In this document: piece after piece, positions 1 through 64,000 of the stretch | Layout: every line of letters begins with the position of its first letter | Position numbering within the stretch: position 1 is the stretch's first letter | Assembly: GCF_000317045.1 (NCBI RefSeq) | Contig: NC_019703.1 | Span: forward strand, 3,542,934-3,606,933 | Reading direction: 5' to 3' | Source of the DNA: Geitlerinema sp. PCC 7407 | GTDB lineage: Bacteria; Cyanobacteriota; Cyanobacteriia; PCC-7407 | DNA: 64,000 nucleotides | Notes under the pieces: model-generated | The model's database searches: none | What the model saw: the letters and a program-made list of their open reading frames with translations, nothing else | Told to the model about the DNA's origin: nothing | Made by a program: the position numbers and the translations under genes

Positions 1-865
1 CAACCTCGCCAACTCTACAGCGGCGATCGCAGCCCACGCAGGCCTAGAGTGCTGCGTCTTCATTCCCGCCGACCTCGAAGCCGGTAAGGTCCTGGGCACC
101 GTGATCTACGGTCCCACCGTCATGGCCGTCGAGGGCAACTACGACCAGGTGAACCGCCTGTGCTCCGAAGTCGCCAACACCCACGGATGGGGCTTCGTCA
201 ACATCAACCTGCGCCCCTACTACTCCGAGGGCTCCAAGACCCTGGGCTACGAAGTCGCTGAGCAGCTCGGCTGGGAACTGCCCGACCACATCGTGGCGCC
301 CCTCGCTTCGGGCTCTCTGTTCACCAAGATCTACAAGGGCTTCCGGGAATTTGTGGAGGTCGGTCTGGTCGAGGACAAGCACGTGCGCTTTAGCGGTGCT
401 CAGGCCGAGGGCTGCTCGCCGATCGCCCAAGCCTTCCAGGAAGGCCGCGACTTCATCAAGCCGGTGAAGCCCAACACTATCGCAAAGTCGATCGCCATCG
501 GCAACCCCGCAGACGGCGTCTACGCAGTGGACATCGCCCAAAAGACCAACGGCAACATCGAGTCTGTGACCGACGCCGAGATCATCGAGGGCATGAAGCT
601 CTTGGCCGAGACCGAGGGTATCTTCACCGAGACGGCAGGCGGCACCACCATCGCAACCCTCAAGAAGCTGGTGGAAGCTGGCAAAATCAGCCCCGACGAA
701 ACCACCGTGGTCTACATCACGGGCAATGGCCTCAAGACCCAAGAAGCGGTCCAGGGCTATGTGGGCGAGCCGCTGACCATCGAGCCGAAGCTCGAGAGCT
801 TTGAGCGGGCGCTGGAGCGAGCTCAAACCCTCGATCGCCTGGAGTGGCAGCAAGTTTTGGTGTAA
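1..865 (+). CDS. thrC: Threonine synthase, C-terminal 287 residues (5' end outside window)
   Basis: PLP-dependent enzyme that converts O-phosphohomoserine to threonine in the cytoplasm. The reading frame is open from base 2, so the gene begins before the window and the lysine that binds PLP is not visible. What is present matches the C-terminal two thirds of the family: a GNLANSTAA segment near the edge (phosphate/PLP-binding region), then APLASGSLFTK, FSGAQAEGCSPI, the NTIAKSIAIGNPADG stretch and a terminal TETAGGTTIA...YITGNG block. The stop is TAA at 863-865. A CysO-like sulfur-carrier gene follows after 60 bp with no terminator between, so the two are probably cotranscribed, and a strong terminator closes the pair at 1239-1264. 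No frameshift or internal stop is seen. Confidence 0.95.
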   Translation, partial: NLANSTAAIAAHAGLECCVFIPADLEAGKVLGTVIYGPTVMAVEGNYDQVNRLCSEVANTHGWGFVNINLRPYYSEGSKTLGYEVAEQLGWELPDHIVAPLASGSLFTKIYKGFREFVEVGLVEDKHVRFSGAQAEGCSPIAQAFQEGRDFIKPVKPNTIAKSIAIGNPADGVYAVDIAQKTNGNIESVTDAEIIEGMKLLAETEGIFTETAGGTTIATLKKLVEAGKISPDETTVVYITGNGLKTQEAVQGYVGEPLTIEPKLESFERALERAQTLDRLEWQQVLV

Positions 866-925
866 CTTGGCTCTCTGGACACACCGTTTTTACCCTTTCA
901 ATTGCGACTGAATTTCTGATAAACC

Positions 926-1201
926 ATGGCCGTTAAAGTTCTTATCCCGACCCCGCTGCAAAAATTCACCAATAACCAGGCCACCCTAGAGTGTGGTGGC
1001 GCTAGCGTTGCAGAACTGCTAGAAGCGCTGGAGCAGTCTTGCCCTGGCATCAAAGCGCGCCTCTGCGATGAGGAGGGCAAGCCCCGCCGTTTCCTGAACT
1101 TCTACGTCAATAGCGAAGATATTCGCTTCCTGGAAGGGACGGAAACGCCGCTCAAGGATGGCGACGAAGTTAGCATCGTTCCTGCGGTGGCAGGAGGCTA
1201 A
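926..1201 (+). CDS. MoaD/ThiS-family sulfur-carrier protein, CysO-like
   Basis: A 91-residue ubiquitin-fold protein ending in the diglycine tail PAVAGG, which in this superfamily is adenylated and then thiocarboxylated to carry sulfur. Its length, the [12 protein letters not shown] centre and the IVPAVAGG ending resemble mycobacterial CysO, the sulfur donor of a cysteine-synthesis route, more than MoaD or ThiS, which are shorter. It sits 60 bp downstream of thrC. CysO partners with a PLP enzyme (CysM), and threonine synthase belongs to the same PLP fold, so the pairing is suggestive. No E1-like (MoeB) or Mec+ peptidase gene is in view, so the sulfur acceptor is unknown. The family assignment is secure; the pathway is inference. 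Confidence 0.88.
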
Positions 1202-1238
1202 CCGCTCAAAAAGTTTGGGTGTCACACAATGCTATTTT

Positions 1239-1264
1239 GCCTGGCCGTTGGCCAGGCTTTTTTT
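1239..1264 (+). terminator. Rho-independent terminator of thrC-cysO-like pair
   Basis: Perfect 8-bp stem GCCTGGCC/GGCCAGGC with a GTT loop, followed at once by seven T residues. It lies 38 bp after the carrier-gene stop. Confidence 0.93.
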
Positions 1265-1516
1265 GTATGGCGATCGCCCCCCGAGTGGCCCATTGGCCGG
1301 AGGCATTGAAGCGGACGCTGAGATCCCGTGGTCTGGGTACAGGTAGACTGGTTATCAAAGGCTGAATCCCCAGCGATCGTGGCGATCGCCCGCCGCGCGT
1401 TTAGCCAGTCAGACGACGCTCTAGCGTCTCGTAGCGGGCATCTCCCGCCCGGTCAACAGGGACTTCAGACCGGACATACTGCTGCAAGCCGAATTATTCG
1501 AGGACAAACCGAAGCA
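1265..1516 (+). other. Spacer upstream of the DUF2996 gene
   Basis: Together with the terminator, bases 1202-1516 form a 315-bp gap. It contains several HIP1-type GCGATCGC sites. An open frame runs back to 1328 in phase with the DUF2996 gene, but its extra 63 residues are low-complexity and precede a well-placed start. I see no convincing sigma-70 promoter. Confidence 0.5.
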
Positions 1517-2035
1517 ATGGCAGACGAGAATCGCAAGGCAAACGGAAAAGCTGCCCCCGCCAAAGCCGGGGAAACCCCAGAAAACGCCGAAGCCCAGGCC
1601 CAAGCAGAAACGTCTGGTGCTGCCCAACAAGGTGAGCAAGCGGCTCCCAAAGCCAAAAAGGAAAAACCCCCCGCCCCCGAAGACAAGCCCTTTGCGGAGT
1701 TCATTCAGCAGGAGTATCTGCCAGCGCTGCAAAAGGCGATCGCCGCCACTGGCATTGGTGATCTCGAGCTGACCTTTAGCCAAGAGACCCTGCCCAGCGC
1801 TGGAGAAACCTGCTGGCAAGTGCGCGGCCGGTTTGCCGGTGGTCAGCGTCTCTTTGGGATTGCCTTTATCAAAGAGGACATCAACGGGCCTAAGTTTTTC
1901 TTCTGCGCAGACAACAGCTCCCACCCCAGCACCCTGGAGCACTTTATGGGAGACGAGCGCAAAGTCACCCTCGATCTGCTCGTCCTCTACACGGCGCAGC
2001 GCCTAAACGCCCAGAAGTGGCTAGCACGAAACTAG
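1517..2035 (+). CDS. DUF2996 family protein
   Basis: 172-residue soluble protein of unknown function, known from cyanobacteria. The first ~60 residues are a charged Ala/Lys/Glu/Pro-rich tail that looks disordered. The conserved domain runs from about residue 65 to the end: PFAEFIQQEYLPALQ, then ELTFSQE, CWQVRGRF, RLFGIAF, KFFFCAD and a closing LDLLVLYTAQRLNAQKWL. The ATG at 1517 was chosen because GAGGA lies 13 bases upstream and the conserved domain is fully downstream of it; a longer frame from 1328 adds unconserved sequence. No signal peptide or membrane segment is seen. No function should be inferred beyond family membership. Confidence 0.88.
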   Translation: MADENRKANGKAAPAKAGETPENAEAQAQAETSGAAQQGEQAAPKAKKEKPPAPEDKPFAEFIQQEYLPALQKAIAATGIGDLELTFSQETLPSAGETCWQVRGRFAGGQRLFGIAFIKEDINGPKFFFCADNSSHPSTLEHFMGDERKVTLDLLVLYTAQRLNAQKWLARN

Positions 2036-2181
2036 GGCCAGATTCAGGGAATTTTCGGGAGACGGGGGCTGGAGCGCCGCGAAGTTGGACCGTTTGGGAG
2101 CCAAATTCCGAAATTTCAGTCACTGTCTTCTGAAAAAGCCATAGGGCGACTGCTGTCACAGATTCCTTGCGGGTGGAAACC

Positions 2182-4134
2182 ATGAAATCAACGTTGTTGG
2201 TCCGTTGGGTGTTGGGGAGTGGGGTTCTCTTGAGCGCGCTGCTGGCAGCCCCAGGGGCGATCGCCCAGAAAGAAAGTCCGCTCGATCCGACTATCTCGAC
2301 AGCAGAGCCCGCGCCGGAACCGGACCCCACAGCGGTTGTGGTGCCGACAGAGACGCTAGCAGACCCCAGCGAACCCGTTGTAGAGGAGTTGCCTGCCCCC
2401 GCAGCAGAGCCCAACTCTTTAGAAGGGACAACATTAGAAGAGCCAGCGACGGCAGCTAGCCCGGAACCGGCGATCGCCCAGGACGCCGTACCGGAAGACT
2501 TACCCGAAGCTCCTCCCAGTCCGGAGCCCCTGCCCGAAGCCGCGCCCGCCGACCAGCCCGCTGCGTCTGCGGACCCCACAGAACCGCCCGTTTCCGCAGA
2601 ACCGCCCGCTGGCGACGCGTCCGAGAATTCCGTCGAGGGCTCTCAACCCACCGACAGCAGCGCTGACAATCTCGAAGATCTCGATGATCTCGACCCCCAG
2701 GCCCTGGTCCGTCAGCAGATGCTCATTGAGGGCGATCGCCTCTATCTCGGCGGCCAAATCGCCGAAGCCGAAAAGCGCTATCGGGCCGCCAAACCGCCTT
2801 TTGAAAACGAGCAGGAGGCCAGCACCCGGACCGAAGCCATCACCGATCCGGAGGCGCTGTCGCCCGCAGGGCGCGTCTACTGGCGCGAGGCCCAAGCTGG
2901 CTACGAAAAAGGGCTCGCCGACGCCACGATGATCCCGCTGAGTCTGCTGGTTGAGGAGTCTCCGGCCTTTGTGCCGGGCCAGCTGCTCTACGCCGAGGTG
3001 CTCGAGTCCCGCGATCGCCCAGAGGAGGCCTTGGCCGTCTTGGAGCGCGCAACGGCCCTCTATCCAGACCAACCCGACCTGCTAAAAGCCAAAATCGCCC
3101 TGCTGGCATCTCAGAAAAAATGGCTCGACGCCTCCCTAGCAGCACGGCAGTTTGCGCTGCTCAACCCCACCCATCCTGAAGCCGCTGCTTTCGAAGAGGT
3201 CGCCGACGACAATCTCCAAAAGTTTCGGTCGTGGCTAAAGCGAGAGCTCACCGGCAACACCATCGCCAACGTGGTCACCGGCGCCCTGGGCTATGCCCTG
3301 ACCGGCAGCCTGTTTGGCCCCATTTCGGCCATCGAGTCCACCGCCCTCATGCTCCAGGGCGAGTCGGGGGTCGGCGAGCGGGCCTCCGAGTCGATCAAGC
3401 GACAAGTCGAGCTGGTTGATGACCCTGAAATCGTCGCCTACATCAGCGAGCTCGGCCAGCGCTTTGCCCAGGTGGCAGGGCGCAAGGACTTTGAGTACGA
3501 GTTTTATGTGGTGATGGACGAAGGCCTAAACGCCTTTGCGCTGCCCGGCGGCAAGATCTTTGTCAATCTGGGGGCGATCGCCGAAACGCGCTCTGAAGCC
3601 GAGCTGGCCGGTCTCATGGCCCACGAAATGTCCCACGCGGTCCTGTCCCACGGCTTCCAGCTCGTGACCAGCGGCAACCTCACTGCCAACATCGTCCAGT
3701 ACCTGCCCCTCGGCGGCACCATTGCGAACCTGATCGTCCTAGACTACAGCCGCGACATGGAGCGCCAAGCCGACATTCTGGGTACTCGGATGCTGGCCTC
3801 CACAGGCTACGCCGCCGACGGCATGCGCAACTTGATGGTGTCCCTGGCCACCCAAGAAAAAGGCACCCCCTTCCCCTGGCTGTCGAGCCACCCGGTCAGC
3901 CGCGATCGCGTCCGCTACCTCGAGCAGCTCATCCAGGAGAACGGCTACAACCGCTACGCCTACGAAGGCGTCGAGCGACACCTCAAAATGCAGGCCAAAG
4001 CCCAAGAAATCTTGGCGGCTCGGCAAAAGAAAACCGAAAACGACGCCCAAGAGCAAACCAATCAAGCCCCAGAAACCAGCGCTCCCAGCGAGACCGAGCC
4101 GCCCACAGAAGAGGGCGAAACCCGCAATCCCTGA
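2182..4134 (+). CDS. Exported M48-family metalloprotease with TPR-like region
   Basis: 650 residues. An N-terminal signal peptide (hydrophobic core ending APGAIAQ) is followed by about 140 residues of Pro/Glu/Ala-rich, probably disordered linker, then a helical region resembling TPR units (about residues 170-340), then an M48 peptidase domain. The zinc motif is HEMSH (inside LMAHEMSHAVLSH) and the third ligand is the Glu of MERQADILGTRML, so the catalytic set is complete. The combination of signal peptide, TPR and M48 resembles BepA-type periplasmic proteases that act in outer-membrane protein quality control; here TPR precedes the protease, the reverse of E. coli BepA. The ATG at 2182 follows GGTGGAAACC; a TTG five codons earlier is less likely. 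A polar Gln/Glu/Thr-rich tail closes the protein. Confidence 0.88.
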   Translation: MKSTLLVRWVLGSGVLLSALLAAPGAIAQKESPLDPTISTAEPAPEPDPTAVVVPTETLADPSEPVVEELPAPAAEPNSLEGTTLEEPATAASPEPAIAQDAVPEDLPEAPPSPEPLPEAAPADQPAASADPTEPPVSAEPPAGDASENSVEGSQPTDSSADNLEDLDDLDPQALVRQQMLIEGDRLYLGGQIAEAEKRYRAAKPPFENEQEASTRTEAITDPEALSPAGRVYWREAQAGYEKGLADATMIPLSLLVEESPAFVPGQLLYAEVLESRDRPEEALAVLERATALYPDQPDLLKAKIALLASQKKWLDASLAARQFALLNPTHPEAAAFEEVADDNLQKFRSWLKRELTGNTIANVVTGALGYALTGSLFGPISAIESTALMLQGESGVGERASESIKRQVELVDDPEIVAYISELGQRFAQVAGRKDFEYEFYVVMDEGLNAFALPGGKIFVNLGAIAETRSEAELAGLMAHEMSHAVLSHGFQLVTSGNLTANIVQYLPLGGTIANLIVLDYSRDMERQADILGTRMLASTGYAADGMRNLMVSLATQEKGTPFPWLSSHPVSRDRVRYLEQLIQENGYNRYAYEGVERHLKMQAKAQEILAARQKKTENDAQEQTNQAPETSAPSETEPPTEEGETRNP

Positions 4135-4193
4135 GCTGGCAGCATCGCGCACAGGCGAGACTCTCCCATCCGAAACAGGGTCGCTTCGGACCT

Positions 4194-4703
4194 CTACAGC
4201 TCTTCGAAGTGGTACTTCACAATGCCAGTGCGGGGATCGTTCTCAGAGTTGACATAGCCGGACTTGACCATCTCCTTGAGCAAGGATTCGACTTCCTTGA
4301 AGCCGAGCTCCGTCGCCATGACGCCCTGAGTCACCGATATCTGGCCGCCATTGGCTTGAGCAGCCTTGAGCAGCTTGACCATGAGCTGCTCTCGGGTGGG
4401 CGGCGTCACCGTTTGGGAGGCCACGACTGGCTGCTGGACCGGCACGCCCAGCGTCATATAGCCGCTGCGCGCCATTAGCTTCAGGCGATAATCCTCTGCC
4501 ATCCCCGGAATCAGCATCAAGTCAATCAGCTGGCCAATCCCAAAAAAGCCGAAGGTACACAGCCACAGCAAACCTGTCGCGATCTTGCCGTTATATATTC
4601 GGTGGGCACCATTAATGCCACATAGGCACAGCAGCCACAGCAGGTAAGACGCGGTGACGCGGGTGCTGTTGTCTGGGCTGGTGGGTTGGGGAATGCTGCT
4701 CAT
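4194..4703 (-). CDS. TM2-domain membrane protein with C-terminal helical domain
   Basis: 169 residues. A TM2 domain (about residues 17-75) shows two transmembrane helices joined by the typical [10 protein letters not shown] turn: [17 protein letters not shown], then [21 protein letters not shown]. After a linker, residues 100-169 form a compact helical domain ([37 protein letters not shown]) that looks like a small winged-helix or protein-interaction module. The gene converges on the M48 gene with 59 bp between them. TM2 proteins are widespread with no single biochemical role, and no function is claimed. The start is the ATG at 4703. Confidence 0.82.
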
Positions 4704-5165
4704 AGCTCTTTACACTTTTGATCGGCGGCTTCCGCTATACGCCCATTCTGCCTTGATTCTAGGGAGATTGCCTTGATCTGCTTTCCACGGGTCAGGGAAA
4801 ATAGAGGAGCACTCAATCGCGAGATGGGCGCGAGATCGAGCGGGTTTTTGACCGCCTGTTCTCTACAACTCCCAAAGGGTTGCCTGCGGCTAGGCAAAAC
4901 TGTCATAAAAGTTGAAGCGATGTTGCAACTCTTAACGCGATCGCTGTCCCTCGCTCCTACTGCCATTGGTAGACTATGGGAGATAGAAAAACGCAGCGAT
5001 CGCGTCTGGGCATCGCCTAGGGCACGGTTCATCGCTAGGGTGTGTTCCCGGCGAAAGCGTTCTTAAAATGAAAATGAACAAGAGCGTTTTCTGCACGCCC
5101 CCGTGCTTTCCCCTGTGTAGCGCCCCGTTTGAGGCGTAGCGTCATAACAAAGAGCAAAAGGACCC
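4704..5165. other. Divergent spacer between TM2 gene and acsF
   Basis: 462 bp that must contain promoters for both genes. A TAAAAT at about 5064-5069 could be a -10 for acsF, but no good -35 lies 16-18 bp before it, so I do not call it. An open frame of 97 codons (4773-5066, plus) has no recognisable protein features. A Shine-Dalgarno-like AAAAGGA lies at 5156-5162, just before the acsF ATG. Confidence 0.45.
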
Positions 5166-6242
5166 ATGGTAGATTCCCTGAAAAAGCCTGGCTTCGATGA
5201 GATAAGACCGGGGATTAAAGTCCCTGCCAAGGAGACCATCCTCACGCCTCGGTTCTATACCACCGACTTCGATGAGATGGAGAAAATGGATATCTCCGTC
5301 AACGAAGACGAGCTAAGAGCGATCCTGGAAGAGTTTCGCGCTGACTACAACCGTCATCACTTTGTGCGGGATGCCGAGTTCGAGCAGTCCTGGGATCACA
5401 TCGATGGTGAAAAGCGCCGCCTCTTTGTTGAATTCTTGGAGCGTTCCTGCACCGCTGAATTCTCGGGCTTCTTGCTCTACAAGGAACTTGGGCGTCGCCT
5501 CAAAAACAAAAGCCCGCTGCTGGCTGAGTGCTTTAACCTCATGTCGCGGGACGAGGCTCGTCACGCTGGCTTCCTCAACAAAGCCATGTCGGACTTCAAG
5601 CTCTCCCTTGACCTCGGGTTTTTGACCAAGAGCCGGAAGTACACCTTCTTCAAGCCGAAGTTCATCTTCTACGCGACTTACCTGTCTGAGAAGATCGGCT
5701 ACTGGCGCTACATCACGATTTACCGCCACCTGGAAGCCCATCCCGAAGACCGGATTTACCCAATCTTCCGCTTCTTTGAGAACTGGTGCCAAGACGAGAA
5801 CCGCCATGGCGATTTCTTCGACGCCATCATGCAGGCTCAGCCCCAGTTCCTCAATGACTGGAAGGCGCGGCTGTGGTGCCGTTTCTTCCTGCTGTCGGTC
5901 TTTGCGACGATGTATCTCAATGACCTTCAGCGCTCTGGCTTCTATGAAGCGATCGGCCTCAACGCTCGCGACTACGACATCGAGGTGATCAAGAAGACCA
6001 ACGACACCGCTGGTCGCGTCTTCCCGGTGATTCTGGATGTTGAGAATCCAGAGTTCATCGAGCGCCTCGACCAGAGCGCAGCTCTCAACACCAAGCTGGC
6101 GGCGATCTCTGAGTCCCAGGCGCCTGCGCCGGTGAAGCTTCTGCAAAAGCTGCCTTTGATCTTGGGCATTGCGGGCCACATGGTGAAGCTGTACCTGATG
6201 AAGCCCATCAACCAAGCGAGTTTGGTTGGCACCGTTCGATAA
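5166..6242 (+). CDS. acsF: Magnesium-protoporphyrin IX monomethyl ester (oxidative) cyclase
   Basis: 358 residues, the usual length for the aerobic cyclase (AcsF/ChlA/CHL27), which forms the isocyclic ring of chlorophyll using O2 and a diiron centre. The diiron ligand motifs are visible: a Glu in the [13 protein letters not shown] helix, DEARHAGF, and the later DENRHGDFF. The long conserved N-terminus ([19 protein letters not shown]) is intact. The ATG at 5166 sits 3 bp after AAAAGGA. A perfect terminator follows at 6270-6302, so the gene appears monocistronic. Only one copy is in the window; whether it is the oxic (ChlA-I) or low-oxygen (ChlA-II) isoform cannot be settled here. The chlI gene for the preceding magnesium insertion lies 47 kb away. 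Confidence 0.97.
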
Positions 6243-6269
6243 AGGAAGGCACTCAGTCTTCATCTGAAA

Positions 6270-6302
6270 GCGGCCCTGCAAGATTGCAGGGCCGCTTTTT
6301 TT
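6270..6302 (+). terminator. Rho-independent terminator of acsF
   Basis: Perfect 10-bp stem GCGGCCCTGC/GCAGGGCCGC with a 6-base loop, followed by seven T residues, 27 bp after the acsF stop. Confidence 0.96.
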
Positions 6303-6369
6303 GGGGGTTGGGTGGGGATGTGGGCTATGGTAGTGAGCGCAGTGTGGTGAGTCTGGGGACGAAAAGCAT

Positions 6370-7089
6370 ATGGGATCGGGATTTGGAGCGGGCTGGCAGG
6401 GATGGGGCGCGGCGATCGCCCTCGGACTGGGGGTCGCCCTGGGGTCTGAAGCGATCGCCCAGGACGCGCCAGCAGACCCGCCTTCAGCCGCAGAGCGCCT
6501 AGATCTCGATCCCAAAGTCCTCGAGGAGAGTCCGGTTTTGCAGCGCTGGAGCCAGGAGGTGCCGGACGTGATGTCAGATATCCGCCACGACCCCAGTTTT
6601 CGCACTCGCCTGCGCCTTGGCTACTCCCAGTTTCCCTCCACCAACCAGCAGGGCGGCTGGAATGTGGGCGTGGAGGATGTTTTTATTGGTCGCAGCGGGT
6701 TGACTGTCAGCGGGGATTATCACGGCAGCTTTGAGGGCGATCGCCAAGCCGCGGGGGTCGACCTGCGGTATTACGTGCGGCCCCTCGGCAGCTACGTCAA
6801 TCTAGCCCCCGTGGTCGGCTATCGGTTTCTCCAGACCGAAGACTACAGCACCGACGGCCTAAATTTGGGCCTCAAGCTCCAGCTCGCCCTCTCCCGCACC
6901 GGAGCGGCTGACTTATCCCTCGCCCAGACCTGGGTGAATCCCGGCGGCAGCGAAGAGGTCGGCCTCACTACTTTGTCAGTGGGCTACGCTCTCACCTCTC
7001 GACTGCGCCTCGCCACGGACATCCAGAAACAGAACTCTCGCGAAGCCAAGGACAGCCGAGTCGGCATTGTCCTCGAGTGGACGCCTTAA
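6370..7089 (+). CDS. Exported protein, predicted outer-membrane beta-barrel
   Basis: 239 residues of unrecognised function. The N-terminus is a signal peptide (WGAAIALGLGVALGSEAIAQ, cleavage probably after AIAQ). Residues ~30-70 are polar. From about residue 75 on, the sequence is a run of alternating amphipathic beta strands (TRLRLGYSQF, GLTVSGDYHGSF, AGVDLRYYVRPL, VNLAPVVGYRFL, LNLGLKLQLAL, TTLSVGYAL, RLRLATDIQ) and ends in a hydrophobic or aromatic strand (VGIVLEWTP), as outer-membrane barrels do. The strand count suggests a small barrel. The start is the ATG at 6370. It converges on the antiporter gene across a shared hairpin. The barrel assignment is inference from strand pattern. Confidence 0.72.
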   Translation: MGSGFGAGWQGWGAAIALGLGVALGSEAIAQDAPADPPSAAERLDLDPKVLEESPVLQRWSQEVPDVMSDIRHDPSFRTRLRLGYSQFPSTNQQGGWNVGVEDVFIGRSGLTVSGDYHGSFEGDRQAAGVDLRYYVRPLGSYVNLAPVVGYRFLQTEDYSTDGLNLGLKLQLALSRTGAADLSLAQTWVNPGGSEEVGLTTLSVGYALTSRLRLATDIQKQNSREAKDSRVGIVLEWTP

Positions 7090-7093
7090 ACGA

Positions 7094-7124
7094 CAAAAGC
7101 AGCTCCAAACCATTGGAGCTGCTT
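7094..7124 (-). terminator. Bidirectional hairpin between convergent genes
   Basis: 12-bp perfect stem AAGCAGCTCCAA/TTGGAGCTGCTT with an ACCA loop (7097-7124). Read on the minus strand it ends in TTTTGTC, a usable terminator for the antiporter gene; read on the plus strand the T-run is poor. Confidence 0.72.
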
Positions 7125-7168
7125 CTATCAACCTTCTCCTTAGCCAGGTTCGGGAGGGGCGATCGCCC

Positions 7169-8272
7169 TTAGAGGCCCTCGCGGCGCTCACGGCGCTTGC
7201 GCAGAGCCCGCATCGTCACAATCGCCAAGGTAATGGCGGTCAGCGGCAGCACAAAGGCCAGCATCACCGTGCTGAAAATCGGCAGCGCGTCATGCTCAGT
7301 CGATCGCAAAATCAGGTAGAGCGTGTACACACCGTAGTAGGCCAGAAAAAAGATACCTTCTCGACGGGAAATAAGATTGCCGGTGAAGAAAATCGGCAAG
7401 CAGGCGATCGCCACCGCAATCATGATCGGGATATCAAACCGCAGCGCCGCAGGCAGCACGGGAATGCCATCGGGTGAAATAATGCTAGACAGCCCAATAA
7501 TCGCCAGAATATTGAAGATATTGCTGCCCACGACATTGCCAACCGCAATATCGCGCTCGCCGCGCATACTGGCAATCACCGACGTTGCCAGCTCTGGCAA
7601 AGACGTCCCTGCCGCCACGATCGTCAGACCGATCACCAGCTCACTAACGCCGATCGCCTGAGCAATCACGATGGCACTGTCCACCAGCAGACGCGAGCCT
7701 GCCAGCAGCAATCCCAGGCCGCCCACCACCAGCGCCAGATTTACCAGCCACGTACTCAGCGATCGCGTTGGTTGCGCGCCATATTCTTTGGCGTACTCAT
7801 CCTGCACAGCCGCATCCTTCTCTTGGCGGCTCTGATAAATCAAAAAGGCAGTGTAGCTCACAGCCCCCAAGAAGAGAATCACGCCGTCTGAAGTGCCGAT
7901 ATTGCCATCCAGACTAAACAGCAGCATTAGGCACGAAACCCCGATCATGATCGGCACATCCAGCCGAATGAGCTGCTGAGCCACCAACAGCGGCGACACC
8001 AACGCCGAAACCCCCAAGATAAACAGCACATTGAAAATGTTGCTGCCCACCACGTTGCCGATGGCAATGTCAGACTGTCCCGCCAAACTCGATTGGATAT
8101 TGACTGCCAGCTCCGGCGAGCTCGTTCCGTAGGCCACAATGGTCAAGCCAATCACCAAAGGCGAGATGCCCAGCACCGCCGCAATGCGAGATGCACCCCG
8201 CACTAGCGCCTCAGCTCCTACCACCAACAGCACAAGGCCAACCAATAACAGGGCAAAAACCGTAATATTCAT
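7169..8272 (-). CDS. Calcium/sodium antiporter (CaCA family, YrbG-like)
   Basis: 367-residue inner-membrane cation/cation exchanger. Two inverted halves each carry the family alpha-repeat signature: first half GTSSPELAVNI and IAIGNVVGSNIFN, second half GTSLPELATSV and IAVGNVVGSNIFN. About ten hydrophobic segments are visible with a charged cytoplasmic loop in the middle (RQEKDAAVQDEYAKEYG). The protein ends in a basic RKRRERREGL tail, so a cytoplasmic C-terminus is likely. The ATG at 8272 (MNITVFALLL) is preferred over a TTG eight codons upstream: it has GAAAG before it and starts directly at the first membrane helix. The family exchanges Ca2+ for Na+ or H+; ion choice is not readable here. 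Confidence 0.92.
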   Translation of the reverse strand: MNITVFALLLVGLVLLVVGAEALVRGASRIAAVLGISPLVIGLTIVAYGTSSPELAVNIQSSLAGQSDIAIGNVVGSNIFNVLFILGVSALVSPLLVAQQLIRLDVPIMIGVSCLMLLFSLDGNIGTSDGVILFLGAVSYTAFLIYQSRQEKDAAVQDEYAKEYGAQPTRSLSTWLVNLALVVGGLGLLLAGSRLLVDSAIVIAQAIGVSELVIGLTIVAAGTSLPELATSVIASMRGERDIAVGNVVGSNIFNILAIIGLSSIISPDGIPVLPAALRFDIPIMIAVAIACLPIFFTGNLISRREGIFFLAYYGVYTLYLILRSTEHDALPIFSTVMLAFVLPLTAITLAIVTMRALRKRRERREGL

Positions 8273-8503
8273 GCTTTCAACGCTGATAAAACCCAAGCCG
8301 TCCTTCTCTCACTTCTACCAAAGATCATCCATCGGCCTCCAAGAAACCTGCGTGCTAGGCGAGAATGTCCCACAACCAAACTCCCACGAATGCCTCGCTT
8401 TGCGCTAGGTGTCTGCCCGCGATCGCCCCTGCCTTGCCAGAAAAGCGCGATCGCCGTATGGTCAGGAAAATACGCTGTTTCCTGAGCCCATTACCATCAA
8501 CCT

Positions 8504-8677
8504 ATGAGTGACGCCTGTCAGTGGACCCCTGAAGCCGAAGCCCGCCTGAAAGAAATTCCCTTCTTCGTGCGTCCCGCTGCCCGCAAAAAGATTGAGAAAT
8601 TTGCCCAAGATGCCGGCATCACCGAGATCACAGCCGAAGTCTACGACCAGGCAAAGCAAAAATTTGGCTCCAATTAG
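8504..8677 (+). CDS. Stand-alone protochlorophyllide-reductase-type C-terminal domain protein (PCP_red family)
   Basis: A complete 57-residue gene from ATG to TAG. The sequence (WTPEAEARLKEIPFFVRP, ARKKIEKFAQDAG, ITEITAEVYDQAKQKFG) matches the small helical domain found at the C-terminus of ChlB, the light-independent protochlorophyllide reductase subunit, and also encoded alone in cyanobacteria. In ChlB this domain helps cover the substrate. The role of the stand-alone form is not established; involvement in tetrapyrrole handling is inference. It lies between the antiporter gene (divergent) and groEL (convergent), with terminators for groEL immediately after it. Confidence 0.85.
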   Translation: MSDACQWTPEAEARLKEIPFFVRPAARKKIEKFAQDAGITEITAEVYDQAKQKFGSN

Positions 8678-8710
8678 CTCATTCCAGAATCAGACCAAAT
8701 TTAAAACCAC

Positions 8711-8740
8711 AAAAAAAGGGGCCGCCGTAGCGAGCCCCCT
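8711..8740 (-). terminator. Terminator of groEL (distal hairpin)
   Basis: On the minus strand a GGGGGC...GCCCC stem is followed by seven T residues (the A-run at 8711-8717). On the plus strand the same hairpin ends in CCCCCTTTT, so it may also stop the 57-aa gene. Confidence 0.85.
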
Positions 8741-8753
8741 TTTCTAGAAATTC

Positions 8754-8781
8754 CTTGGCTGCTCCATGAGGAGCAGCCAAG
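8754..8781 (-). terminator. Second hairpin downstream of groEL
   Basis: Perfect 12-bp stem CTTGGCTGCTCC/GGAGCAGCCAAG with a 4-base loop, directly after the groEL stop. It has no T-run, so it may protect the 3' end or pause polymerase before the hairpin at 8711-8740. Confidence 0.6.
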
Positions 8782-8790
8782 TTCATTGAC

Positions 8791-10446
<1,656 letters not shown>

Positions 10447-10601
10447 CTAAAAATGCGTTGTAGATTTGGGAAATAGGTTCGAAAGGTCGAATCTCTTTCG
10501 GCACTTGCTAGCCCTGCATTGAGGAGGTCAGGTGTTGAGCCTGCTGCTCGACGAGGGTTGCCGAGGAACATGCCATCGCCGAGTTTTGGGTCCGGGCGAA
10601 T

Positions 10602-10680
10602 GGGCTTCTCAGAGCTGCCAACAGTCTGGCAGGCAGCCTGAGCGTTGCTTTGAGTCCACGGGATGTTCTACCGCAGACTG
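10602..10680 (+). repeat. Degenerate IS200/IS605-type end fragment inside groESL spacer
   Basis: Aligning this stretch with the miniature element at 18487 gives shared blocks in the same order and at similar spacing: GGCTTCTCAG, CCTGAGC, TTTGAGTCCACGG, ATG and TACCGCAGACT. The terminal palindrome is not preserved. It lies in the 277-bp groES-groEL spacer (10429-10705). Best read as an old insertion scar. Confidence 0.55.
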
Positions 10681-10705
10681 GGATAGGGTTAGGGTCCTAG
10701 GGGAT

Positions 10706-11017
10706 CTAGGCGACGACAGCGAGGATGTCTTTTTCAGACAGCAGAACGAACTCTTCGCCACCGAGCTTGATGTCGGTGCCAGCGTACTTGGAGTACAGCA
10801 CTTTGTCGCCGACTTTCACTTCGAGCTCTTGGCGAGAGCCGTCGTCGTTGCGCTTGCCGGGGCCGACTTGCATCACTTCGCCGACTTGGGGCTTTTCCTT
10901 GGCCGTTTCGGGCAGGAGGATACCACCAGCGGTCTTCTCTTCAGAAGCAGCAACCTTGACGAACACGCGATCGCCGAGAGGCTTCACCGTGGAAACGCTC
11001 AGAGATACAGCTGCCAT
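10706..11017 (-). CDS. groES: Co-chaperonin GroES (10 kDa)
   Basis: 103 residues, the usual length. It forms the heptameric lid of the GroEL chamber. Characteristic segments are [11 protein letters not shown] near the N-terminus, the mobile loop region [12 protein letters not shown], and the terminal [29 protein letters not shown]. The ATG at 11017 is preceded by GGAG (CGGAGAATTTTTT). It is the first gene of the groES-groEL operon, with a sigma-70-like promoter and a CIRCE operator about 105-160 bp upstream. The leader between operator and start is roughly 100 nt and I see no other operator in it. Confidence 0.98.
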
Positions 11018-11122
11018 AAAAAATTCTCCGAATAATTTAGACGAGAACGATCAATTACTGTGAAGTCAGTTGAGACACTGATTGTCTGCGCTGGCAGACT
11101 CGTTCAAACTTGCGGGGTTGAT

Positions 11123-11149
11123 TTAGCACTCTCAACTCCTGAGTGCTAA
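11123..11149 (-). promoter_or_regulatory. CIRCE operator (HrcA-binding inverted repeat)
   Basis: Perfect TTAGCACTC, 9-bp spacer, GAGTGCTAA: the exact consensus of the HrcA heat-shock operator. It overlaps the -10 region of the groES promoter, the position expected for repression relieved by heat. Confidence 0.97.
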
Positions 11150-11176
11150 TTTAGCGGAGCCCACTGACGATCGCAA
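11148..11176 (-). promoter_or_regulatory. groESL promoter (sigma-70 type)
   Basis: On the minus strand TTGCGA, 17-bp spacer, TAAATT. The -10 shares bases with the outer end of the CIRCE arm. The rest of the divergent spacer up to 11364 shows only a purine-rich ribosome-binding site (AAGGGGG) for the next gene. Confidence 0.75.
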
Positions 11177-11364
11177 CTCGCGCCTTAGTACGGTTTCCCG
11201 AACTGAGGACGATAAACGGCCACAATTTCGGCCCTGCGGGGGAAGATCTGAGCCGCAGACCCTAGGGCGATCGCAAGGCAGACAGGGCGCGAGCAGCGGA
11301 ACTTTGGCCCCTCCGAAGGAGTCTAAGATGAGTGCTATATCTACGGGGATGAAGGGGGTTGCCA

Positions 11365-12033
11365 ATGAACTCTTTGACTGTGCGCCATGCTTGGCAATCG
11401 GGTACTAGTTTGGCTTTGAGCCTGAGCCTCATCGCCGCCGGGGCAGCGCCGTTTTTGGCGGTTAGCGCAGCTTCTGCCCAGACCCAGCGCACGCCCGATC
11501 TGTTTGCTCAGCCAGCGGATCTCGTTCTGGCCGCTGGAACCACCCTGGCCGTTCGCTATGACGAGGCCGAAAAGATTGTTGTGACGCCCCAGGAAACGGC
11601 TCCCGTAACGCTCACGGTGGCAGAGGCCGTCCGCTCAGAGCAGGGCGTGCTGGTGATCCCCGAGGGCAGCAAGGTCATGGGTGAGCTACGACCCGTGGAT
11701 GGGGGCACCCAGTTTGTCGCGCAATCCATCATGCTGCGCGGCAGCGATCGCACCCAGGATTTCGAGGCGACCTCCGAAGTCATCACAGAGACGGAAACCA
11801 TCAAAAAAGGCCGTGATGCCGACCAAATCCTGAAAGGGGCTGCTATCGGAGCTGCTGCGGCCGCTGTCTTGTCAGAGATTTTGGGCGACCTTGATCTGGG
11901 AGAAGTCTTGATTGGGGCGGGGTTGGGCGCTCTAGGAGGCTTGATCTTGGGCGAAGATGAAGCTGAAGTCGTGGTGATCAATCCTGAAACGGACCTAGAG
12001 CTGACCCTGGAATCTGATTTTTCGTCGCGTTAG
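11365..12033 (+). CDS. Exported glycine-zipper protein, paralogue of the SLH protein C-terminus
   Basis: 222 residues. An N-terminal signal peptide ends near AASAQ. Residues ~50-222 align along their length with the C-terminal half of the SLH protein at 13512: AGTTLAVRYDEAEKIVVT, ETAPVTLTV, VIPEGSKVMGELRP, GGTQFVAQ, VITETETIKKG, then an Ala/Gly-rich stretch (GAAIGAAAAAV, IGAGLGALGGLILG) and VVINPETDLELTLESD. The Gly/Ala region could form a membrane-inserting hairpin or a glycine-zipper oligomer; the rest is probably beta-rich. The ATG at 11365 follows AAGGGGG with good spacing; a TTG two codons earlier is less likely. The function is not known. Envelope location is inferred from the signal peptide and the SLH paralogue. 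Confidence 0.8.
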   Translation: MNSLTVRHAWQSGTSLALSLSLIAAGAAPFLAVSAASAQTQRTPDLFAQPADLVLAAGTTLAVRYDEAEKIVVTPQETAPVTLTVAEAVRSEQGVLVIPEGSKVMGELRPVDGGTQFVAQSIMLRGSDRTQDFEATSEVITETETIKKGRDADQILKGAAIGAAAAAVLSEILGDLDLGEVLIGAGLGALGGLILGEDEAEVVVINPETDLELTLESDFSSR

Positions 12034-12130
12034 CTGTTTTGAAGCGTCCCAAATCTTGGAACGGATTCGTCTTGAGGTTGCCTCTCGGAGCGCTGGGGGG
12101 CAACTTCGACGCTGTTATGGGCGATCGCCA

Positions 12131-12310
12131 TCAGCTATCTTTACTTTTCTCTGCAAGGCTAAGGCCTACTACTTCCATCATCAGTGCCGAACCCATCAGA
12201 CTAGCAGGCACTGCTTCTAGAGCCAACAAACCGGCAAGAACGCTAAAACCGCTGCCAAAAAAGATAACAGCGCCCGCAATCGATAAGATACTTCCCAAGT
12301 TTTTCTTCAC
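12131..12310 (-). CDS. Small hydrophobic protein, 59 aa
   Basis: GTG at 12310 to TGA at 12131-12133. After KKNLGS the protein is largely hydrophobic: a first segment ILSIAGAVIFFGSGFSVLAG and a second GLLALEAVPASLMGSALMM, then a polar SLAEKSKDS tail. This looks like a two-helix membrane protein. AAGGA lies 8 bases before the GTG, and a near-consensus promoter (TTGGAA-17-TATAAT) lies 30-58 bp upstream, which makes a real gene likely despite its size. I do not recognise the family. It converges on the exported protein at 11365. Confidence 0.6.
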   Translation of the reverse strand: MKKNLGSILSIAGAVIFFGSGFSVLAGLLALEAVPASLMGSALMMEVVGLSLAEKSKDS

Positions 12311-12339
12311 GGTAACAAATCCTTACGCAGATTAGCGAA

Positions 12340-12368
12340 ATTATAGTTCATACAGCTTCACATTCCAA
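12340..12368 (-). promoter_or_regulatory. Promoter of the 59-aa protein gene
   Basis: On the minus strand TTGGAA, 17-bp spacer, TATAAT (perfect -10). Predicted transcription start about 22 bp before the GTG. Confidence 0.75.
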
Positions 12369-12824
12369 TTTCCCAGGCTGTACGAAAATGAGATTTTTAC
12401 AGAAACCCTAACAAGAAGAGCGACCCACTATAGGTACTATTAACTAGTTTTTGAAGCTGCCTAATGGCTGCAACAACCGTTAATGCCAATCAAGGTCGCT
12501 GCGGGCGATCGCCTCGTCCAAAAGCCACTTCGTGGTTTCTGACTTCAGAGCAGTATCTGCTAATTTCGTGAGTAATCATCAAGAACGCGTGAAAATCACC
12601 CAAGCGGGTATCCAATTGGGTGCGAGAGACGCGCAGCCTGCTTCGGTGCTTTTTCCGACTGCAACAGCTTCTTGAGCTGGCCATACCCAGTGTGAGCACG
12701 ATCGCCTCATCGGCTTTGGGGGCGCTCATTTCAGCCTTTTAGCTCACGTATTTCTATCTTCCTTCTACTGGGTGATCCAACTGGAGGAGGACGCTAGAAA
12801 ACAAAAATTTTTACAATAATGAAC

Positions 12825-12935
12825 GTCAGCGAAAGGATGGGTAGAAGTTTCGCCCAAACGAGCTTCCGCTCTGTCATCCTACGCTCCAAAACCCCATTTG
12901 GTCTCTGGTCGTAGCCTCCCTACGGCCTTTTTTTT
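12825..12935 (+). ncRNA. Candidate structured small RNA (~110 nt)
   Basis: A good -10 (TACAAT, 12812-12817; no strong -35) would start transcription near 12825. The transcript would fold a nested stem: AGGATG (12834-12839) with CATCCT (12875-12880), GAAG (12844-12847) with CTTC (12863-12866), and an inner GTTT/AAAC. It ends in a strong Rho-independent terminator at 12907-12935. No open reading frame of note lies within it. It does not match an RNA family I recognise, such as Yfr1, 6Sa or tmRNA. Confidence 0.55.
12907..12935 (+). terminator. Terminator of the candidate small RNA
   Basis: 8-bp stem GGTCGTAG/CTACGGCC (one G-T pair) with a CCTCC loop, followed by eight T residues. No protein gene precedes it on this strand for almost 900 bp. 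Confidence 0.88.
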
Positions 12936-13226
12936 GGCTTCAATATCCCAGCCAGGATCGTACTGGACTAGAGGCACCCCTCAGGGCTTGGGTATGGCAG
13001 AAGGGTGGGCTTTGGCGATCGCGCTTCGATTGTTCCATCAAGCTGGAGAGACGCCCTGAAATTTTTTATCCATGGGACTAAGTCCAAAGATAGTTTGCAC
13101 CCACAAGGCAACTGAAACACTTTGAAAAAATAAGTATTTATACTTAATTATTTTTCCTTCAGACCGACCCGAGAGCGATCGCCTCTAGAGCAATCTTCTT
13201 CTGTCCCTTCCTCCGCTTCAACAGTG

Positions 13227-13263
13227 CCCAATCAGGAGATTTTTCAAAGTTCACCTGATTGGG
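13227..13263. repeat. 10-bp perfect inverted repeat upstream of the SLH gene
   Basis: CCCAATCAGG and CCTGATTGGG separated by 17 bases, 249 bp before the SLH start. There is no T-run after it, so it is more likely an operator or an RNA hairpin than a terminator. Confidence 0.6.
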
Positions 13264-13399
13264 GGAGGACAGATCACCATTAGGGTGAATTGTTTACTTT
13301 TTAAGCAACAAATCTTTTGGTTCAGCGTCTGAGAGTTTTAGGCAAGATGGACAAAGGTAAAGCAAATTACCTGAAAGAATTTGAAAATTTTTGGTTTTC

Positions 13400-13427
13400 T
13401 TGCCTGAAAGGCCGCACTATCTACATA
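13400..13427 (+). promoter_or_regulatory. Possible promoter of the SLH gene
   Basis: TTGCCT, 16-bp spacer, TACATA, giving a leader of about 75 nt before the ATG at 13512. Both boxes deviate from consensus. Confidence 0.4.
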
Positions 13428-13511
13428 TAGATTGACGTAGGAACCTTTCATTCATTCTAGGGTCTATTTAGTCAGCTAATCACTCAATCGTTTTCTGGAG
13501 AACGCGCCTCT

Positions 13512-14744
13512 ATGGGTCACATCACTCGTTGGCAATCTGGCACCGCAGTTTTTCTCGCTCTGGGTATCGCATCGGGAGCCGTCGCTCCGATGATTGCGCC
13601 TGCACCGGCAGCAGCTCAAAATGTTAGCTTCAGCGACGTTTCATCGGCGTACTGGGCCTCTGACTTTATCCGCGCTCTGGCATCTCGGGATATCATTGCT
13701 GGTTTCCCCGATGGCACTTTCCGCCCCAATGATCCGGTTACGCGGGCTCAGTTTGCCGCTATGGTCCGAAAGGCTTTCCCGAAGTCCCGAATTCGGAACG
13801 CTATTAACTTTGTTGACGTTCCTTCGAACTATTGGGCCTTCACCGCTATTCAAGAGGCTTATACCACGGGTTTCTTGGCTGGTTATCCCGGGAACGTCTT
13901 CAACCCCAACCAAAATATTCCTCGGGTTCAGGTACTGGTTTCCTTGGCCAATGGCCTGAACTACACCGCCAGCGGCTCGGTTAGCAATGTCCTGGGCATC
14001 TATGATGATGCATCTGGCATTCCGGACTATGCTCGCAGCAGTGTGGCAGCCGCTACGGAGCGCCGCATTGTTGTGAACTACCCGTCGCTGGACATGCTGA
14101 ACCCCAACCGGAACGCGACTCGCGCTGAGGTTGCTGCGTTCATTTACCAGGCTTTGGTGAGCTCTGGCCAGGCCCAAGCGATTAACTCGCCTTACATTGT
14201 GGGTCAGCCGCCGGCTCAAGCTCAGACCGTTATTCCGTCGGGCACGACGATTCCTGTGAAGTACACCAAGGACAAGATCCTGGTAACGAAGGATGAGACG
14301 GCACCGCTGACGCTGACCGTGGATCAAAACATTGTGGATCGCCAAGGCAATGTCCTGATTCCGGCGAACAGCGAGATTGTGGGTGAGCTGCGTCCCTCCA
14401 ATGGCGGTTCTCAGTTCGTGGCTCAAGAGCTGGTGCTGACCGATGGTAGCCGCTTGGCGATCAATGCGTCTTCGGCTGTGATCACTGAGACTGAGACGAT
14501 CCGTAAGGGCGCGAGTGTGGGTGATTTGCTGGAGGGTGCGGCTCTGGGTTCTGCTGCGGCTGCGGCTGTGGCGGCAGTGACGGGTGACCGGGCGATCGCT
14601 ACGGAAGAAGTGCTGGGTGGCACGGCGATCGGTACGCTGATTGGTCTGTTCCTGGGACGCGATCGCATTGACCTGATCGTGGTCAACCCGGATACCGATC
14701 TGGATCTGCGCCTGAACTCTGATCTGCGCTTGCCCAATAAGTAA
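13512..14744 (+). CDS. S-layer homology (SLH) domain protein with C-terminal glycine-zipper domain
   Basis: 410 residues. A signal peptide (to about residue 36, PAAAQ) is followed by three SLH-type repeats: FSDVSSAYWASDFIRALA...GFPDGTFRPNDPVTRAQ (37-89), FVDVPSNYWAFTAIQEA...NPNQNIPR (98-149) and a weaker third (about 160-217, NPNRNATRAEVAAFIY). SLH repeats bind cell-wall-linked polymers, so envelope anchoring is likely. Instead of the OprB-type porin barrel seen in many cyanobacterial SLH proteins, residues ~230-410 carry the same domain as the protein at 11365: SGTTIPVKYTKDKILVT, GELRPSNGGSQFVAQ, VITETETIRKG, an Ala/Gly-rich stretch, VVNPDTDLDLRL. The start is ATG at 13512 after TCTGGAGAACGCGCC. 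A terminator follows at 14803. Confidence 0.88.
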   Translation: MGHITRWQSGTAVFLALGIASGAVAPMIAPAPAAAQNVSFSDVSSAYWASDFIRALASRDIIAGFPDGTFRPNDPVTRAQFAAMVRKAFPKSRIRNAINFVDVPSNYWAFTAIQEAYTTGFLAGYPGNVFNPNQNIPRVQVLVSLANGLNYTASGSVSNVLGIYDDASGIPDYARSSVAAATERRIVVNYPSLDMLNPNRNATRAEVAAFIYQALVSSGQAQAINSPYIVGQPPAQAQTVIPSGTTIPVKYTKDKILVTKDETAPLTLTVDQNIVDRQGNVLIPANSEIVGELRPSNGGSQFVAQELVLTDGSRLAINASSAVITETETIRKGASVGDLLEGAALGSAAAAAVAAVTGDRAIATEEVLGGTAIGTLIGLFLGRDRIDLIVVNPDTDLDLRLNSDLRLPNK

Positions 14745-14802
14745 GCTTACGCGTCTACTAGCAGCCTCGTGGAAGGCTGTGAGGAGTAGTCATCGCCTAA
14801 CC

Positions 14803-14833
14803 AACCCCCTGCAAGGCTTTTGCAGGGGGTTTT
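14803..14833 (+). terminator. Terminator between SLH gene and histidine kinase
   Basis: 12-bp stem AACCCCCTGCAA/TTGCAGGGGGTT with a 5-base loop, ending in GGGGGTTTTCT on the plus strand. It lies between convergent genes and may act in both directions. Confidence 0.8.
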
Positions 14834-14836
14834 CTA

Positions 14837-16261
14837 TTAGGAGGGCAGGGGCGCGATGGGTAACCAAATCTGGAGGGTGGTGCCGGGAGAGGCGATCGCC
14901 GGGTCTCCTTCAGCTCCATTGGCGTCAGGAAGCTCGGATGCGTCGGCTTCGGTCAGCCATAGGGAGGCGATCGCCGGGCTATGCAGCTCGACGCTGCCCT
15001 GCATCTGCTCGATGAGCTCTTTCACAATCGCCAGCCCCAGCCCGCTACCGGGAATCGAGCCTTGGGCCTGCACGCCGCGATAGTGCCGCTCAAAAAGACG
15101 TCCCTGGTCCGCCAAAGGAATCCCAGGCCCGGTATCGGTGATGGCGATCGCCTGCTGTAGGCCCGTTTCGGTGCTGCGCGTTGCTCCCACCTCAAGCTGC
15201 ACTCTTCCGCCTGGAGGGGTGTACTTGAGGGCGTTGTCCAAAAGGTTGCTGAGCACCTCCCGCAGGGCCTGAGGATTTGCCAGCACGGGCTGAATAACGT
15301 CGGGCAGGACAATATGCAGGGTGATTTGGCGCTCTTGGGCGATCGCCTGGGTCGACATCAGCAGCGGCTCCAGGACCTCCAAGATTTCGCAAGGGCGCAC
15401 ATCGGCTGCCGAAAGCCAGCCGGTCGATGGCAGGAGCTGAGGCTGAGGGGCCTCCTGCTGCTCTGTCCGCTGAGCCACCACGTCTAGGGCCTCTGGGTCG
15501 GGGCTGGGGGCGATCGTCCTGGGCAACGCTGTTCCCGGCGTTGGCTGGAGGGTCTGGCCAATTTGCACCAGCAGCTCTTGTAGGCGATCGCTCTCCCGCA
15601 CAATGCTCGACGCCACGTCTCGATTGGGATCTCCCATCCCCAGTCGCCGCAGCAGCAGCTTCCCAAAGGTGCGGAGCGCCGTCAGGGGATTGCGAAACTG
15701 GTGCACCAGCGTATCGAGGGTTTCATGCTGCTGGCGCTGCACATCCTGCTGCTGATGGTAGTGACTTTGGAACCAGTGCGATCGCCGATCGAGCACGCAC
15801 CCAGCCGCCAGCGTTTTTGCCACCAGCTCAATCTGGCTCTGCTCCTGAAGGCTCCAGGGCCGATCTTCCCGAGCCGTCACCAGCAAGCCCAGCAGCACAT
15901 TTTCGCGCATCAAGGGCAGCACCACCTGACCGGGCACCTCCAGCACAGGGTCTTTCGCAGCCGATGGGTCTCCATCTCTTAAGGTCTGAGCACCCAGATC
16001 CTCCAGCGTCAGCTCCGCGTCATCGATCCGGGGCAGAGCGGGCCGCGCATCCTCAAACGGAATCGGCGAAAGGGCAGGGGTTAGGCCGTCACGCAACAGC
16101 GTTTCGGGATAGGCCACGACCGGCACCAAGTTGGGCTCTGTTCCCTCCGCAAAGTCCTCAGTCAGGTACACCACGCTCAAAGACGCGCCCAATCCCTGGG
16201 TCAGCAGCGCAATCTGAGACCGACAAAGAGACACAAATTCTGTGCTAACGGGCAAGAGCAT
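14837..16261 (-). CDS. GAF-type sensor histidine kinase, Hik2/chloroplast-sensor-kinase-like
   Basis: 474 residues from the ATG at 16261, or 480 from a TTG at 16279. The N-terminal ~190 residues are a GAF-like sensor with no transmembrane helix, so the kinase is soluble. A DHp helix follows with the phospho-accepting His in LVHQFRNPLTALRTFGKLLL, then a HATPase domain: N-box NLLDNALKY, G1 DTGPGIP, G2 GSGLGLAIVKEL. The N-terminal EFVSLCRSQIALLTQGL segment and the DHp sequence resemble cyanobacterial Hik2 and plastid CSK, redox sensors of the photosynthetic electron chain in which one N-terminal Cys is conserved; that Cys is residue 19 from the TTG start and 13 from the ATG. No response-regulator gene is adjacent. 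The kinase call is firm; the Hik2 assignment is from memory of the family. Confidence 0.82.
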   Translation of the reverse strand: MLLPVSTEFVSLCRSQIALLTQGLGASLSVVYLTEDFAEGTEPNLVPVVAYPETLLRDGLTPALSPIPFEDARPALPRIDDAELTLEDLGAQTLRDGDPSAAKDPVLEVPGQVVLPLMRENVLLGLLVTAREDRPWSLQEQSQIELVAKTLAAGCVLDRRSHWFQSHYHQQQDVQRQQHETLDTLVHQFRNPLTALRTFGKLLLRRLGMGDPNRDVASSIVRESDRLQELLVQIGQTLQPTPGTALPRTIAPSPDPEALDVVAQRTEQQEAPQPQLLPSTGWLSAADVRPCEILEVLEPLLMSTQAIAQERQITLHIVLPDVIQPVLANPQALREVLSNLLDNALKYTPPGGRVQLEVGATRSTETGLQQAIAITDTGPGIPLADQGRLFERHYRGVQAQGSIPGSGLGLAIVKELIEQMQGSVELHSPAIASLWLTEADASELPDANGAEGDPAIASPGTTLQIWLPIAPLPS

Positions 16262-16387
16262 GAATCCAGAGGCCGTCAACGTGGGGCTAGCTTGACTCAG
16301 AAAAAAGCGATCGCAAGCTCTAGGCAGCCGTCAGCATCGCCAAGTAGCAACATCTGGGCGCGATCGCCCTCTGTAATTAACTGTAAA

Positions 16388-16864
16388 CTACGCCGCCCCA
16401 AGAGGGACGGGGCTTTCAGAGGTGCAGGCGATGTCTGTTCGTCCCAGGTCTACGCCCAGCACCTCATCGGTTTTTGAAATCTCAGAGGGCTCAGATTCTA
16501 GCTGAATTTGCAGATAGAACCTGCCATCTTTACGTTTGACCAGGGTGGCTGATTTGGGATTTTGGGCCTGGAGGAGATACTTTTGGTCGTTGCCGATATG
16601 CAGCCTGAGCTTTTCTCGTCCCTTCAGCATGATGAGGCTGACCATCCAGCCAGGCTCTTTGCAGGTGAAAGTCCGGGCGTCATGGGTGGGAGCAAACCTT
16701 TTGACAGGCCTCCCTTTTTGCTTGGCTGTCTTCCGGTTGGCGCAAACTCGCCGGATGGCGTGGATGGTCATCTGGGCAGACAGACCCAAATGGACTCTGG
16801 CTTCCTTGTAAATCAGGGACTGAACGGCAATCCGTTTAGCCTTTTTGCCACAATCCTTCGTCAA
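16388..16864 (-). pseudogene. tnpB-family (IS200/IS605 OrfB) fragment, truncated
   Basis: A 158-codon remnant of a TnpB RNA-guided endonuclease. It keeps the part before and including the first RuvC motif (KTDEVLGVDLGRTDIACTSES; the Asp of GVDLG is the first catalytic residue), with an upstream QAQNPKSATLVKRKDGRFYL segment typical of the family. The normal N-terminal ~100 residues and everything after RuvC-I (RuvC-II, zinc ribbon, RuvC-III) are missing. Immediately after the coding fragment comes AGCCCCGTCCCTCTTGGGGC then GGCGTAG, which looks like the hairpin at the right end of such elements, so an internal deletion seems to have joined the middle of tnpB to the right end. It cannot encode a working nuclease. 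Confidence 0.82.
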
Positions 16865-17011
16865 ATCTCATAAAAACTTGAAGAGAATTAAATTTTTTGA
16901 TCTTTTTATAAAGTGTTTTTTGAGGGAAGAATTTCTTTTTAATCGACCAATCCCTTGCCACAAACAGCTTTCAAGTCTTTCTGAAAATGTGTGACTTTAG
17001 ATTAAAAGAAG

Positions 17012-17040
17012 TTGAAATTTTGAACCCAAGCAGATATACT
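17012..17040 (+). promoter_or_regulatory. Promoter of the DUF3155 gene
   Basis: TTGAAA, 17-bp spacer, TATACT: close to the sigma-70 consensus, with a predicted leader of about 50 nt. The surrounding 16865-17011 is AT-rich and shows no other feature. Confidence 0.8.
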
Positions 17041-17097
17041 TTCGACGGTTTTTGTAGCTAACACTACACACATTCTTGGAAATGGGAGGTAAGGAGG

Positions 17098-17421
17098 TTG
17101 GCTAGGAGACGCAAGCGCAAGAGCCGTCGACGCCTAGAAGGGCGTAGAATTCTAGAGCAGGTACCACAGTATAGTATCGAGAGCGGGGAAGACAAGCCCG
17201 TTACCGCTGCTCGGAAGTTCATTCACGCCGAAGGAATCGCTCCGCCCGCCCTCCTGCTAGTCAAGCGGAACGAGCATACCACGGATCGGTACTTCTGGGC
17301 TGAGAAGGGCCTATTCGGAGCTCAATACGTCGAAGAAAATCATTTTCTGTTTCCCAGCCTCAAAACTGCAGAAGATGAGGAAGAAGAGGAAGAGCTCTAC
17401 GCTACTTCTTCGAGCCGCTAA
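17098..17421 (+). CDS. DUF3155 family protein
   Basis: 107-residue protein of a cyanobacteria-specific family with no known function. It opens with a very basic stretch (ARRRKRKSRRRLEGRR) that could bind nucleic acid, continues with the strongly conserved core YSIESGEDKPVTAARKFI, PPALLLVKRNEHTTDRYFWAEKG and FGAQYVEENHFLFPSL, and ends in an acidic tail (EDEEEEEE). The start is a TTG at 17098: no ATG or GTG lies in phase before the conserved ARRRKRK motif, and GGGAGG lies about 8 bases upstream. A near-consensus promoter is 58 bp before it. The charge split between the two ends is a striking feature. Confidence 0.9.
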   Translation: MARRRKRKSRRRLEGRRILEQVPQYSIESGEDKPVTAARKFIHAEGIAPPALLLVKRNEHTTDRYFWAEKGLFGAQYVEENHFLFPSLKTAEDEEEEEELYATSSSR

Positions 17422-17536
17422 CCTGCCGATATCTGGTCTTGAGTGTCCTTGCTTGGGCTACGTCTGAAATTTGCTTTTCAACGTGATTGCGTCATGTTTG
17501 GGAAAGCGGTAGCCCTAGCCAAAGACACGTTCACTT

Positions 17537-17583
17537 CAAGCAACGCCCCCCATTCCAAGTTGCTGGAGTGGGGGGTATTGCTT
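17537..17583. other. Strong GC-rich hairpin after DUF3155
   Basis: CCCCCCATTCCA pairs with TGGAGTGGGGGG (12 bp, one G-T) around a 6-base loop, with an outer AAGCAA/TTGCTT clamp. There is no T-run, so it is either an imperfect terminator or a stable RNA 3' structure. The rest of the 17422-17859 gap is AT-rich (including an 11-T run near 17755) with no gene that I can support. Confidence 0.55.
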
Positions 17584-17859
17584 TAACAGCCTCCTTTCAA
17601 TATCCCTCAGGGTGCTTCTCCGTTTTCGACTTTTCAGCTACAAACCCAAGCTGGCCCTGGGCCGTTTTCCCTGGGGGATTTTGCATCCATTTCATACTTG
17701 CTGACTTTGTCTGGAGTCAGCCCTAAAAATACTTCTAAGCAGCGATTTCTAAGATTTTTTTTTTTAAGTTTTTGAATATTGATTGGTGGAATTTTTCGTT
17801 GGCGATCGCCCAGGTTTAGCCAATGTTTTGGGCGATCGCCCTAGAGCGCGATCGCCTTT

Positions 17860-18399
17860 CTAGTCCTGGGGTTCGAGGGACAGTGCTTCTTGGAGAGCCA
17901 GCAGCTCGTCGCGGTGAGCCGTCACAGACAGTATGCTTCCGCCGCGCCCAGTCGACGCCGCATCTCCTCCGGCCTGGAGCCGCAGAGAAACCTGCTCAGG
18001 CCGCCCAGCCCGCTGCCAGTAAAACCAGCCCGCCAGGGGCGCTAAGGCCACCAGTCCTAGGGACAGCAAGCCAACCTGGGGCAGCACCATCGACAGCACC
18101 AACGCCAAGCAGAGCATGCCTAAGGCAGCTAGCAGCGTGAGAAAACCTGCCAGGAAGCGGCTTGGACGCACGAATCCCTCGAAGGTGACCTGGTTTTTCT
18201 GTTTGTCCACAGATGTCACTTGATAGGCCCGCTGGGCAAAATACTGGCGCAGCTGGGGCATGAGCACTTCTTCCGGCTGCTCTGAGGCCAAAGCAACAGA
18301 TTGGGTGCGGTCCTTCACCGAAGCGCGGATAAAGAAAAATAGACCAATCGAGAGTAAAACGGTCAAAAACAGGGTAGACGGCAAAGTCGCAAAATCCAT
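17860..18399 (-). CDS. Cofactor assembly of complex C subunit B (CCB1-like)
   Basis: 179 residues from the preferred ATG at 18399. One N-terminal membrane helix (STLFLTVLLSIGLFFFIRASVKDRTQ) is followed by a soluble segment (MPQLRQYFAQRAYQVTSVDK...QVTFEGFVRPS), a pair of hydrophobic helices (FLAGFLTLLAALGMLCLALVLSMVL and LLSLGLVALAPLAGWFYW), and a C-terminal soluble domain ending TAHRDELLALQEAL. This arrangement matches the cyanobacterial and chloroplast CCB1 family, which helps attach the c-type heme of cytochrome b6 on the stromal/cytoplasmic side. An upstream frame to 18477 adds 26 unconserved residues. The other CCB partners are not in the window. Confidence 0.78.
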   Translation of the reverse strand: MDFATLPSTLFLTVLLSIGLFFFIRASVKDRTQSVALASEQPEEVLMPQLRQYFAQRAYQVTSVDKQKNQVTFEGFVRPSRFLAGFLTLLAALGMLCLALVLSMVLPQVGLLSLGLVALAPLAGWFYWQRAGRPEQVSLRLQAGGDAASTGRGGSILSVTAHRDELLALQEALSLEPQD

Positions 18400-18486
18400 A
18401 GGTCTTTCGGCAATTCGCAGGGCAGCGTGCAAGATTTGGGGTTTGAGTGCAGGCGGTTTGCTGGCATGAGCAGCCATTTTAACCCC

Positions 18487-18897
18487 GTGACATACTCCTA
18501 CGCTGATACTGACGTATACAGCGTAGGCTTCTCAGTGACCCCTGCTATTGCATCGGGCGTATCCTGAGCTTTATTTTGAGTCCACGGAATGCCCTACCGC
18601 AGACTTTGAACAAGGACCAATGTATGTTCAACCTCGGTACTGTCAAAGTTTTACGCATCCACAGAAACAGGAATTCGCTATTACTGGATGCAACCCCATA
18701 CTTTGAGTTGTCGTGGTTCAGATTTTAGGGCGGCGATTAGCTCAAACCCTTGCCCTGACTATATCACCCCTACTTTGTGCCATGAAAGATTTGCTCGTTT
18801 CCTCCCCCTTCCCGCGCCTGTGGCATAGGTCAGGGGAGCGTCATTATCTCACGCCAAGCCAAGGATGATGGCGTGAGGCTTCTGCTGCTTTAGCTAA
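18487..18897 (+). mobile_element. Miniature IS200/IS605-derived element, copy A (~411 bp)
   Basis: One end begins GTGACATACTCC and carries a palindrome, CTACGCTG(ATAC-TGAC-GTAT)A-CAGCGTAG at 18498-18526. The other end carries CTCACGCCA/TGGCGTGAG (18848-18877, 12-base loop) followed by a GCTTCTGCTGCTTTAGCTAA tail. Copy B at 30609-30899 has the same two ends in the opposite orientation. The first ~75 bp also match the 3' end of the broken tnpB at 45.8 kb. Copy A has about 120 bp of extra internal sequence compared with copy B. No transposase frame is present. The exact ends are approximate. Confidence 0.75.
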
Positions 18898-19002
18898 AGC
18901 GTAGCAAGCGTTAGCAGCCAGAGCCACTAACGCTTGATGTCACTTCCATCGGCTTCGGTTATGCGCTAAGAATCCCCGTCGCAGGTAGCGAGAGCGCAAC
19001 CT

Positions 19003-19023
19003 GTTGGGTCAGCCGGACCCAAC
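19003..19023. other. Hairpin downstream of the PadR gene
   Basis: GTTGGGTC/GACCCAAC with a 5-base loop, 24 bp past the end of the PadR gene. No T-run follows on either strand; weak terminator or structural element. Confidence 0.4.
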
Positions 19024-19046
19024 GGGGCTAGGCATTCACTGGGGCA

Positions 19047-19412
19047 CTACGACTTTCGCTGGGCAGTGTAGGTTTGCCACAGCTCAGCAAGCGATCGCGC
19101 TTTTGCATCGTGCTCGGGCCGAACTTGATACATGCGGCGCGGGCGGCCTCGCCCTTCCACTTTTTTCCAGTACCCTGCGATGGTTTTTTCGTCCTCTAAG
19201 AATTTCAGGGCACCGTAGAGCACGGTATCAGACAGGCGGTAGGCTGGATACTCCGTTTCGAGCTTTTGAATGAGCTCGGTTCCGTAGGAATCGCCTTGGA
19301 GCAAGACCGACAAAACGTAGCAGACTGCCAGCTCTTTATTGAGATACAGAGGTGGCGGATCGCGGAAAAATTGGTAAATGTCTTCGAATTTCATGGTTGC
19401 AGGCCGAGTCAT
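19047..19412 (-). CDS. PadR-family transcriptional regulator
   Basis: 121-residue winged-helix DNA-binding protein. The fold is readable: LAVCYVLSVLLQGDSYGTELIQKLETEYP (helices 1-2), YRLSDTVLYGALKFLEDEKTI (recognition helix), then the wing YWKKVEGRGRPRRMYQV, with a short C-terminal helix (LAELWQTYTAQ) for dimerisation. PadR proteins usually repress a nearby transporter or detoxification gene, but no such partner is adjacent here. The ATG at 19412 has GGAG ten bases upstream; a second in-frame ATG at 19394 is possible and would shorten it by six residues. Confidence 0.87.
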   Translation of the reverse strand: MTRPATMKFEDIYQFFRDPPPLYLNKELAVCYVLSVLLQGDSYGTELIQKLETEYPAYRLSDTVLYGALKFLEDEKTIAGYWKKVEGRGRPRRMYQVRPEHDAKARSLAELWQTYTAQRKS

Positions 19413-20364
19413 AGTACGAATACTCCACTGTCAGTTCCCATCAAGCGCAATGCCGGGCGAAGTTTCCGCTTGGGACGGAAAGGGGGCGATCGCCTGCACC
19501 CTGATGGTGTTCATATCAGCGTTAGGGAAAGCTGAAGGAACAAGCGTGAGACCAGAGCACTTTTGTTTTGATCGTGCTAACGAGCCAACACTGCTCAGAA
19601 CACTCACACTTAGGGGCTTATTCGCTCAAAACCGAATCTACCGGGAGCTTCGGCGGTTCTTACAGGAGTCCTTGATGGCCCTGAAGTGGAGTCGATGATT
19701 TGCCAAGATTGGCACTCAGGAACACTAGATGTTCATCAACTCTAGCTATTTTAATTCTAGATATTAAAATTTGGATTCGCTCACTAAACTTCCATAACGT
19801 TTTTCCAGCATCCCTTGCACAGACCTCTCGAGAGGGGAGCAGTATTTCTGAGCGGTCCATTAGTAGGCTGAGCTAGAATTCGCAAGGTAGCAATGACGGA
19901 TTTCAGATCCGGAGACTGGCGGGATCTTTTAATAGCTTTCGGAGCGGTTGTTCGGCACAAATAGCTTTCGGACAGAGAGCGCCTAGGGCCGAAAGCCTTG
20001 TCAGAACAACCTCAGCAGGTTAGTCTCTGGCGAGAATAAACAGTTTAATCCGGCGATCGCCCTTGAGTTAGGATTTTTTAACTTTTTGGTCTGCCCTAGT
20101 CAAATCATCAGGAAATCAAAGGCGCGAAGCTTGTCGGATTGAAGGCAAACAATGACTGTCAGTTCAGGCGTTTCCTAGAAGGACGGTTCACAATAGAAAC
20201 TATCCGTCGAGGCTCATCGCCAGTTGTCATTGTTACAGCAGTAGATCGGTTTAGCCGGTGGACGGCAAGCCTCACCTGGAGCGACCCTTGCCAGCAGAAT
20301 CAGGGAGAACTATGCTTTTAGGTGCTTTTCGGCGGTGTCGAAGCAGTAGGTTTTGTGAGAGTCT
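19413..20364. other. 0.95-kb spacer without a supported gene
   Basis: Open frames here (19378-19698 plus, 19660-19860 minus, 20139-20321 plus) have no family features or good start signals. The visible structures are a small AT palindrome ATTTTAAT-TCTAG-...ATTAAAAT near 19748 and the nested inverted repeats at 19946-20011. A direct repeat AATAGCTTTCGGA begins at 19931 and recurs, within one base of the same phrase, at about 19960. Confidence 0.45.
19946..20011. ncRNA. Nested inverted repeats: candidate structured RNA or operator
   Basis: Outer arms GGTTGTTC (19946-19953) and GAACAACC (20004-20011) enclose inner arms GCTTTCGG (19964-19971) and CCGAAAGC (19989-19996). All four arms are perfect 8-mers and the arrangement is symmetric, giving a two-storey hairpin of about 66 nt. 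No terminator T-run or clear promoter is attached, so expression is unproven. Confidence 0.4.
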
Positions 20365-20916
20365 ATGGCCGACCTTCCCCCCACACTGAAACAGATTGCG
20401 TTTCAATTTCGCATTGCTGGCTGGATCAGCTTTTGGATGCAGCTAGTTCTGGGCGTTGTGGCAACCCTAGTTTTGATTTTTGCCACGGCTAGCCGCAGCA
20501 TCGGCACCCAAACCAATAGTGCCGGGACGGGTGCGGGCATTCTCTTCGCGCTAGGGGGAATTGCAGTCTTGGGTGCAGGGGTTTACTGGGCGTTTCGCTA
20601 CACTCGGATTGCGCGGGGGCTGCGATCGCCGGATGCCAGCGCTCGCCCCAGCAAAGCCAGCACAACGACAATTTTGCGCCTCGGCTTGATTATCAATCTG
20701 GTCGGTATGCTGATCACGATTTTGGGAGCCCAGGCGATCGTGGGCAGCATCTTGGCGCGATCGCTCTCCCAGCCCCAGGGCCTGACGGTTTACGACCCTT
20801 CTCGTTTTGTGCAGTCGGTGGATCTATTTGTGGTGCAAGCCAACACCAACACGATCCTGGCCCACTTTGCCGGTATCGTCGGCTCTCTTTGGCTCTTTAA
20901 TCGGGTGAATCGCTAG
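20365..20916 (+). CDS. DUF3611 family membrane protein
   Basis: 183 residues with four predicted membrane helices: WISFWMQLVLGVVATLVLIFA, GILFALGGIAVLGAGVYWAF, ILRLGLIINLVGMLITILGA and a terminal ILAHFAGIVGSLWLF. The N-terminal QIAFQFRIAGWISFW and the central YTRIARGLRSPD loop are typical of this cyanobacterial/plastid family, whose function is unknown. The start is ATG at 20365. The stop interlocks with that of the convergent fructosamine kinase gene: the two TAG codons share CTAG at 20913-20916, so no terminator separates them. Confidence 0.85.
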   Translation: MADLPPTLKQIAFQFRIAGWISFWMQLVLGVVATLVLIFATASRSIGTQTNSAGTGAGILFALGGIAVLGAGVYWAFRYTRIARGLRSPDASARPSKASTTTILRLGLIINLVGMLITILGAQAIVGSILARSLSQPQGLTVYDPSRFVQSVDLFVVQANTNTILAHFAGIVGSLWLFNRVNR

Positions 20917-21827
20917 GCATCAGCCCAGCGCAGGAGCTGGTCGATCATGCGGTTGGCCTGGCCCTCGTAGCTGCCGCCAAACAGGTTGAAGTGATTGATG
21001 ACGTGGTACAGGTTGTAGAGCACTTTGCGGCGCTCGTAGCCCGGCTCCAGGGGATAGGCAGCTCGATAGCCCTCGTAGAAAGCTGCCGGGAAGCCGCCAA
21101 ATAGCTCGGTCATAGCCAGGTCTACTTCGCGATCGCCGAAGTAAATTGCCGGGTCCAGGATGATCGGGTCACCGGTGCGGGCGATCGCCGCATTTCCCGA
21201 CCACAGATCCCCATGAACCATCGACGGCAGCGGATTGTGGCCTTCGAGCAGCGCCGGCAGGGCCGCGATCAGGGCATCCTGCTGCGGGAAGTGGCCGCCC
21301 CGCCGCTTAGCCAAGCGAAACTGATAGCCGAGGCGTTGCTCCGCCCAAAAGGTCTGCCAGTCGGGCGTCCAGGGGTTGAGCTGGGGGGTCGAGCCAATGG
21401 TGTTGTTGTGGTGCCAGCCAAATCCTTGGGAGCTGTGGACCCGGTGCAGGGCAGCCAGCTGCTCGCCCATCCGCGCCCAAGCCTGGGCGTCGCGGCTCCC
21501 CCCAAACTCGATCCACGTGGTCACCAAAAACGCCGCATTTCCGGCAATGTTCCAGAGCAGCGGCCTGGGGACTCCGATGGTGTGGGTCTCGTAGATCGCT
21601 TTGAGGGCGTGGGCCTCCGCCTCGAACATCGCCAGCTGGTTGGCCTGATTGACCTTCACAAAGTAGGTCGCGCGGCCATCGGTGACGGCATAGGCTTGGT
21701 TAATGCTGCCGCCCCCCACGCTTCGTCGGTCTTGGAGGACGAAGGTTTGGCCCGTGGCCTGGGAGATTTGAGCGGCGATCGCATCCCACATAGGAGACCC
21801 AGCTGATTCCAATACGACAATTTCCAC
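20913..21827 (-). CDS. Fructosamine/ketosamine-3-kinase family protein
   Basis: 304 residues from GTG at 21827, or 292 from an ATG at 21791 (MWDAIAAQIS), which may be the true start; neither has a strong ribosome-binding site. The family has an aminoglycoside-phosphotransferase-like kinase fold that phosphorylates sugar adducts on proteins so they are released (protein deglycation). Motifs: GGGSINQAY (nucleotide loop), TYFVKVN (ATP lysine), EAEAHALKAI, the catalytic MVHGDLWSGNA, and ILDPAIYFGDREVDLAM (metal-binding Asp). It lies 10 bp downstream of the M16 protease gene on the same strand, so the two are probably cotranscribed. Confidence 0.92.
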   Translation of the reverse strand: MEIVVLESAGSPMWDAIAAQISQATGQTFVLQDRRSVGGGSINQAYAVTDGRATYFVKVNQANQLAMFEAEAHALKAIYETHTIGVPRPLLWNIAGNAAFLVTTWIEFGGSRDAQAWARMGEQLAALHRVHSSQGFGWHHNNTIGSTPQLNPWTPDWQTFWAEQRLGYQFRLAKRRGGHFPQQDALIAALPALLEGHNPLPSMVHGDLWSGNAAIARTGDPIILDPAIYFGDREVDLAMTELFGGFPAAFYEGYRAAYPLEPGYERRKVLYNLYHVINHFNLFGGSYEGQANRMIDQLLRWADA

Positions 21828-21837
21828 AGCCTACCAT

Positions 21838-23139
21838 CTAGGCTGCGGGTCGCTGAATCACGATGCCGTAGGCCTCGGGGTCTAGGTAGCGCTGGGCTGC
21901 TTTTTGCAAATCGGCCGGTCGCAGGCTCTGAATGCAGGTCGGGTAGGTCAGCACCGGGGTCAGATCGCCCAGCAGGGTCTGGTAATAGCCGTAGAGTCCA
22001 GCGCGATCGCTCGGCGTTTCGCTGCCAAAGACAAACCGGTTGGCGACCTGGGTGCAGACCCGCGCAATCTCCTGGGTTTTGACCAGGGCTTCATTGATAT
22101 CGCGAATGTGCTGGGCGATCGCCGCTTCGACGGCCGCCACATTCTCCACCGGCATCTGAGCCGACACGTAGAACAGGCCCTGCAAGGCGCTGGTCATATT
22201 CGTCGCGTGAATGCCAGAGACCAGCCCGCGCTCTTCTCGCAGGTCTCGCACCAGGCGCGAGGTGCGGCCGTGGCCCAGCACCGACGCCAGAACGTCCAGA
22301 GCGTACGTGTCTTCCAAGTCTGCCAGCCCCGGCACCCGCCAAGCCATCACCAAGCGGGCCTGCTGCAGGGTATCGTCGACCACTTCCTGGCGGACAATGC
22401 CACTAAAGGGCGTCTCAGGCGCATGGGTCGAGCGGTGGGGCAGGGGCGATCGCGCCTCGGAGTCCGCGAAGCGCGTCCCCGCCAGTCCCCGCTCAATTAC
22501 CTCGATCATCTGCTCGACCGGCAGGTTGCCCACCGCCACCGCCGTCATCGACTCCGGCTGATACCAGCCTTGATGAAAATCTCGCATTTGCTGGGGCTTC
22601 AGGCCCTCAATCACGGCGCTGGGTCCCAGAACCGACCGACGATAGGGCAAATGCTCGAAGGACAGCTCCATCAGGTGCTGGAAAGTCCGGCGGCGCGGAT
22701 TATCCTCAGAGCGGCGAATTTCTTCTAGGACCACCGATCGCTCCCGCTCAAAGGCCTCATCCGGAATGCTGGCGTTGAGCACCACCTCAAGCTGGAGCGG
22801 CGTCAGCTCGGCAAAGTGCTGAGGCGCCGTGGTGATGTAGTAGTGGGTGTAGTCCTGGCTGGTTGCAGCATTCGTCACCGCCCCTTGCTCTTCGATGCGG
22901 CGCTCAAACTCGCCACTTTCGAGCCGAGCCGTCCCTTTGAAGATCATGTGCTCTAGAAAGTGAGCCATGCCGTTGATGTCGTTGGACTCCACCGCAGAGC
23001 CAACGTTCAGCCACAGGCTCAAGTTCACGGCTTCTACCGGCATTTGCTCTGCCACAATCACCATCCCATTGCTGAGGCGATGGATGGTCGGAGCGTTGAG
23101 ACGAGGGGCCGAAGCAGACTTGAGGAGGGTTGAGGTCAT
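21838..23139 (-). CDS. M16-family zinc protease (processing-peptidase-like)
   Basis: 433 residues. The inverted zinc motif HFLEH is followed about 75 residues later by the third-ligand region (VVLEEIRRSEDNP), so this is a catalytically competent subunit. The C-terminal half (PTCIQSLRPADLQKAAQRYLDPEAYGIVI) is the inactive-like M16 second domain. No signal peptide is evident. Many cyanobacteria encode M16 proteins as adjacent active/inactive pairs; here it stands alone, followed by the fructosamine kinase gene. The ATG at 23139 has GGAAG five bases upstream. Related proteins degrade peptides or process precursors; the substrate is unknown. Confidence 0.92.
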   Translation of the reverse strand: MTSTLLKSASAPRLNAPTIHRLSNGMVIVAEQMPVEAVNLSLWLNVGSAVESNDINGMAHFLEHMIFKGTARLESGEFERRIEEQGAVTNAATSQDYTHYYITTAPQHFAELTPLQLEVVLNASIPDEAFERERSVVLEEIRRSEDNPRRRTFQHLMELSFEHLPYRRSVLGPSAVIEGLKPQQMRDFHQGWYQPESMTAVAVGNLPVEQMIEVIERGLAGTRFADSEARSPLPHRSTHAPETPFSGIVRQEVVDDTLQQARLVMAWRVPGLADLEDTYALDVLASVLGHGRTSRLVRDLREERGLVSGIHATNMTSALQGLFYVSAQMPVENVAAVEAAIAQHIRDINEALVKTQEIARVCTQVANRFVFGSETPSDRAGLYGYYQTLLGDLTPVLTYPTCIQSLRPADLQKAAQRYLDPEAYGIVIQRPAA

Positions 23140-23542
23140 GAATCTTCCGGTGAGCCGTTCTTAATCTATCTTAGTTATTTCAGCCAGCGACGTCGGCCCC
23201 TGAGCGGCCTGGCGGCCTTCAGAGAGGCTGGGATCTTGGCGATCGCCTTCACGCCAGCAGCCGTCTTAGAAGCGATCGAGGTCAACACCCGCAGGCGCTG
23301 CGATCAGTTGCCTTCGAGGGTTGCCGCTAGCGGTGGGCCAGTCAACCTCAAACGTACCCCAAGAATGCCCAGAATGCTTGGGATTCAGAAGTTTTCGCGC
23401 TGCGGCTTTGCGATCGCCGTTCCTTCGCGCAACGGCCAGGCCGCCTTTCTCGCCCGCACCCTAGGAAAAGGAAGCCTTGGGCCTCTTCAGACCTCGCCCC
23501 GTAGGACGATAATGAAAGAAGATTGTTAAGAAATGTAATGCT
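23140..23542. other. Divergent spacer between M16 protease and crtD
   Basis: 403 bp. A weak promoter for crtD is possible (TTCAGA, 16 bp, GATAAT at about 23508-23513). A 97-codon open frame (23236-23529) has no recognisable features. Otherwise I see only HIP1 sites. Confidence 0.4.
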
Positions 23543-25057
23543 ATGTCCGAGCAGCCAACCCCGGCCCAGTCCCCCAAAGTCGTCGTCGTTGGGGGTGGAA
23601 TCGGAGGACTCACAGCAGGCGCGTTGCTGGCCCGGCGGGGCTACTCAGTGGTGATTTTTGACCAGGCCCTGGTACCGGGAGGCTGCGCTTCGACGTTTCA
23701 GCGGCGCGGCTTCACCTTCGACGTCGGAGCGACCCAGGTGGCTGGCCTCGAGCCCGGCGGCATCCACGAGCGCATTTTTCGAGAGCTCGCCATCGAGCCG
23801 CCTGCGGCCACCCCCTGCGATCCCGCCTGCGCGGTGTTTTTGCCGGGAGAGAGTCGCCCCATCTCCGTGTGGCGCGACCCAGAGCGCTGGCAACAGGAGC
23901 GATCGCGGCAGTTTCCCGGCAGCGAGACGTTTTGGCAGCTGCTGCAGCAGCTTTTTCGGGCTAGCTGGGCCTTTCAGGGACGCGATCCGGTCCTGCCGCC
24001 CCGCAGTCTCTGGGATCTTTGGCAGCTTGTTCGGGCCGTGCGGCCTGGCACCCTGATCACGCTGCCCCACACCTTTTCGACGGTGGGAGAGGTGCTGCGG
24101 GCCTACGGCCTGGGCGCCGACCAGCGCCTCAAAACCTTTTTGGATTTGCAGCTCAAGCTGTATTCCCAGGTGGACGCCGACGGAACGGCGCTGCTCTATG
24201 CGGCTACGGCGCTGGCCGTGTCCCAGGCGCCCCAGGGACTGTTTCACCTCCAGGGAAGCATGCAGGCCCTGAGCGATCGCCTGGTGGAAGGTCTGGAGAA
24301 ATTTGGCGGCGCGCTCCGAATGCGGCACACGGTGGAGAGCATTGTGGTCCAGGATGGCCGCGCGGTGGGGGTGCAGGTCCACAACCAGAAGACCGGCGAT
24401 CGCTGGCTTGAGACCGCAGATCACGTGGTCGCCAACGTCACAGTGCAGGACCTTGTGCGGCTCCTGGGCGAGGCGGCGCCGACCGGCTACCGGCGCCGCG
24501 TCGAAAAAGCGCCCGATCCCTCCGGTGCCTTCGTGGTCTATCTGGGGGTCAAGGAAGCTGCTCTGCCTGGGGACTGTCCGCCCCATCTGCAATTTTTGTA
24601 CGACTACGAGGGGCCGATCGGCGAAAACAATTCTCTGTTTGTATCGGTGAGCAAACCCGGCGACGGGCGGGCTCCTGCTGGCATGGCCACGATTACCGCT
24701 TCTTCGTTTACGGATGTGCGGGCCTGGCAAGGGGGCGATCGCTATGACGCCCTCAAGCAGCAGTACACCGAAACGGCGATCGCCCGTCTGGGCCAGTATT
24801 TCCAGCTCAACGCTGACACTCTCGTCCACGTTGAGGCAGCGACACCCCGCACCTTTCAGCGCTACACCGCTCGGGAGATGGGCATCGTTGGCGGATTGGG
24901 CCAGCGCGTGTCAAGTTTTGGTCCCTTCGGCTTCGCCAACCGAACGCCACTGAAAAAGCTTTGGCTGGTGGGCGACTCGACCCATCCGGGCGAGGGAACT
25001 GCGGGCGTGAGCTACTCGGCCTTGACGGTCGCGCGGCAAATTGAGGCAGACTCTTAG
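23543..25057 (+). CDS. crtD: Carotenoid 3',4'-desaturase (CrtD-type) of the phytoene desaturase/CrtISO family
   Basis: 504-residue FAD-dependent carotenoid enzyme. The N-terminal Rossmann fingerprint is VVVVGGGIGGLTAGALLARRGYSVVIFD, followed by PGGCASTFQRRGFTFDVGATQVAGLEPGG, and the C-terminal FAD-binding segment is LWLVGDSTHPGEGTAGVSYSAL. The ALVPGGCAS and GATQVAGLEPGG wording fits cyanobacterial CrtD (needed for myxol-type carotenoids) better than CrtH/CrtISO, which reads SYIIPGGSAGYF. The start is ATG at 23543. The glycosyltransferase gene begins 20 bp after the stop, so the two are likely one operon. The superfamily is certain; CrtD over another branch is probable. Confidence 0.82.
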   Translation: MSEQPTPAQSPKVVVVGGGIGGLTAGALLARRGYSVVIFDQALVPGGCASTFQRRGFTFDVGATQVAGLEPGGIHERIFRELAIEPPAATPCDPACAVFLPGESRPISVWRDPERWQQERSRQFPGSETFWQLLQQLFRASWAFQGRDPVLPPRSLWDLWQLVRAVRPGTLITLPHTFSTVGEVLRAYGLGADQRLKTFLDLQLKLYSQVDADGTALLYAATALAVSQAPQGLFHLQGSMQALSDRLVEGLEKFGGALRMRHTVESIVVQDGRAVGVQVHNQKTGDRWLETADHVVANVTVQDLVRLLGEAAPTGYRRRVEKAPDPSGAFVVYLGVKEAALPGDCPPHLQFLYDYEGPIGENNSLFVSVSKPGDGRAPAGMATITASSFTDVRAWQGGDRYDALKQQYTETAIARLGQYFQLNADTLVHVEAATPRTFQRYTAREMGIVGGLGQRVSSFGPFGFANRTPLKKLWLVGDSTHPGEGTAGVSYSALTVARQIEADS

Positions 25058-25077
25058 GGAAGCCATTCTGCGCCGTT

Positions 25078-27381
25078 ATGCCGGATTTTTCCTCCCTCTG
25101 CCAAGCCGCTCTTGCCCTGCACGAAAACCAACGCTTCTTGGAAGCGGAGCAAGCCTATCGCAGCGCGCTCCAGGTCAACGACCAAGACGATCCGCTTTGG
25201 CACGGCCTGAGTCGGGTCTATGAGGCGATGGGACGTCCGACGGACGCGGCCAAGGCCATGGCAAAGGCAGTGAGCCTCCAACCGCGCCATGCGCCCTATC
25301 ACAACCGCATGGGCCGCTTGCTGGGGGCCATTCAGGACCCGGACCAAGCGCTGCGGGCCTATCGCAATGCGATCGCCCTTGATGCCAGCTTTTTTGAGCC
25401 CTACCTCCCACTGGCTGAGCTGTTGATGGCTCAGGGAGAAACGGACGAGGCGGAAGCGGTGTTGCGCCAGGCCAGCGCTCTCCAGCCCCAAAACCCAACG
25501 GTGTATCACCATTTGGGACAGGTGCTGGGCCAGCAAGGGCAACTGGATGAGGCGATCGCCGCCCTAGAAAACGCCCATACCCTGCGCAGCAATGATGCCG
25601 AAATTCTGGAGGATCTGGGCCAGGCCTATCAGCAGCGGGCCGCCGTGAACCAGATGCGGGCCGACTTGTGCCTCGGCTTCGCAGCCTATCGGCGCAGCGA
25701 CCATCCAGTTTCAGTCACCCACTTTCAGCGCTTTCTGGAGACGCCGGGCGCGGGCATCGCCGCCGATGTTCTGGAGCAGGCTTACCGGGCGCTGATCAAC
25801 AGTCTCCAGGCCCTCGGACGGCAGGAGGAGACGATCGCGGTTTACCGGGCTGCGGTGCAGCACCTGCCCCAGGCGGCGCGCCTCCACTACAATCGGGTCT
25901 TGTTTCTGCGGGACTCTGGCCTGAACGAGGCGGCGGCGACTGCTGGCCAAGAAGCGGTGCAGGCGCTGCCCGACTCTTTGGCGGCGCAGCTGGCCGATAA
26001 GCTGCTGCTGCCGATCCTGTACCGGCAGCCTGAGGAAATTCCCCGGACGCGCCAGCGCTTTCTCCAGGGACTCGAGACGCTGGGCCAAATCTCTTTGGAC
26101 ACAGCCCAGGAGCGCCAGAGCGCCCTGGAGGCGATCGAGCGCCACGCTAACTTTTATCTGGGCTATCAGGGCTACAACGATCGGGGCTTGCAGGCGGCCT
26201 ATGGAAAGCTGGTGCATCGGGTACTCAGCGCCAATTTTCCGGACTGGATGCAGCCGCGACCGGTCCCGCCAGCCACGGGCAAGCTGCGCATTGGGTACTT
26301 GTCGGACTGCATGCGCCGCCAAACCGTCGGCAAACTCTCGATTGGCTGGCTGCGTCACTGCGATCGCCAGCGGTTCGAGGTGTACTGCTACTCCATCAAC
26401 TCGGCCCAGGACGAAATCACGGCGGAGTTTCAGCGGCACAGCGACTCTTTTCGTCAGCTGCCCAATAACTTAGCGGCGATCGCCCAACAGGTCTTGGCCG
26501 ATCAGCTCCACGTGCTGGTGTTTCTCGACATCGGCATGCACCCGAAGGTAAACGCGATCGCGGGGCTGCGCCTGGCACCGGTCCAGGCCGTTACCTGGGG
26601 CCATCCCATCACCTCAGGCCTGCCGAACATAGACTATTTTCTCTCCTGCGAGCTGATGGAGCCGGAGAATGCCGAGGAGCATTACTGCGAGCAGCTAGTG
26701 TTGCTGCCCAATATTGGCTTTTCCTATGAAAAGCCCAGCATTCCAGCCCTTAACAAGACGCGGGCAGACTTCGGCCTGCGCGATGACGCGGTGGTCTACC
26801 TTTCCTGTCAGTCGCTGTTCAAGTATTTGCCGCAGTACGACTGGATTTTCGCGGCGATCGCCCAGCAGGTGCCCCAGGCCCAGTTTGCCTTTTTGGAGCA
26901 CTCCGCTGCCGCCGTCAATCAGCTTTTCCAGGCGCGCTTACAGCGGGCCTTTGGGGCCGTTGGTCTGCGCAGCGAAGATTTTTGTGTGATGGTGCCCCGG
27001 CTAGGCCACGTGAGCTATTTGAGCCTGAACCAGCGATCGGACATTTTTTTGGACACACTCGACTGGTCGGGGGGCAATACAACGCTGGAGGCGATCGCCT
27101 GCGGGCTGCCGGTGGTCACGCGTCCGGGTGCTTTCATGCGGGGACGCCACGCCTACGGAATTCTGCGCATGCTGGGCGTGACCGACACGATCGCCGCCAG
27201 CGAAGCTGAGTACGTCCAGGTGGCCGTTCGCCTCGGCCAAGAGCCAACTCTGCGCCAGCAGGTGCGAGAGCGCATCATTGCCACTCACGACCGGCTCTAC
27301 GGCGATCGCGCCTGTGTACAGGCCCTAGAAACCTTTTTTGAGCAGGCGGTGGGTCGCACTCGCCCAGGCGGAGTCTCCTAG
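25078..27381 (+). CDS. TPR-containing O-GlcNAc-transferase-like glycosyltransferase (SPINDLY type, GT41)
   Basis: 767 residues. The first ~370 are tandem tetratricopeptide repeats (for example LALHENQRFLEAEQAYRSAL, LGQVLGQQGQLDEAIAALENA) forming a protein-binding solenoid. The C-terminal half is a GT41 catalytic region: LRIGYLSDCMRRQTVGKL, LRLAPVQAVTWGHPITSGLPNIDYFL, and the nucleotide-sugar-binding DWSGGNTTLEAIACGLPVV. Such enzymes transfer a sugar to protein Ser/Thr or to other acceptors; the acceptor here is unknown. It is probably cotranscribed with crtD (20-bp gap). Its TAG stop interlocks with the convergent gene in a shared CTAG at 27378-27381. No membrane segment or signal peptide is present. 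Confidence 0.9.
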   Translation: MPDFSSLCQAALALHENQRFLEAEQAYRSALQVNDQDDPLWHGLSRVYEAMGRPTDAAKAMAKAVSLQPRHAPYHNRMGRLLGAIQDPDQALRAYRNAIALDASFFEPYLPLAELLMAQGETDEAEAVLRQASALQPQNPTVYHHLGQVLGQQGQLDEAIAALENAHTLRSNDAEILEDLGQAYQQRAAVNQMRADLCLGFAAYRRSDHPVSVTHFQRFLETPGAGIAADVLEQAYRALINSLQALGRQEETIAVYRAAVQHLPQAARLHYNRVLFLRDSGLNEAAATAGQEAVQALPDSLAAQLADKLLLPILYRQPEEIPRTRQRFLQGLETLGQISLDTAQERQSALEAIERHANFYLGYQGYNDRGLQAAYGKLVHRVLSANFPDWMQPRPVPPATGKLRIGYLSDCMRRQTVGKLSIGWLRHCDRQRFEVYCYSINSAQDEITAEFQRHSDSFRQLPNNLAAIAQQVLADQLHVLVFLDIGMHPKVNAIAGLRLAPVQAVTWGHPITSGLPNIDYFLSCELMEPENAEEHYCEQLVLLPNIGFSYEKPSIPALNKTRADFGLRDDAVVYLSCQSLFKYLPQYDWIFAAIAQQVPQAQFAFLEHSAAAVNQLFQARLQRAFGAVGLRSEDFCVMVPRLGHVSYLSLNQRSDIFLDTLDWSGGNTTLEAIACGLPVVTRPGAFMRGRHAYGILRMLGVTDTIAASEAEYVQVAVRLGQEPTLRQQVRERIIATHDRLYGDRACVQALETFFEQAVGRTRPGGVS

Positions 27382-29417
27382 GGACCCACCGGCACTGGTG
27401 GTTCCGCAGGCGTCTCAGGGGACGCAGACGGCGGCGGCGGTTCACTGACTGCACTCTGCCAGGTCTCGATTTGGCTTTGGGCTGAGGCGTAGGCCGGCGT
27501 GCCAGAGGGCACCTGCTGGGCAATGGCGATCGCCCCCGGCAGGTCATAGGAGGCGCGATCGTTGGCCAGGGTGAGAATTTGCTGGCTCCAGTCGGCGATC
27601 GCCGCATCTGCCTCAGCGCGCGATTGGCTGTTGGCAGGGACGCGCTCTGCGGCCCGAATGGCCGCCGCCAGAGAGCTTGGGGTCGCGGGCGAGATGGCCA
27701 GACGCCGCGCCTCCGCCATGCTTTGCTCGCCCTGAATCTGGGCTCGCCAGGTGGCGATATCTCCTTGGGCTTCGTCGTAGAGAGCTCGACCCGACTGGAT
27801 TTGCGACGCCACCGAGATCGCCTGGTTGATGTCGCCTCGCTGGGCCGCTCGCCGCGCCTCATCGAGGATCGGGCGATCTTGCGTCTGCTGAATCTGCGAT
27901 CGCCACGTTTGAATTTTTGTCTGGGCTTCGTCGTAGAGCGCCCGCCCTGACTGGATTTGCGACGCTTCATTGATCGCCGCTTGCAGCGACTCCACATCCC
28001 CTGCAAAGGCGACTTGCTCTGCCCGATCCAGGTAGGGCTGGTCTTCCTGGGTTTGAATTTGACTGGTCCAGCGGCTGATTTGCTCCTGGGCCTCCTGCCA
28101 GCGGGGGTTCCCCTGGGGAATCAGCGACACCTCGGCGATCGCCGAAGAGAGCGCTCCCACGGTCCCCGTCAGCGCCAAATCCTCCGCCTTGTCGAGACGG
28201 GCCACATCCTCAATTTCGAGCTGCCAGCGCGTAATCAGCGACTGTGCTCGACCATGGAGGGGGCGCTGGGGTCCAATGCGCTGAGCCTGCACGATCGCGT
28301 CCTGAAGTCCGGCGATCGTCCCTTCCCAGGCGCGCCCGTAGGCCCCCGCCAAACTGGTAAAGTCCTCAACTTCCCCTTGCAGCTCCGCACTCGCCGGAAT
28401 TCGGCGGGCGATCGAGAGGGCCTCTGTCGAATTTTTGTCCTCTAGCTGCGCTTCCGCCAAGTCCAGCATCTGCCGGCCAAACTTCTTGATTTCCGAGCGC
28501 GCCTCCCGGTAAATGTAGCTTTTCTCGCCGATAGACTCCGCTAGCTTGATGGCCTTGAGCAAATTCTCAACACCGCCCGCATCTGCCAAGCGCCGCGCCT
28601 CCGACAGCTTGCTGCCGTCCTGGCGCGCCGTCTGGATTTTCTGGTTCAGCTCGTTGTACTTCGTGGTTTCCCAGTAGCGATTGCCCACCGAGAGCAGCCG
28701 CACCGCTTCCCGAAACGCTTCGCCCCACTTCTCTTGGCGCAGGAAGTCCTCAGCGTTTTGATAAATTTCTTCCGCATCTGACCAGGTTTTTTGCCACTGC
28801 TGAATGCGCTCCTGCACCAACCCAGCCGCTGTCGTGTCCTCCGGGACTCGCCGAGCCGTAGAAATGGCTTCTGACAGCTTACCCTCCTGGAACGAAACCT
28901 CTCCTAAGTCCAGAATGCCTTGGGCCCACTCTTCGATGTGGCGATCGATTTCTGGGCGCAGCGGGTGGTTGGCAGGCAAATCCTTGACCAGGGCGATCGC
29001 CTCCAAAAAGTCCCGCACCGTCTGCTTATTGGCAGCGAGCTGGGCACAGTACAGCCGCATCGAAGCTGACGCCGTGGGCCAAAAAATCGACGGGCAGTTG
29101 GGCAGGGCAGGCAAGCGCAGCATCAGCGCCGCCGCCAGCAGACCCACGCCGCCGGTCGTCAAGATTGCGGCGATCGCCACGGCCGACCAGCCGAGTCGAC
29201 GGGGCCGGCGAGTCACAGCCGTCGCGCCGGTCGCCGACGGAGAGCCATTCACCCCAGCCGTTGGTGGCTCGGCTGGATTGGACGCCCGTGACGGCCTGGG
29301 AGGTTGGGCAGAATTTCCTGCGTTCGGCGGGCGACGAGGCCCTCGGCCAGTCGCTCCCACAGCGCGGGGACGGGAATCTGGAGGCCAACGATCGGGCAGT
29401 CTGGGATTCTTGGTCAT
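27378..29417 (-). CDS. Membrane-anchored repeat protein of unknown function
   Basis: 679 residues from the ATG at 29417. Residues 1-70 are Pro/Arg-rich and probably disordered and cytoplasmic; one membrane helix follows (SAVAIAAILTTGGVGLLAAALML). The rest is a long extracytoplasmic helical region built from degenerate units of about 60-70 residues, each with a pattern like AEQVAF.GD..SLQAAI.EAS.I......Y.EAQ..I..WR.QIQ. Two neighbouring units share an identical ASQIQSGRALYDEAQ, pointing to recent internal duplication. The C-terminus is Pro/Ser-rich. A longer frame to 29477 adds 20 residues without support. The solenoid design suggests a scaffold or envelope-spacing role, but that is inference. 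Confidence 0.72.
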   Translation of the reverse strand: MTKNPRLPDRWPPDSRPRAVGATGRGPRRPPNAGNSAQPPRPSRASNPAEPPTAGVNGSPSATGATAVTRRPRRLGWSAVAIAAILTTGGVGLLAAALMLRLPALPNCPSIFWPTASASMRLYCAQLAANKQTVRDFLEAIALVKDLPANHPLRPEIDRHIEEWAQGILDLGEVSFQEGKLSEAISTARRVPEDTTAAGLVQERIQQWQKTWSDAEEIYQNAEDFLRQEKWGEAFREAVRLLSVGNRYWETTKYNELNQKIQTARQDGSKLSEARRLADAGGVENLLKAIKLAESIGEKSYIYREARSEIKKFGRQMLDLAEAQLEDKNSTEALSIARRIPASAELQGEVEDFTSLAGAYGRAWEGTIAGLQDAIVQAQRIGPQRPLHGRAQSLITRWQLEIEDVARLDKAEDLALTGTVGALSSAIAEVSLIPQGNPRWQEAQEQISRWTSQIQTQEDQPYLDRAEQVAFAGDVESLQAAINEASQIQSGRALYDEAQTKIQTWRSQIQQTQDRPILDEARRAAQRGDINQAISVASQIQSGRALYDEAQGDIATWRAQIQGEQSMAEARRLAISPATPSSLAAAIRAAERVPANSQSRAEADAAIADWSQQILTLANDRASYDLPGAIAIAQQVPSGTPAYASAQSQIETWQSAVSEPPPPSASPETPAEPPVPVGP

Positions 29418-29555
29418 AGCCACACCATAACAACCGTGCCGCGCGTCGGGCGATCGCCCGCCGACAGGAGTTGCCATATCCTACCGCCCCCTCTCAGAGA
29501 AAGCCAAATGTCTCCCGCTTCCTTTCCCTCCGCCAAAGGCTCACCCCATCCCGCC

Positions 29556-30458
29556 TCAAGACTGAGACTCAGTGCGCAAATCCGACAGCAAGCGCTCTAG
29601 ATCTGCTTCCGTCGCGCGGTAAACCTCCGCGCAAAAATGGCACGTCGCCTCCGCCCCGCGATCCTGCTCCAGCATGTCTTGCAGCTCCGCCTCGCCCAGC
29701 ATCTTGAGAGCGCCGATCATCCGGTCAAAAGAACAGCCGCAGTGGAAGCGCAGCATTCGCGTCTCTGGCAAGAGCGTCAAACTCATGTCACCCAGCAAAT
29801 CCTCCAGAATTTCGGGCAGCGACTTCCCCGCCTTCAGCAGCGGCGTAAATCCAGACAAAGAGCCCACCCGAGACTCTAGGGTTGCCACCAGCGCTTCATC
29901 GCGAGCCGCCTTCGGCATCACCTGCAACAGCAGGCCGCCCGACGCCGTCACCCCTTCCGACCCCACAAACACCCCCAACAGCAAAGCCGACGGCGTCTGC
30001 TCAGAATTCACCAGGTAATGGCTCACGTCATCACCGATTTCACCCGAGATGAGTTCCACAGTGCTGGAATAGGGGTAGCCATAGCCAACGTCTCGCACCA
30101 CGTAGAGGTAGCCATCAGAGCCGACAGCACCCCCAACATCGAGCTTGCCTCGCTGATTGGGCGGCAGCTCCACGTCTGGATTATCCACATAGCCCCGGAC
30201 CGTGCCGTCGAGGCCTGCATCCACCAAGACGCCACCTAGAGGGCCATTGCCCTTCACCCGAATATTGACTCGGGATTCATTACTTTTCATGCTCGAGGCC
30301 AGCAAGAGCCCTGCCGCCATCGTCCGCCCCAAAGCAGCTGTTGCCACGTAGGACAGCTGGTGACGCTTCCTAGCCTCTTCTGTCAAGCGGGTCGTCACCA
30401 CCCCCACTGCCCGAATCCCGCCGTCTGCTGCGGTCGCCCGAATCAACTGGTCTGCCAT
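29556..30458 (-). CDS. hslO: Redox-regulated chaperone Hsp33
   Basis: 300 residues. A cytoplasmic holdase switched on by oxidation. The zinc-binding redox switch is intact near the C-terminus: HCGCSFDRM then, about 30 residues on, ATCHFCAEVY (CxC...CxxC). The N-terminal substrate domain carries family segments such as TAALGRTMAAGLLLASSMK and the central GYLYVVRDVGYGYPYSSTVEL. The ATG at 30458 has AAAGGG seven bases upstream. It stands alone, downstream of a miniature element in the spacer. No defects are visible. Confidence 0.96.
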   Translation of the reverse strand: MADQLIRATAADGGIRAVGVVTTRLTEEARKRHQLSYVATAALGRTMAAGLLLASSMKSNESRVNIRVKGNGPLGGVLVDAGLDGTVRGYVDNPDVELPPNQRGKLDVGGAVGSDGYLYVVRDVGYGYPYSSTVELISGEIGDDVSHYLVNSEQTPSALLLGVFVGSEGVTASGGLLLQVMPKAARDEALVATLESRVGSLSGFTPLLKAGKSLPEILEDLLGDMSLTLLPETRMLRFHCGCSFDRMIGALKMLGEAELQDMLEQDRGAEATCHFCAEVYRATEADLERLLSDLRTESQS

Positions 30459-30608
30459 GAACCCTTTACCTTACATTTCTTCATATCTCCGCTATCTCTA
30501 TTCTAGAGGTGCGGTTTTCCTTCCCAAAGGACAGACCGCAGAGTTTCCAGTGCTCTCATCGAAACCTCCTAGGTCCGAAACTCCGCCCTTCTAGGGCGAC
30601 TTGATGCG

Positions 30609-30899
30609 TTAGCTAAAGCAGCAGAAGCCTCACGCCATCATCCTTGGTTTGGCGTGAGATGACGACGCTCCCCTGACCCATGCCCCAGACGCGGGAAGGG
30701 AAAGTGAGCGAATTCGTGTTTCTGTGGATGCGTAAAACTTTGACAGTGCCGAGGTTGAACATACTTTGGTACTTGTTCAAAGTCTGCGGTAGGGCATTCC
30801 GTGGACTCAAAATAAAGCTCAAGAAACGCCCGATGGGATACCAGGGGTCACTGAGAAGCCTACGCTGCATACGTCAGTATCAGCGTAGGAGTATGTCAC
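30609..30899 (-). mobile_element. Miniature IS200/IS605-derived element, copy B (~291 bp)
   Basis: Reverse-complement copy of the element at 18487. It has the same GTGACATACTCC end with its palindrome (plus strand about 30870-30899), the same internal block GAGTCCACGGAATGCCCTAC, and the same CTCACGCCA/TGGCGTGAG end with a CTGCTTTAGCTAA tail. It lacks about 120 bp present inside copy A. No transposase is encoded; short open frames across it (30613-30870, 30680-30910) are not genes. The flanks 30459-30608 and 30900-31080 hold nothing I recognise. Confidence 0.75.
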
Positions 30900-31080
30900 A
30901 ATTTGCCTGATCACTAACCCACCCCAGACGATGGGTCAGATAGCCCATACGAGCGAAGTCCAGTTAGCTCTGGCGACGCAGCAAAATCGGTAGACTGGGA
31001 AAAGAAAGCGGGATAATGGGTCAGCACATCCCCCGAATCAACAAGCAACATAGAATTCTCTGAATTCGACCAACAAGAAC

Positions 31081-31195
31081 CGTGGGACATGCGGGGTTAG
31101 TCTGCGGAGCACAAGCGTAAGGCCGTCAAACTTTTTGGAGAGTAGAGGCAGTTGCTCGGAAGCAGAAAACCCAAGTCGTGAGACTTGGGAATCAC
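31081..31195 (+). ncRNA. Orphan omega-RNA-like tail (TnpB-element right end)
   Basis: The segment reads CGTGGGACATGCGGGGTTAG, then GGAGCACAAGCGTAAGG, GAGTAGAGGCAGTTGCTCGG, and ends in a clean hairpin: CCCAAGTC, GTGA tetraloop (GNRA type), GACTTGGG at 31170-31189, followed by AATC. This resembles the 3' ends of TnpB-associated guide (omega) RNAs in cyanobacterial IS elements. No tnpB lies next to it on either side. Similarity was judged by eye, so the family is uncertain. The downstream gene begins 66 bp later. Confidence 0.45.
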
Positions 31196-31260
31196 TGTGG
31201 GTTTACCCGGTGAGGATGTCAAACTAGAGGGAAATTTGTCCACTTACTTGCGATCGCCCC

Positions 31261-31647
31261 ATGCTAGGGACGTTTCAACAAAGCCATCTGCGCATCGAAC
31301 TCAACGCTTCAGAAGCCAACCTTCGCGCCAGCCTCCTGTGTCCCGAAGAATTTCGCCAGTGGCTCTGGCCGCAGCAATTTAGCGCCAATCTGCCCGACAA
31401 GCTCCAGCCCGGGACGCGCTTTACCAGCTGGATCGGGCCGATCGCCATTCAGCACTACGTCGAGGCGGCGGACGAGCACCATCTACGCATGCTGCTTAGT
31501 CAGGGTATCGACGGCTTTCATGAATGGCATTGGGGAGAAGGCTGGGTCCAGTCTCGCCTTGAGGGCATCTCGGCCTTGCCGCTCAATCTGGGTCAAACCC
31601 TCAGCCTGGCTAGGCTAAAGCAGTTCTTGACAGCTTCAGCTTCGTAA
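31261..31647 (+). CDS. Conserved hypothetical protein (possible SRPBCC fold)
   Basis: 128-residue soluble protein. Features: LRIELNASEANLRASLLCPEEFRQWLWPQQF, then PGTRFTSWIGPIAIQHYVEAADEHHLRMLLSQGIDGFHEWHWGEGWVQSRLEGIS and a closing LNLGQTLSLARLKQFL. The alternation of beta strands with a long C-terminal helix and the 'WLWPQ...G' opening resembles START/SRPBCC-like ligand-binding proteins, and I believe close relatives are widespread in cyanobacteria, but I cannot name a function. The ATG at 31261 has no obvious ribosome-binding site. It lies just downstream of the omega-RNA-like tail, whose end is intergenic. Confidence 0.75.
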   Translation: MLGTFQQSHLRIELNASEANLRASLLCPEEFRQWLWPQQFSANLPDKLQPGTRFTSWIGPIAIQHYVEAADEHHLRMLLSQGIDGFHEWHWGEGWVQSRLEGISALPLNLGQTLSLARLKQFLTASAS

Positions 31648-31711
31648 AGACTTGATCTTCAGCCATCGCCTTTAGCACTCGCTTAAACGCCGGTTTTGTT
31701 GGCTCATTGCC

Positions 31712-32137
31712 TCAAGAGCGAGGCTTGACGACCAGCACAGAGCAGGGGGCATCCGCAACGACCTGGCTACTGACGGAGCCTTGCAAGATCCGATTTAGTC
31801 CCGTCAAGCCTCGACTGCCAATGGCGATCAGGTCCGCTTGATAAATATTTGACAGCCGAATGATTTCTTCTGCCGGATCTCCCAGGGCGATCTCGAGTTC
31901 CGTTACACAAGAAAACTGGCCCTGGTAAGCCTGCAAACGCTTTTCAAGCTGCCGATAGGACAGGTCTTGGGCGTCGTGGGGGCGGTCTGCCACCACATCT
32001 TGGTCCGCCTCTGTTCTGGCAACGACATGGGACAGAACCACCTTGGAATCCTTTGTCAGCGGCAGTTCCAAGACCATTTGCACAACTTGATCTGACAAAT
32101 CAGAGTCATCAAGGGCTACGAGAATCGTTTTGGGCAC
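31712..32137 (-). CDS. Universal stress protein, UspA family
   Basis: 141 residues, single Usp domain. The opening KTILVALDDSDLSDQVV and the C-terminal nucleotide-binding motif IGSRGLTGLNRILQGSVSSQVVADAPCSVLVV (G-2x-G-9x-G(S/T)-like) indicate an ATP-binding Usp. The start is a GTG at 32137 with GGGGAG ten bases upstream. It lies downstream of hisD on the same strand with 126 bp between, which may still be one transcript. Its role is general stress response; nothing in the context narrows it. Confidence 0.93.
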   Translation of the reverse strand: MPKTILVALDDSDLSDQVVQMVLELPLTKDSKVVLSHVVARTEADQDVVADRPHDAQDLSYRQLEKRLQAYQGQFSCVTELEIALGDPAEEIIRLSNIYQADLIAIGSRGLTGLNRILQGSVSSQVVADAPCSVLVVKPRS

Positions 32138-32263
32138 AGACAGTCACTCCCCATGAGAGAACATGTACCCCTGGACTGCTTGCGGCGGATTAGCGGCAAG
32201 GCGCTACGACACAAGCAACAAGTGCCAGGGGATACAGATAACTTACCGGGTCACGCAGGGTTC

Positions 32264-33595
32264 TCAAGACTCGTTTTCTGAAGTTCGCGCCTTGAGGGAG
32301 CTATTTTGCGTGCGCAGCCGGACTGAGTCGGCATGAGACGGCAGTCCTTCGGCGATCGCCAGGGCCTCGACCGCCCCAGCTACGTTCTGTAGAGCTGCTG
32401 GAGAATAGTGAATGATGCTGGAGTGCTTCATAAAAGTTTCGACACTCAAAGCAGAGGCATAGCGCGCAGAGCCAGACGTTGGCAGGGTGTGGTTGGGGCC
32501 AGCTAGGTAGTCGCCGACCGCCTCAGGCGTCGAGCAACCTAGGAAAATCGCGCCAGCATGGCGAATGTGCTCTAGCAAATCCCACGGTTCAGCCACTTCG
32601 AGCTCTAGGTGCTCTGGCGCAAACTCATTGGACAGCTCTGCTGCCTCTTCGAGGGATTCAACAACAATTACTACCCCATAGTGGGCGATCGCCTTCTCGG
32701 TGAGCGTGCGGCGAGGATGATTGGCCAGCTGCCGGTCCACCTCCGCCACCACCGCCTCTGCCAGGCCATGATGGGTCGTAATCAGCACCGCTGCCGCCAT
32801 CGGATCATGCTCCGCCTGGGCCAGGAGGTCCGCCGCGACGTGCACCGGATCCGCTGCCGTATCCGCAATAATCAGCACCTCCGAAGGCCCCGCCAGGGAA
32901 TCAATCCCGACCGTCCCATAGACTAGCTTTTTGGCCAAGGTGACATAGATATTGCCAGGCCCCGTGATCACGTCCACCTTGGGCACCGTTTCGGTGCCAT
33001 AGGCCAAAGCGCCAACAGCCTGAGCCCCCCCAACCCGATAAATCTCTTGGACGCCTGCCTCTTGAGCCGCCACCAGCACTGCCGGATTGATTGTTTTATC
33101 AGGACCCGGCGGCGTCACCATCACAATGCGCGGCACCCCAGCCACCTTCGCCGGTACAGCATTCATAATGACTGTGCTGGGATAGGAGGCCCGGCCACCC
33201 GGTACATACAGTCCTGCGCGATCGACGGGCGTGTAGCGCTTCCCCAGGACAATTTCATCTTGACCAAACTGCACCCAGCTTTTGGGCGTACGCTGGCGAT
33301 GGAAGTCCTCCACCTGGCGACAGGCAAGACGGATGGCGTCTAGAAGCTCTTTGGGCACCTGCTGATAGGCAGCATCTAGCTCCGAGCCACTGACTCTGAG
33401 TTCTTCTGGCTTGAGATGCTGTTGGTCAAACTCGGCCGTGTAATGCAGAAGAGCCTTGTCGCCTTGGCGCTTGATGGATTGAAGGACTTCTCGGACCGTG
33501 GCTTCTTTGTGAACCACTTGGTCATCGTGGGTACGCTCACAGATGCGCCGAAGCTCATTCTGTGCCTCAGTTCGCTGAGTAATAATTCGCAGCAT
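32264..33595 (-). CDS. hisD: Histidinol dehydrogenase
   Basis: 443 residues. Zinc enzyme that oxidises histidinol to histidine by two NAD+-dependent steps, the last reactions of histidine synthesis. Recognisable segments: [31 protein letters not shown], the [23 protein letters not shown] block, [38 protein letters not shown] (substrate/zinc ligands), and EHLELE further on. The ATG is at 33595. The gene is divergent from rpsT, an arrangement seen in other cyanobacteria. Other his genes are not clustered with it. Confidence 0.97.
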
Positions 33596-33810
33596 GGAAT
33601 TGATACGCCAATCGTGAGGGAACCGGCTAGGGATATGGGTCTTCTCAGTTAACCATAGCGAGAACCGCTACGCAGACCTATACTCGTCTCTCTAGCTTAG
33701 CTCGGATTTTTATTTTCCAGGCGATCGCCCTATCTTGCGAGCGGATGCTATGATAATACGTCTAGCATTTTGTATAGTTAATCTCTGTAGACGCATTTTC
33801 GGGGCTGACT

Positions 33811-34116
33811 GTGGCAAACATCAAGTCTGCAATCAAACGGGTTCAAATTGCCGAGCGCAATCGTCTTCGCAACAAGTCGTACAAATCGGCTGTGAAGACT
33901 CTCACGAAGAAGTATCTGAGCGCCGTTGACGAGTACGCGGCCAATCCGAGTCAAGATCAACTGAAGGTGGTCCATGAGCGCCAAGCTGAAGCCTTCAGCA
34001 AAATCGACAAGGCCGTCAAGCGTGGCGTCTTCCACACCAACACCGGTGCCCGGAAGAAGTCTCGCCTAGCCAAGGTTCTCAAGCACCATACGGCTCCTGC
34101 GGCAGCTGCATCCTGA
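33811..34116 (+). CDS. rpsT: Ribosomal protein S20
   Basis: 101 residues, primary 16S rRNA-binding protein of the 30S subunit. The N-terminus is typical ([29 protein letters not shown]) and the long helical bundle is followed by a conserved [16 protein letters not shown] motif. The start is a GTG at 33811 with GGGG seven bases before it. It is the first gene of the conserved rpsT-tatD-rpoB-rpoC1-rpoC2 block. A TATAGT about 35 bp upstream could be its -10, but there is no good -35. Confidence 0.97.
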
Positions 34117-34216
34117 GCTCTTTAGTTTCGACGACAGTGAGGCTGTCTTGCTGGTTCTCTGAGAACTTATCTTCGACAGTTCACTGTTCCCGTACATCAG
34201 GTTAATCGCGGCAGTA

Positions 34217-35014
34217 ATGACGACTTCGCTCATTGATACGCACGTTCATATCAACTTTGACACCTTCAAAGAAGATATAGAGGCTGTGCGACAACGATGG
34301 ATAGAATCAGGTGTTGAACACCTGATTCATTCGTGTGTTGAGCCGTCTGAATTTCAGAGCATTCAGGCTTTGGCCCACCGGTTTCCCGAGGTCTTTTTTG
34401 CCGTGGGGCTACATCCGCTGGATGTGGATCAGTGGACCGCTGATATGGGCGAAGAAATCTGCCGACTGGCCCAGTCTGATGCCAAGGTTGTGGCCATTGG
34501 CGAAACGGGACTGGACTTCTACAAAGCTGACGACCGCGATCGGCAAGTTGCTGCTTTTAGGGCGCAGCTCGCGATCGCCCACCAGCTCGACTTGCCAGTC
34601 ATCATTCACTGTCGCGACGCCGCCGCAGAGATGGCTCAAATTTTGCAAGAGTTTTGGCAGCAGCAAGGTCCAGTCAAGGGCGTCATGCACTGCTGGGGTG
34701 GAACTCCCGAAGAAACACAATGGTTTCTAGACCTGGGACTCTACATCAGCTTTAGCGGCACCGTGACCTTCAAGAAAGCAACGCAGATTCAAGACTCTGC
34801 TCGCCTGGTTCCGGGCGATCGCCTTCTGGTCGAAACTGACTGTCCGTTCTTGGCGCCCGTGCCCCAACGGGGCAAGCGCAACGAGCCGGCCTTCGTTCGT
34901 CACGTCGCCGCCCAAGTCGCTCAGCTACGAGAGACATCCCTCGAGGCGATCGCGGCTCAAACCAGCCAAAACGCCCGGTGTCTTTTCAAGCTGCCTGTTG
35001 CGGTCACTCAATAA
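34217..35014 (+). CDS. tatD: TatD-family metal-dependent hydrolase/DNase
   Basis: 265 residues, TIM-barrel hydrolase. Metal-binding motifs in order: [46 protein letters not shown] and [15 protein letters not shown]. Characterised TatD proteins are 3'-5' exonucleases acting on DNA or RNA in the cytoplasm; despite the name they are not needed for Tat secretion. It lies 100 bp after rpsT on the same strand. A terminator-like hairpin at 35272-35307 closes this transcript just before the rpoB promoter. Confidence 0.95.
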
Positions 35015-35271
35015 TGCCTCGTGGTGGTCAGTTTTTCCCCATCGGCATTGACGTCTTCTCCGAGCTCGCCCCAAAGCAAATCGGCCCACTCTAGCGCGAT
35101 TGCGTCATAATGAACAATGAACAGCCGCCCGTCGACGCCTACCCCCTTTGGCCTTTGGTTCAAACATTCTGCGCATTAGGCGATCGCTATCTATTCACTG
35201 ACCAGCCACCCTTTCAGGCCAAGCGATACCGTTCTTTTGCAATAGCGACTCGTTAATCTGAATAGCTACGG
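35015..35271 (+). other. Spacer between tatD and the rpoB regulatory segment
   Basis: With the terminator and promoter that follow, bases 35015-35376 form a 362-bp gap. This first part contains nothing that I recognise. Confidence 0.4.
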
Positions 35272-35307
35272 GTCTGGGTCTTCTCACGTAGGACCTAGAC
35301 TTTTTCT
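35272..35307 (+). terminator. Terminator before rpoB
   Basis: 9-bp stem GTCTGGGTC/GACCTAGAC (one G-T pair), 11-base loop, then TTTTTCT. It ends two bases before the rpoB -35 box. Confidence 0.7.
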
Positions 35308-35308
35308 A

Positions 35309-35337
35309 TTGACATTTTCACGTACGTAGTGTAATAT
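35309..35337 (+). promoter_or_regulatory. rpoB-rpoC1-rpoC2 promoter
   Basis: TTGACA (perfect -35), 17-bp spacer, TAATAT. Predicted leader of about 30-35 nt before the ATG at 35377. Confidence 0.9.
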
Positions 35338-35376
35338 CTGGGACTCGCGCTGGGCGTGACCCGTTTGAGGAGACGC

Positions 35377-38300
35377 ATGACTGATCAACTTAATACTCTA
35401 CCCGCTTTCACTCTGCCAGACTTAGTTGAGATTCAGCGGGCTAGTTTCCGCTGGTTCCTGGAAGAAGGGCTCATCGAGGAACTTGACAGTTTTTCCCCGA
35501 TTACGGACTACACCGGCAAGCTAGAACTTCACTTCATTGGTAAGGACTATAAGCTCAAAAGTCCCAAATACGATGTAGATGAAGCCAAGCGGCGCGACAG
35601 CACCTACGCCGTCCAGATGTACGTTCCGACTCGCCTGATCAACAAAGAAACCGGCGAGATCAAAGAACAAGAAGTCTTCATCGGCGATCTTCCGCTGATG
35701 ACCGAGCGCGGTACCTTCATCATCAACGGTGCTGAGCGAGTCATTGTCAACCAGATCGTCCGGAGCCCTGGCGTCTACTACAAGTCCGAGATCGACAAAA
35801 ACGGTCGCCGGACCTACAACGCGAGCTTGATCCCCAACCGGGGCGCCTGGCTAAAATTTGAGACCGACAAAAACGATCTTGTCTGGGTTCGCATCGACAA
35901 GACCCGCAAGCTCTCGGCTCAGGTTCTCCTCAAAGCCCTCGGCCTCAGCGACAACGAGATTTTTGACGCCCTCCGTCACCCAGAATACTTCCAAAAAACC
36001 ATTGAGAAAGAAGGGCAGTACAGCGAAGATGAAGCTCTCATGGAGCTCTATCGCAAGCTGCGCCCCGGCGAACCTCCGACCGTCTCGGGCGGCGCTCAGC
36101 TTCTAGAGTCTCGTTTCTTCGATCCCAAGCGCTACGACCTAGGCAAAGTGGGTCGCTACAAGATCAACCGCAAGCTGCGCCTGAGCGTTCCGGAAGGAAC
36201 TCGCGTCCTGACCCCCCAAGACATCTTGGCGGCGATCGACTATCTCATTAACCTGGAGTTTGACATCGGATCTATCGACGACATTGACCACCTGGGTAAT
36301 CGTCGGGTCCGCTCCGTGGGTGAGCTGCTCCAAAACCAAGTGCGCGTCGGCCTCAACCGCCTAGAGCGCATCATTCGTGAGCGGATGACAGTTTCCGATG
36401 CCGACTCCCTGACCCCCGCATCCCTGGTCAACCCCAAACCGCTGGTGGCAGCCATCAAGGAATTCTTTGGTTCCTCCCAGCTGTCTCAGTTCATGGACCA
36501 AACCAATCCTCTGGCCGAGCTGACGCACAAGCGACGCCTGAGCGCCCTTGGACCGGGCGGTCTAACCCGTGAGCGCGCTGGCTTCGCTGTCCGCGATATT
36601 CACCCGTCTCACTACGGACGTATCTGCCCCATCGAGACCCCTGAAGGCCCCAACGCGGGTCTGATCGGCTCTCTGGCCACCCACGCCCGCGTCAACGCCT
36701 ATGGCTTTATCGAGACCCCCTTTAGCCGGGTCGAGAACGGCCGCGTCCTGAAAGATCAGGCGCCCATGTACATGACGGCGGACGAAGAGGACGATCTGCG
36801 GGTTGCCCCTGGCGACATCCCGATGGACGAGGAAGGCTACATCCAGGGCGAAACGGTCCCTGTCCGCTACCGCCAGGACTTCACGACGACCACCACCAAC
36901 GAGGTGGACTACGTCGCCGTGTCGCCGGTTCAGATTATTTCTGTTGCAACGTCGCTGATTCCGTTCCTTGAGCACGACGACGCAAACCGAGCGCTCATGG
37001 GCTCGAACATGCAGCGGCAGGCGGTTCCTCTGCTGCGGCCTGAGCGTCCTTTGGTCGGCACGGGCCTAGAAGCCCAGGCTGCCCGAGACTCTGGCATGGT
37101 GATCGTGAGCCGCACCGACGGAGAAGTCACCTACGTTGACGCTCGCCGGATCCGCGTTCGCGATGAGAACAATCGAGAGCACGACTACCAGATCCAAAAG
37201 TATCAGCGGTCTAACCAAGACACCTGCCTAAATCAGCGTCCGATCGTGTTTGTGGGCGATCGCGTGAGAGCAGGTCAGATCCTGGCAGACGGTTCGGCCA
37301 CCGAAGGGGGCGAACTGGCCCTAGGCCAAAACATCCTCGTCACTTACATGCCCTGGGAAGGGTACAACTACGAGGACGCGATTCTCATCAGCGAGCGCCT
37401 CGTCCATGACGACGTCTACACCTCAATTCACATCGAAAAATACGAGATTGAGGCTCGCCAAACCAAGCTTGGCCCCGAGGAAATCACTCGCGAAATTCCG
37501 AACGTGGGTGAAGACGCTCTGCGGCAGCTCGATGAGACCGGCATTATTCGGATTGGTGCCTGGGTCGAAGCCGGCGACATCCTCGTCGGTAAAGTCACGC
37601 CCAAGGGAGAGTCAGACCAGCCCCCCGAAGAAAAACTGCTGCGCGCGATCTTCGGCGAAAAAGCTCGCGACGTCCGAGACAACTCCCTGCGCGTGCCCAA
37701 CGGGGAGAAAGGCCGCGTCGTAGACGTGCGGGTCTTCACCCGAGAGCAAGGCGACGAGCTGCCGCCGGGCGCCAACATGGTGGTGCGCGTCTACGTTGCC
37801 CAGAAACGCAAGATCCAGGTGGGCGACAAGATGGCCGGCCGTCACGGCAACAAAGGCATCATCTCCCGTATCTTGCCCATCGAAGATATGCCCTATCTTC
37901 CCGACGGCACGCCCGTTGACATCGTGCTCAACCCCCTCGGTGTGCCTTCGCGGATGAACGTTGGTCAGGTCTTTGAATGCCTGCTGGGCTGGGCTGGCGA
38001 ACACCTCGACGTCCGCTTCAAGATCACGCCCTTTGACGAAATGCACGGCCCTGAAACCTCCAGAGAAACCGTGCATGGCAAGCTCCAAGAAGCCCAGGAC
38101 CACCGCCAACAAACCGACAGCCAGTACAACTGGGATTGGCTCTATAACCCTCAAGATCCGGGCAAAATCCAGGTCTACGATGGTCGGACCGGCGAACCGT
38201 TCGATCGCCCTGTCACCGTCGGCAAAGCCTACATGCTGAAGCTGGTGCACTTGGTCGACGACAAGATCCACGCCCGTTCCACCGGTCCCTACTCCTTGGT

Positions 38301-38697
38301 CACCCAGCAACCCCTGGGCGGCAAAGCCCAGCAAGGGGGTCAGCGCTTTGGAGAAATGGAAGTGTGGGCCCTCGAAGCCTTCGGGGCCGCCTATACCTTG
38401 CAAGAACTGCTGACTGTCAAATCCGACGACATGCAAGGTCGAAACGAAGCCCTCAACGCGATCGTCAAGGGCAAAGCCATTCCTCGTCCCGGCACCCCCG
38501 AGTCCTTCAAGGTCTTGATGCGAGAGCTGCAATCCCTCTGCTTGGATGTAGCAGTCCACAAAATTGACACCAAGGATGACGGCACTAGCCTCGATGAAGA
38601 AGTCGATTTGATGGCAGACGTTAACAGTCGGCGAGCTCCCTCTCGACCAACCTATGAGTCCATCTCCCGTGAGGAAATGATCGAAGAGGAAGACTAG
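35377..38697 (+). CDS. rpoB: DNA-directed RNA polymerase subunit beta
   Basis: 1106 residues, the compact cyanobacterial beta. Landmarks: [17 protein letters not shown] at the N-terminus, the fork region [32 protein letters not shown] (rifampicin pocket), [17 protein letters not shown], the catalytic-channel [13 protein letters not shown], and [26 protein letters not shown] near the end. The start was placed at ATG 35377 behind GAGGAG rather than an in-frame GTG at 35356. It is transcribed from the near-consensus promoter at 35309-35337 and followed by rpoC1 after 199 bp. Confidence 0.99.
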
Positions 38698-38896
38698 AGC
38701 CGTCCCAGGGTGGGGAAGTCAGCCTTCAAAAGCTCGAAGTCGCTGCTTCCTCACCCACTTGAAACTTTCCTGACAACTCAAGCGTTGAGCCGGGCCATCT
38801 TCACCCCCTCAGAGCTCGCTCAACCCTCCTTTGAGACGTAGCGCTCATAATTTCAGAACGAAGCAAGCCAGTAGACATAAGGAAAGGCTGTAAGTG

Positions 38897-40789
38897 ATGC
38901 CGAAGCTAGAACAGCGGTTTGATTACGTCAAAATTGGTCTGGCATCGCCGGATCGAATTCGGCAGTGGGGCGAGCGAACCCTGCCCAACGGTCAGCTAGT
39001 GGGAGAGGTTACCAAACCTGAAACCATCAACTACCGGACTCTCAAGCCGGAAATGGACGGTCTTTTCTGTGAGCGGATCTTTGGACCCGCAAAAGACTGG
39101 GAATGCCACTGCGGAAAATATAAGCGGGTGCGTCACCGGGGCATCGTTTGCGAGCGCTGCGGTGTCGAGGTTACAGAATCCCGCGTTCGGCGTCACCGCA
39201 TGGGGTATATCAAGCTGGCTGCTCCCGTAGCCCACGTTTGGTACCTCAAGGGAATTCCCAGCTACATGGCGATCTTGCTGGACATGCCGCTGCGCGATGT
39301 CGAGCAAATTGTTTATTTCAACGCCTATGTGGTGTTGAATCCTGGCAATGCTGACAACCTTGCCTACAAACAGCTGCTGACCGAAGACCAGTGGCTCGAG
39401 ATTGAAGATCAGCTCTACAGCGAAGACTCTCAGCTGGTGGGAGTCGAAGTTGGTATCGGGGCAGAAGCGCTGGAGCGCCTGCTGCAAGACATTCAGCTGG
39501 AAGAAGAGGCAGAAAAGCTCCGGGAAGAAATCGCCACCTCCAAGGGCCAAAAGCGCGCCAAGCTGATCAAGCGCCTGCGGGTGATTGACAACTTCATCGC
39601 GACGGGCGCTCAGCCGGACTGGATGGTGCTGTCCTACATTCCGGTGATTCCGCCCGACCTGCGGCCTATGGTCCAGCTAGACGGGGGCCGCTTCGCGACC
39701 TCTGACCTGAATGACCTCTATCGGCGCGTCATCAACCGCAACAACCGTTTGGCGCGTCTGCAGGAAATCCTGGCGCCTGAAATTATTGTCCGCAACGAGA
39801 AGCGGATGCTACAGGAGGCCGTGGATGCCCTGATTGACAACGGTCGCCGGGGCCGGACGGTGGTGGGCGCCAACAACCGCCCTCTGAAGTCGCTCTCGGA
39901 CATCATTGAAGGTAAGCAGGGCCGTTTCCGCCAAAACCTCCTGGGTAAGCGGGTTGACTACTCTGGTCGTTCGGTCATCGTGGTGGGTCCGAAGCTTCGG
40001 ATTCATCAGTGCGGTTTGCCGCGGGAGATGGCGATCGAGCTCTTCCAGCCTTTTGTGATTCATCGGCTGATTCGTCAGGGCCTAGTGAACAACATCAAGG
40101 CGGCGAAAAAGCTGATCCAGCGGGGTGATTCTAGCGTTTGGGATGTGCTGGAAGAGGTGATCGATGGTCACCCTGTCCTGCTAAACCGAGCCCCGACGCT
40201 GCACCGCTTGGGCATCCAAGCCTTTGAGCCGATCTTGGTGGAGGGGCGCGCAATTCAGCTGCACCCGCTGGTGTGTCCTGCGTTCAACGCGGACTTCGAC
40301 GGAGACCAGATGGCGGTGCACGTGCCGCTCTCTCTGGAGTCCCAGGCAGAAGCTCGACTGCTGATGCTGGCGTCCAACAACATTCTTTCGCCTGCAACGG
40401 GGCGGCCGATTGTGACGCCGAGTCAGGACATGGTGTTGGGCTGCTATTACTTGACGGCTCACAACCCTACTAGCATGAAGGGCTCTGGACGCTACTTTGC
40501 CAACCTTGAGGACGCCATTGTGGCTTTTGAGCAGCAGCAGGTAGATCTGCACGCCTATATTTGGGTGCGCTTTGACGGCGCCGTTGATGCGGATGAGGCA
40601 GAAGGTGAGCCGGAGATCGAGGAGGCCGCTGACGGCACGAGAGTCAAGCTGTACAAGGGTGTGAAGTCGGGCATTCCTCTGCGGCGGGTTCGGGAGGATG
40701 AGAATGGGGAAGTGATTTCCCAGTATGTCTGGACCACACCGGGTCGCATTATCTTCAACAAGACCATTCAGGACGTTCTGGCAGTCTAG
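38897..40789 (+). CDS. rpoC1: DNA-directed RNA polymerase subunit gamma (N-terminal part of beta')
   Basis: 630 residues. In cyanobacteria beta' is split in two; this half carries the zinc-binding CHCGKYKR...CERCGVEV, the active-site magnesium motif NADFDGDQM and the bridge-approach segment [22 protein letters not shown]. The ATG at 38897 is directly preceded by an in-frame GTG; AAGGAAAGG lies upstream. It is followed by rpoC2 after 87 bp with no terminator. Third-codon-position use becomes noticeably more G/T-rich in its later part than in rpoB. Confidence 0.99.
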
Positions 40790-40876
40790 GAGTCGACTGG
40801 AGCTGCCCTTCGCTCGAAGTGGCAGCTCGGACTGGGTCAGAACGCAGCAGTATAGGGAAGAGGCGCAAGGTTAACG

Positions 40877-43800
40877 ATGGCACAGCAAAATTCTGGTCAG
40901 AAGCCCGAGCAGGTGGTTTTTCGCAACCGAGTCGTTGATAAGGGACAGCTCAAGAAGCTGATCGCGTGGGCGTTTACCCATTACGGGACGGCTCGTACGG
41001 CGCAGGTGGCTGACGAGCTCAAGGGCTTGGGCTTCCAGTATGCGACGCGGGCGGGGGTGTCGATCAGCGTTGATGATTTGAAGGTCCCTCCCAGTAAGCG
41101 TCAATTGCTGGAGTCTGCGGAGCAGAAGATTCGGGCAACGGAGGAGCGCTACTCTCGCGGCGAGATTACGGAGGTGGAGCGATTCCAGAAGGTGATTGAC
41201 ACCTGGAATGGCACCAGTGAAGAGCTCAAGGATGAGGTGGTTCGCTATTTCCGCTCGAACGACCCGCTGAATTCGGTGTACATGATGGCGTTCTCGGGAG
41301 CGCGGGGTAATATTTCCCAGGTTCGCCAGCTGGTGGGCATGCGGGGCCTGATGGCGGATCCGCAAGGGGAAATTATTGATATTCCGATTAAGACCAATTT
41401 CCGAGAGGGTCTGACGGTTACGGAGTACATTATTTCGTCTTACGGCGCTCGTAAGGGTCTGGTAGACACGGCGCTGCGGACGGCGGACTCGGGTTATCTG
41501 ACGCGCCGTCTGGTGGATGTGTCTCAGGATGTGATTATTCGAGAGATCGACTGCGGAACGGAGCGCGGCATTACAATCCGGCCGATGACGGATGGCGATC
41601 GCGTGCTGATCCCGCTGGGCGATCGCCTGCTGGGTCGAGTCTTGGCTCGGGATGTTGTGCATCCTGAAACGGGCGAGGTGATCGCGACGCGCAACCAAGA
41701 TATTTCTGAAGACTTGGCGCGGTTGATCGATCGCTCTGGGGTTGCCAGTGTGGTGGTGCGATCGCCCCTCACCTGCGAGGCCACTCGCTCGGTGTGTCAG
41801 CACTGCTACGGCTGGAGCTTGGCCCACGCCCACTTTGTGGATCTCGGAGAAGCCGTGGGGATCATTGCGGCTCAGTCCATTGGTGAGCCGGGTACCCAGC
41901 TGACGATGCGGACCTTCCACACGGGCGGCGTCTTCACCGGAGAAATGGCTCGTCTGGTGCGCGCTCCCTTCGACGGCGTGATTCGTCACCCCAAACGACT
42001 GCGGGCTCGCGCCTTCCGGACCCGTCACGGCGACGACGCGCTGGTGATCGAGAGCAACATCGAGGTAATCCTCGAGGGCGAGAACAACCGCAAGGAAACC
42101 ATCAGCATTCCCCAGAGTTCGACCCTCTACACCCAAGACGGCGATCGCGTCATCAAAGACCAGATGCTGGCCGAAGTCTTGCTGGGTGGTCGCGGTCGCA
42201 AATCCACCGAGAAAGCGACCAAAGACGTGGCCTCCGACCTCGCTGGCGAAGTGCGCTTTGACCAGGTCCAGCCGGAAGAAAAGAAAGACCGTCAGGGCAA
42301 CACCACCCGCATCGCTCAGCGAGGCGGCCTGATCTGGGTTCTCTCGGGTGAGGTGTACAACCTGCTGCCGGGCGCAGAACCGACGGTCAAAAACGGCGAT
42401 CGCGTTGGCGACAACGACGTTCTCGCCGAAACCAAACTCGTCACCGAGCACGGCGGTCTCGTACGTCTTCCCCAAGAAAACGAGGGTAAAGGCGGCCGCG
42501 AAGTCGAGATCATCACCGCCTCCGTCCTGCTCGACCAAGCGCAAGTTCGCGCCGAAAGCTACCAAGGCCGCGAGCACTACCTGATCGAGACCAGCAACGG
42601 TCAGCGCTTCTCCCTCAAAGCCGCTCCCGGCACCAAAGTCCTGAGTAACCAAGTCGTTGCCGAGCTCATCGACGATCGCTACCGCACCAACACCGGCGGC
42701 ATCATCAAATTCTCCGGCGTCGAAGTCTCCAAAAAAGGCAAAGCCAAGCAAGGCTACGAAGTGATCCAGGGCGGCACCATCCTCTGGATTCCGGAAGAAG
42801 CCCACGAAGTCAACAAAGACATCTCCCTGCTCATGGTGGAAGACGGCCAGTACGTCGAAGCCGGCACCGAGGTTGTCAAAGACATCTTCTGCCAGAGCAG
42901 CGGCGTCGTAGAAGTCACGCAGAAAAACGACATTCTGCGCGAGATCGTCATCAAGCCCGGCGATCTGCACATGGTGGATCATCCAGATGAAATGATCAGC
43001 CAAGACGGTAGTCTCGCCAACGCGGGTCAAGAAGTTCTGCCCGGCGTCACCGCCACCGAACTTCGCTACATCGAGTATGTGGAAACCCCCGAAGGCCCCG
43101 CCGTCCTGCTGCGTCCTGTCACCGAGTTCCACGTCCCCGACGACCCCGCCGTCCCGAGCCAAGAGTCCACGGTTGCCGAAGGCCCCGAGGACGCTGGCCG
43201 CTCCATCCGTCTGCGCGCTATCCAGCGGATTCCGTACAAAGACGGCGAGCGCGTCAAATCGGTCGAGGGTCTAGAGCTGCTGAGAACCCAACTCATTCTT
43301 GAAATCGATCAAGAAGGGCCCCAGCCTCTGGCCGCCGACATCGAGCTCATTCCCGATGAGGAAGATTCCGAGGTCCTGCGCCTCCAGCTCGTGATCTTGG
43401 AATCCCTCGTGATTCGCCGTGACGTCGCCGCTGATCCCACTCAAGGCAGCACTCACACCCGTCTCCTTGTCCAAGACGGCGACCAGATCGCAGCCGGTGC
43501 AGTCGTTGCCCGCACCGAGATCCAGTGTAAGGAAGCAGGTGAAGTACGCGGTATTCGCGAAGGCAGCGAAGCCATTCGTCGTGTGCTGGTGGTTCGCAGC
43601 GCCGATCGCTTCTCCATCAACACCGAGGGCAAGAAAGTCACCGTCAAGCCCGGCGATCTCATCGTTGCTGGCTCAACCCTAGCGCCGGGTCTCGTCGCTG
43701 AAGAGTCAGGCCAGGTTGTGGGGGTGACCGATAGTGAAATTGTGCTGCGCATTGCACGTCCCTATCGCGTCTCTCCCGGTGCCGTCCTGCACGTCGATGA

Positions 43801-44848
43801 CGGCAGCCTGGTTCAGCGGGGCGACAATCTGGTGCTGCTGGTGTTTGAGCGGGCCAAGACGGGCGACATCATTCAGGGTCTCCCGAGAATTGAGGAGCTG
43901 CTGGAAGCCCGCAAACCGAAAGAGGCCTGTGTCTTGGCAGTTCGCCCGGGTAATGCTCAGGTGGTCTTCAACGAAGACGAAGCTGTCGAGATCAAGATCA
44001 TCGAGGATGACGGCGTCATCACCGAGTACCCCATCGGCTCTGGCCAAAACGTCATTGTGTCCGATGGCCAGCGGGTCAACGTCGCGGAGCGTCTCACGGA
44101 TGGCCCTGCGAACCCCCACGAAATTCTCGAGAGCCTCTTCCGATTCCATCGGGAAAGCAAGGGCGTTCACGAAGCGGCGCTGATCAGCCTCGAGGCGGTT
44201 CAGACGTTCCTGGTGAACGAAGTGCAGTCGGTGTACCAGTCTCAGGGCATCGATATCTCTGACAAGCACATCGAAGTGATCGTGCGTCAGATGACGTCCA
44301 AGGCTCGGATCGACGATGGCGGTGATACGACGATGCTGCCGGGTGAGCTGGTCGAGCTCTACCAGGTGGAGCAAGTCAACGAAGCCATGTCGATCACGGG
44401 TGGCGCGCCGGCTGAGTACACGCCGGTCCTGCTGGGCATCACCAAGGCATCGCTGAACACGGACAGCTTTATTTCGGCAGCGAGCTTCCAGGAAACGACT
44501 CGCGTCCTGACGGAAGCCGCGATCGAAGGCAAGTCCGACTGGCTGCGAGGTCTGAAGGAAAACGTGATCATCGGTCGTCTGATTCCGGCGGGTACGGGCT
44601 TCAATGCCTACGAGGAGGTTTCGAGCACGGACGTCGATCTGTCCTATGACGGCAGCAGCATTCTCGATGAGGATGTTGATTTCCAAAATGTCGTGCTTGA
44701 CGATCGCACCGCTCGTAGCTACGGTCTGGAGCCGGGCTTCGAAGACCGGATGGGTTATGGCTTTGAATCTCGTCTGCGAGATGATTTGCCATCGCCCATC
44801 CTGGATGACGGAGAGTCCTACGACGCGATGGACGAAGAGGACGAGTAA
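40877..44848 (+). CDS. rpoC2: DNA-directed RNA polymerase subunit beta' (C-terminal part)
   Basis: 1323 residues. It begins with the region following the split ([19 protein letters not shown]), includes [29 protein letters not shown] (bridge helix/trigger loop region), a Cys cluster ([14 protein letters not shown]), and [26 protein letters not shown] (trigger loop). A very large insertion of repeated sandwich-barrel motifs follows, as is usual for cyanobacterial rpoC2, before the conserved end ([30 protein letters not shown]). The protein ends in an acidic tail. A strong terminator follows 36 bp after the stop. Confidence 0.99.
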
Positions 44849-44883
44849 GCGATCGCCTTGAGGTCGTCGCCTCGATAACCAGA

Positions 44884-44922
44884 ATCCCCCTCTAACCTAA
44901 GGGTCAGAGGGGGATATTTTTG
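44884..44922 (+). terminator. Terminator of the rpoB-rpoC1-rpoC2 operon
   Basis: Perfect 10-bp stem ATCCCCCTCT/AGAGGGGGAT with a 12-base loop, followed by ATTTTTG. Confidence 0.94.
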
Positions 44923-44946
44923 CTGACCCAGAAAGGGGCGATCACC

Positions 44947-45774
44947 CTAGAGCAGCTTCTCTAGGCCGTAGACCAAGGACTTGAGCTGCAGGACTTTGCG
45001 GACGGTCAGCAGCACGCCCGGCATGTAGCACGCGCGATCGGAGGTGTCGTGACGCAGGATGTAGGTCTCCCCCGGCGACCCAAAAATCACCTCTTGGTGC
45101 GCGATCAGCCCCGGCAAGCGAATGCTGTGAATGCGAATGCCTTCCCCAGCCTCGGCCCCTCGAGCCCCTTTCATCTTCTCGGTCTCTTCGACCAGAGGAG
45201 GGTTAAAGGTTTTGCCCATTTCTGCGAGCAGCTCCGCCGTTTTGACGGCGGTGCCGCTGGGCGCATCGGCTTTTTGATTGTGGTGCAGCTCGATAATTTC
45301 TACGTGATCGTAGTGCTTGGAGGCCTGAATCGCAGCCTGCTGCAATAGGACCATCCCAATGGAGAAGTTGGGAATGAGGGCGCATCCCATGCTGGCTTTG
45401 TCTGCAAACTCGGCTAGCTCCTGAATTTGCTCAGGGCTCAGACCCGTGGTGCCCACCACGGGCCGCACACCGTAGGCGATCGCCGCCCGAATGTTCTCAT
45501 ATACCGATTTAGGATGGGTAAAATCCACCAAGACCGCCGGATCGCGCTGCTGAGCCGCAAACGCCAGCGTCGCCTCCAGATCCTGCGTGATTGGCACCTC
45601 TAGAGGACCACACCCCGCCACTTCCCCTGCGTCCTTCCCCTGGCATTCTGGCGATAGATCTACAGCACCTAACAAGGTCATATCCGGTGCACTGGCTACA
45701 GCTTTCACCACCTCACGGCCCATCTTACCGGCTGCCCCATTGACCACGACCGGAATTTGCAGTTGAGTCGCCAT
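44947..45774 (-). CDS. dapB: 4-hydroxy-tetrahydrodipicolinate reductase
   Basis: 275 residues. NAD(P)H-dependent enzyme of lysine/diaminopimelate synthesis. The N-terminal nucleotide-binding motif is [18 protein letters not shown]; the catalytic and substrate motif is [20 protein letters not shown] (His and Lys of the active site). [10 protein letters not shown] and [14 protein letters not shown] are also typical. The start is ATG at 45774 (MATQLQIPV); the open frame continues upstream to 45885 only because it runs into the end of an insertion element. It converges on rpoC2. Confidence 0.96.
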
Positions 45775-45818
45775 ACTTAAAGATCTACTTTTGTCGCAAT
45801 AAGGGCATTCTAGGACAC

Positions 45819-45900
45819 GTGACATACTCCTACACCGACACTGACATATACGGTGTAGGCTGCTCAGTGACCCCTGATAACCCATCGGGCGTTTCCTGAG
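45819..45900. repeat. IS200/IS605 right-end palindrome shared with the miniature elements
   Basis: GTGACATACTCC is followed by CTACACCG...CGGTGTAG (45829-45857 region), GTGACCCCTG and CATCGGGCGTTTCCTGAGCT. The same blocks, in the same order, form one end of both miniature elements. The arms differ in sequence (ACACCG against ACGCTG) yet still pair, so the hairpin is conserved by compensation. Confidence 0.75.
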
Positions 45901-46240
45901 CTTTATTGATGAAATGCCCTACCGCCAAAGACTTGATGTTGACCGCTGCATTGTGGTCACGGTCTATCGTCAGCCCGCACTCAGGACAGGCATGAATCCT
46001 GTCCTCAAGTGTCTTGGGAACTTTGACTCCGCAGCCAGAGCAGTCCTGAGACGTGCCGCTGGGATTCACTGCAACCGTCAACAACCCGGCTCTTTCAGCC
46101 TTGACTGCCAAGATTTGCAGGAACTGGCCCTAGCCAGCATCGTGAGTTGACTTTGCCAGTTTGCTCCTGGCAATGCCTCGAATATTCAGCTTTTCATGGG
46201 CGACATGCTTTCCCTGGGATACAAGGCTCAGAGGGCATGA
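45830..46240 (-). pseudogene. tnpB (IS200/IS605 OrfB) C-terminal remnant with nonsense mutation
   Basis: On the minus strand the reading is HVAHEKLNIRGIARSKLAKS, then THDAG, a TAG stop (46130-46132) exactly where relatives have the Trp of DAGWGQFL, then GQFLQILAVKAERAGLL. It continues in the same frame into the zinc ribbon (CSGCG...CPECG) and RuvC-III (DRDHNAAVNI). So the reading frame is intact except for a TGG to TAG change. Upstream of about 46240 the similarity is lost, so the N-terminal half is deleted or decayed. It lies next to its own right-end palindrome. It cannot make a functional nuclease. Confidence 0.85.
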
Positions 46241-46928
46241 CAGACCGTCTCTAGCGGACCTGCTTGGGCAGGCACTCTGCAACTCCCACGGACACGACCT
46301 CCAGTTAGCCAGAGGCTTTGGGCCATCTACTCTAGTCCGCAAGGGAGACGGAGCGCGGCCCCAAAGCCGTGATCCCCAATTCTGCGCTTGCCGCTGAGGC
46401 TCCGCATAATTTCAGGACGTTCCTGATGGCTTGAGTTAGGCTTGACAAAGTATTAGAGAACGGCAGATTTCTGTCCAGGGTTAGCGTCTTAACTGTTGAG
46501 TCTTCGGTTTATCGTTCACCAGTGCATCTACTGCTTGAGTCATTCATGGGTCTGCCTCACTCACTCAGCCCTCACTCCATCCTTGTTGAGAATTTCTTAA
46601 ACCCTAAGTTTGTCGATCGCTAATCAATCTGCTAGCGAATCAACTTGCGGAAAAACATTTCACCCCTAGGGCAACGAAGGAAGCGCGGGTGCGGTCTCTG
46701 TTGCCCTTGCTTTCGCAGAAGAGTGGATGCTTTTCCGTATAGGGAACCAGGCATCTGGTATTGTTTGCTCACCAGAAAGACTCAGGGTGTTTTTGCAGTC
46801 CACTAGGATTTGCAATGGCTTGAAGCGCTGTCGCTCTTAGAGCAGCATTCACACCTCCATCCCTGTTGTCTTGTTTTGACTTTGTGTTGATGTCCCCGTG
46901 TTCAAATCCTGGTCTTCTCTAGATTTCT
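46241..46928. other. Spacer upstream of the CHASE2-GGDEF-EAL gene
   Basis: About 690 bp. The first ~150 bp may be decayed insertion-element sequence. The rest is AT-richer and should hold the promoter of the next gene, but I see no convincing -35/-10 pair (a TTGACA at 46443-46448 lacks a good -10). No RNA gene is recognised. Confidence 0.4.
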
Positions 46929-49487
46929 GTGCTCGCTAAGTTCTCTCGGCACTTGTATCTCAACTCTTTTTCGGCGCTCCGTCGGCAGCTTCGACAAGGC
47001 ACTTTGAGGCTCACAGGCCCTACATTGAGCCGCTCAATGCTGCTGACTAGCTTGATCATGACGGGGCTAGTTTTGGGTGTCAGGCAGGTAGGCGGCTTGC
47101 AGGCGCTTGAGCTGGCGGCGTTTGACTGGATAGTGCGGCTACAGCCGAATGCAAATCCAGACCCGCGGCTGCTAATTGTGGCGATCTCTGAGACGGATAT
47201 CCAGGCGCAACAGAGCTGGCCGATTTCGGATCGGTCAATGCTGCGGCTTCTGCAAAAGCTGGAGGCGATGGAGCCGGCGGTGGTCGGGCTGGATATTTAT
47301 CGAGATGTGCCTCAGCCGCCGGGGACGCAGGAGCTGCTGAGCTATCTCCGGCAGTCTGATGTGGTCACAATTACCAATATTGGGACGCCGGAAGGTGGAG
47401 GAGTACCGGCTCCTCGGGGCGTTTCTGAGACGCTGGTGGGCTTCAATGATGTGGTGCTCGACCCGGATGGGGTGATTCGCCGAAACCTGCTGTTTGCGTC
47501 GGATCAGGGGAAGGTGCTGCACAGTTTTTCGCTGCGGCTGGCGCTGAGATATTTGGCGCTTCAGGGGATTGAGCCGGCCAGCAGTGCCCGCGATCGCTCG
47601 GTGATGCGGCTCAGGAATCGGGTGTTTGAGCCGCTGTCGCCGACGGCGGGGGGCTACCAAGATTTGGATGCGCGGGGCTACCAAATTTTGATGCATTACC
47701 GGTCGTCGACGAGTATCGCGCGGCAGGTGACGCTGACCCAGGTGCTCCAGGGCGAGGTGGATCCGGACTGGGTGAAGGGGAAGGTGGTGCTGATTGGGGC
47801 GACGGCTCGCAGCACGAAGGATTTGTTTGCGACGCCCTACCGGTCTGCTTCGCGGCCGGAGCATTTGACGGCGGGGATTTTGATTCAGGCTCAAATGGTG
47901 AGCCAGATCTTGGGGGCGGTGCTGGATGATCAGCGGCTGATTTGGTTTTGGGGTGATGGGGGGGAGGTGCTGTGGATTTTGGGCTGGTCGCTGATCGGGG
48001 GGGTTTTGGCCTGGCGGGTCTATCATCCGGCGCTGCTGGGGGTGGGGGAGGCGATCGCCCTGAGCGGGCTATTTGGGCTGTGTTTTTTGGCCTATACCCA
48101 GGCGGGCTGGATCCCGCTGGTGCCGGCGGCGATCGCGCTGGTGGTCACCAGTGCAACGGTGGTCACCCAGCGGGCAGTCTACAGCGCCTTTCACGATGAC
48201 CTGACGGGGCTGCCCAACCGGGCCATGTTTAGCAAGCTTCTGCAGCGGGCGATCGCCCGCACCCACCACCAGCCCGACTATTTGTTTATCGTGCTGTTCT
48301 TGGGGCTAGACCGCTTCAAGACGATCAACGAAAGCCTGGGCCACACGGTGGGCGATCGACTGCTGGTGTCAATCGCCCAGCGGTTGCGGGCCTGTCTGCG
48401 ACCGGGAGATCGCCTCGCCCGCGTCGGCGGCGACGAATTCGCCATCTTGCTCGAAGCCGTCGATGACCTCAGCACCGCCATGCAGGTCACCCACCAGGTG
48501 CAGCAAGAGCTGACCCAGTCCTTTATCGTGGACGAGCACGAAATCTTCACCACGGTCAGCGTCGGCATCGCCTTCAACCAGAGCGGCTACGAGCACCGCC
48601 CCGAAGAGCTGCTCCGCGACGCCCACACCGCCATGTATCGCGCCAAGTCCCTCGGCAAAGCCCGCCACGAAATCTTTGCCAAAGGGATGCGCCAGCAAGC
48701 CGTCACCCGGCTCCAGCTGGAAACCGACCTGCGGCGAGCCCTCGAGCGCAACGAATTTCACCTGCGCTATCAGCCGTTCGTGTGTCTCAAAAGCGGCAAA
48801 ATCGCTGGTTTCGAAGCTCTTCTGCGCTGGCAGCATCCCCACCGGGGCCTAGTCTCGCCGGGAGAATTTATTCCGGTGGCCGAAGAAACCGGGCTGATCA
48901 TTCCCATCGGTCAGTGGACCCTCGATCAGGCCTGCAACCAAATCTGTCAGTGGCAGAGCCTCTTTCCCCAGTCGCCGCCCCTCAGCGTCAGCGTCAATCT
49001 CTCCGGCCGCCAGCTTTCCCAGCCCGAGCTGGTCGATCACATCCAGACGGTGCTGACCCAGACGTGTCTGGAGCCCTCCAGCCTGAAACTAGAGATTACA
49101 GAGAGCGTCGTCATGGATGATGTGGAGTCTACGATCACGCTGCTCCAGCGGCTGCGGGGTCTGCATCTCCAGCTCAGCATCGACGACTTTGGCACAGGCT
49201 ACTCCTCGCTGAGCTATCTGCACCGGTTCCCCACCAACACCCTCAAGATCGATCGCTCCTTTGTGAGCCACATGACGGATGCCAGTGAAAATGCAGAGAT
49301 TGCTCGCACCATCATTTTGTTGGGACACAACCTGGGCATGGATATCATTGCAGAAGGAATCGAGACGGCTGATCAACTGGCCCATCTACGGGCTCTTGGC
49401 TGCGAGTATGGCCAAGGCTACTTCTTTGCGCCCGCGCTGGTGGTGGAGGAGGCGGAGGATCTTTTGCGGCGGATGCCAACGTGGTGA
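46929..49487 (+). CDS. CHASE2-GGDEF-EAL membrane receptor for cyclic di-GMP
   Basis: 852 residues. One N-terminal membrane helix (~38-56), an extracytoplasmic CHASE2 sensor (~60-330, including PAVVGLDIYRD and KGKVVLIGATARSTKDLFATPY), three closely spaced membrane helices (~340-410), a GGDEF domain and an EAL domain. GGDEF is intact (RVGGDEFAILLE) and an RxxD inhibitory site (RPGD) lies five residues before it. The EAL domain keeps its metal/catalytic set: GFEALLRW, NLSGRQL, EITESVVMD, IDDFGTGYSS, LKIDRSF. It could therefore both make and degrade c-di-GMP. The start is a GTG at 46929 with no clear ribosome-binding site. The next gene encodes a CHASE2 paralogue 128 bp away. Confidence 0.93.
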   Translation: MLAKFSRHLYLNSFSALRRQLRQGTLRLTGPTLSRSMLLTSLIMTGLVLGVRQVGGLQALELAAFDWIVRLQPNANPDPRLLIVAISETDIQAQQSWPISDRSMLRLLQKLEAMEPAVVGLDIYRDVPQPPGTQELLSYLRQSDVVTITNIGTPEGGGVPAPRGVSETLVGFNDVVLDPDGVIRRNLLFASDQGKVLHSFSLRLALRYLALQGIEPASSARDRSVMRLRNRVFEPLSPTAGGYQDLDARGYQILMHYRSSTSIARQVTLTQVLQGEVDPDWVKGKVVLIGATARSTKDLFATPYRSASRPEHLTAGILIQAQMVSQILGAVLDDQRLIWFWGDGGEVLWILGWSLIGGVLAWRVYHPALLGVGEAIALSGLFGLCFLAYTQAGWIPLVPAAIALVVTSATVVTQRAVYSAFHDDLTGLPNRAMFSKLLQRAIARTHHQPDYLFIVLFLGLDRFKTINESLGHTVGDRLLVSIAQRLRACLRPGDRLARVGGDEFAILLEAVDDLSTAMQVTHQVQQELTQSFIVDEHEIFTTVSVGIAFNQSGYEHRPEELLRDAHTAMYRAKSLGKARHEIFAKGMRQQAVTRLQLETDLRRALERNEFHLRYQPFVCLKSGKIAGFEALLRWQHPHRGLVSPGEFIPVAEETGLIIPIGQWTLDQACNQICQWQSLFPQSPPLSVSVNLSGRQLSQPELVDHIQTVLTQTCLEPSSLKLEITESVVMDDVESTITLLQRLRGLHLQLSIDDFGTGYSSLSYLHRFPTNTLKIDRSFVSHMTDASENAEIARTIILLGHNLGMDIIAEGIETADQLAHLRALGCEYGQGYFFAPALVVEEAEDLLRRMPTW

Positions 49488-49615
49488 GCAAGCGGAGGAT
49501 TTCGCTCATTTGATGGCCAGAGCCAGAGCACCTTGGGGCTGCGCTGGGCCTGGAAAAGGGCAAGCCTGCGGGGGCTGCCGTTGAAGTTGAGCGGGAAAGA
49601 GCGTGCAGTGAAACC

Positions 49616-52093
49616 ATGAGACGATTGCGCCGGTTTTTTCAGGATCTGCGGGGCTGGACGCCTCCGGCGAAGTCTTTGGGCGACTGGCAGCGCTGGCGCC
49701 GCCGGGTTGGACATCCCGTTTTGCTGACCAGTGTGGTGGTGACGGGCGGCCTTTTGGTCGGGCAAGAGCTGGGCTGGCTGGAGGTGGCTGAACTGCAAGC
49801 GTTCGATCGCCTGGTGCAGCTGCGTCCCACGGGAGAGAGCGATCCGCGACTGCTGGTGGTCGGGATTACGGAGGAGGACATCGAGCAGCGTCAGGAGTGG
49901 CCGCTGTCTGACCAAACGGTGGCGGAGGCGCTGGAGATTTTGCAGCGCGATCGCCCCCGGGCCATTGGCGTGGACATTTACCGCTCGACGCCGCAGCCGC
50001 CGGGGCGCGATCGCCTTTTGAAGGCGCTGGCAGCTCCCAATGTGATTGCCATTACCAAGCTAGGAGACGCGACTTCGGCGGGGGTGGCGCCGCCACCGGG
50101 CGTCCCTCCCGAGCGCGTGGGCTTCAATGACTACGTGGTGGACGTGGACGGCACGGTGCGGCGCAGCTTGCTGATCGGCACGGTCGACAATCAGGTGTAC
50201 TATTCCCTCGCGTGGCGACTGGCGATCGCCTATCTGGCCGCAGAGGGCGTCCAGCCGCGCAACCAGCCGCCGAACCTGCGAAGGATTTTCTTGGGAGAGG
50301 CGATCTTGGAGCCCTTGACCCGGCGAGCGGGGGGCTACCACAATCTCGATACGCGCGGCTATCAGCTGCTACTGGACTACCACTCTTTTGATCGGGTGAG
50401 TCGGCAGGTGAGTTTGAGCCAGCTCCTGCGGGGCGAGGTCCAAGAGGAGTGGGTCCGGGGCAAGGTGGTCCTCCTGGGGACGGTGGCTCCGAGCGCCAAG
50501 GATTTGTTTGCGACGCCTTACAGCGCGGCGCGCAAAGAGGCGTACCTCATGCCCGGGGTGACGCTCCACGCTCAGATGGTCAGCCATCTTCTGCGGCTCG
50601 CGGAAGGGGAGGAGTCGCTGTTTTGGGGACTGCCCCAGTGGGCAGAGGGGCTTTGGACATGGGGATGGGCGTTGCTCGCAGGGGCGCTGGCGTGGCGGTT
50701 TCGTCACCCGCTGGCCTGGGGGGCGGCGGTGGCGATCGCCGTTGGCAGTCTGTTCGGCACTTGCTATGTTTTGTTTCTCAATCTGGGCTGGGTGCCGCTG
50801 GTGCCGCCCTTGCTGGGGGCGATCGCCACGAGTGCCGGGGTTTTGCTGTACCTGAACTATCAGGCCCAGCAGGTCCGGCAGGCTATGCTGGCCCGCGTGC
50901 AGGACCAAGAGCGGACCATCGCCCTGCTCCACAGCATCCTGAAGGAAAGTCCCACCGCTCCTAGCCTTCCGTCCGCGATTGGCGAAACAACGGCGCTCTA
51001 TCAGCCCACGGGCGACACCGGCGAGTCAGACGAGGCGAGCACTGTGGTCTATCAGGGCTCCAGCAGCGTCAATGAAGCGAGCACCGTGGTCTATCAGGGC
51101 CAGCCAGAGCAGTTTCCCACGGTGGCGGAGACCTCGAGCGATCCGAACCTGGCCACGACAGACATTGGCTCCAATACGGCCCTTCCTCCCCTGCCTGCTC
51201 CCGTGGGCGATCGCCCTCCCAGCAGCGCCCATCGGTCCAGCCTGATCGGCGGGCGCTACCGCATCCAGAGCACCCTCGGCTCGGGCGGCTTCGGCATTAC
51301 CTACCGCGCCATCGACACCCAGCGACCGCGCGAGCCGGAGTGCGTGATCAAGCGGCTGATGCCAGCCCGCCAAGACACCCGGTTCTTGCAGGTTGCTCGC
51401 CGCCTGTTCAATACCGAAGCCGAAATTCTAGAAGTTCTCGGCCATCACGACCAAATTCCTCAACTTTTGGCCTATTTCGAAGAAAATCAGGAGTTTTTTC
51501 TGGTGCAGGACTTTGTGCCGGGCCACCCGATCGGCGAAGAGCTGCCCATGGACCAGCGCCAGAGTGAGGAGAGCGTGATCAAGCTGCTCGCGGACCTGCT
51601 GGAAATTTTGGTGTTTGTCCACGACCATCACGTGATTCACCGCGACATCAAGCCCAACAACCTGATGCGGCGCGATCGCGATGGACGCCTGATCCTGATT
51701 GACTTTGGGGCGGTCAAGCAGATCCAGCCCTCTGGGACCCTAGACGGGCAAGCCGACGAGGAAACCGTCGCCATCGGGACGCGGGGCTACGCGCCGCCGG
51801 AGCAGCTAGCTGGCCATCCCAATGTCACGAGCGACCTGTACGCCGCTGGCATGATCGGCGTGCAGGCGCTGACGGGCATTTCGCCCTGGCGCTTGCCGGT
51901 GGACCCCGACACCGGCAGCGTCCGCTGGCAGCACTTGGCCAAGGTCAGCGACGAGGTGGGAGACGTCCTCGATCGCATGGTGGCTTATCACTTTAACGAT
52001 CGCTATCCCTCGGCCAGTGCGGCTCTGCGCGATTTTCGGCAGCTGGCGACGGGCGATCGCCGCCCACCGGTCAGCAGTCTGCGCGATCGCTAA
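49616..52093 (+). CDS. CHASE2-domain serine/threonine protein kinase
   Basis: 825 residues. The N-terminal half is a CHASE2 sensor with flanking helices that aligns with the preceding gene (DRPRAIGVDIYRSTPQPPG, GGYHNLDTRGYQLLLDY, RGKVVLLGTVAPSAKDLFATPY). Three membrane helices follow, then a ~100-residue linker containing two copies of EASTVVYQG, then a kinase domain (~545-815): glycine loop LGSGGFGITYRA, Lys in CVIKRLMP, catalytic HRDIKPNNLM, metal IDFGAVK, YAPPEQ. All catalytic residues are present. The linker Thr/Tyr repeats look like possible autophosphorylation sites. The gene is probably cotranscribed with the upstream one. Start ATG at 49616. Confidence 0.93.
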   Translation: MRRLRRFFQDLRGWTPPAKSLGDWQRWRRRVGHPVLLTSVVVTGGLLVGQELGWLEVAELQAFDRLVQLRPTGESDPRLLVVGITEEDIEQRQEWPLSDQTVAEALEILQRDRPRAIGVDIYRSTPQPPGRDRLLKALAAPNVIAITKLGDATSAGVAPPPGVPPERVGFNDYVVDVDGTVRRSLLIGTVDNQVYYSLAWRLAIAYLAAEGVQPRNQPPNLRRIFLGEAILEPLTRRAGGYHNLDTRGYQLLLDYHSFDRVSRQVSLSQLLRGEVQEEWVRGKVVLLGTVAPSAKDLFATPYSAARKEAYLMPGVTLHAQMVSHLLRLAEGEESLFWGLPQWAEGLWTWGWALLAGALAWRFRHPLAWGAAVAIAVGSLFGTCYVLFLNLGWVPLVPPLLGAIATSAGVLLYLNYQAQQVRQAMLARVQDQERTIALLHSILKESPTAPSLPSAIGETTALYQPTGDTGESDEASTVVYQGSSSVNEASTVVYQGQPEQFPTVAETSSDPNLATTDIGSNTALPPLPAPVGDRPPSSAHRSSLIGGRYRIQSTLGSGGFGITYRAIDTQRPREPECVIKRLMPARQDTRFLQVARRLFNTEAEILEVLGHHDQIPQLLAYFEENQEFFLVQDFVPGHPIGEELPMDQRQSEESVIKLLADLLEILVFVHDHHVIHRDIKPNNLMRRDRDGRLILIDFGAVKQIQPSGTLDGQADEETVAIGTRGYAPPEQLAGHPNVTSDLYAAGMIGVQALTGISPWRLPVDPDTGSVRWQHLAKVSDEVGDVLDRMVAYHFNDRYPSASAALRDFRQLATGDRRPPVSSLRDR

Positions 52094-52232
52094 CCAGCGC
52101 GATCGCGCCACTTTCACACCCATCGCTAGCAGCGGGAAAATCCCCTCAGACGGCATCCCGATCAATTTCCGGGAAGTCTGTATGGCAGAATGATGGAAGT
52201 CCCTAGAAATTCATAGGTTTTAGGTAATCCCC

Positions 52233-53360
52233 GTGAGTTCTACTGTCCCAGCCAGCACCTCAGCCAAAGCAACCCGCCGCCCCATCTTTCCCTTTAGCGC
52301 CATCGTGGGCCAAGAGGAGATGAAGTTGGCGCTGATGCTAAATGTCATCGATCCCAAAATTGGCGGGGTGATGATTATGGGCGATCGCGGCACGGGTAAA
52401 TCCACCACCATCCGCGCCCTCGCGGACCTGCTGCCCGAGATTGAAGTCGTCGCCGATGACCCCTTCAACAGCGATCCGCGCGACCCAGAACTGATGAGCG
52501 ATGACGTGCGCGCCCGCGTCGAGAACGGCACCGAGCTCCCCGTCGCTCGCAAAAAAGTCCTGATGGTCGACCTGCCCCTCGGTGCTACCGAGGACCGCGT
52601 CTGCGGCACCATCGACATCGAAAAAGCCCTCGCCGAAGGCGTCAAAGCCTTTGAACCGGGGCTGCTTGCCAAGGCCAACCGCGGCATTCTCTACGTGGAC
52701 GAAGTCAACCTGCTCGACGACCACCTGGTCGACGTGCTGCTCGACTCCGCCGCTTCCGGCTGGAACACCGTGGAGCGGGAAGGCATCTCCATTCGCCACC
52801 CCGCCCGCTTTGTCCTCGTCGGCTCGGGCAACCCCGAGGAGGGCGAACTGCGTCCCCAGCTGCTCGATCGCTTCGGCATGCACGCCGAGATCCGCACGGT
52901 GAAAGAGCCGAACCTGCGCGTCCAGATCGTCGAACAGCGATCGGAGTTTGACCAAGATCCTCCGAGCTTCCTGGAGAAGTACCAAGCTCAGCAGGACGAG
53001 ATCCAGCAAAAGCTGGTCAGCGCCCGCGATCGCCTTCCCTCTGTGACGATCGCCCACAACATGAAAGTGCAGATCTCCCAAGTGTGCGCCGAGCTCGACG
53101 TTGACGGTCTGCGAGGCGACATCGTCACCAACCGCGCCGCCAAAGCTCTGGCCGCCTTCGAGGGCCGCACCGAAGTCACCGTTAACGACATCCAGCGCAT
53201 CATCGCCCTGTGCCTGCGTCACCGTCTGCGCAAGGATCCCCTCGAGTCCATCGACTCCGGCTACAAGGTCGAGAAGATCTTCTGCCGCGTGTTTGGGCTC
53301 CCCGATCCGGAGGCAAACAACAGCGCAACCAATGGCGTTGGCCAACTGAGCGCTCGCTAA
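52233..53360 (+). CDS. chlI: Magnesium chelatase subunit I (ATPase)
   Basis: 375 residues. The AAA+ motor of the ChlI-ChlD-ChlH complex that inserts Mg2+ into protoporphyrin IX, the first step committed to chlorophyll. Walker A is GDRGTGKST; Walker B is [14 protein letters not shown]; the sensor and arginine-finger region is [18 protein letters not shown]. The start is a GTG at 52233; the protein begins [30 protein letters not shown], with the AAA+ core from residue ~17. ruvC begins 3 bp after the stop, so the two form an operon. chlD and chlH are not nearby. Confidence 0.98.
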
Positions 53361-53363
53361 CGC

Positions 53364-53858
53364 GTGAAACAACGCATCCTGGGTCTCGATCCAGGGCTGG
53401 CTATCTTGGGGTTTGGGGTGGTACTGTGCCCGCGATCGCGATCGCGCCAGGGCGACAGCCTCCCTGAACCCCTTGATTTTGGCGTGATCCAGACCCCCGC
53501 CAACACCGACATCGGCCTGCGCCTCAACACCATCTACGAAGACCTCCACACCCTGCTCGATCGGTGGCAGCCCGACCTCGTCGCCATCGAAAAGTTTTTC
53601 TTCTATCGCATGGGAAACACCATTCCCGTCGCCCAGGCGCGCGGCGTCATTCTGCTGGTCCTCGCCCAGCACCAGGTGCCCCTGATCGAGTTCACCCCCG
53701 CCCAGATCAAGCAGGCCATCACCGGCTACGGCAACGCCGAAAAGCGCGAAGTCCAGGCCGCTGTCGCTCGAGAGCTGTCGCTGAGTGAAATTCCTAGGCC
53801 GGACGACGCCGCCGATGCCCTCGCAGTCGCTCTGGCCGCCTGGTTTCAGCAAAGCTGA
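53364..53858 (+). CDS. ruvC: Holliday junction resolvase RuvC
   Basis: 164 residues, homodimeric endonuclease that resolves recombination intermediates. The four acidic residues are recognisable: Asp in [12 protein letters not shown], Glu in [11 protein letters not shown], and the C-terminal Asp pair in [16 protein letters not shown]. The start is GTG at 53364, three bases after chlI; the gene pair is presumably translationally coupled. RuvA/RuvB are not in the window. pnp follows after 122 bp. Confidence 0.97.
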
Positions 53859-53980
53859 GTCCCTGGGGAGAAATATTCCCCCCTCCCCTTGACAACCTGC
53901 GATTGTATGCTTAGCAGGCCCAGTTCATCAGTGCTACGATTGCCAGAGAGAATGTGAAAAATGTAAGGAACAAGCATTAC

Positions 53981-56128
53981 ATGGAAGAGGTTGATAAGTC
54001 GATATCCTTCGATGGTCGGGATATTCGGCTCAAAGTAGGCCTGTTGGCCCCCCAAGCAGGCGGCTCAGTCCTGATTGAATCTGGGGATACCTCGGTTTTG
54101 GTCACAGCTACGCGCGCTGGGGCACGAGAAGGCATTGATTTCTTGCCGCTGCTGGTGGATTACGAAGAGAGAATGTACGCCGGTGGCCGGATTCCGGGCG
54201 GATTTCTGCGCCGGGAGGGACGTCCTCCGGAGCGAGCAACCCTGATTTGCCGGTTGATTGACCGCCCGATGCGGCCCCTGTTCCCTCAGTGGCTGCGCGA
54301 AGACATTCAGGTGGTTGCGACCACGATGTCGATGGATGAGCGGGTCCCGCCCGATGTTCTAGCCGTGACGGGTGCTTCGATCGCCACCATCCTGGCCCAA
54401 ATTCCCTTCAATGGCCCCATGGCAGCCGTGCGCGTCGGCTTAGTGGGCGATGACTTCATCATCAATCCGACCTACAGCGAAATCGAGAATGGTGACCTCG
54501 ACCTAGTCGTGGCAGGCTCCCCCGAAGGCGTGATCATGGTGGAGGCCGGCGCTAATCAGCTGCCCGAGCAGGACATCATCGAGGCGATCGACTTTGGCTA
54601 TGAGGCGGTGCGCGACCTGATTCAGGCCCAGCGCGACCTGATGAAGGAGCTCGGCATCGAGCTGATCCAGGTCGCCCCGCCGGAGGTCGACCCGACTCTG
54701 GAGAATTTCATTCGCGATCGCGCCACCGACGGCATCAAAGCCGTTCTGCGCAAGTTTGAGCTTGATAAGCCCAGCCGCGATGCAGAGCTCGACACGATCA
54801 AAGAGAGCGTCGCTGCGGCGATCGCCGAGCTGCCAGACGGCAGTCCGGTCCAAGCCGTCGTCGCCGAAAGCCCCAAAACCCTGGGCAATGTCTTCAAGAG
54901 CGTGACCAAAGAGCTGATGCGTCGCCAGATCGTCGAGGACGGCGTCCGCGTCGATGGCCGCAAGCTCGATCAGGTGCGCCCCATCAGCAGCCGCGTTGGC
55001 GTCCTGCCCCAGCGGGTCCACGGCAGCGCCCTCTTCCAGCGGGGCCTCACCCAGGTCCTGTCGGTCGTGACCCTCGGGACCCCCGGCGATGCCCAGGAGC
55101 TCGACGATCTGCACCCCGACGAGCAGAAGCGCTATCTGCACCACTACAACATGCCGCCCTACTCGGTCGGCGAGACTCGCCCCATGCGATCGCCCGGTCG
55201 CCGAGAAATCGGTCACGGTGCCCTCGCCGAGCGGGCCATTCTGCCGGTCCTGCCCAAGCAAGAAGAGTTCCCCTACGTGATTCGGGTGGTCTCTGAGGTG
55301 CTGTCTTCCAACGGTTCCACCTCCATGGGCTCCGTGTGCGGCTCCACCCTGGCGCTGATGCACGCCGGCGTCCCCATCACCAAGCCCGTCAGCGGCGCGG
55401 CCATGGGCCTGATCAAGGAAGGCGATGAGGTGCGCATCCTCACCGACATCCAGGGCATCGAAGACTTCTTGGGTGACATGGACTTCAAAGTGGCCGGTAC
55501 CGATGCCGGTATCACGGCGCTCCAGATGGACATGAAGATCAACGGTCTGCCGGTGAGCGTGGTGGCTGACGCCATCAAGCAAGCCTACGCCGCGCGGATG
55601 CACATCCTGGGCAAGATGCTCGAGAGCATCGATACCCCCAGCGCCGAGCTGTCGCCCTTTGCGCCGCGCCTGCTCACCATCAAGATCGACCCCGACCTGA
55701 TCGGTTTGGTGATCGGACCGGGCGGCAAGACGATCAAGGGCATCACCGAAGCAACGGGAGCCAAGATCGACATTGAGGACAGCGGCATCGTCACGGTGTC
55801 TGCGGTGGACAGCCAGAAGGCCAAGCAAGCCCTGCAAATCATTCAGGGCATGACCCGCAAGCTGAACGCGGGCGATGTCTATGTCGGTCGCGTCACGCGG
55901 ATTATTCCCATCGGCGCTTTTGTGGAATTCTTGCCCGGTAAGGAAGGCATGATCCACATTTCGCAGCTGGCGGACTATCGCGTGGGCCGCGTCGAAGATG
56001 AAGTAGCGGTGGGCGACGAGGTGATCGTCAAGGTCCGCGAAATTGATAACAAGGGTCGGATCAACCTGACGCGCTTGGGCATCCATCCTGACGAAGCCAA
56101 TGCGGCTCGCGAAGCGACCAACTCCTAA
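53981..56128 (+). CDS. pnp: Polyribonucleotide nucleotidyltransferase (PNPase)
   Basis: 715 residues, the usual length for the phosphorolytic 3'-5' exoribonuclease, which in cyanobacteria also adds poly(A)-rich tails. Two RNase PH domains frame an alpha-helical linker; the second has the catalytic-site segment [21 protein letters not shown] domain ([19 protein letters not shown], GxxG intact) and an S1 domain ([20 protein letters not shown]...[10 protein letters not shown]) follow. The ATG at 53981 is preferred because [17 protein letters not shown] starts the conserved region; the frame runs to a GTG at 53954. A TTGACA at 53889-53894 may be its -35, with a weak -10. Confidence 0.98.
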
Positions 56129-56190
56129 GCCAGCGCCTTGGGACTGCGCTTTAGGATTGCGCAGTCATTGATCGCTGTATAGCAACTGTT

Positions 56191-56213
56191 AAGCCCGGTT
56201 TGCCCGGGCTTTG
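56191..56213 (+). terminator. Probable terminator of pnp
   Basis: 8-bp stem AAGCCCGG/CCGGGCTT with a 5-base loop, followed by TGCCCGTTTTTG; the T-run is displaced by a few bases. The rest of the 56129-56471 gap shows HIP1 sites and no recognised gene or RNA. Confidence 0.55.
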
Positions 56214-56471
56214 CCCGTTTTTGGGCGATCGCCCCGCCCGCCCTCGCCAGATTGACCTCTACGGATGTCCCCCTAAGGCTTTAGACTGTAGGGTGCATCA
56301 ACAGCAATTTTCCGGTGGCTGACACCAAATCTTGCCTTGCATCTTTGGCGATGGAAATTGCTGGGATACGCGTCCACCGAGGCCCTATCGGCTCAGCGGG
56401 CGATCGCCTCGGACTAGGTCAGCGATGGAGATGCAGTTTGTAGCGTTCTAAAAGATTGACTGGGATCACCT

Positions 56472-57197
56472 GTGCGGAAAATTGTTATCGCTGGTAACTG
56501 GAAAATGCATAAGACCCAGGCCGAGTCCCTGGAGTTCTTGCAAGCTCTGCTGCCTCATCTGACAGAGACATCTGACGACCGAGAAGTTGTGCTGTGTGCG
56601 CCCTTCACCGCCCTTAGCGCTCTTTCCAAGAGCCTGCACGGCAGCCTGATTCGCGTCGGTGCCCAAAACATTCACTGGGAAGACCAGGGTGCCTACACGG
56701 GGGAGATCTCCGGCGCCATGCTCACCGAGCTGGGCGTGCGCTACGTCGTCGTGGGCCACAGCGAGCGCCGTCAGTACTTTGGCGAAACTGACGAGACGGT
56801 CAACCTCCGCCTCAAGGCCGCTCAAAAGCATGGCCTCATTCCCATTTTGTGCGTGGGCGAGACGAAGCAGCAGCGGGACGCTGGCGAAACGGAGGCCGTG
56901 ATCTCGCGCCAGATCGAGCAAGATTTGGTCGGGGTGGATCAGCAGCAGCTGGTAATCGCCTACGAACCCATTTGGGCGATCGGCACCGGGGACACCTGCG
57001 AGTCCAGCGAGGCCAACCGGGTCATCGGCCTGATCCGTAGTCAGCTCAAGAATCCCCAGGTTTCGATCCAGTACGGCGGCTCTGTGAAGCCGGACAACAT
57101 CGACGAGATCATGGCTCAGCCCGAGATCGACGGGGCCTTGGTAGGCGGCGCTAGCCTGCAGCCTGAGGGCTTTGCCCGCATCGTCAACTTCCAGTAG
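56472..57197 (+). CDS. tpiA: Triosephosphate isomerase
   Basis: 241 residues, TIM barrel, interconverts dihydroxyacetone phosphate and glyceraldehyde 3-phosphate in glycolysis and the Calvin cycle. Catalytic residues are visible: Lys in GNWKMHKT, His in [12 protein letters not shown], Glu in [13 protein letters not shown]. The phosphate-binding YGGSVKPDN and GALVGGASL loops are intact. The start is a GTG at 56472 directly at the conserved N-terminus ([11 protein letters not shown]). It may be cotranscribed with folP, 177 bp downstream. Confidence 0.98.
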
Positions 57198-57374
57198 GCG
57201 CTGCTGAAAATCGGCTTTGCGGGGCGATCGCCCCGCAGAGTCACCAGAGCGGGGCAGAAAGGGGCGATCGCTCAGTTCTTGCCCCGCTTTGCGGCGCTGT
57301 CCTAGAGCTTTCCCTGAGATCCGGGCTTTGGGCACGCTTTTTATTTTTTATAAATCCAGAGTATATTAGCGGCC

Positions 57375-58259
57375 ATGGATGAGGCTTCTTCAAGCCAGGG
57401 GGCATTTTCTCCCTGGCGTTTTCGCGACCATACCTTTACCTGGGGTCAGCGAACCTACCTGATGGGCGTCCTGAACGTGACGCCGGACAGCTTCAGCGAC
57501 GGGGGACAGTATCACTCCGTCGAGCTGGCGACCCAGCACGCGCGCCAGATGATCGCTGACGGGGCGGACATTCTGGATTTGGGCGGCCAGTCGACGCGGC
57601 CCAATGCCGAGGTAGTGTCGCTGGACGAAGAGCTTAATCGCATCCTGCCGGTGATCGAGAAGGTGCGCCAGGAGTCCTCGATTCCGATTTCGGTGGATAC
57701 GACGCGGGCGACGGTGGCTCGGGCGGCGATCGCCGCGGGCGCCGACATCGTCAATGACGTTTCGGGGGGCACCTTCGATCCGGCGATGCTAGCGGTCGTG
57801 GCCGAGATCGAAGCGCCCCTGATGGTGATGCACCTGCGGGGCACGCCCAAAACCATGCAGCAGCTCACCCACTACGACGACTTGATCGGGGAAATTTGTC
57901 AGTTTCTGGGCGATCGCGTTCAGGCTGCTCTTGGTGCTGGGATTCCCCAGAGCCGCATCGTGGTGGATCCAGGCATCGGCTTTGCCAAAACCTTCGAGCA
58001 GAATTTAGAAATCCTGCGCCAGACCTCAGCATTCCGGTCCCTAGGCTGCCCGGTGCTGATCGGGCCGTCTCGCAAAAGCTTCATTGGTCACATTTTGCAG
58101 CAGCCCGACCCCCAGCAGCGGGTCTGGGGCACTGCCGCCGCCTGCTGCGCGGCGATCGCTGGCGGAGCAGATATCCTGCGGGTCCACGACGTCGCCGCCA
58201 TGCGGGATGTGTGCCGGGTAGCCGATGCCCTCTGGCGATCGCCCCACCCAGCGGCCTAG
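57375..58259 (+). CDS. folP: Dihydropteroate synthase
   Basis: 294 residues. Condenses p-aminobenzoate with hydroxymethyl-dihydropterin pyrophosphate in folate synthesis (the sulfonamide target). Motifs: MGVLNVTPDSFSDGG, DILDLGGQSTRPN, SVDTTRATVARAA, VNDVSGGTFDP, DPGIGFAKT and the sulfonamide/pABA-binding GPSRKSFIG. The ATG at 57375 follows an AT-rich leader. folC, another folate gene, lies 5 kb downstream on the same strand. It converges on the SPFH gene with only 4 bp between the stops. Confidence 0.97.
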   Translation: MDEASSSQGAFSPWRFRDHTFTWGQRTYLMGVLNVTPDSFSDGGQYHSVELATQHARQMIADGADILDLGGQSTRPNAEVVSLDEELNRILPVIEKVRQESSIPISVDTTRATVARAAIAAGADIVNDVSGGTFDPAMLAVVAEIEAPLMVMHLRGTPKTMQQLTHYDDLIGEICQFLGDRVQAALGAGIPQSRIVVDPGIGFAKTFEQNLEILRQTSAFRSLGCPVLIGPSRKSFIGHILQQPDPQQRVWGTAAACCAAIAGGADILRVHDVAAMRDVCRVADALWRSPHPAA

Positions 58260-58263
58260 CGCC

Positions 58264-59127
58264 TCACACGCTTGAGCCGTTGCCACCCGCGCCGCCGGGG
58301 GGCGGATTGGTGCCGCCGCCGCCCCCCCGGGCCGGATCGCGCAGCAGCTCTTCGAGGGCCTCATTGAGCGCCTTCGGATCCATAAAGAGAATCTTGGAGT
58401 TGGGGCTCTCGCTCAGGCGGTAGTTGCCATCCACATAGCGCTGAGCCACCAGGTATTGCAGGACTTCCCGGCTATTGCCGTGGTTTTCCAGGGCGCGGGC
58501 GATCAGGCGCAGCGCCTCGACGGTGCCCTCCGCCTCCGAAATGGCCGCCTGCTTTTTGCCCTCCGCTTCGAGGATGGCGGCCCGCTTTTCACTCACGGCG
58601 GCCCGCTCCTTTTCGAGGGAGTCGAGCACGGTTTTAGCCGGCTTAATGTCTTTGACCTCCACTCGCGTCACCTCCACGCCCCACTTGCGAGTGGAGACCG
58701 CCAGCTGGGCCAGCAGTTCGCGGTTAATCTCTGCCCGCGAGGCGTAGGTGGCTTCTAGCTCCATCTGACCGATCGAAGATCGGAGCATCGTCAGGGCCAA
58801 GTCCGCGATCGCCCGCTCGATGTCATCAACCTTGTAGTAGGCGCTTTCTAGATCGAGGATTTTCCAGAAAATCACCGCGTCCGCTTCCAGGGAAACGTTG
58901 TCTTTGGTGATGGCCTTCTGGGGCGGCACGTCCAGCACCTGCTCTCGGGTTGTCGCTTCCCACACAATCGTGTCCAAGATCGGCACGATGAAATTCAGCC
59001 CCGGTTTGAGGGTCCGCTTGTAGCGTCCCAAGCGCTCTACCAGGGCCTGGTAGCCTTCATTAATGATGGTGACTGAGCCGACGATGTAGCCGAGAATCAG
59101 CAGACAGAGAACAGCAATGTAAATCAC
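58264..59127 (-). CDS. SPFH/Band 7 membrane protein (stomatin-like)
   Basis: 287 residues. One N-terminal membrane helix (IYIAVLCLLILGYIVGSVTIINEG) is followed by the SPFH domain: ALVERLGRYKRTLKPGLNFIVPILDTI, REQVLDVPPQKAITKDNVSLEADAVIFWKI, MLRSSIGQMELE, then a long charged coiled-coil (LDSLEKERAAVSEKRAAILEAEGKKQAAISEAEG) typical of oligomerising stomatins/HflK-like proteins. The C-terminus is Gly/Pro-rich. The GTG at 59127 was chosen because AGGAGA lies 8 bases upstream and it coincides with the membrane helix; the open frame to 59274 adds 49 unrelated residues. The usual NfeD-type partner is not adjacent. Confidence 0.9.
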   Translation of the reverse strand: MIYIAVLCLLILGYIVGSVTIINEGYQALVERLGRYKRTLKPGLNFIVPILDTIVWEATTREQVLDVPPQKAITKDNVSLEADAVIFWKILDLESAYYKVDDIERAIADLALTMLRSSIGQMELEATYASRAEINRELLAQLAVSTRKWGVEVTRVEVKDIKPAKTVLDSLEKERAAVSEKRAAILEAEGKKQAAISEAEGTVEALRLIARALENHGNSREVLQYLVAQRYVDGNYRLSESPNSKILFMDPKALNEALEELLRDPARGGGGGTNPPPGGAGGNGSSV

Positions 59128-59305
59128 AAATGCTCTCCTAGAAGGCGATCGCACCGCTTGGGGCCGCGCAAATTGGCCAGAGGAACCCCTCGCCGCAGAG
59201 CGCACGCCAAGCTGTACCCAGTCTAGTCCTGTCTCGCCTCCTTGATGGCACTTCTGGCCGAAAAGCTCGGCCAATCGCGCTTCATTGGGGCTTTTTAAGG
59301 GCCTT

Positions 59306-61012
59306 TTAGGGGCGATCGCCCAGAGAGGCCAGGTCGAGCCACTCCGTCAGGGTCGCCGACAGCTCCGTGCCCAGGCGCAGCGGCACTTCGGCCGTCGAGA
59401 GGGACTGGGCATAGGCCGGGGTCAAAAAGGGCTCATAGCGCTTCGCCTGAGACGTCTGCTGCTGCACAAAGGCAAGACTCAGACCCCGCACGCTCTGGCG
59501 CAGGGCCTCCATCTCGGGGCCGCGCCGCTCCTTGGCAAACAGGGGCGTCTGCAAAGCAGCGTTCGTCGGATCCCCCACGCTCAGGTGCGTCGCGCCCACC
59601 GCCACCAGCAAGTACTTGGGCTCGGGCAGCGCCTGGAAGGGCCGCAGCTGCTGGGTCAGGGCCGGGGTAAAGGCGTCATCGGTACTGGTCAGAATCAGGG
59701 TCGGCGTCGTCACGCGGCTGAGCCCCGTCTTTCCAAAAATCTGGCCGACGGAGGGGTTCAGGGCGATCGCCTGCTGCACGCGATCGTCTTGGAGGTCATA
59801 CTCGCCATCCGGGAGCCGCGCCGCAATGCACTGCAGCAGCCCCGACAAATCTTGGCCGAGGGTGCCGCTCGTTTCTGCGCAGGTCTGCCGCAGCGCCCCC
59901 AAGTCCAGCTTCGCGCCCGCCAGGGCCAGGGCCGTGTAGCCACCGAAGGAATGGCCGATCACCGTTACCTGGTCGGTGTTGATCTTGTTTTGGAGGGCTC
60001 CGGCCTGGCGATTGATCGTTTCGAGCTGATCGAGCAGGAAGCTGACATCGCGGGGCCGCTCGATAAATTCTTGAGGGGCCATCAGTCCTTCGACCTGCCC
60101 CTGGAGCAAGCGCCCCAGAGAGGCGCCGTTGATGGCAGCGGCATTACTGCCGGGGTGCTCGAGGGCCGCCACCGTGAAGCCGTGGGAGGCGAGGTGCTGA
60201 GCCAAGTAGGCCAAAAAGGTTTTGTCAGAGCCGAGGCCGTGGGACATCACCACCAGGGGGCCCTGGGTTTCTTCGGCCCAGTACAGGTCGACCGGAATCG
60301 TGCGATCGCGCTCAGCATCCTGCAAGGTCAGGGTGCGCTGCTGAACAGATTGGGAGCCTGGAGACGCAGGGTCCAGATCAGAAGCAATGGGGGTGTCTTT
60401 CACCGTCAGCTCTTCTTTGAGGAGGGCACTGAGGGCCTGACTCTGCCAGTAGGGCACGTTGAATTCGCTCACAGCGGCGATCGCCGCGCTGACATCTACG
60501 GTGAGCGTGTCCTCGGGGTAGCTCTTGATCAGATCCAGGGCGCTGAGGCCGTCGGCCTGGCGCGCGGCCAGGGCGATCGCCACCTGAAGCTGCTCTGGCT
60601 GCAGTCCCGGCACCACCAGATCCAGCAGTCGCCGCAGTCGCCGGTCCGCTTCGGAGCCTTTGATCCCCGACAAAATCTTGTCGCCCAGCAGCGGATCGAG
60701 ATTCAGGCGCTGATTGAGGGCCGTGCGCACTTCCCCAGTCAGAAAGGAGCTAAAGGGCTTGAGACTGGTCGGCACCTCGCCCGTCTTGGCAAAGCGCTCA
60801 AGGTCGGCCACCCGCACCACCTGCTGCAAAGGGCCAACCCGCACCACGATTTGCTCAGCTGCGGGGCTGGGAGTCATGGCGCCAGCCCCCAGGACCAGCA
60901 GGCCGCTGGCAACCCCTGCCAGCCCAAAACGATGAGTCCAGGCAACTTTTTTCTGAGCAGGCGATCGCCCGTCTCGCGGGTGGCGCTGTTTACCGGATAT
61001 CGGCCCTAGCAT
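59306..61012 (-). CDS. DUF1400 / alpha-beta hydrolase protein (PAF-acetylhydrolase-like)
   Basis: 568 residues from the ATG at 61012, which has GGGAGAAAG just upstream. The N-terminus has a basic region and a hydrophobic segment (FGLAGVASGLLVLGAGAMTPSPAAE), suggesting export or membrane anchoring. Residues ~50-190 form the DUF1400 domain seen in cyanobacteria (VRVGPLQQVVRVADLERFAKTGEVP...LDPLLGDKIL). The catalytic alpha/beta hydrolase domain follows: oxyanion region VVMSHGLGSDKTF, nucleophile GHSFGGYTALAL, acid TSTDDAFTP, His in GATHLS. A lipase or esterase acting in the periplasm is likely; the substrate is unknown. Confidence 0.9.
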   Translation of the reverse strand: MLGPISGKQRHPRDGRSPAQKKVAWTHRFGLAGVASGLLVLGAGAMTPSPAAEQIVVRVGPLQQVVRVADLERFAKTGEVPTSLKPFSSFLTGEVRTALNQRLNLDPLLGDKILSGIKGSEADRRLRRLLDLVVPGLQPEQLQVAIALAARQADGLSALDLIKSYPEDTLTVDVSAAIAAVSEFNVPYWQSQALSALLKEELTVKDTPIASDLDPASPGSQSVQQRTLTLQDAERDRTIPVDLYWAEETQGPLVVMSHGLGSDKTFLAYLAQHLASHGFTVAALEHPGSNAAAINGASLGRLLQGQVEGLMAPQEFIERPRDVSFLLDQLETINRQAGALQNKINTDQVTVIGHSFGGYTALALAGAKLDLGALRQTCAETSGTLGQDLSGLLQCIAARLPDGEYDLQDDRVQQAIALNPSVGQIFGKTGLSRVTTPTLILTSTDDAFTPALTQQLRPFQALPEPKYLLVAVGATHLSVGDPTNAALQTPLFAKERRGPEMEALRQSVRGLSLAFVQQQTSQAKRYEPFLTPAYAQSLSTAEVPLRLGTELSATLTEWLDLASLGDRP

Positions 61013-61277
61013 CGGCTTTCTCCCCTCCTCTGAGCACGTGAGACCTGCTCTATGAAGCAATTTTAGAAGCGTTGTTCCCTGGGGTCAGAGAGCGGCCCAA
61101 TCCGCAAATCACTGATCCCGATCACCCCTAATCATGAGCTTTATCAGCCTTTTGGGGGTATCGCCATCACGCCAAAGGCCCTTTGGTATCACCGGCTCGG
61201 CCCCCACTCCGTCACGGGAGAACGCCCACGCGTCGCCGATACTGAGTACATTCCAAACCTAATCTCGCCTTACTCAC

Positions 61278-61322
61278 GCAAAAGCCAGGGTCTAGCTACC
61301 ACACCGGAACCCTGGCTTTTGC
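61278..61322. terminator. Strong terminator-like hairpin in a divergent spacer
   Basis: Perfect 14-bp stem GCAAAAGCCAGGGT/ACCCTGGCTTTTGC with a 17-base loop. The A- and T-tracts make it work in both directions. It lies between the starts of two divergent genes (61012 minus, 61355 plus), not after any known gene. The remaining part of 61013-61354 shows no recognised gene. Confidence 0.7.
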
Positions 61323-61354
61323 CGAATCTCCAAGATGCCTCGGAGTCCATTTTT

Positions 61355-61741
61355 ATGATCTCAGATCCCGATTCCTTCGTCTCCCTTTCTGCCTCAGAAG
61401 GTCCACCCACCATGACTTATTCCCCGGCGATCGCCCCTTACCTCGACAACTTCGACACCTTGGTTGTGATGCCTTGCGGCGGTGTCGTGGGGGAGGGCGC
61501 CGACGCGTCAGAGACGCCAGCGGCGATCGCGCCCAGGGCAAACACGGGTGTCGAAGCATCAGCCCCAGGCCCCGATCGCGCTCAAGCCTGCGATCGCGCC
61601 TTGGATCGGCTCCTGCGCTTCTCGACGATTTTGCTGTTTGGGGCAGCGACCCTCTATCTGGTTGTCAATGTTCAGCGGCTCATGGAGCCGCCGACGCAGC
61701 CCCAGCCGAGTCCAGCCCAGCCTCACTCGCCGATGATGTGA
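61355..61741 (+). CDS. Small hypothetical protein with one membrane helix
   Basis: 128 residues from the ATG at 61355, which has GGAG nine bases upstream; an internal ATG at 61412 is an alternative. The first ~75 residues are polar and low in complexity. One membrane helix lies near the C-terminus (FSTILLFGAATLYLVVNVQRLM), followed by a Pro/Gln-rich tail. I recognise no family. Its 3' end overlaps the end of the convergent YjbQ gene by 19 bp. It begins 33 bp after the strong hairpin at 61278-61322. Confidence 0.5.
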   Translation: MISDPDSFVSLSASEGPPTMTYSPAIAPYLDNFDTLVVMPCGGVVGEGADASETPAAIAPRANTGVEASAPGPDRAQACDRALDRLLRFSTILLFGAATLYLVVNVQRLMEPPTQPQPSPAQPHSPMM

Positions 61742-62139
61742 ACCACCAGTTCCCGCGACTGACGGTGGCGACGATGCTCCCACAGGTACACGCCTTGCCA
61801 AGTCCCCAGCACCAAGCGTCCCTGAGCCACCGGGATCTGCTCTGACGTATGGGTCAAGGCCGTTCGAATATGGGCGGGCATGTCATCCGGTCCCTCGGTG
61901 CTGTGAACGTAGTGATTGCCCTCTGGGACCAGCTTGGCCAAAAAGTTTTCTAAGTCCACCAATACATCAGGGTCTGCATTTTCTTGAATAATCAAGCTCG
62001 CCGACGTGTGGCGCAGAAAGAGCGTGCACAGGCCCTGCTGAATCCCTGATTCAGCCACAACGGCCTCAATTTTTGAGGTGATTTTGACCAGAGACTGGCC
62101 GCTCGTGGACAGTCGAAGGCGCTGCTGATACTGTTTCAT
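61723..62139 (-). CDS. YjbQ-family protein (UPF0047)
   Basis: 138 residues. Compact beta-rich fold with the conserved C-terminal block GTWQGVYLWEHRRHRQSRELVVHIIGE and central GLCTLFLRHTSASLIIQENADPDVLVDLE and YVHSTEGPDDMPAHIRTALTHTSEQIPV, containing the conserved His residues. Some members have weak thiamine-phosphate synthase activity in vivo, but the real function is unsettled. The ATG at 62139 (MKQYQQRLRLST) is the family start; the open frame extends upstream to 62388 in an arginine-rich antisense-like run that is not part of the gene. It follows the 120-aa gene by 13 bp, so they form an operon. Confidence 0.93.
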   Translation of the reverse strand: MKQYQQRLRLSTSGQSLVKITSKIEAVVAESGIQQGLCTLFLRHTSASLIIQENADPDVLVDLENFLAKLVPEGNHYVHSTEGPDDMPAHIRTALTHTSEQIPVAQGRLVLGTWQGVYLWEHRRHRQSRELVVHIIGE

Positions 62140-62152
62140 CCAAAATCTTTGC

Positions 62153-62515
62153 TTAGGAATCGGCGCGATCGCCCTCACGGGCTGTCGGCTCTGGGTCGGC
62201 GACCGCCGCAGAGGTTTCTGGGTCTGGGGCTGATTGGGGGGCAGATTCACTAGAGGCGATCGCCTCCGAGCCAGCGTCCTCCGCAGCCACTCCCTCCGCT
62301 TCAGAGAGATTTTCTGCCAACTCCTCTGAAGCTTCCGGCGCTTCCGGCTCCAGCGTCTCGGCTTCTTGCTCCAGCCACGGCGAATCAAAGTGGTTCCACG
62401 GCAGAATCGGATTATTGGGCAGATTCTTGGTCAGAACCGTAATATTCGCAGGGTCAGGCTCTGGCAAGCGCAACTCCTGGGTGGAATCAGACGAGTTTAG
62501 GTCATGAGATCTCAT
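62153..62515 (-). CDS. Hypothetical acidic protein upstream of YjbQ
   Basis: 120 residues. The N-terminal ~48 residues look ordered and possibly conserved (LRLPEPDPANITVLTKNLPNNPILPWNHFDSPWLEQE); the rest is strongly acidic and Ala/Pro/Glu-rich (about one third Glu/Asp), so probably disordered. No membrane segment or signal peptide is seen. It ends 13 bp before yjbQ on the same strand, suggesting cotranscription and possibly a shared role. The family is not recognised. Confidence 0.6.
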   Translation of the reverse strand: MRSHDLNSSDSTQELRLPEPDPANITVLTKNLPNNPILPWNHFDSPWLEQEAETLEPEAPEASEELAENLSEAEGVAAEDAGSEAIASSESAPQSAPDPETSAAVADPEPTAREGDRADS

Positions 62516-62593
62516 GCATTCAGCCTGCCCGAGACAGTTCTTGGCGGGTGGGCGCTTCCTGATGCACCCTGGCCGCTCGTAGCCCCGCAGGCG

Positions 62594-63112
62594 CTACAGA
62601 ACGAAATAAGCGGCCAGAATGTGCAGCAAAATAACGACCGCAATCCCCCAAGTCGTATAGGCAGCATAGGCCAGGGACTGGGAAACATCATCAAGCCTCT
62701 GCTTGTTCGTATTATAGGTCTCCGCCAAATTGACCAGCATCTGTAGCTGGTAGTCCTGGGGGGAGAGGCGGAGGTACTTTTCCAGCAGGCGGCGATCCTC
62801 CAAGTTGGGGCTTACGGCCACTTGGCGCGGCAAAAAGGCGTTGATTAGCAGCGTAAAACTAATCGAAAATCCGACCGTTTCTGCCACGCTAAACAGACTC
62901 GGCTCGAAGACCAGTCGGGAAATGGTCAGGCTGGTCAGCAGGGCGCCGTTGGCCACGAACAGAATATTGAGCTTGGTGGTCAGGCTGTGCCCCTGATCCT
63001 TTTGTTCGGCCAGGACAAGGCGCACATCCTGGGCTGCCAGTTCGAGGGTGGTCAGGGAAAGTGCTTGAGAATCAGGCTCCGAGGCATCTGGAAGCGGATG
63101 AGGAGAGGTCAT
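62594..63112 (-). CDS. Integral membrane protein, three helices with cytoplasmic coil
   Basis: 172 residues. A polar N-terminus with a helix (LELAAQDVRLVLAEQKDQGHSLTTK) leads into two membrane helices (LNILFVANGALLTSLTISRLV and VGFSISFTLLINAFL). A cytoplasmic helical segment follows (NLEDRRLLEKYLRLSPQDYQLQMLVNLAETYNTNKQRLDDV) and a final helix (YAAYTTWGIAVVILLHILAAYFVL). The layout (helical stem, 'K.NILFVANGALL' turn, helix pair, cytoplasmic coil, last helix) resembles SLATT-type and Pycsar-effector-type membrane proteins, but there is no cyclase, NLR or other partner beside it. The family is not recognised with confidence. Start ATG at 63112. Confidence 0.65.
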   Translation of the reverse strand: MTSPHPLPDASEPDSQALSLTTLELAAQDVRLVLAEQKDQGHSLTTKLNILFVANGALLTSLTISRLVFEPSLFSVAETVGFSISFTLLINAFLPRQVAVSPNLEDRRLLEKYLRLSPQDYQLQMLVNLAETYNTNKQRLDDVSQSLAYAAYTTWGIAVVILLHILAAYFVL

Positions 63113-63323
63113 AGATCACCAAGGAAGGGGCGGGGGGGGAACCGTGGTGAGCCCTTGCCCAAGGCGCTCATCCGCAGAGTTGAGACAGCTTGGGAAGAAT
63201 GGCGGCTCAAGGGAGGACGCATTCAGGAGAAAATGACGGGGAGGCTGTTTTAGCGAGGCCACGAACCTGCTTCTTGCCCTCGTCTGGACCTGCTTTCTTA
63301 TTTATCGTCTAGATTTCGTCGCT

Positions 63324-64000
63324 GTGGTTGCACCGTCTTCTGAGCAAACTCTTTCGGCCATCGAGTCGCTGTTACAAAGCTTTGAACGGTTTGGGGTAGA
63401 CCTGGGGCTCGATCGCATTGTGCGGCTGCTCGAGCGCCTGGGCAATCCCCATCACCGAGTGCCCATTGTGCACGTGGCGGGCACCAATGGTAAGGGTTCG
63501 GTGTGCGCCTATGTGTCCTCGGTCCTGGGGGCTGCGGGGTATCGGGTCGGGCGCTATACGTCGCCCCACTTGGTGCACTGGTGCGAGCGAATTTGTCTAG
63601 ATGGTCAGGCGATCGCCCCGGAGGCGCTCTACGACGCGCTGTGCCAGGTGCAGGCGGCCATCGATCCAGCGAGCCCGACGCCGACGCAGTTTGAAGTGAT
63701 TACGGCGGCGGCCTGGCTATTTTTTGCCGAGCAGGCTGTGGATGTGGCGGTGATCGAGGTGGGGCTGGGAGGCCGCCTGGACGCCACGAATGTGTGCGAT
63801 CGCCCTCTCGTTAGCATTATTACACCGCTGAGCCTGGAGCACTGGCAGCGCCTAGGCCCCACCCTCAGCCACATTGCCTTCGAGAAGGCGGGCATTCTCA
63901 AGGCGGGGTGTCCAGGGGTGATCTCGCCCCAGGTGCCCGAGGCCCAGGCAGTCATCGAGGCCCAGGCCACCAAGGTCGGCGCGCCCTTGACCTGGGTGAC
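63324..64000 (+). CDS. folC: Folylpolyglutamate synthase / dihydrofolate synthase, N-terminal part (3' end outside window)
   Basis: The Mur-ligase-type enzyme that adds glutamate to dihydropteroate and folates. The ~225 residues visible include SFERFGVDLGLDRIVRLLERLGNP, the ATP-binding P-loop VHVAGTNGKGSVCAY, RYTSPHLVHWCERI, VAVIEVGLGGRLDATNV (metal/ATP site) and IAFEKAGILKAG. The gene runs out at the window edge. No ATG lies in phase at the conserved start; the GTG at 63324 is the best candidate and the true start is uncertain. folP, its pathway partner, lies 5 kb upstream on the same strand. The 63113-63323 spacer shows no other feature. Confidence 0.94.
   Translation, partial: MVAPSSEQTLSAIESLLQSFERFGVDLGLDRIVRLLERLGNPHHRVPIVHVAGTNGKGSVCAYVSSVLGAAGYRVGRYTSPHLVHWCERICLDGQAIAPEALYDALCQVQAAIDPASPTPTQFEVITAAAWLFFAEQAVDVAVIEVGLGGRLDATNVCDRPLVSIITPLSLEHWQRLGPTLSHIAFEKAGILKAGCPGVISPQVPEAQAVIEAQATKVGAPLTWV

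Follow-up and report, generated by a model that had tools for sequence, protein, structure and literature searches.

Does the long spacer between two paralogous envelope-protein genes of this cyanobacterium encode a small RNA of its own? The window, meaning the whole 64-kb stretch of DNA that was analysed, covers positions 3542934-3606933 of a 4,681,111-base single-contig cyanobacterial genome. A sequence-only reading of it had proposed, inside this spacer, a self-contained unit of about 110 nt with its own -10 box, a nested stem and a strong terminator. In our analysis a non-coding, terminator-ended unit on the plus strand (about 12823-12935, ~110 nt) is plausible while a promoter of its own is unsupported, and we tentatively favour its reading as, most likely, a lineage-specific intergenic sRNA.

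Genomic setting

The spacer extends from the end of the upstream gene (11365-12033, plus strand), which encodes a secreted-like protein, to the start of an SLH-repeat gene (13512-14744, plus strand), the product of which carries three SLH repeats and a C-terminal domain. The upstream protein is a paralogue of this C-terminal domain. Given that the domain is common to both proteins, with 46% identity over 192 aa of the C-terminal part, the description of the flanking genes as paralogous envelope-protein genes was right. The candidate was also correctly described as far from the end of any plus-strand gene, the nearest supported upstream one ending at 12033 and the downstream one starting at 13512. 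The location of the candidate between paralogous envelope genes was correctly stated, yet it is uninformative on any target.

Several other elements were observed in and around this spacer. On the minus strand, an unlisted small gene at 12131-12310 would encode a hydrophobic protein of 59 aa (VKKNLGSILSIAGAVIFFGSGFSVLAGLLALEAVPASLMGSALMMEVVGLSLAEKSKDS) from a GTG start, with AAGGA ahead of the start and a promoter-like TTGGAA-17-TATAAT at 12368-12340; homologues of the protein are found in two distant cyanobacteria at 53% and 44%. On the plus strand, a ten-pair inverted repeat (CCCAATCAGG...CCTGATTGGG) is located at 13226-13265, some 250 nt ahead of the SLH gene, and displays a fold z of -3.1 without a T run behind it. 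Outside the spacer, a perfect CIRCE-type operator (TTAGCACTC-N9-GAGTGCTAA) is found at 11123-11149 ahead of groES, where a groESL operon under HrcA control would be expected to have one.

The terminator

The strong terminator with eight T residues was confirmed. Indeed, the plus strand displays at 12907-12935 an 8-bp stem (GGTCGTAG/CTACGGCC) with a 5-nt loop, the hairpin occupying 12907-12927 and exactly eight T following at 12928-12935, so that an intrinsic terminator is predicted where the 3' end of an sRNA would lie. Its local fold z is -4.5, and an equally good terminator, defined as a run of at least seven T (T7+) preceded by a hairpin with a folding energy of at most -10 kcal/mol, was found in 57 of 2000 dinucleotide-shuffled spacers (2.9%). 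Four terminators of such grade are present in the window, including one shortly after groEL. Since four of the six T7+ runs in the window stand directly behind a strong hairpin, this grade looks like a genuine class. The terminator alone clearly exceeds chance; the remaining features are suggestive at best.

The same figures bear on whether the locus is chance or decaying intergenic sequence, with an unused hairpin and T run, a random -10 box and a mediocre fold. The frequency in shuffled spacers leaves some room for this, particularly as anyone reading through 64 kb will select the best site, but the association of T7+ runs with strong hairpins, including the one behind groEL, speaks against it and we consider it rather unlikely.

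Alternatively, a longer plus-strand transcript may end at the terminator, be it an 11365 mRNA whose 3' untranslated region is long or an RNA read through from the spacer, or the terminator may shield the SLH promoter against read-through. There would then be no separate small-RNA promoter, and a 3'-end fragment might still accumulate. The terminator is real compared with shuffled sequence, and no second hairpin-T site of comparable quality was detected by the terminator scan in 12033-12907, both of which suit a longer transcript. Transcription entering from upstream might equally well run through this long spacer. However, about 870 nt separate the end of the upstream plus-strand gene from the terminator hairpin and the 3' untranslated region of its mRNA would reach about 890 nt, while the small gene at 12131-12310 also occupies the spacer on the opposite strand. 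We regard a longer transcript as the chief alternative, a possible explanation that deserves serious weight.

A leader of the SLH gene was considered as well. Between the terminator and the SLH start codon lie 584 nt, and the stretch conserved with the closest SLH orthologues (72% identical, which is the highest identity among the orthologues of this gene) comprises only the last ~70-100 nt before that codon; hence the unit is not obviously an SLH leader. These closest orthologues have a different gene upstream. The corresponding segment of the window, about 13420-13511, resembles theirs (TAGATTGACGTAGGAACC, TAGGGTCTA, TCTGGAGAACGC) and, judged on this resemblance, is probably the SLH promoter with a short leader.

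The -10 box

The letters TACAAT are present at 12812-12817 on the plus strand and match a possible -10 box at 5/6 positions, the best -35 being AGGACG at 12788-12793 (3/6) with an 18-nt spacer. However, four -10-like boxes were observed on the plus strand of the intergenic spacer versus 3.55 expected from shuffles, and the 12812 site, having no acceptable -35, is absent from the listing of the promoter scan. The box is unremarkable, being what chance gives, and the idea that the unit has its own -10 is without statistical support. The absence of a convincing promoter at 12812 is also in favour of the longer transcript described above. In the sRNA reading, transcription would start close to 12823.

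Predicted structure

The segment 12823-12935 (113 nt) folds with a z of -2.97 on the plus strand and -0.91 on the minus strand. A z of -2.97 was reached by 42 of the 1704 windows of 113 nt that were scanned (2.5%), a frequency that is compatible with chance sequence as well. Upstream of the terminator the predicted structure is mildly above chance, with a z of about -2.2, and is composed of two parts on the plus strand. The first is a long imperfect hairpin domain at 12828-12885 (AGCG/CGCT, AGGATG/CATCCT, GGT/GCT and GAAG/CTTC), which has a z of about -2.2 when folded alone, and the second is a small hairpin at 12886-12901 (CCAAA-ACCCCA-TTTGG), which is weak (z -1.5) and leaves its ACCCCA loop exposed. 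The nested stem previously described is recovered in part: AGGATG (12834-12839) pairs with CATCCT (12875-12880) and GAAG (12844-12847) with CTTC (12863-12866), but the minimum-energy fold lacks the GTTT/AAAC pairing and shows the outer AGCG/CGCT helix and the second small hairpin in its place.

If the unit is transcribed, its RNA would be stable through the terminator hairpin and the 5' domain. If active, it may form short duplexes with trans targets through segments that are less folded; the natural ones for such pairing would be the ACCCCA loop (12891-12896) and the linker at 12902-12906 that leads to the terminator. We infer every step of this mechanism beyond the terminator.

Coding potential

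Codon scores are negative for the long open stretches that overlap the candidate, versus 0.2-0.5 for clear genes, and both reading frames of the candidate gave no relatives beyond chance; a hidden coding frame was rejected on these two grounds and the segment appears non-coding, as an sRNA would be. A more specific proposal is a short protein gene of 31 codons (MNVSERMGRSFAQTSFRSVILRSKTPFGLWS), from ATG at 12819 to TAG at 12914, translated from a leaderless transcript. The frame is indeed open from an ATG directly behind the -10 box into the terminator stem. However, an open frame of 31 codons is common by chance, this one has no relative in 96 genomes and no fitting ribosome-binding site ahead of the ATG, and the ATG lies before the expected transcription start. 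Together with the negative codon scores of other frames of the region, this makes a protein gene scarcely credible.

Search for relatives

The candidate had been said to match no familiar RNA family, and Rfam 15 agrees, with no match in the whole window at the gathering threshold and none convincing at a relaxed one. The best sub-threshold match, SorY (RF02651) at 12860-12934, was rejected as chance (20.2 bits versus a gathering threshold of 111, E 0.14). Using blastn, only short chance matches were found in 59 relatives and in 390 genomes of the class. The two best ones outside the window's own genome were rejected given that they are apparently within protein-coding genes (named by eye, one near an NADH-dehydrogenase-like gene and one in a dihydrodipicolinate-synthase-like gene). 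Searched plasmids and phages gave nothing relevant, and a repeat or mobile-element origin was rejected since the genome has only one copy of the spacer.

The covariance search that the sequence-only reading had suggested was performed and yielded nothing convincing. A single-sequence model (R1) applied to 194 genomes gave two matches, both in one genus (g5), at 24.2 and 20.8 bits, and a model without the terminator (R3) applied to 291 genomes retrieved its own copy only. Furthermore, the spacers that precede 25 SLH orthologues were searched and aligned, and no counterpart was found. In family f25, a hairpin-T site observed roughly 260-300 nt ahead of the SLH gene was rejected, as it probably ends the upstream reading frame just before it. 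The genomes searched included no second member of the order to which the window's genome belongs. Because no homologue was found, the candidate structure is without comparative support; that no search found conservation is also what chance or decaying sequence would give.

A conserved element in another family

A strongly conserved, sRNA-like element of about 100 nt, unlisted in Rfam, was observed in six genomes of cyanobacterial family f5 (loci L107 1531-1629; L108 1498-1596; L109, L111 and L112 1499-1597; L110 1499-1597 on the minus strand). In the two genomes inspected it is flanked by a divergent aroA-like gene and an rsmH-like gene, and it comprises a GACAGnCnGUCUUUUGACGG hairpin, an invariant UAACAACAUGGAUUCCU strand and a terminator with a varying stem.

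This element resembles the window candidate in its length of ~100 nt and in a terminator with the same GGTCG...CGGCC-T8 look, and the two weak R1 matches are to it. However, the reciprocal model (R2) scores its own members at 104-116 bits and the window at 15.1, while chance matches in unrelated genomes reach 20-26. There is no synteny, and the likeness vanishes when the terminator is left out (R3). Neither the GACAGnCnGUCUUUUGACGG hairpin nor the UAACAACAUGGAUUCCU strand is present in the window candidate, and in the R1 and R2 alignments the likeness is confined to the terminator and to scattered bases. Hence, on the reciprocal model and the removal of the terminator, the element was rejected as a homologue. 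It is a better sRNA candidate than 12823-12935.

Comparison with known cyanobacterial sRNAs

Identity with Yfr1 was rejected because its motif is absent: a search of 6352-14777 that tolerated up to two mismatches did not find ACUCCUCACAC, which we take to be the conserved Yfr1 motif. The likeness is confined to a short intergenic cyanobacterial RNA with nearby envelope genes that would fit the kind of target of Yfr1, a conserved cyanobacterial sRNA that acts on envelope mRNAs, among them outer-membrane and cell-wall ones, and on transport mRNAs, and the homologues of which have a fully conserved motif in common (PMC6974561).

In Nostoc sp. PCC 7120, intergenic sRNAs such as NsiR8 and NsiR9 were predicted from a start site and a Rho-independent terminator (PMC4734099). 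The window candidate resembles them as a spacer segment of 45-350 nt ending at a predicted terminator. It differs in that those sRNAs have a mapped start site, several of them with homologues and Northern bands (PMC4734099), whereas here the start is placed by inference and no homologue was found. A literature search for sRNA work on Geitlerinema sp. PCC 7407 found nothing relevant.

Target predictions

The candidate had also been proposed to act on the mRNA of one of the neighbouring envelope genes, with target prediction against both as a check. This was carried out and was unremarkable. In a crude duplex test against 46 gene starts, 11365 and 13512 rank 35th and 39th. In an accessibility-weighted test of nine genes, 11365 comes first with -8.1 kcal/mol at -84 to -70. 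Since the runners-up, at -7.7 and -7.1 kcal/mol, are unrelated genes close behind, no preference for 11365 is claimed. Action on the neighbouring envelope mRNAs is not favoured, the predicted pairing being no better than with other genes, and these models give no indication that the two genes are targets. An undescribed, lineage-restricted sRNA forming its own RNA family and regulating surface-layer-type envelope genes in this order is a reading we judge very improbable.

Significance

Against an sRNA unit at about 12823-12935 stand a -10 box at chance level without a -35, equal folds in 42 of 1704 windows and the lack of a homologue. Given that several hundred other cyanobacterial genomes contain no recognisable relative, it is an ordinary unproven candidate. 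The case is more useful for calibration: in sequence of this kind a T8 terminator is informative, unlike a -10 box or a nested stem chosen by eye. The RNA would gain importance only once a target such as an envelope mRNA had been demonstrated. If transcribed, it would represent one more orphan intergenic sRNA from an isolated cyanobacterial lineage, and such RNAs are both expected and numerous.
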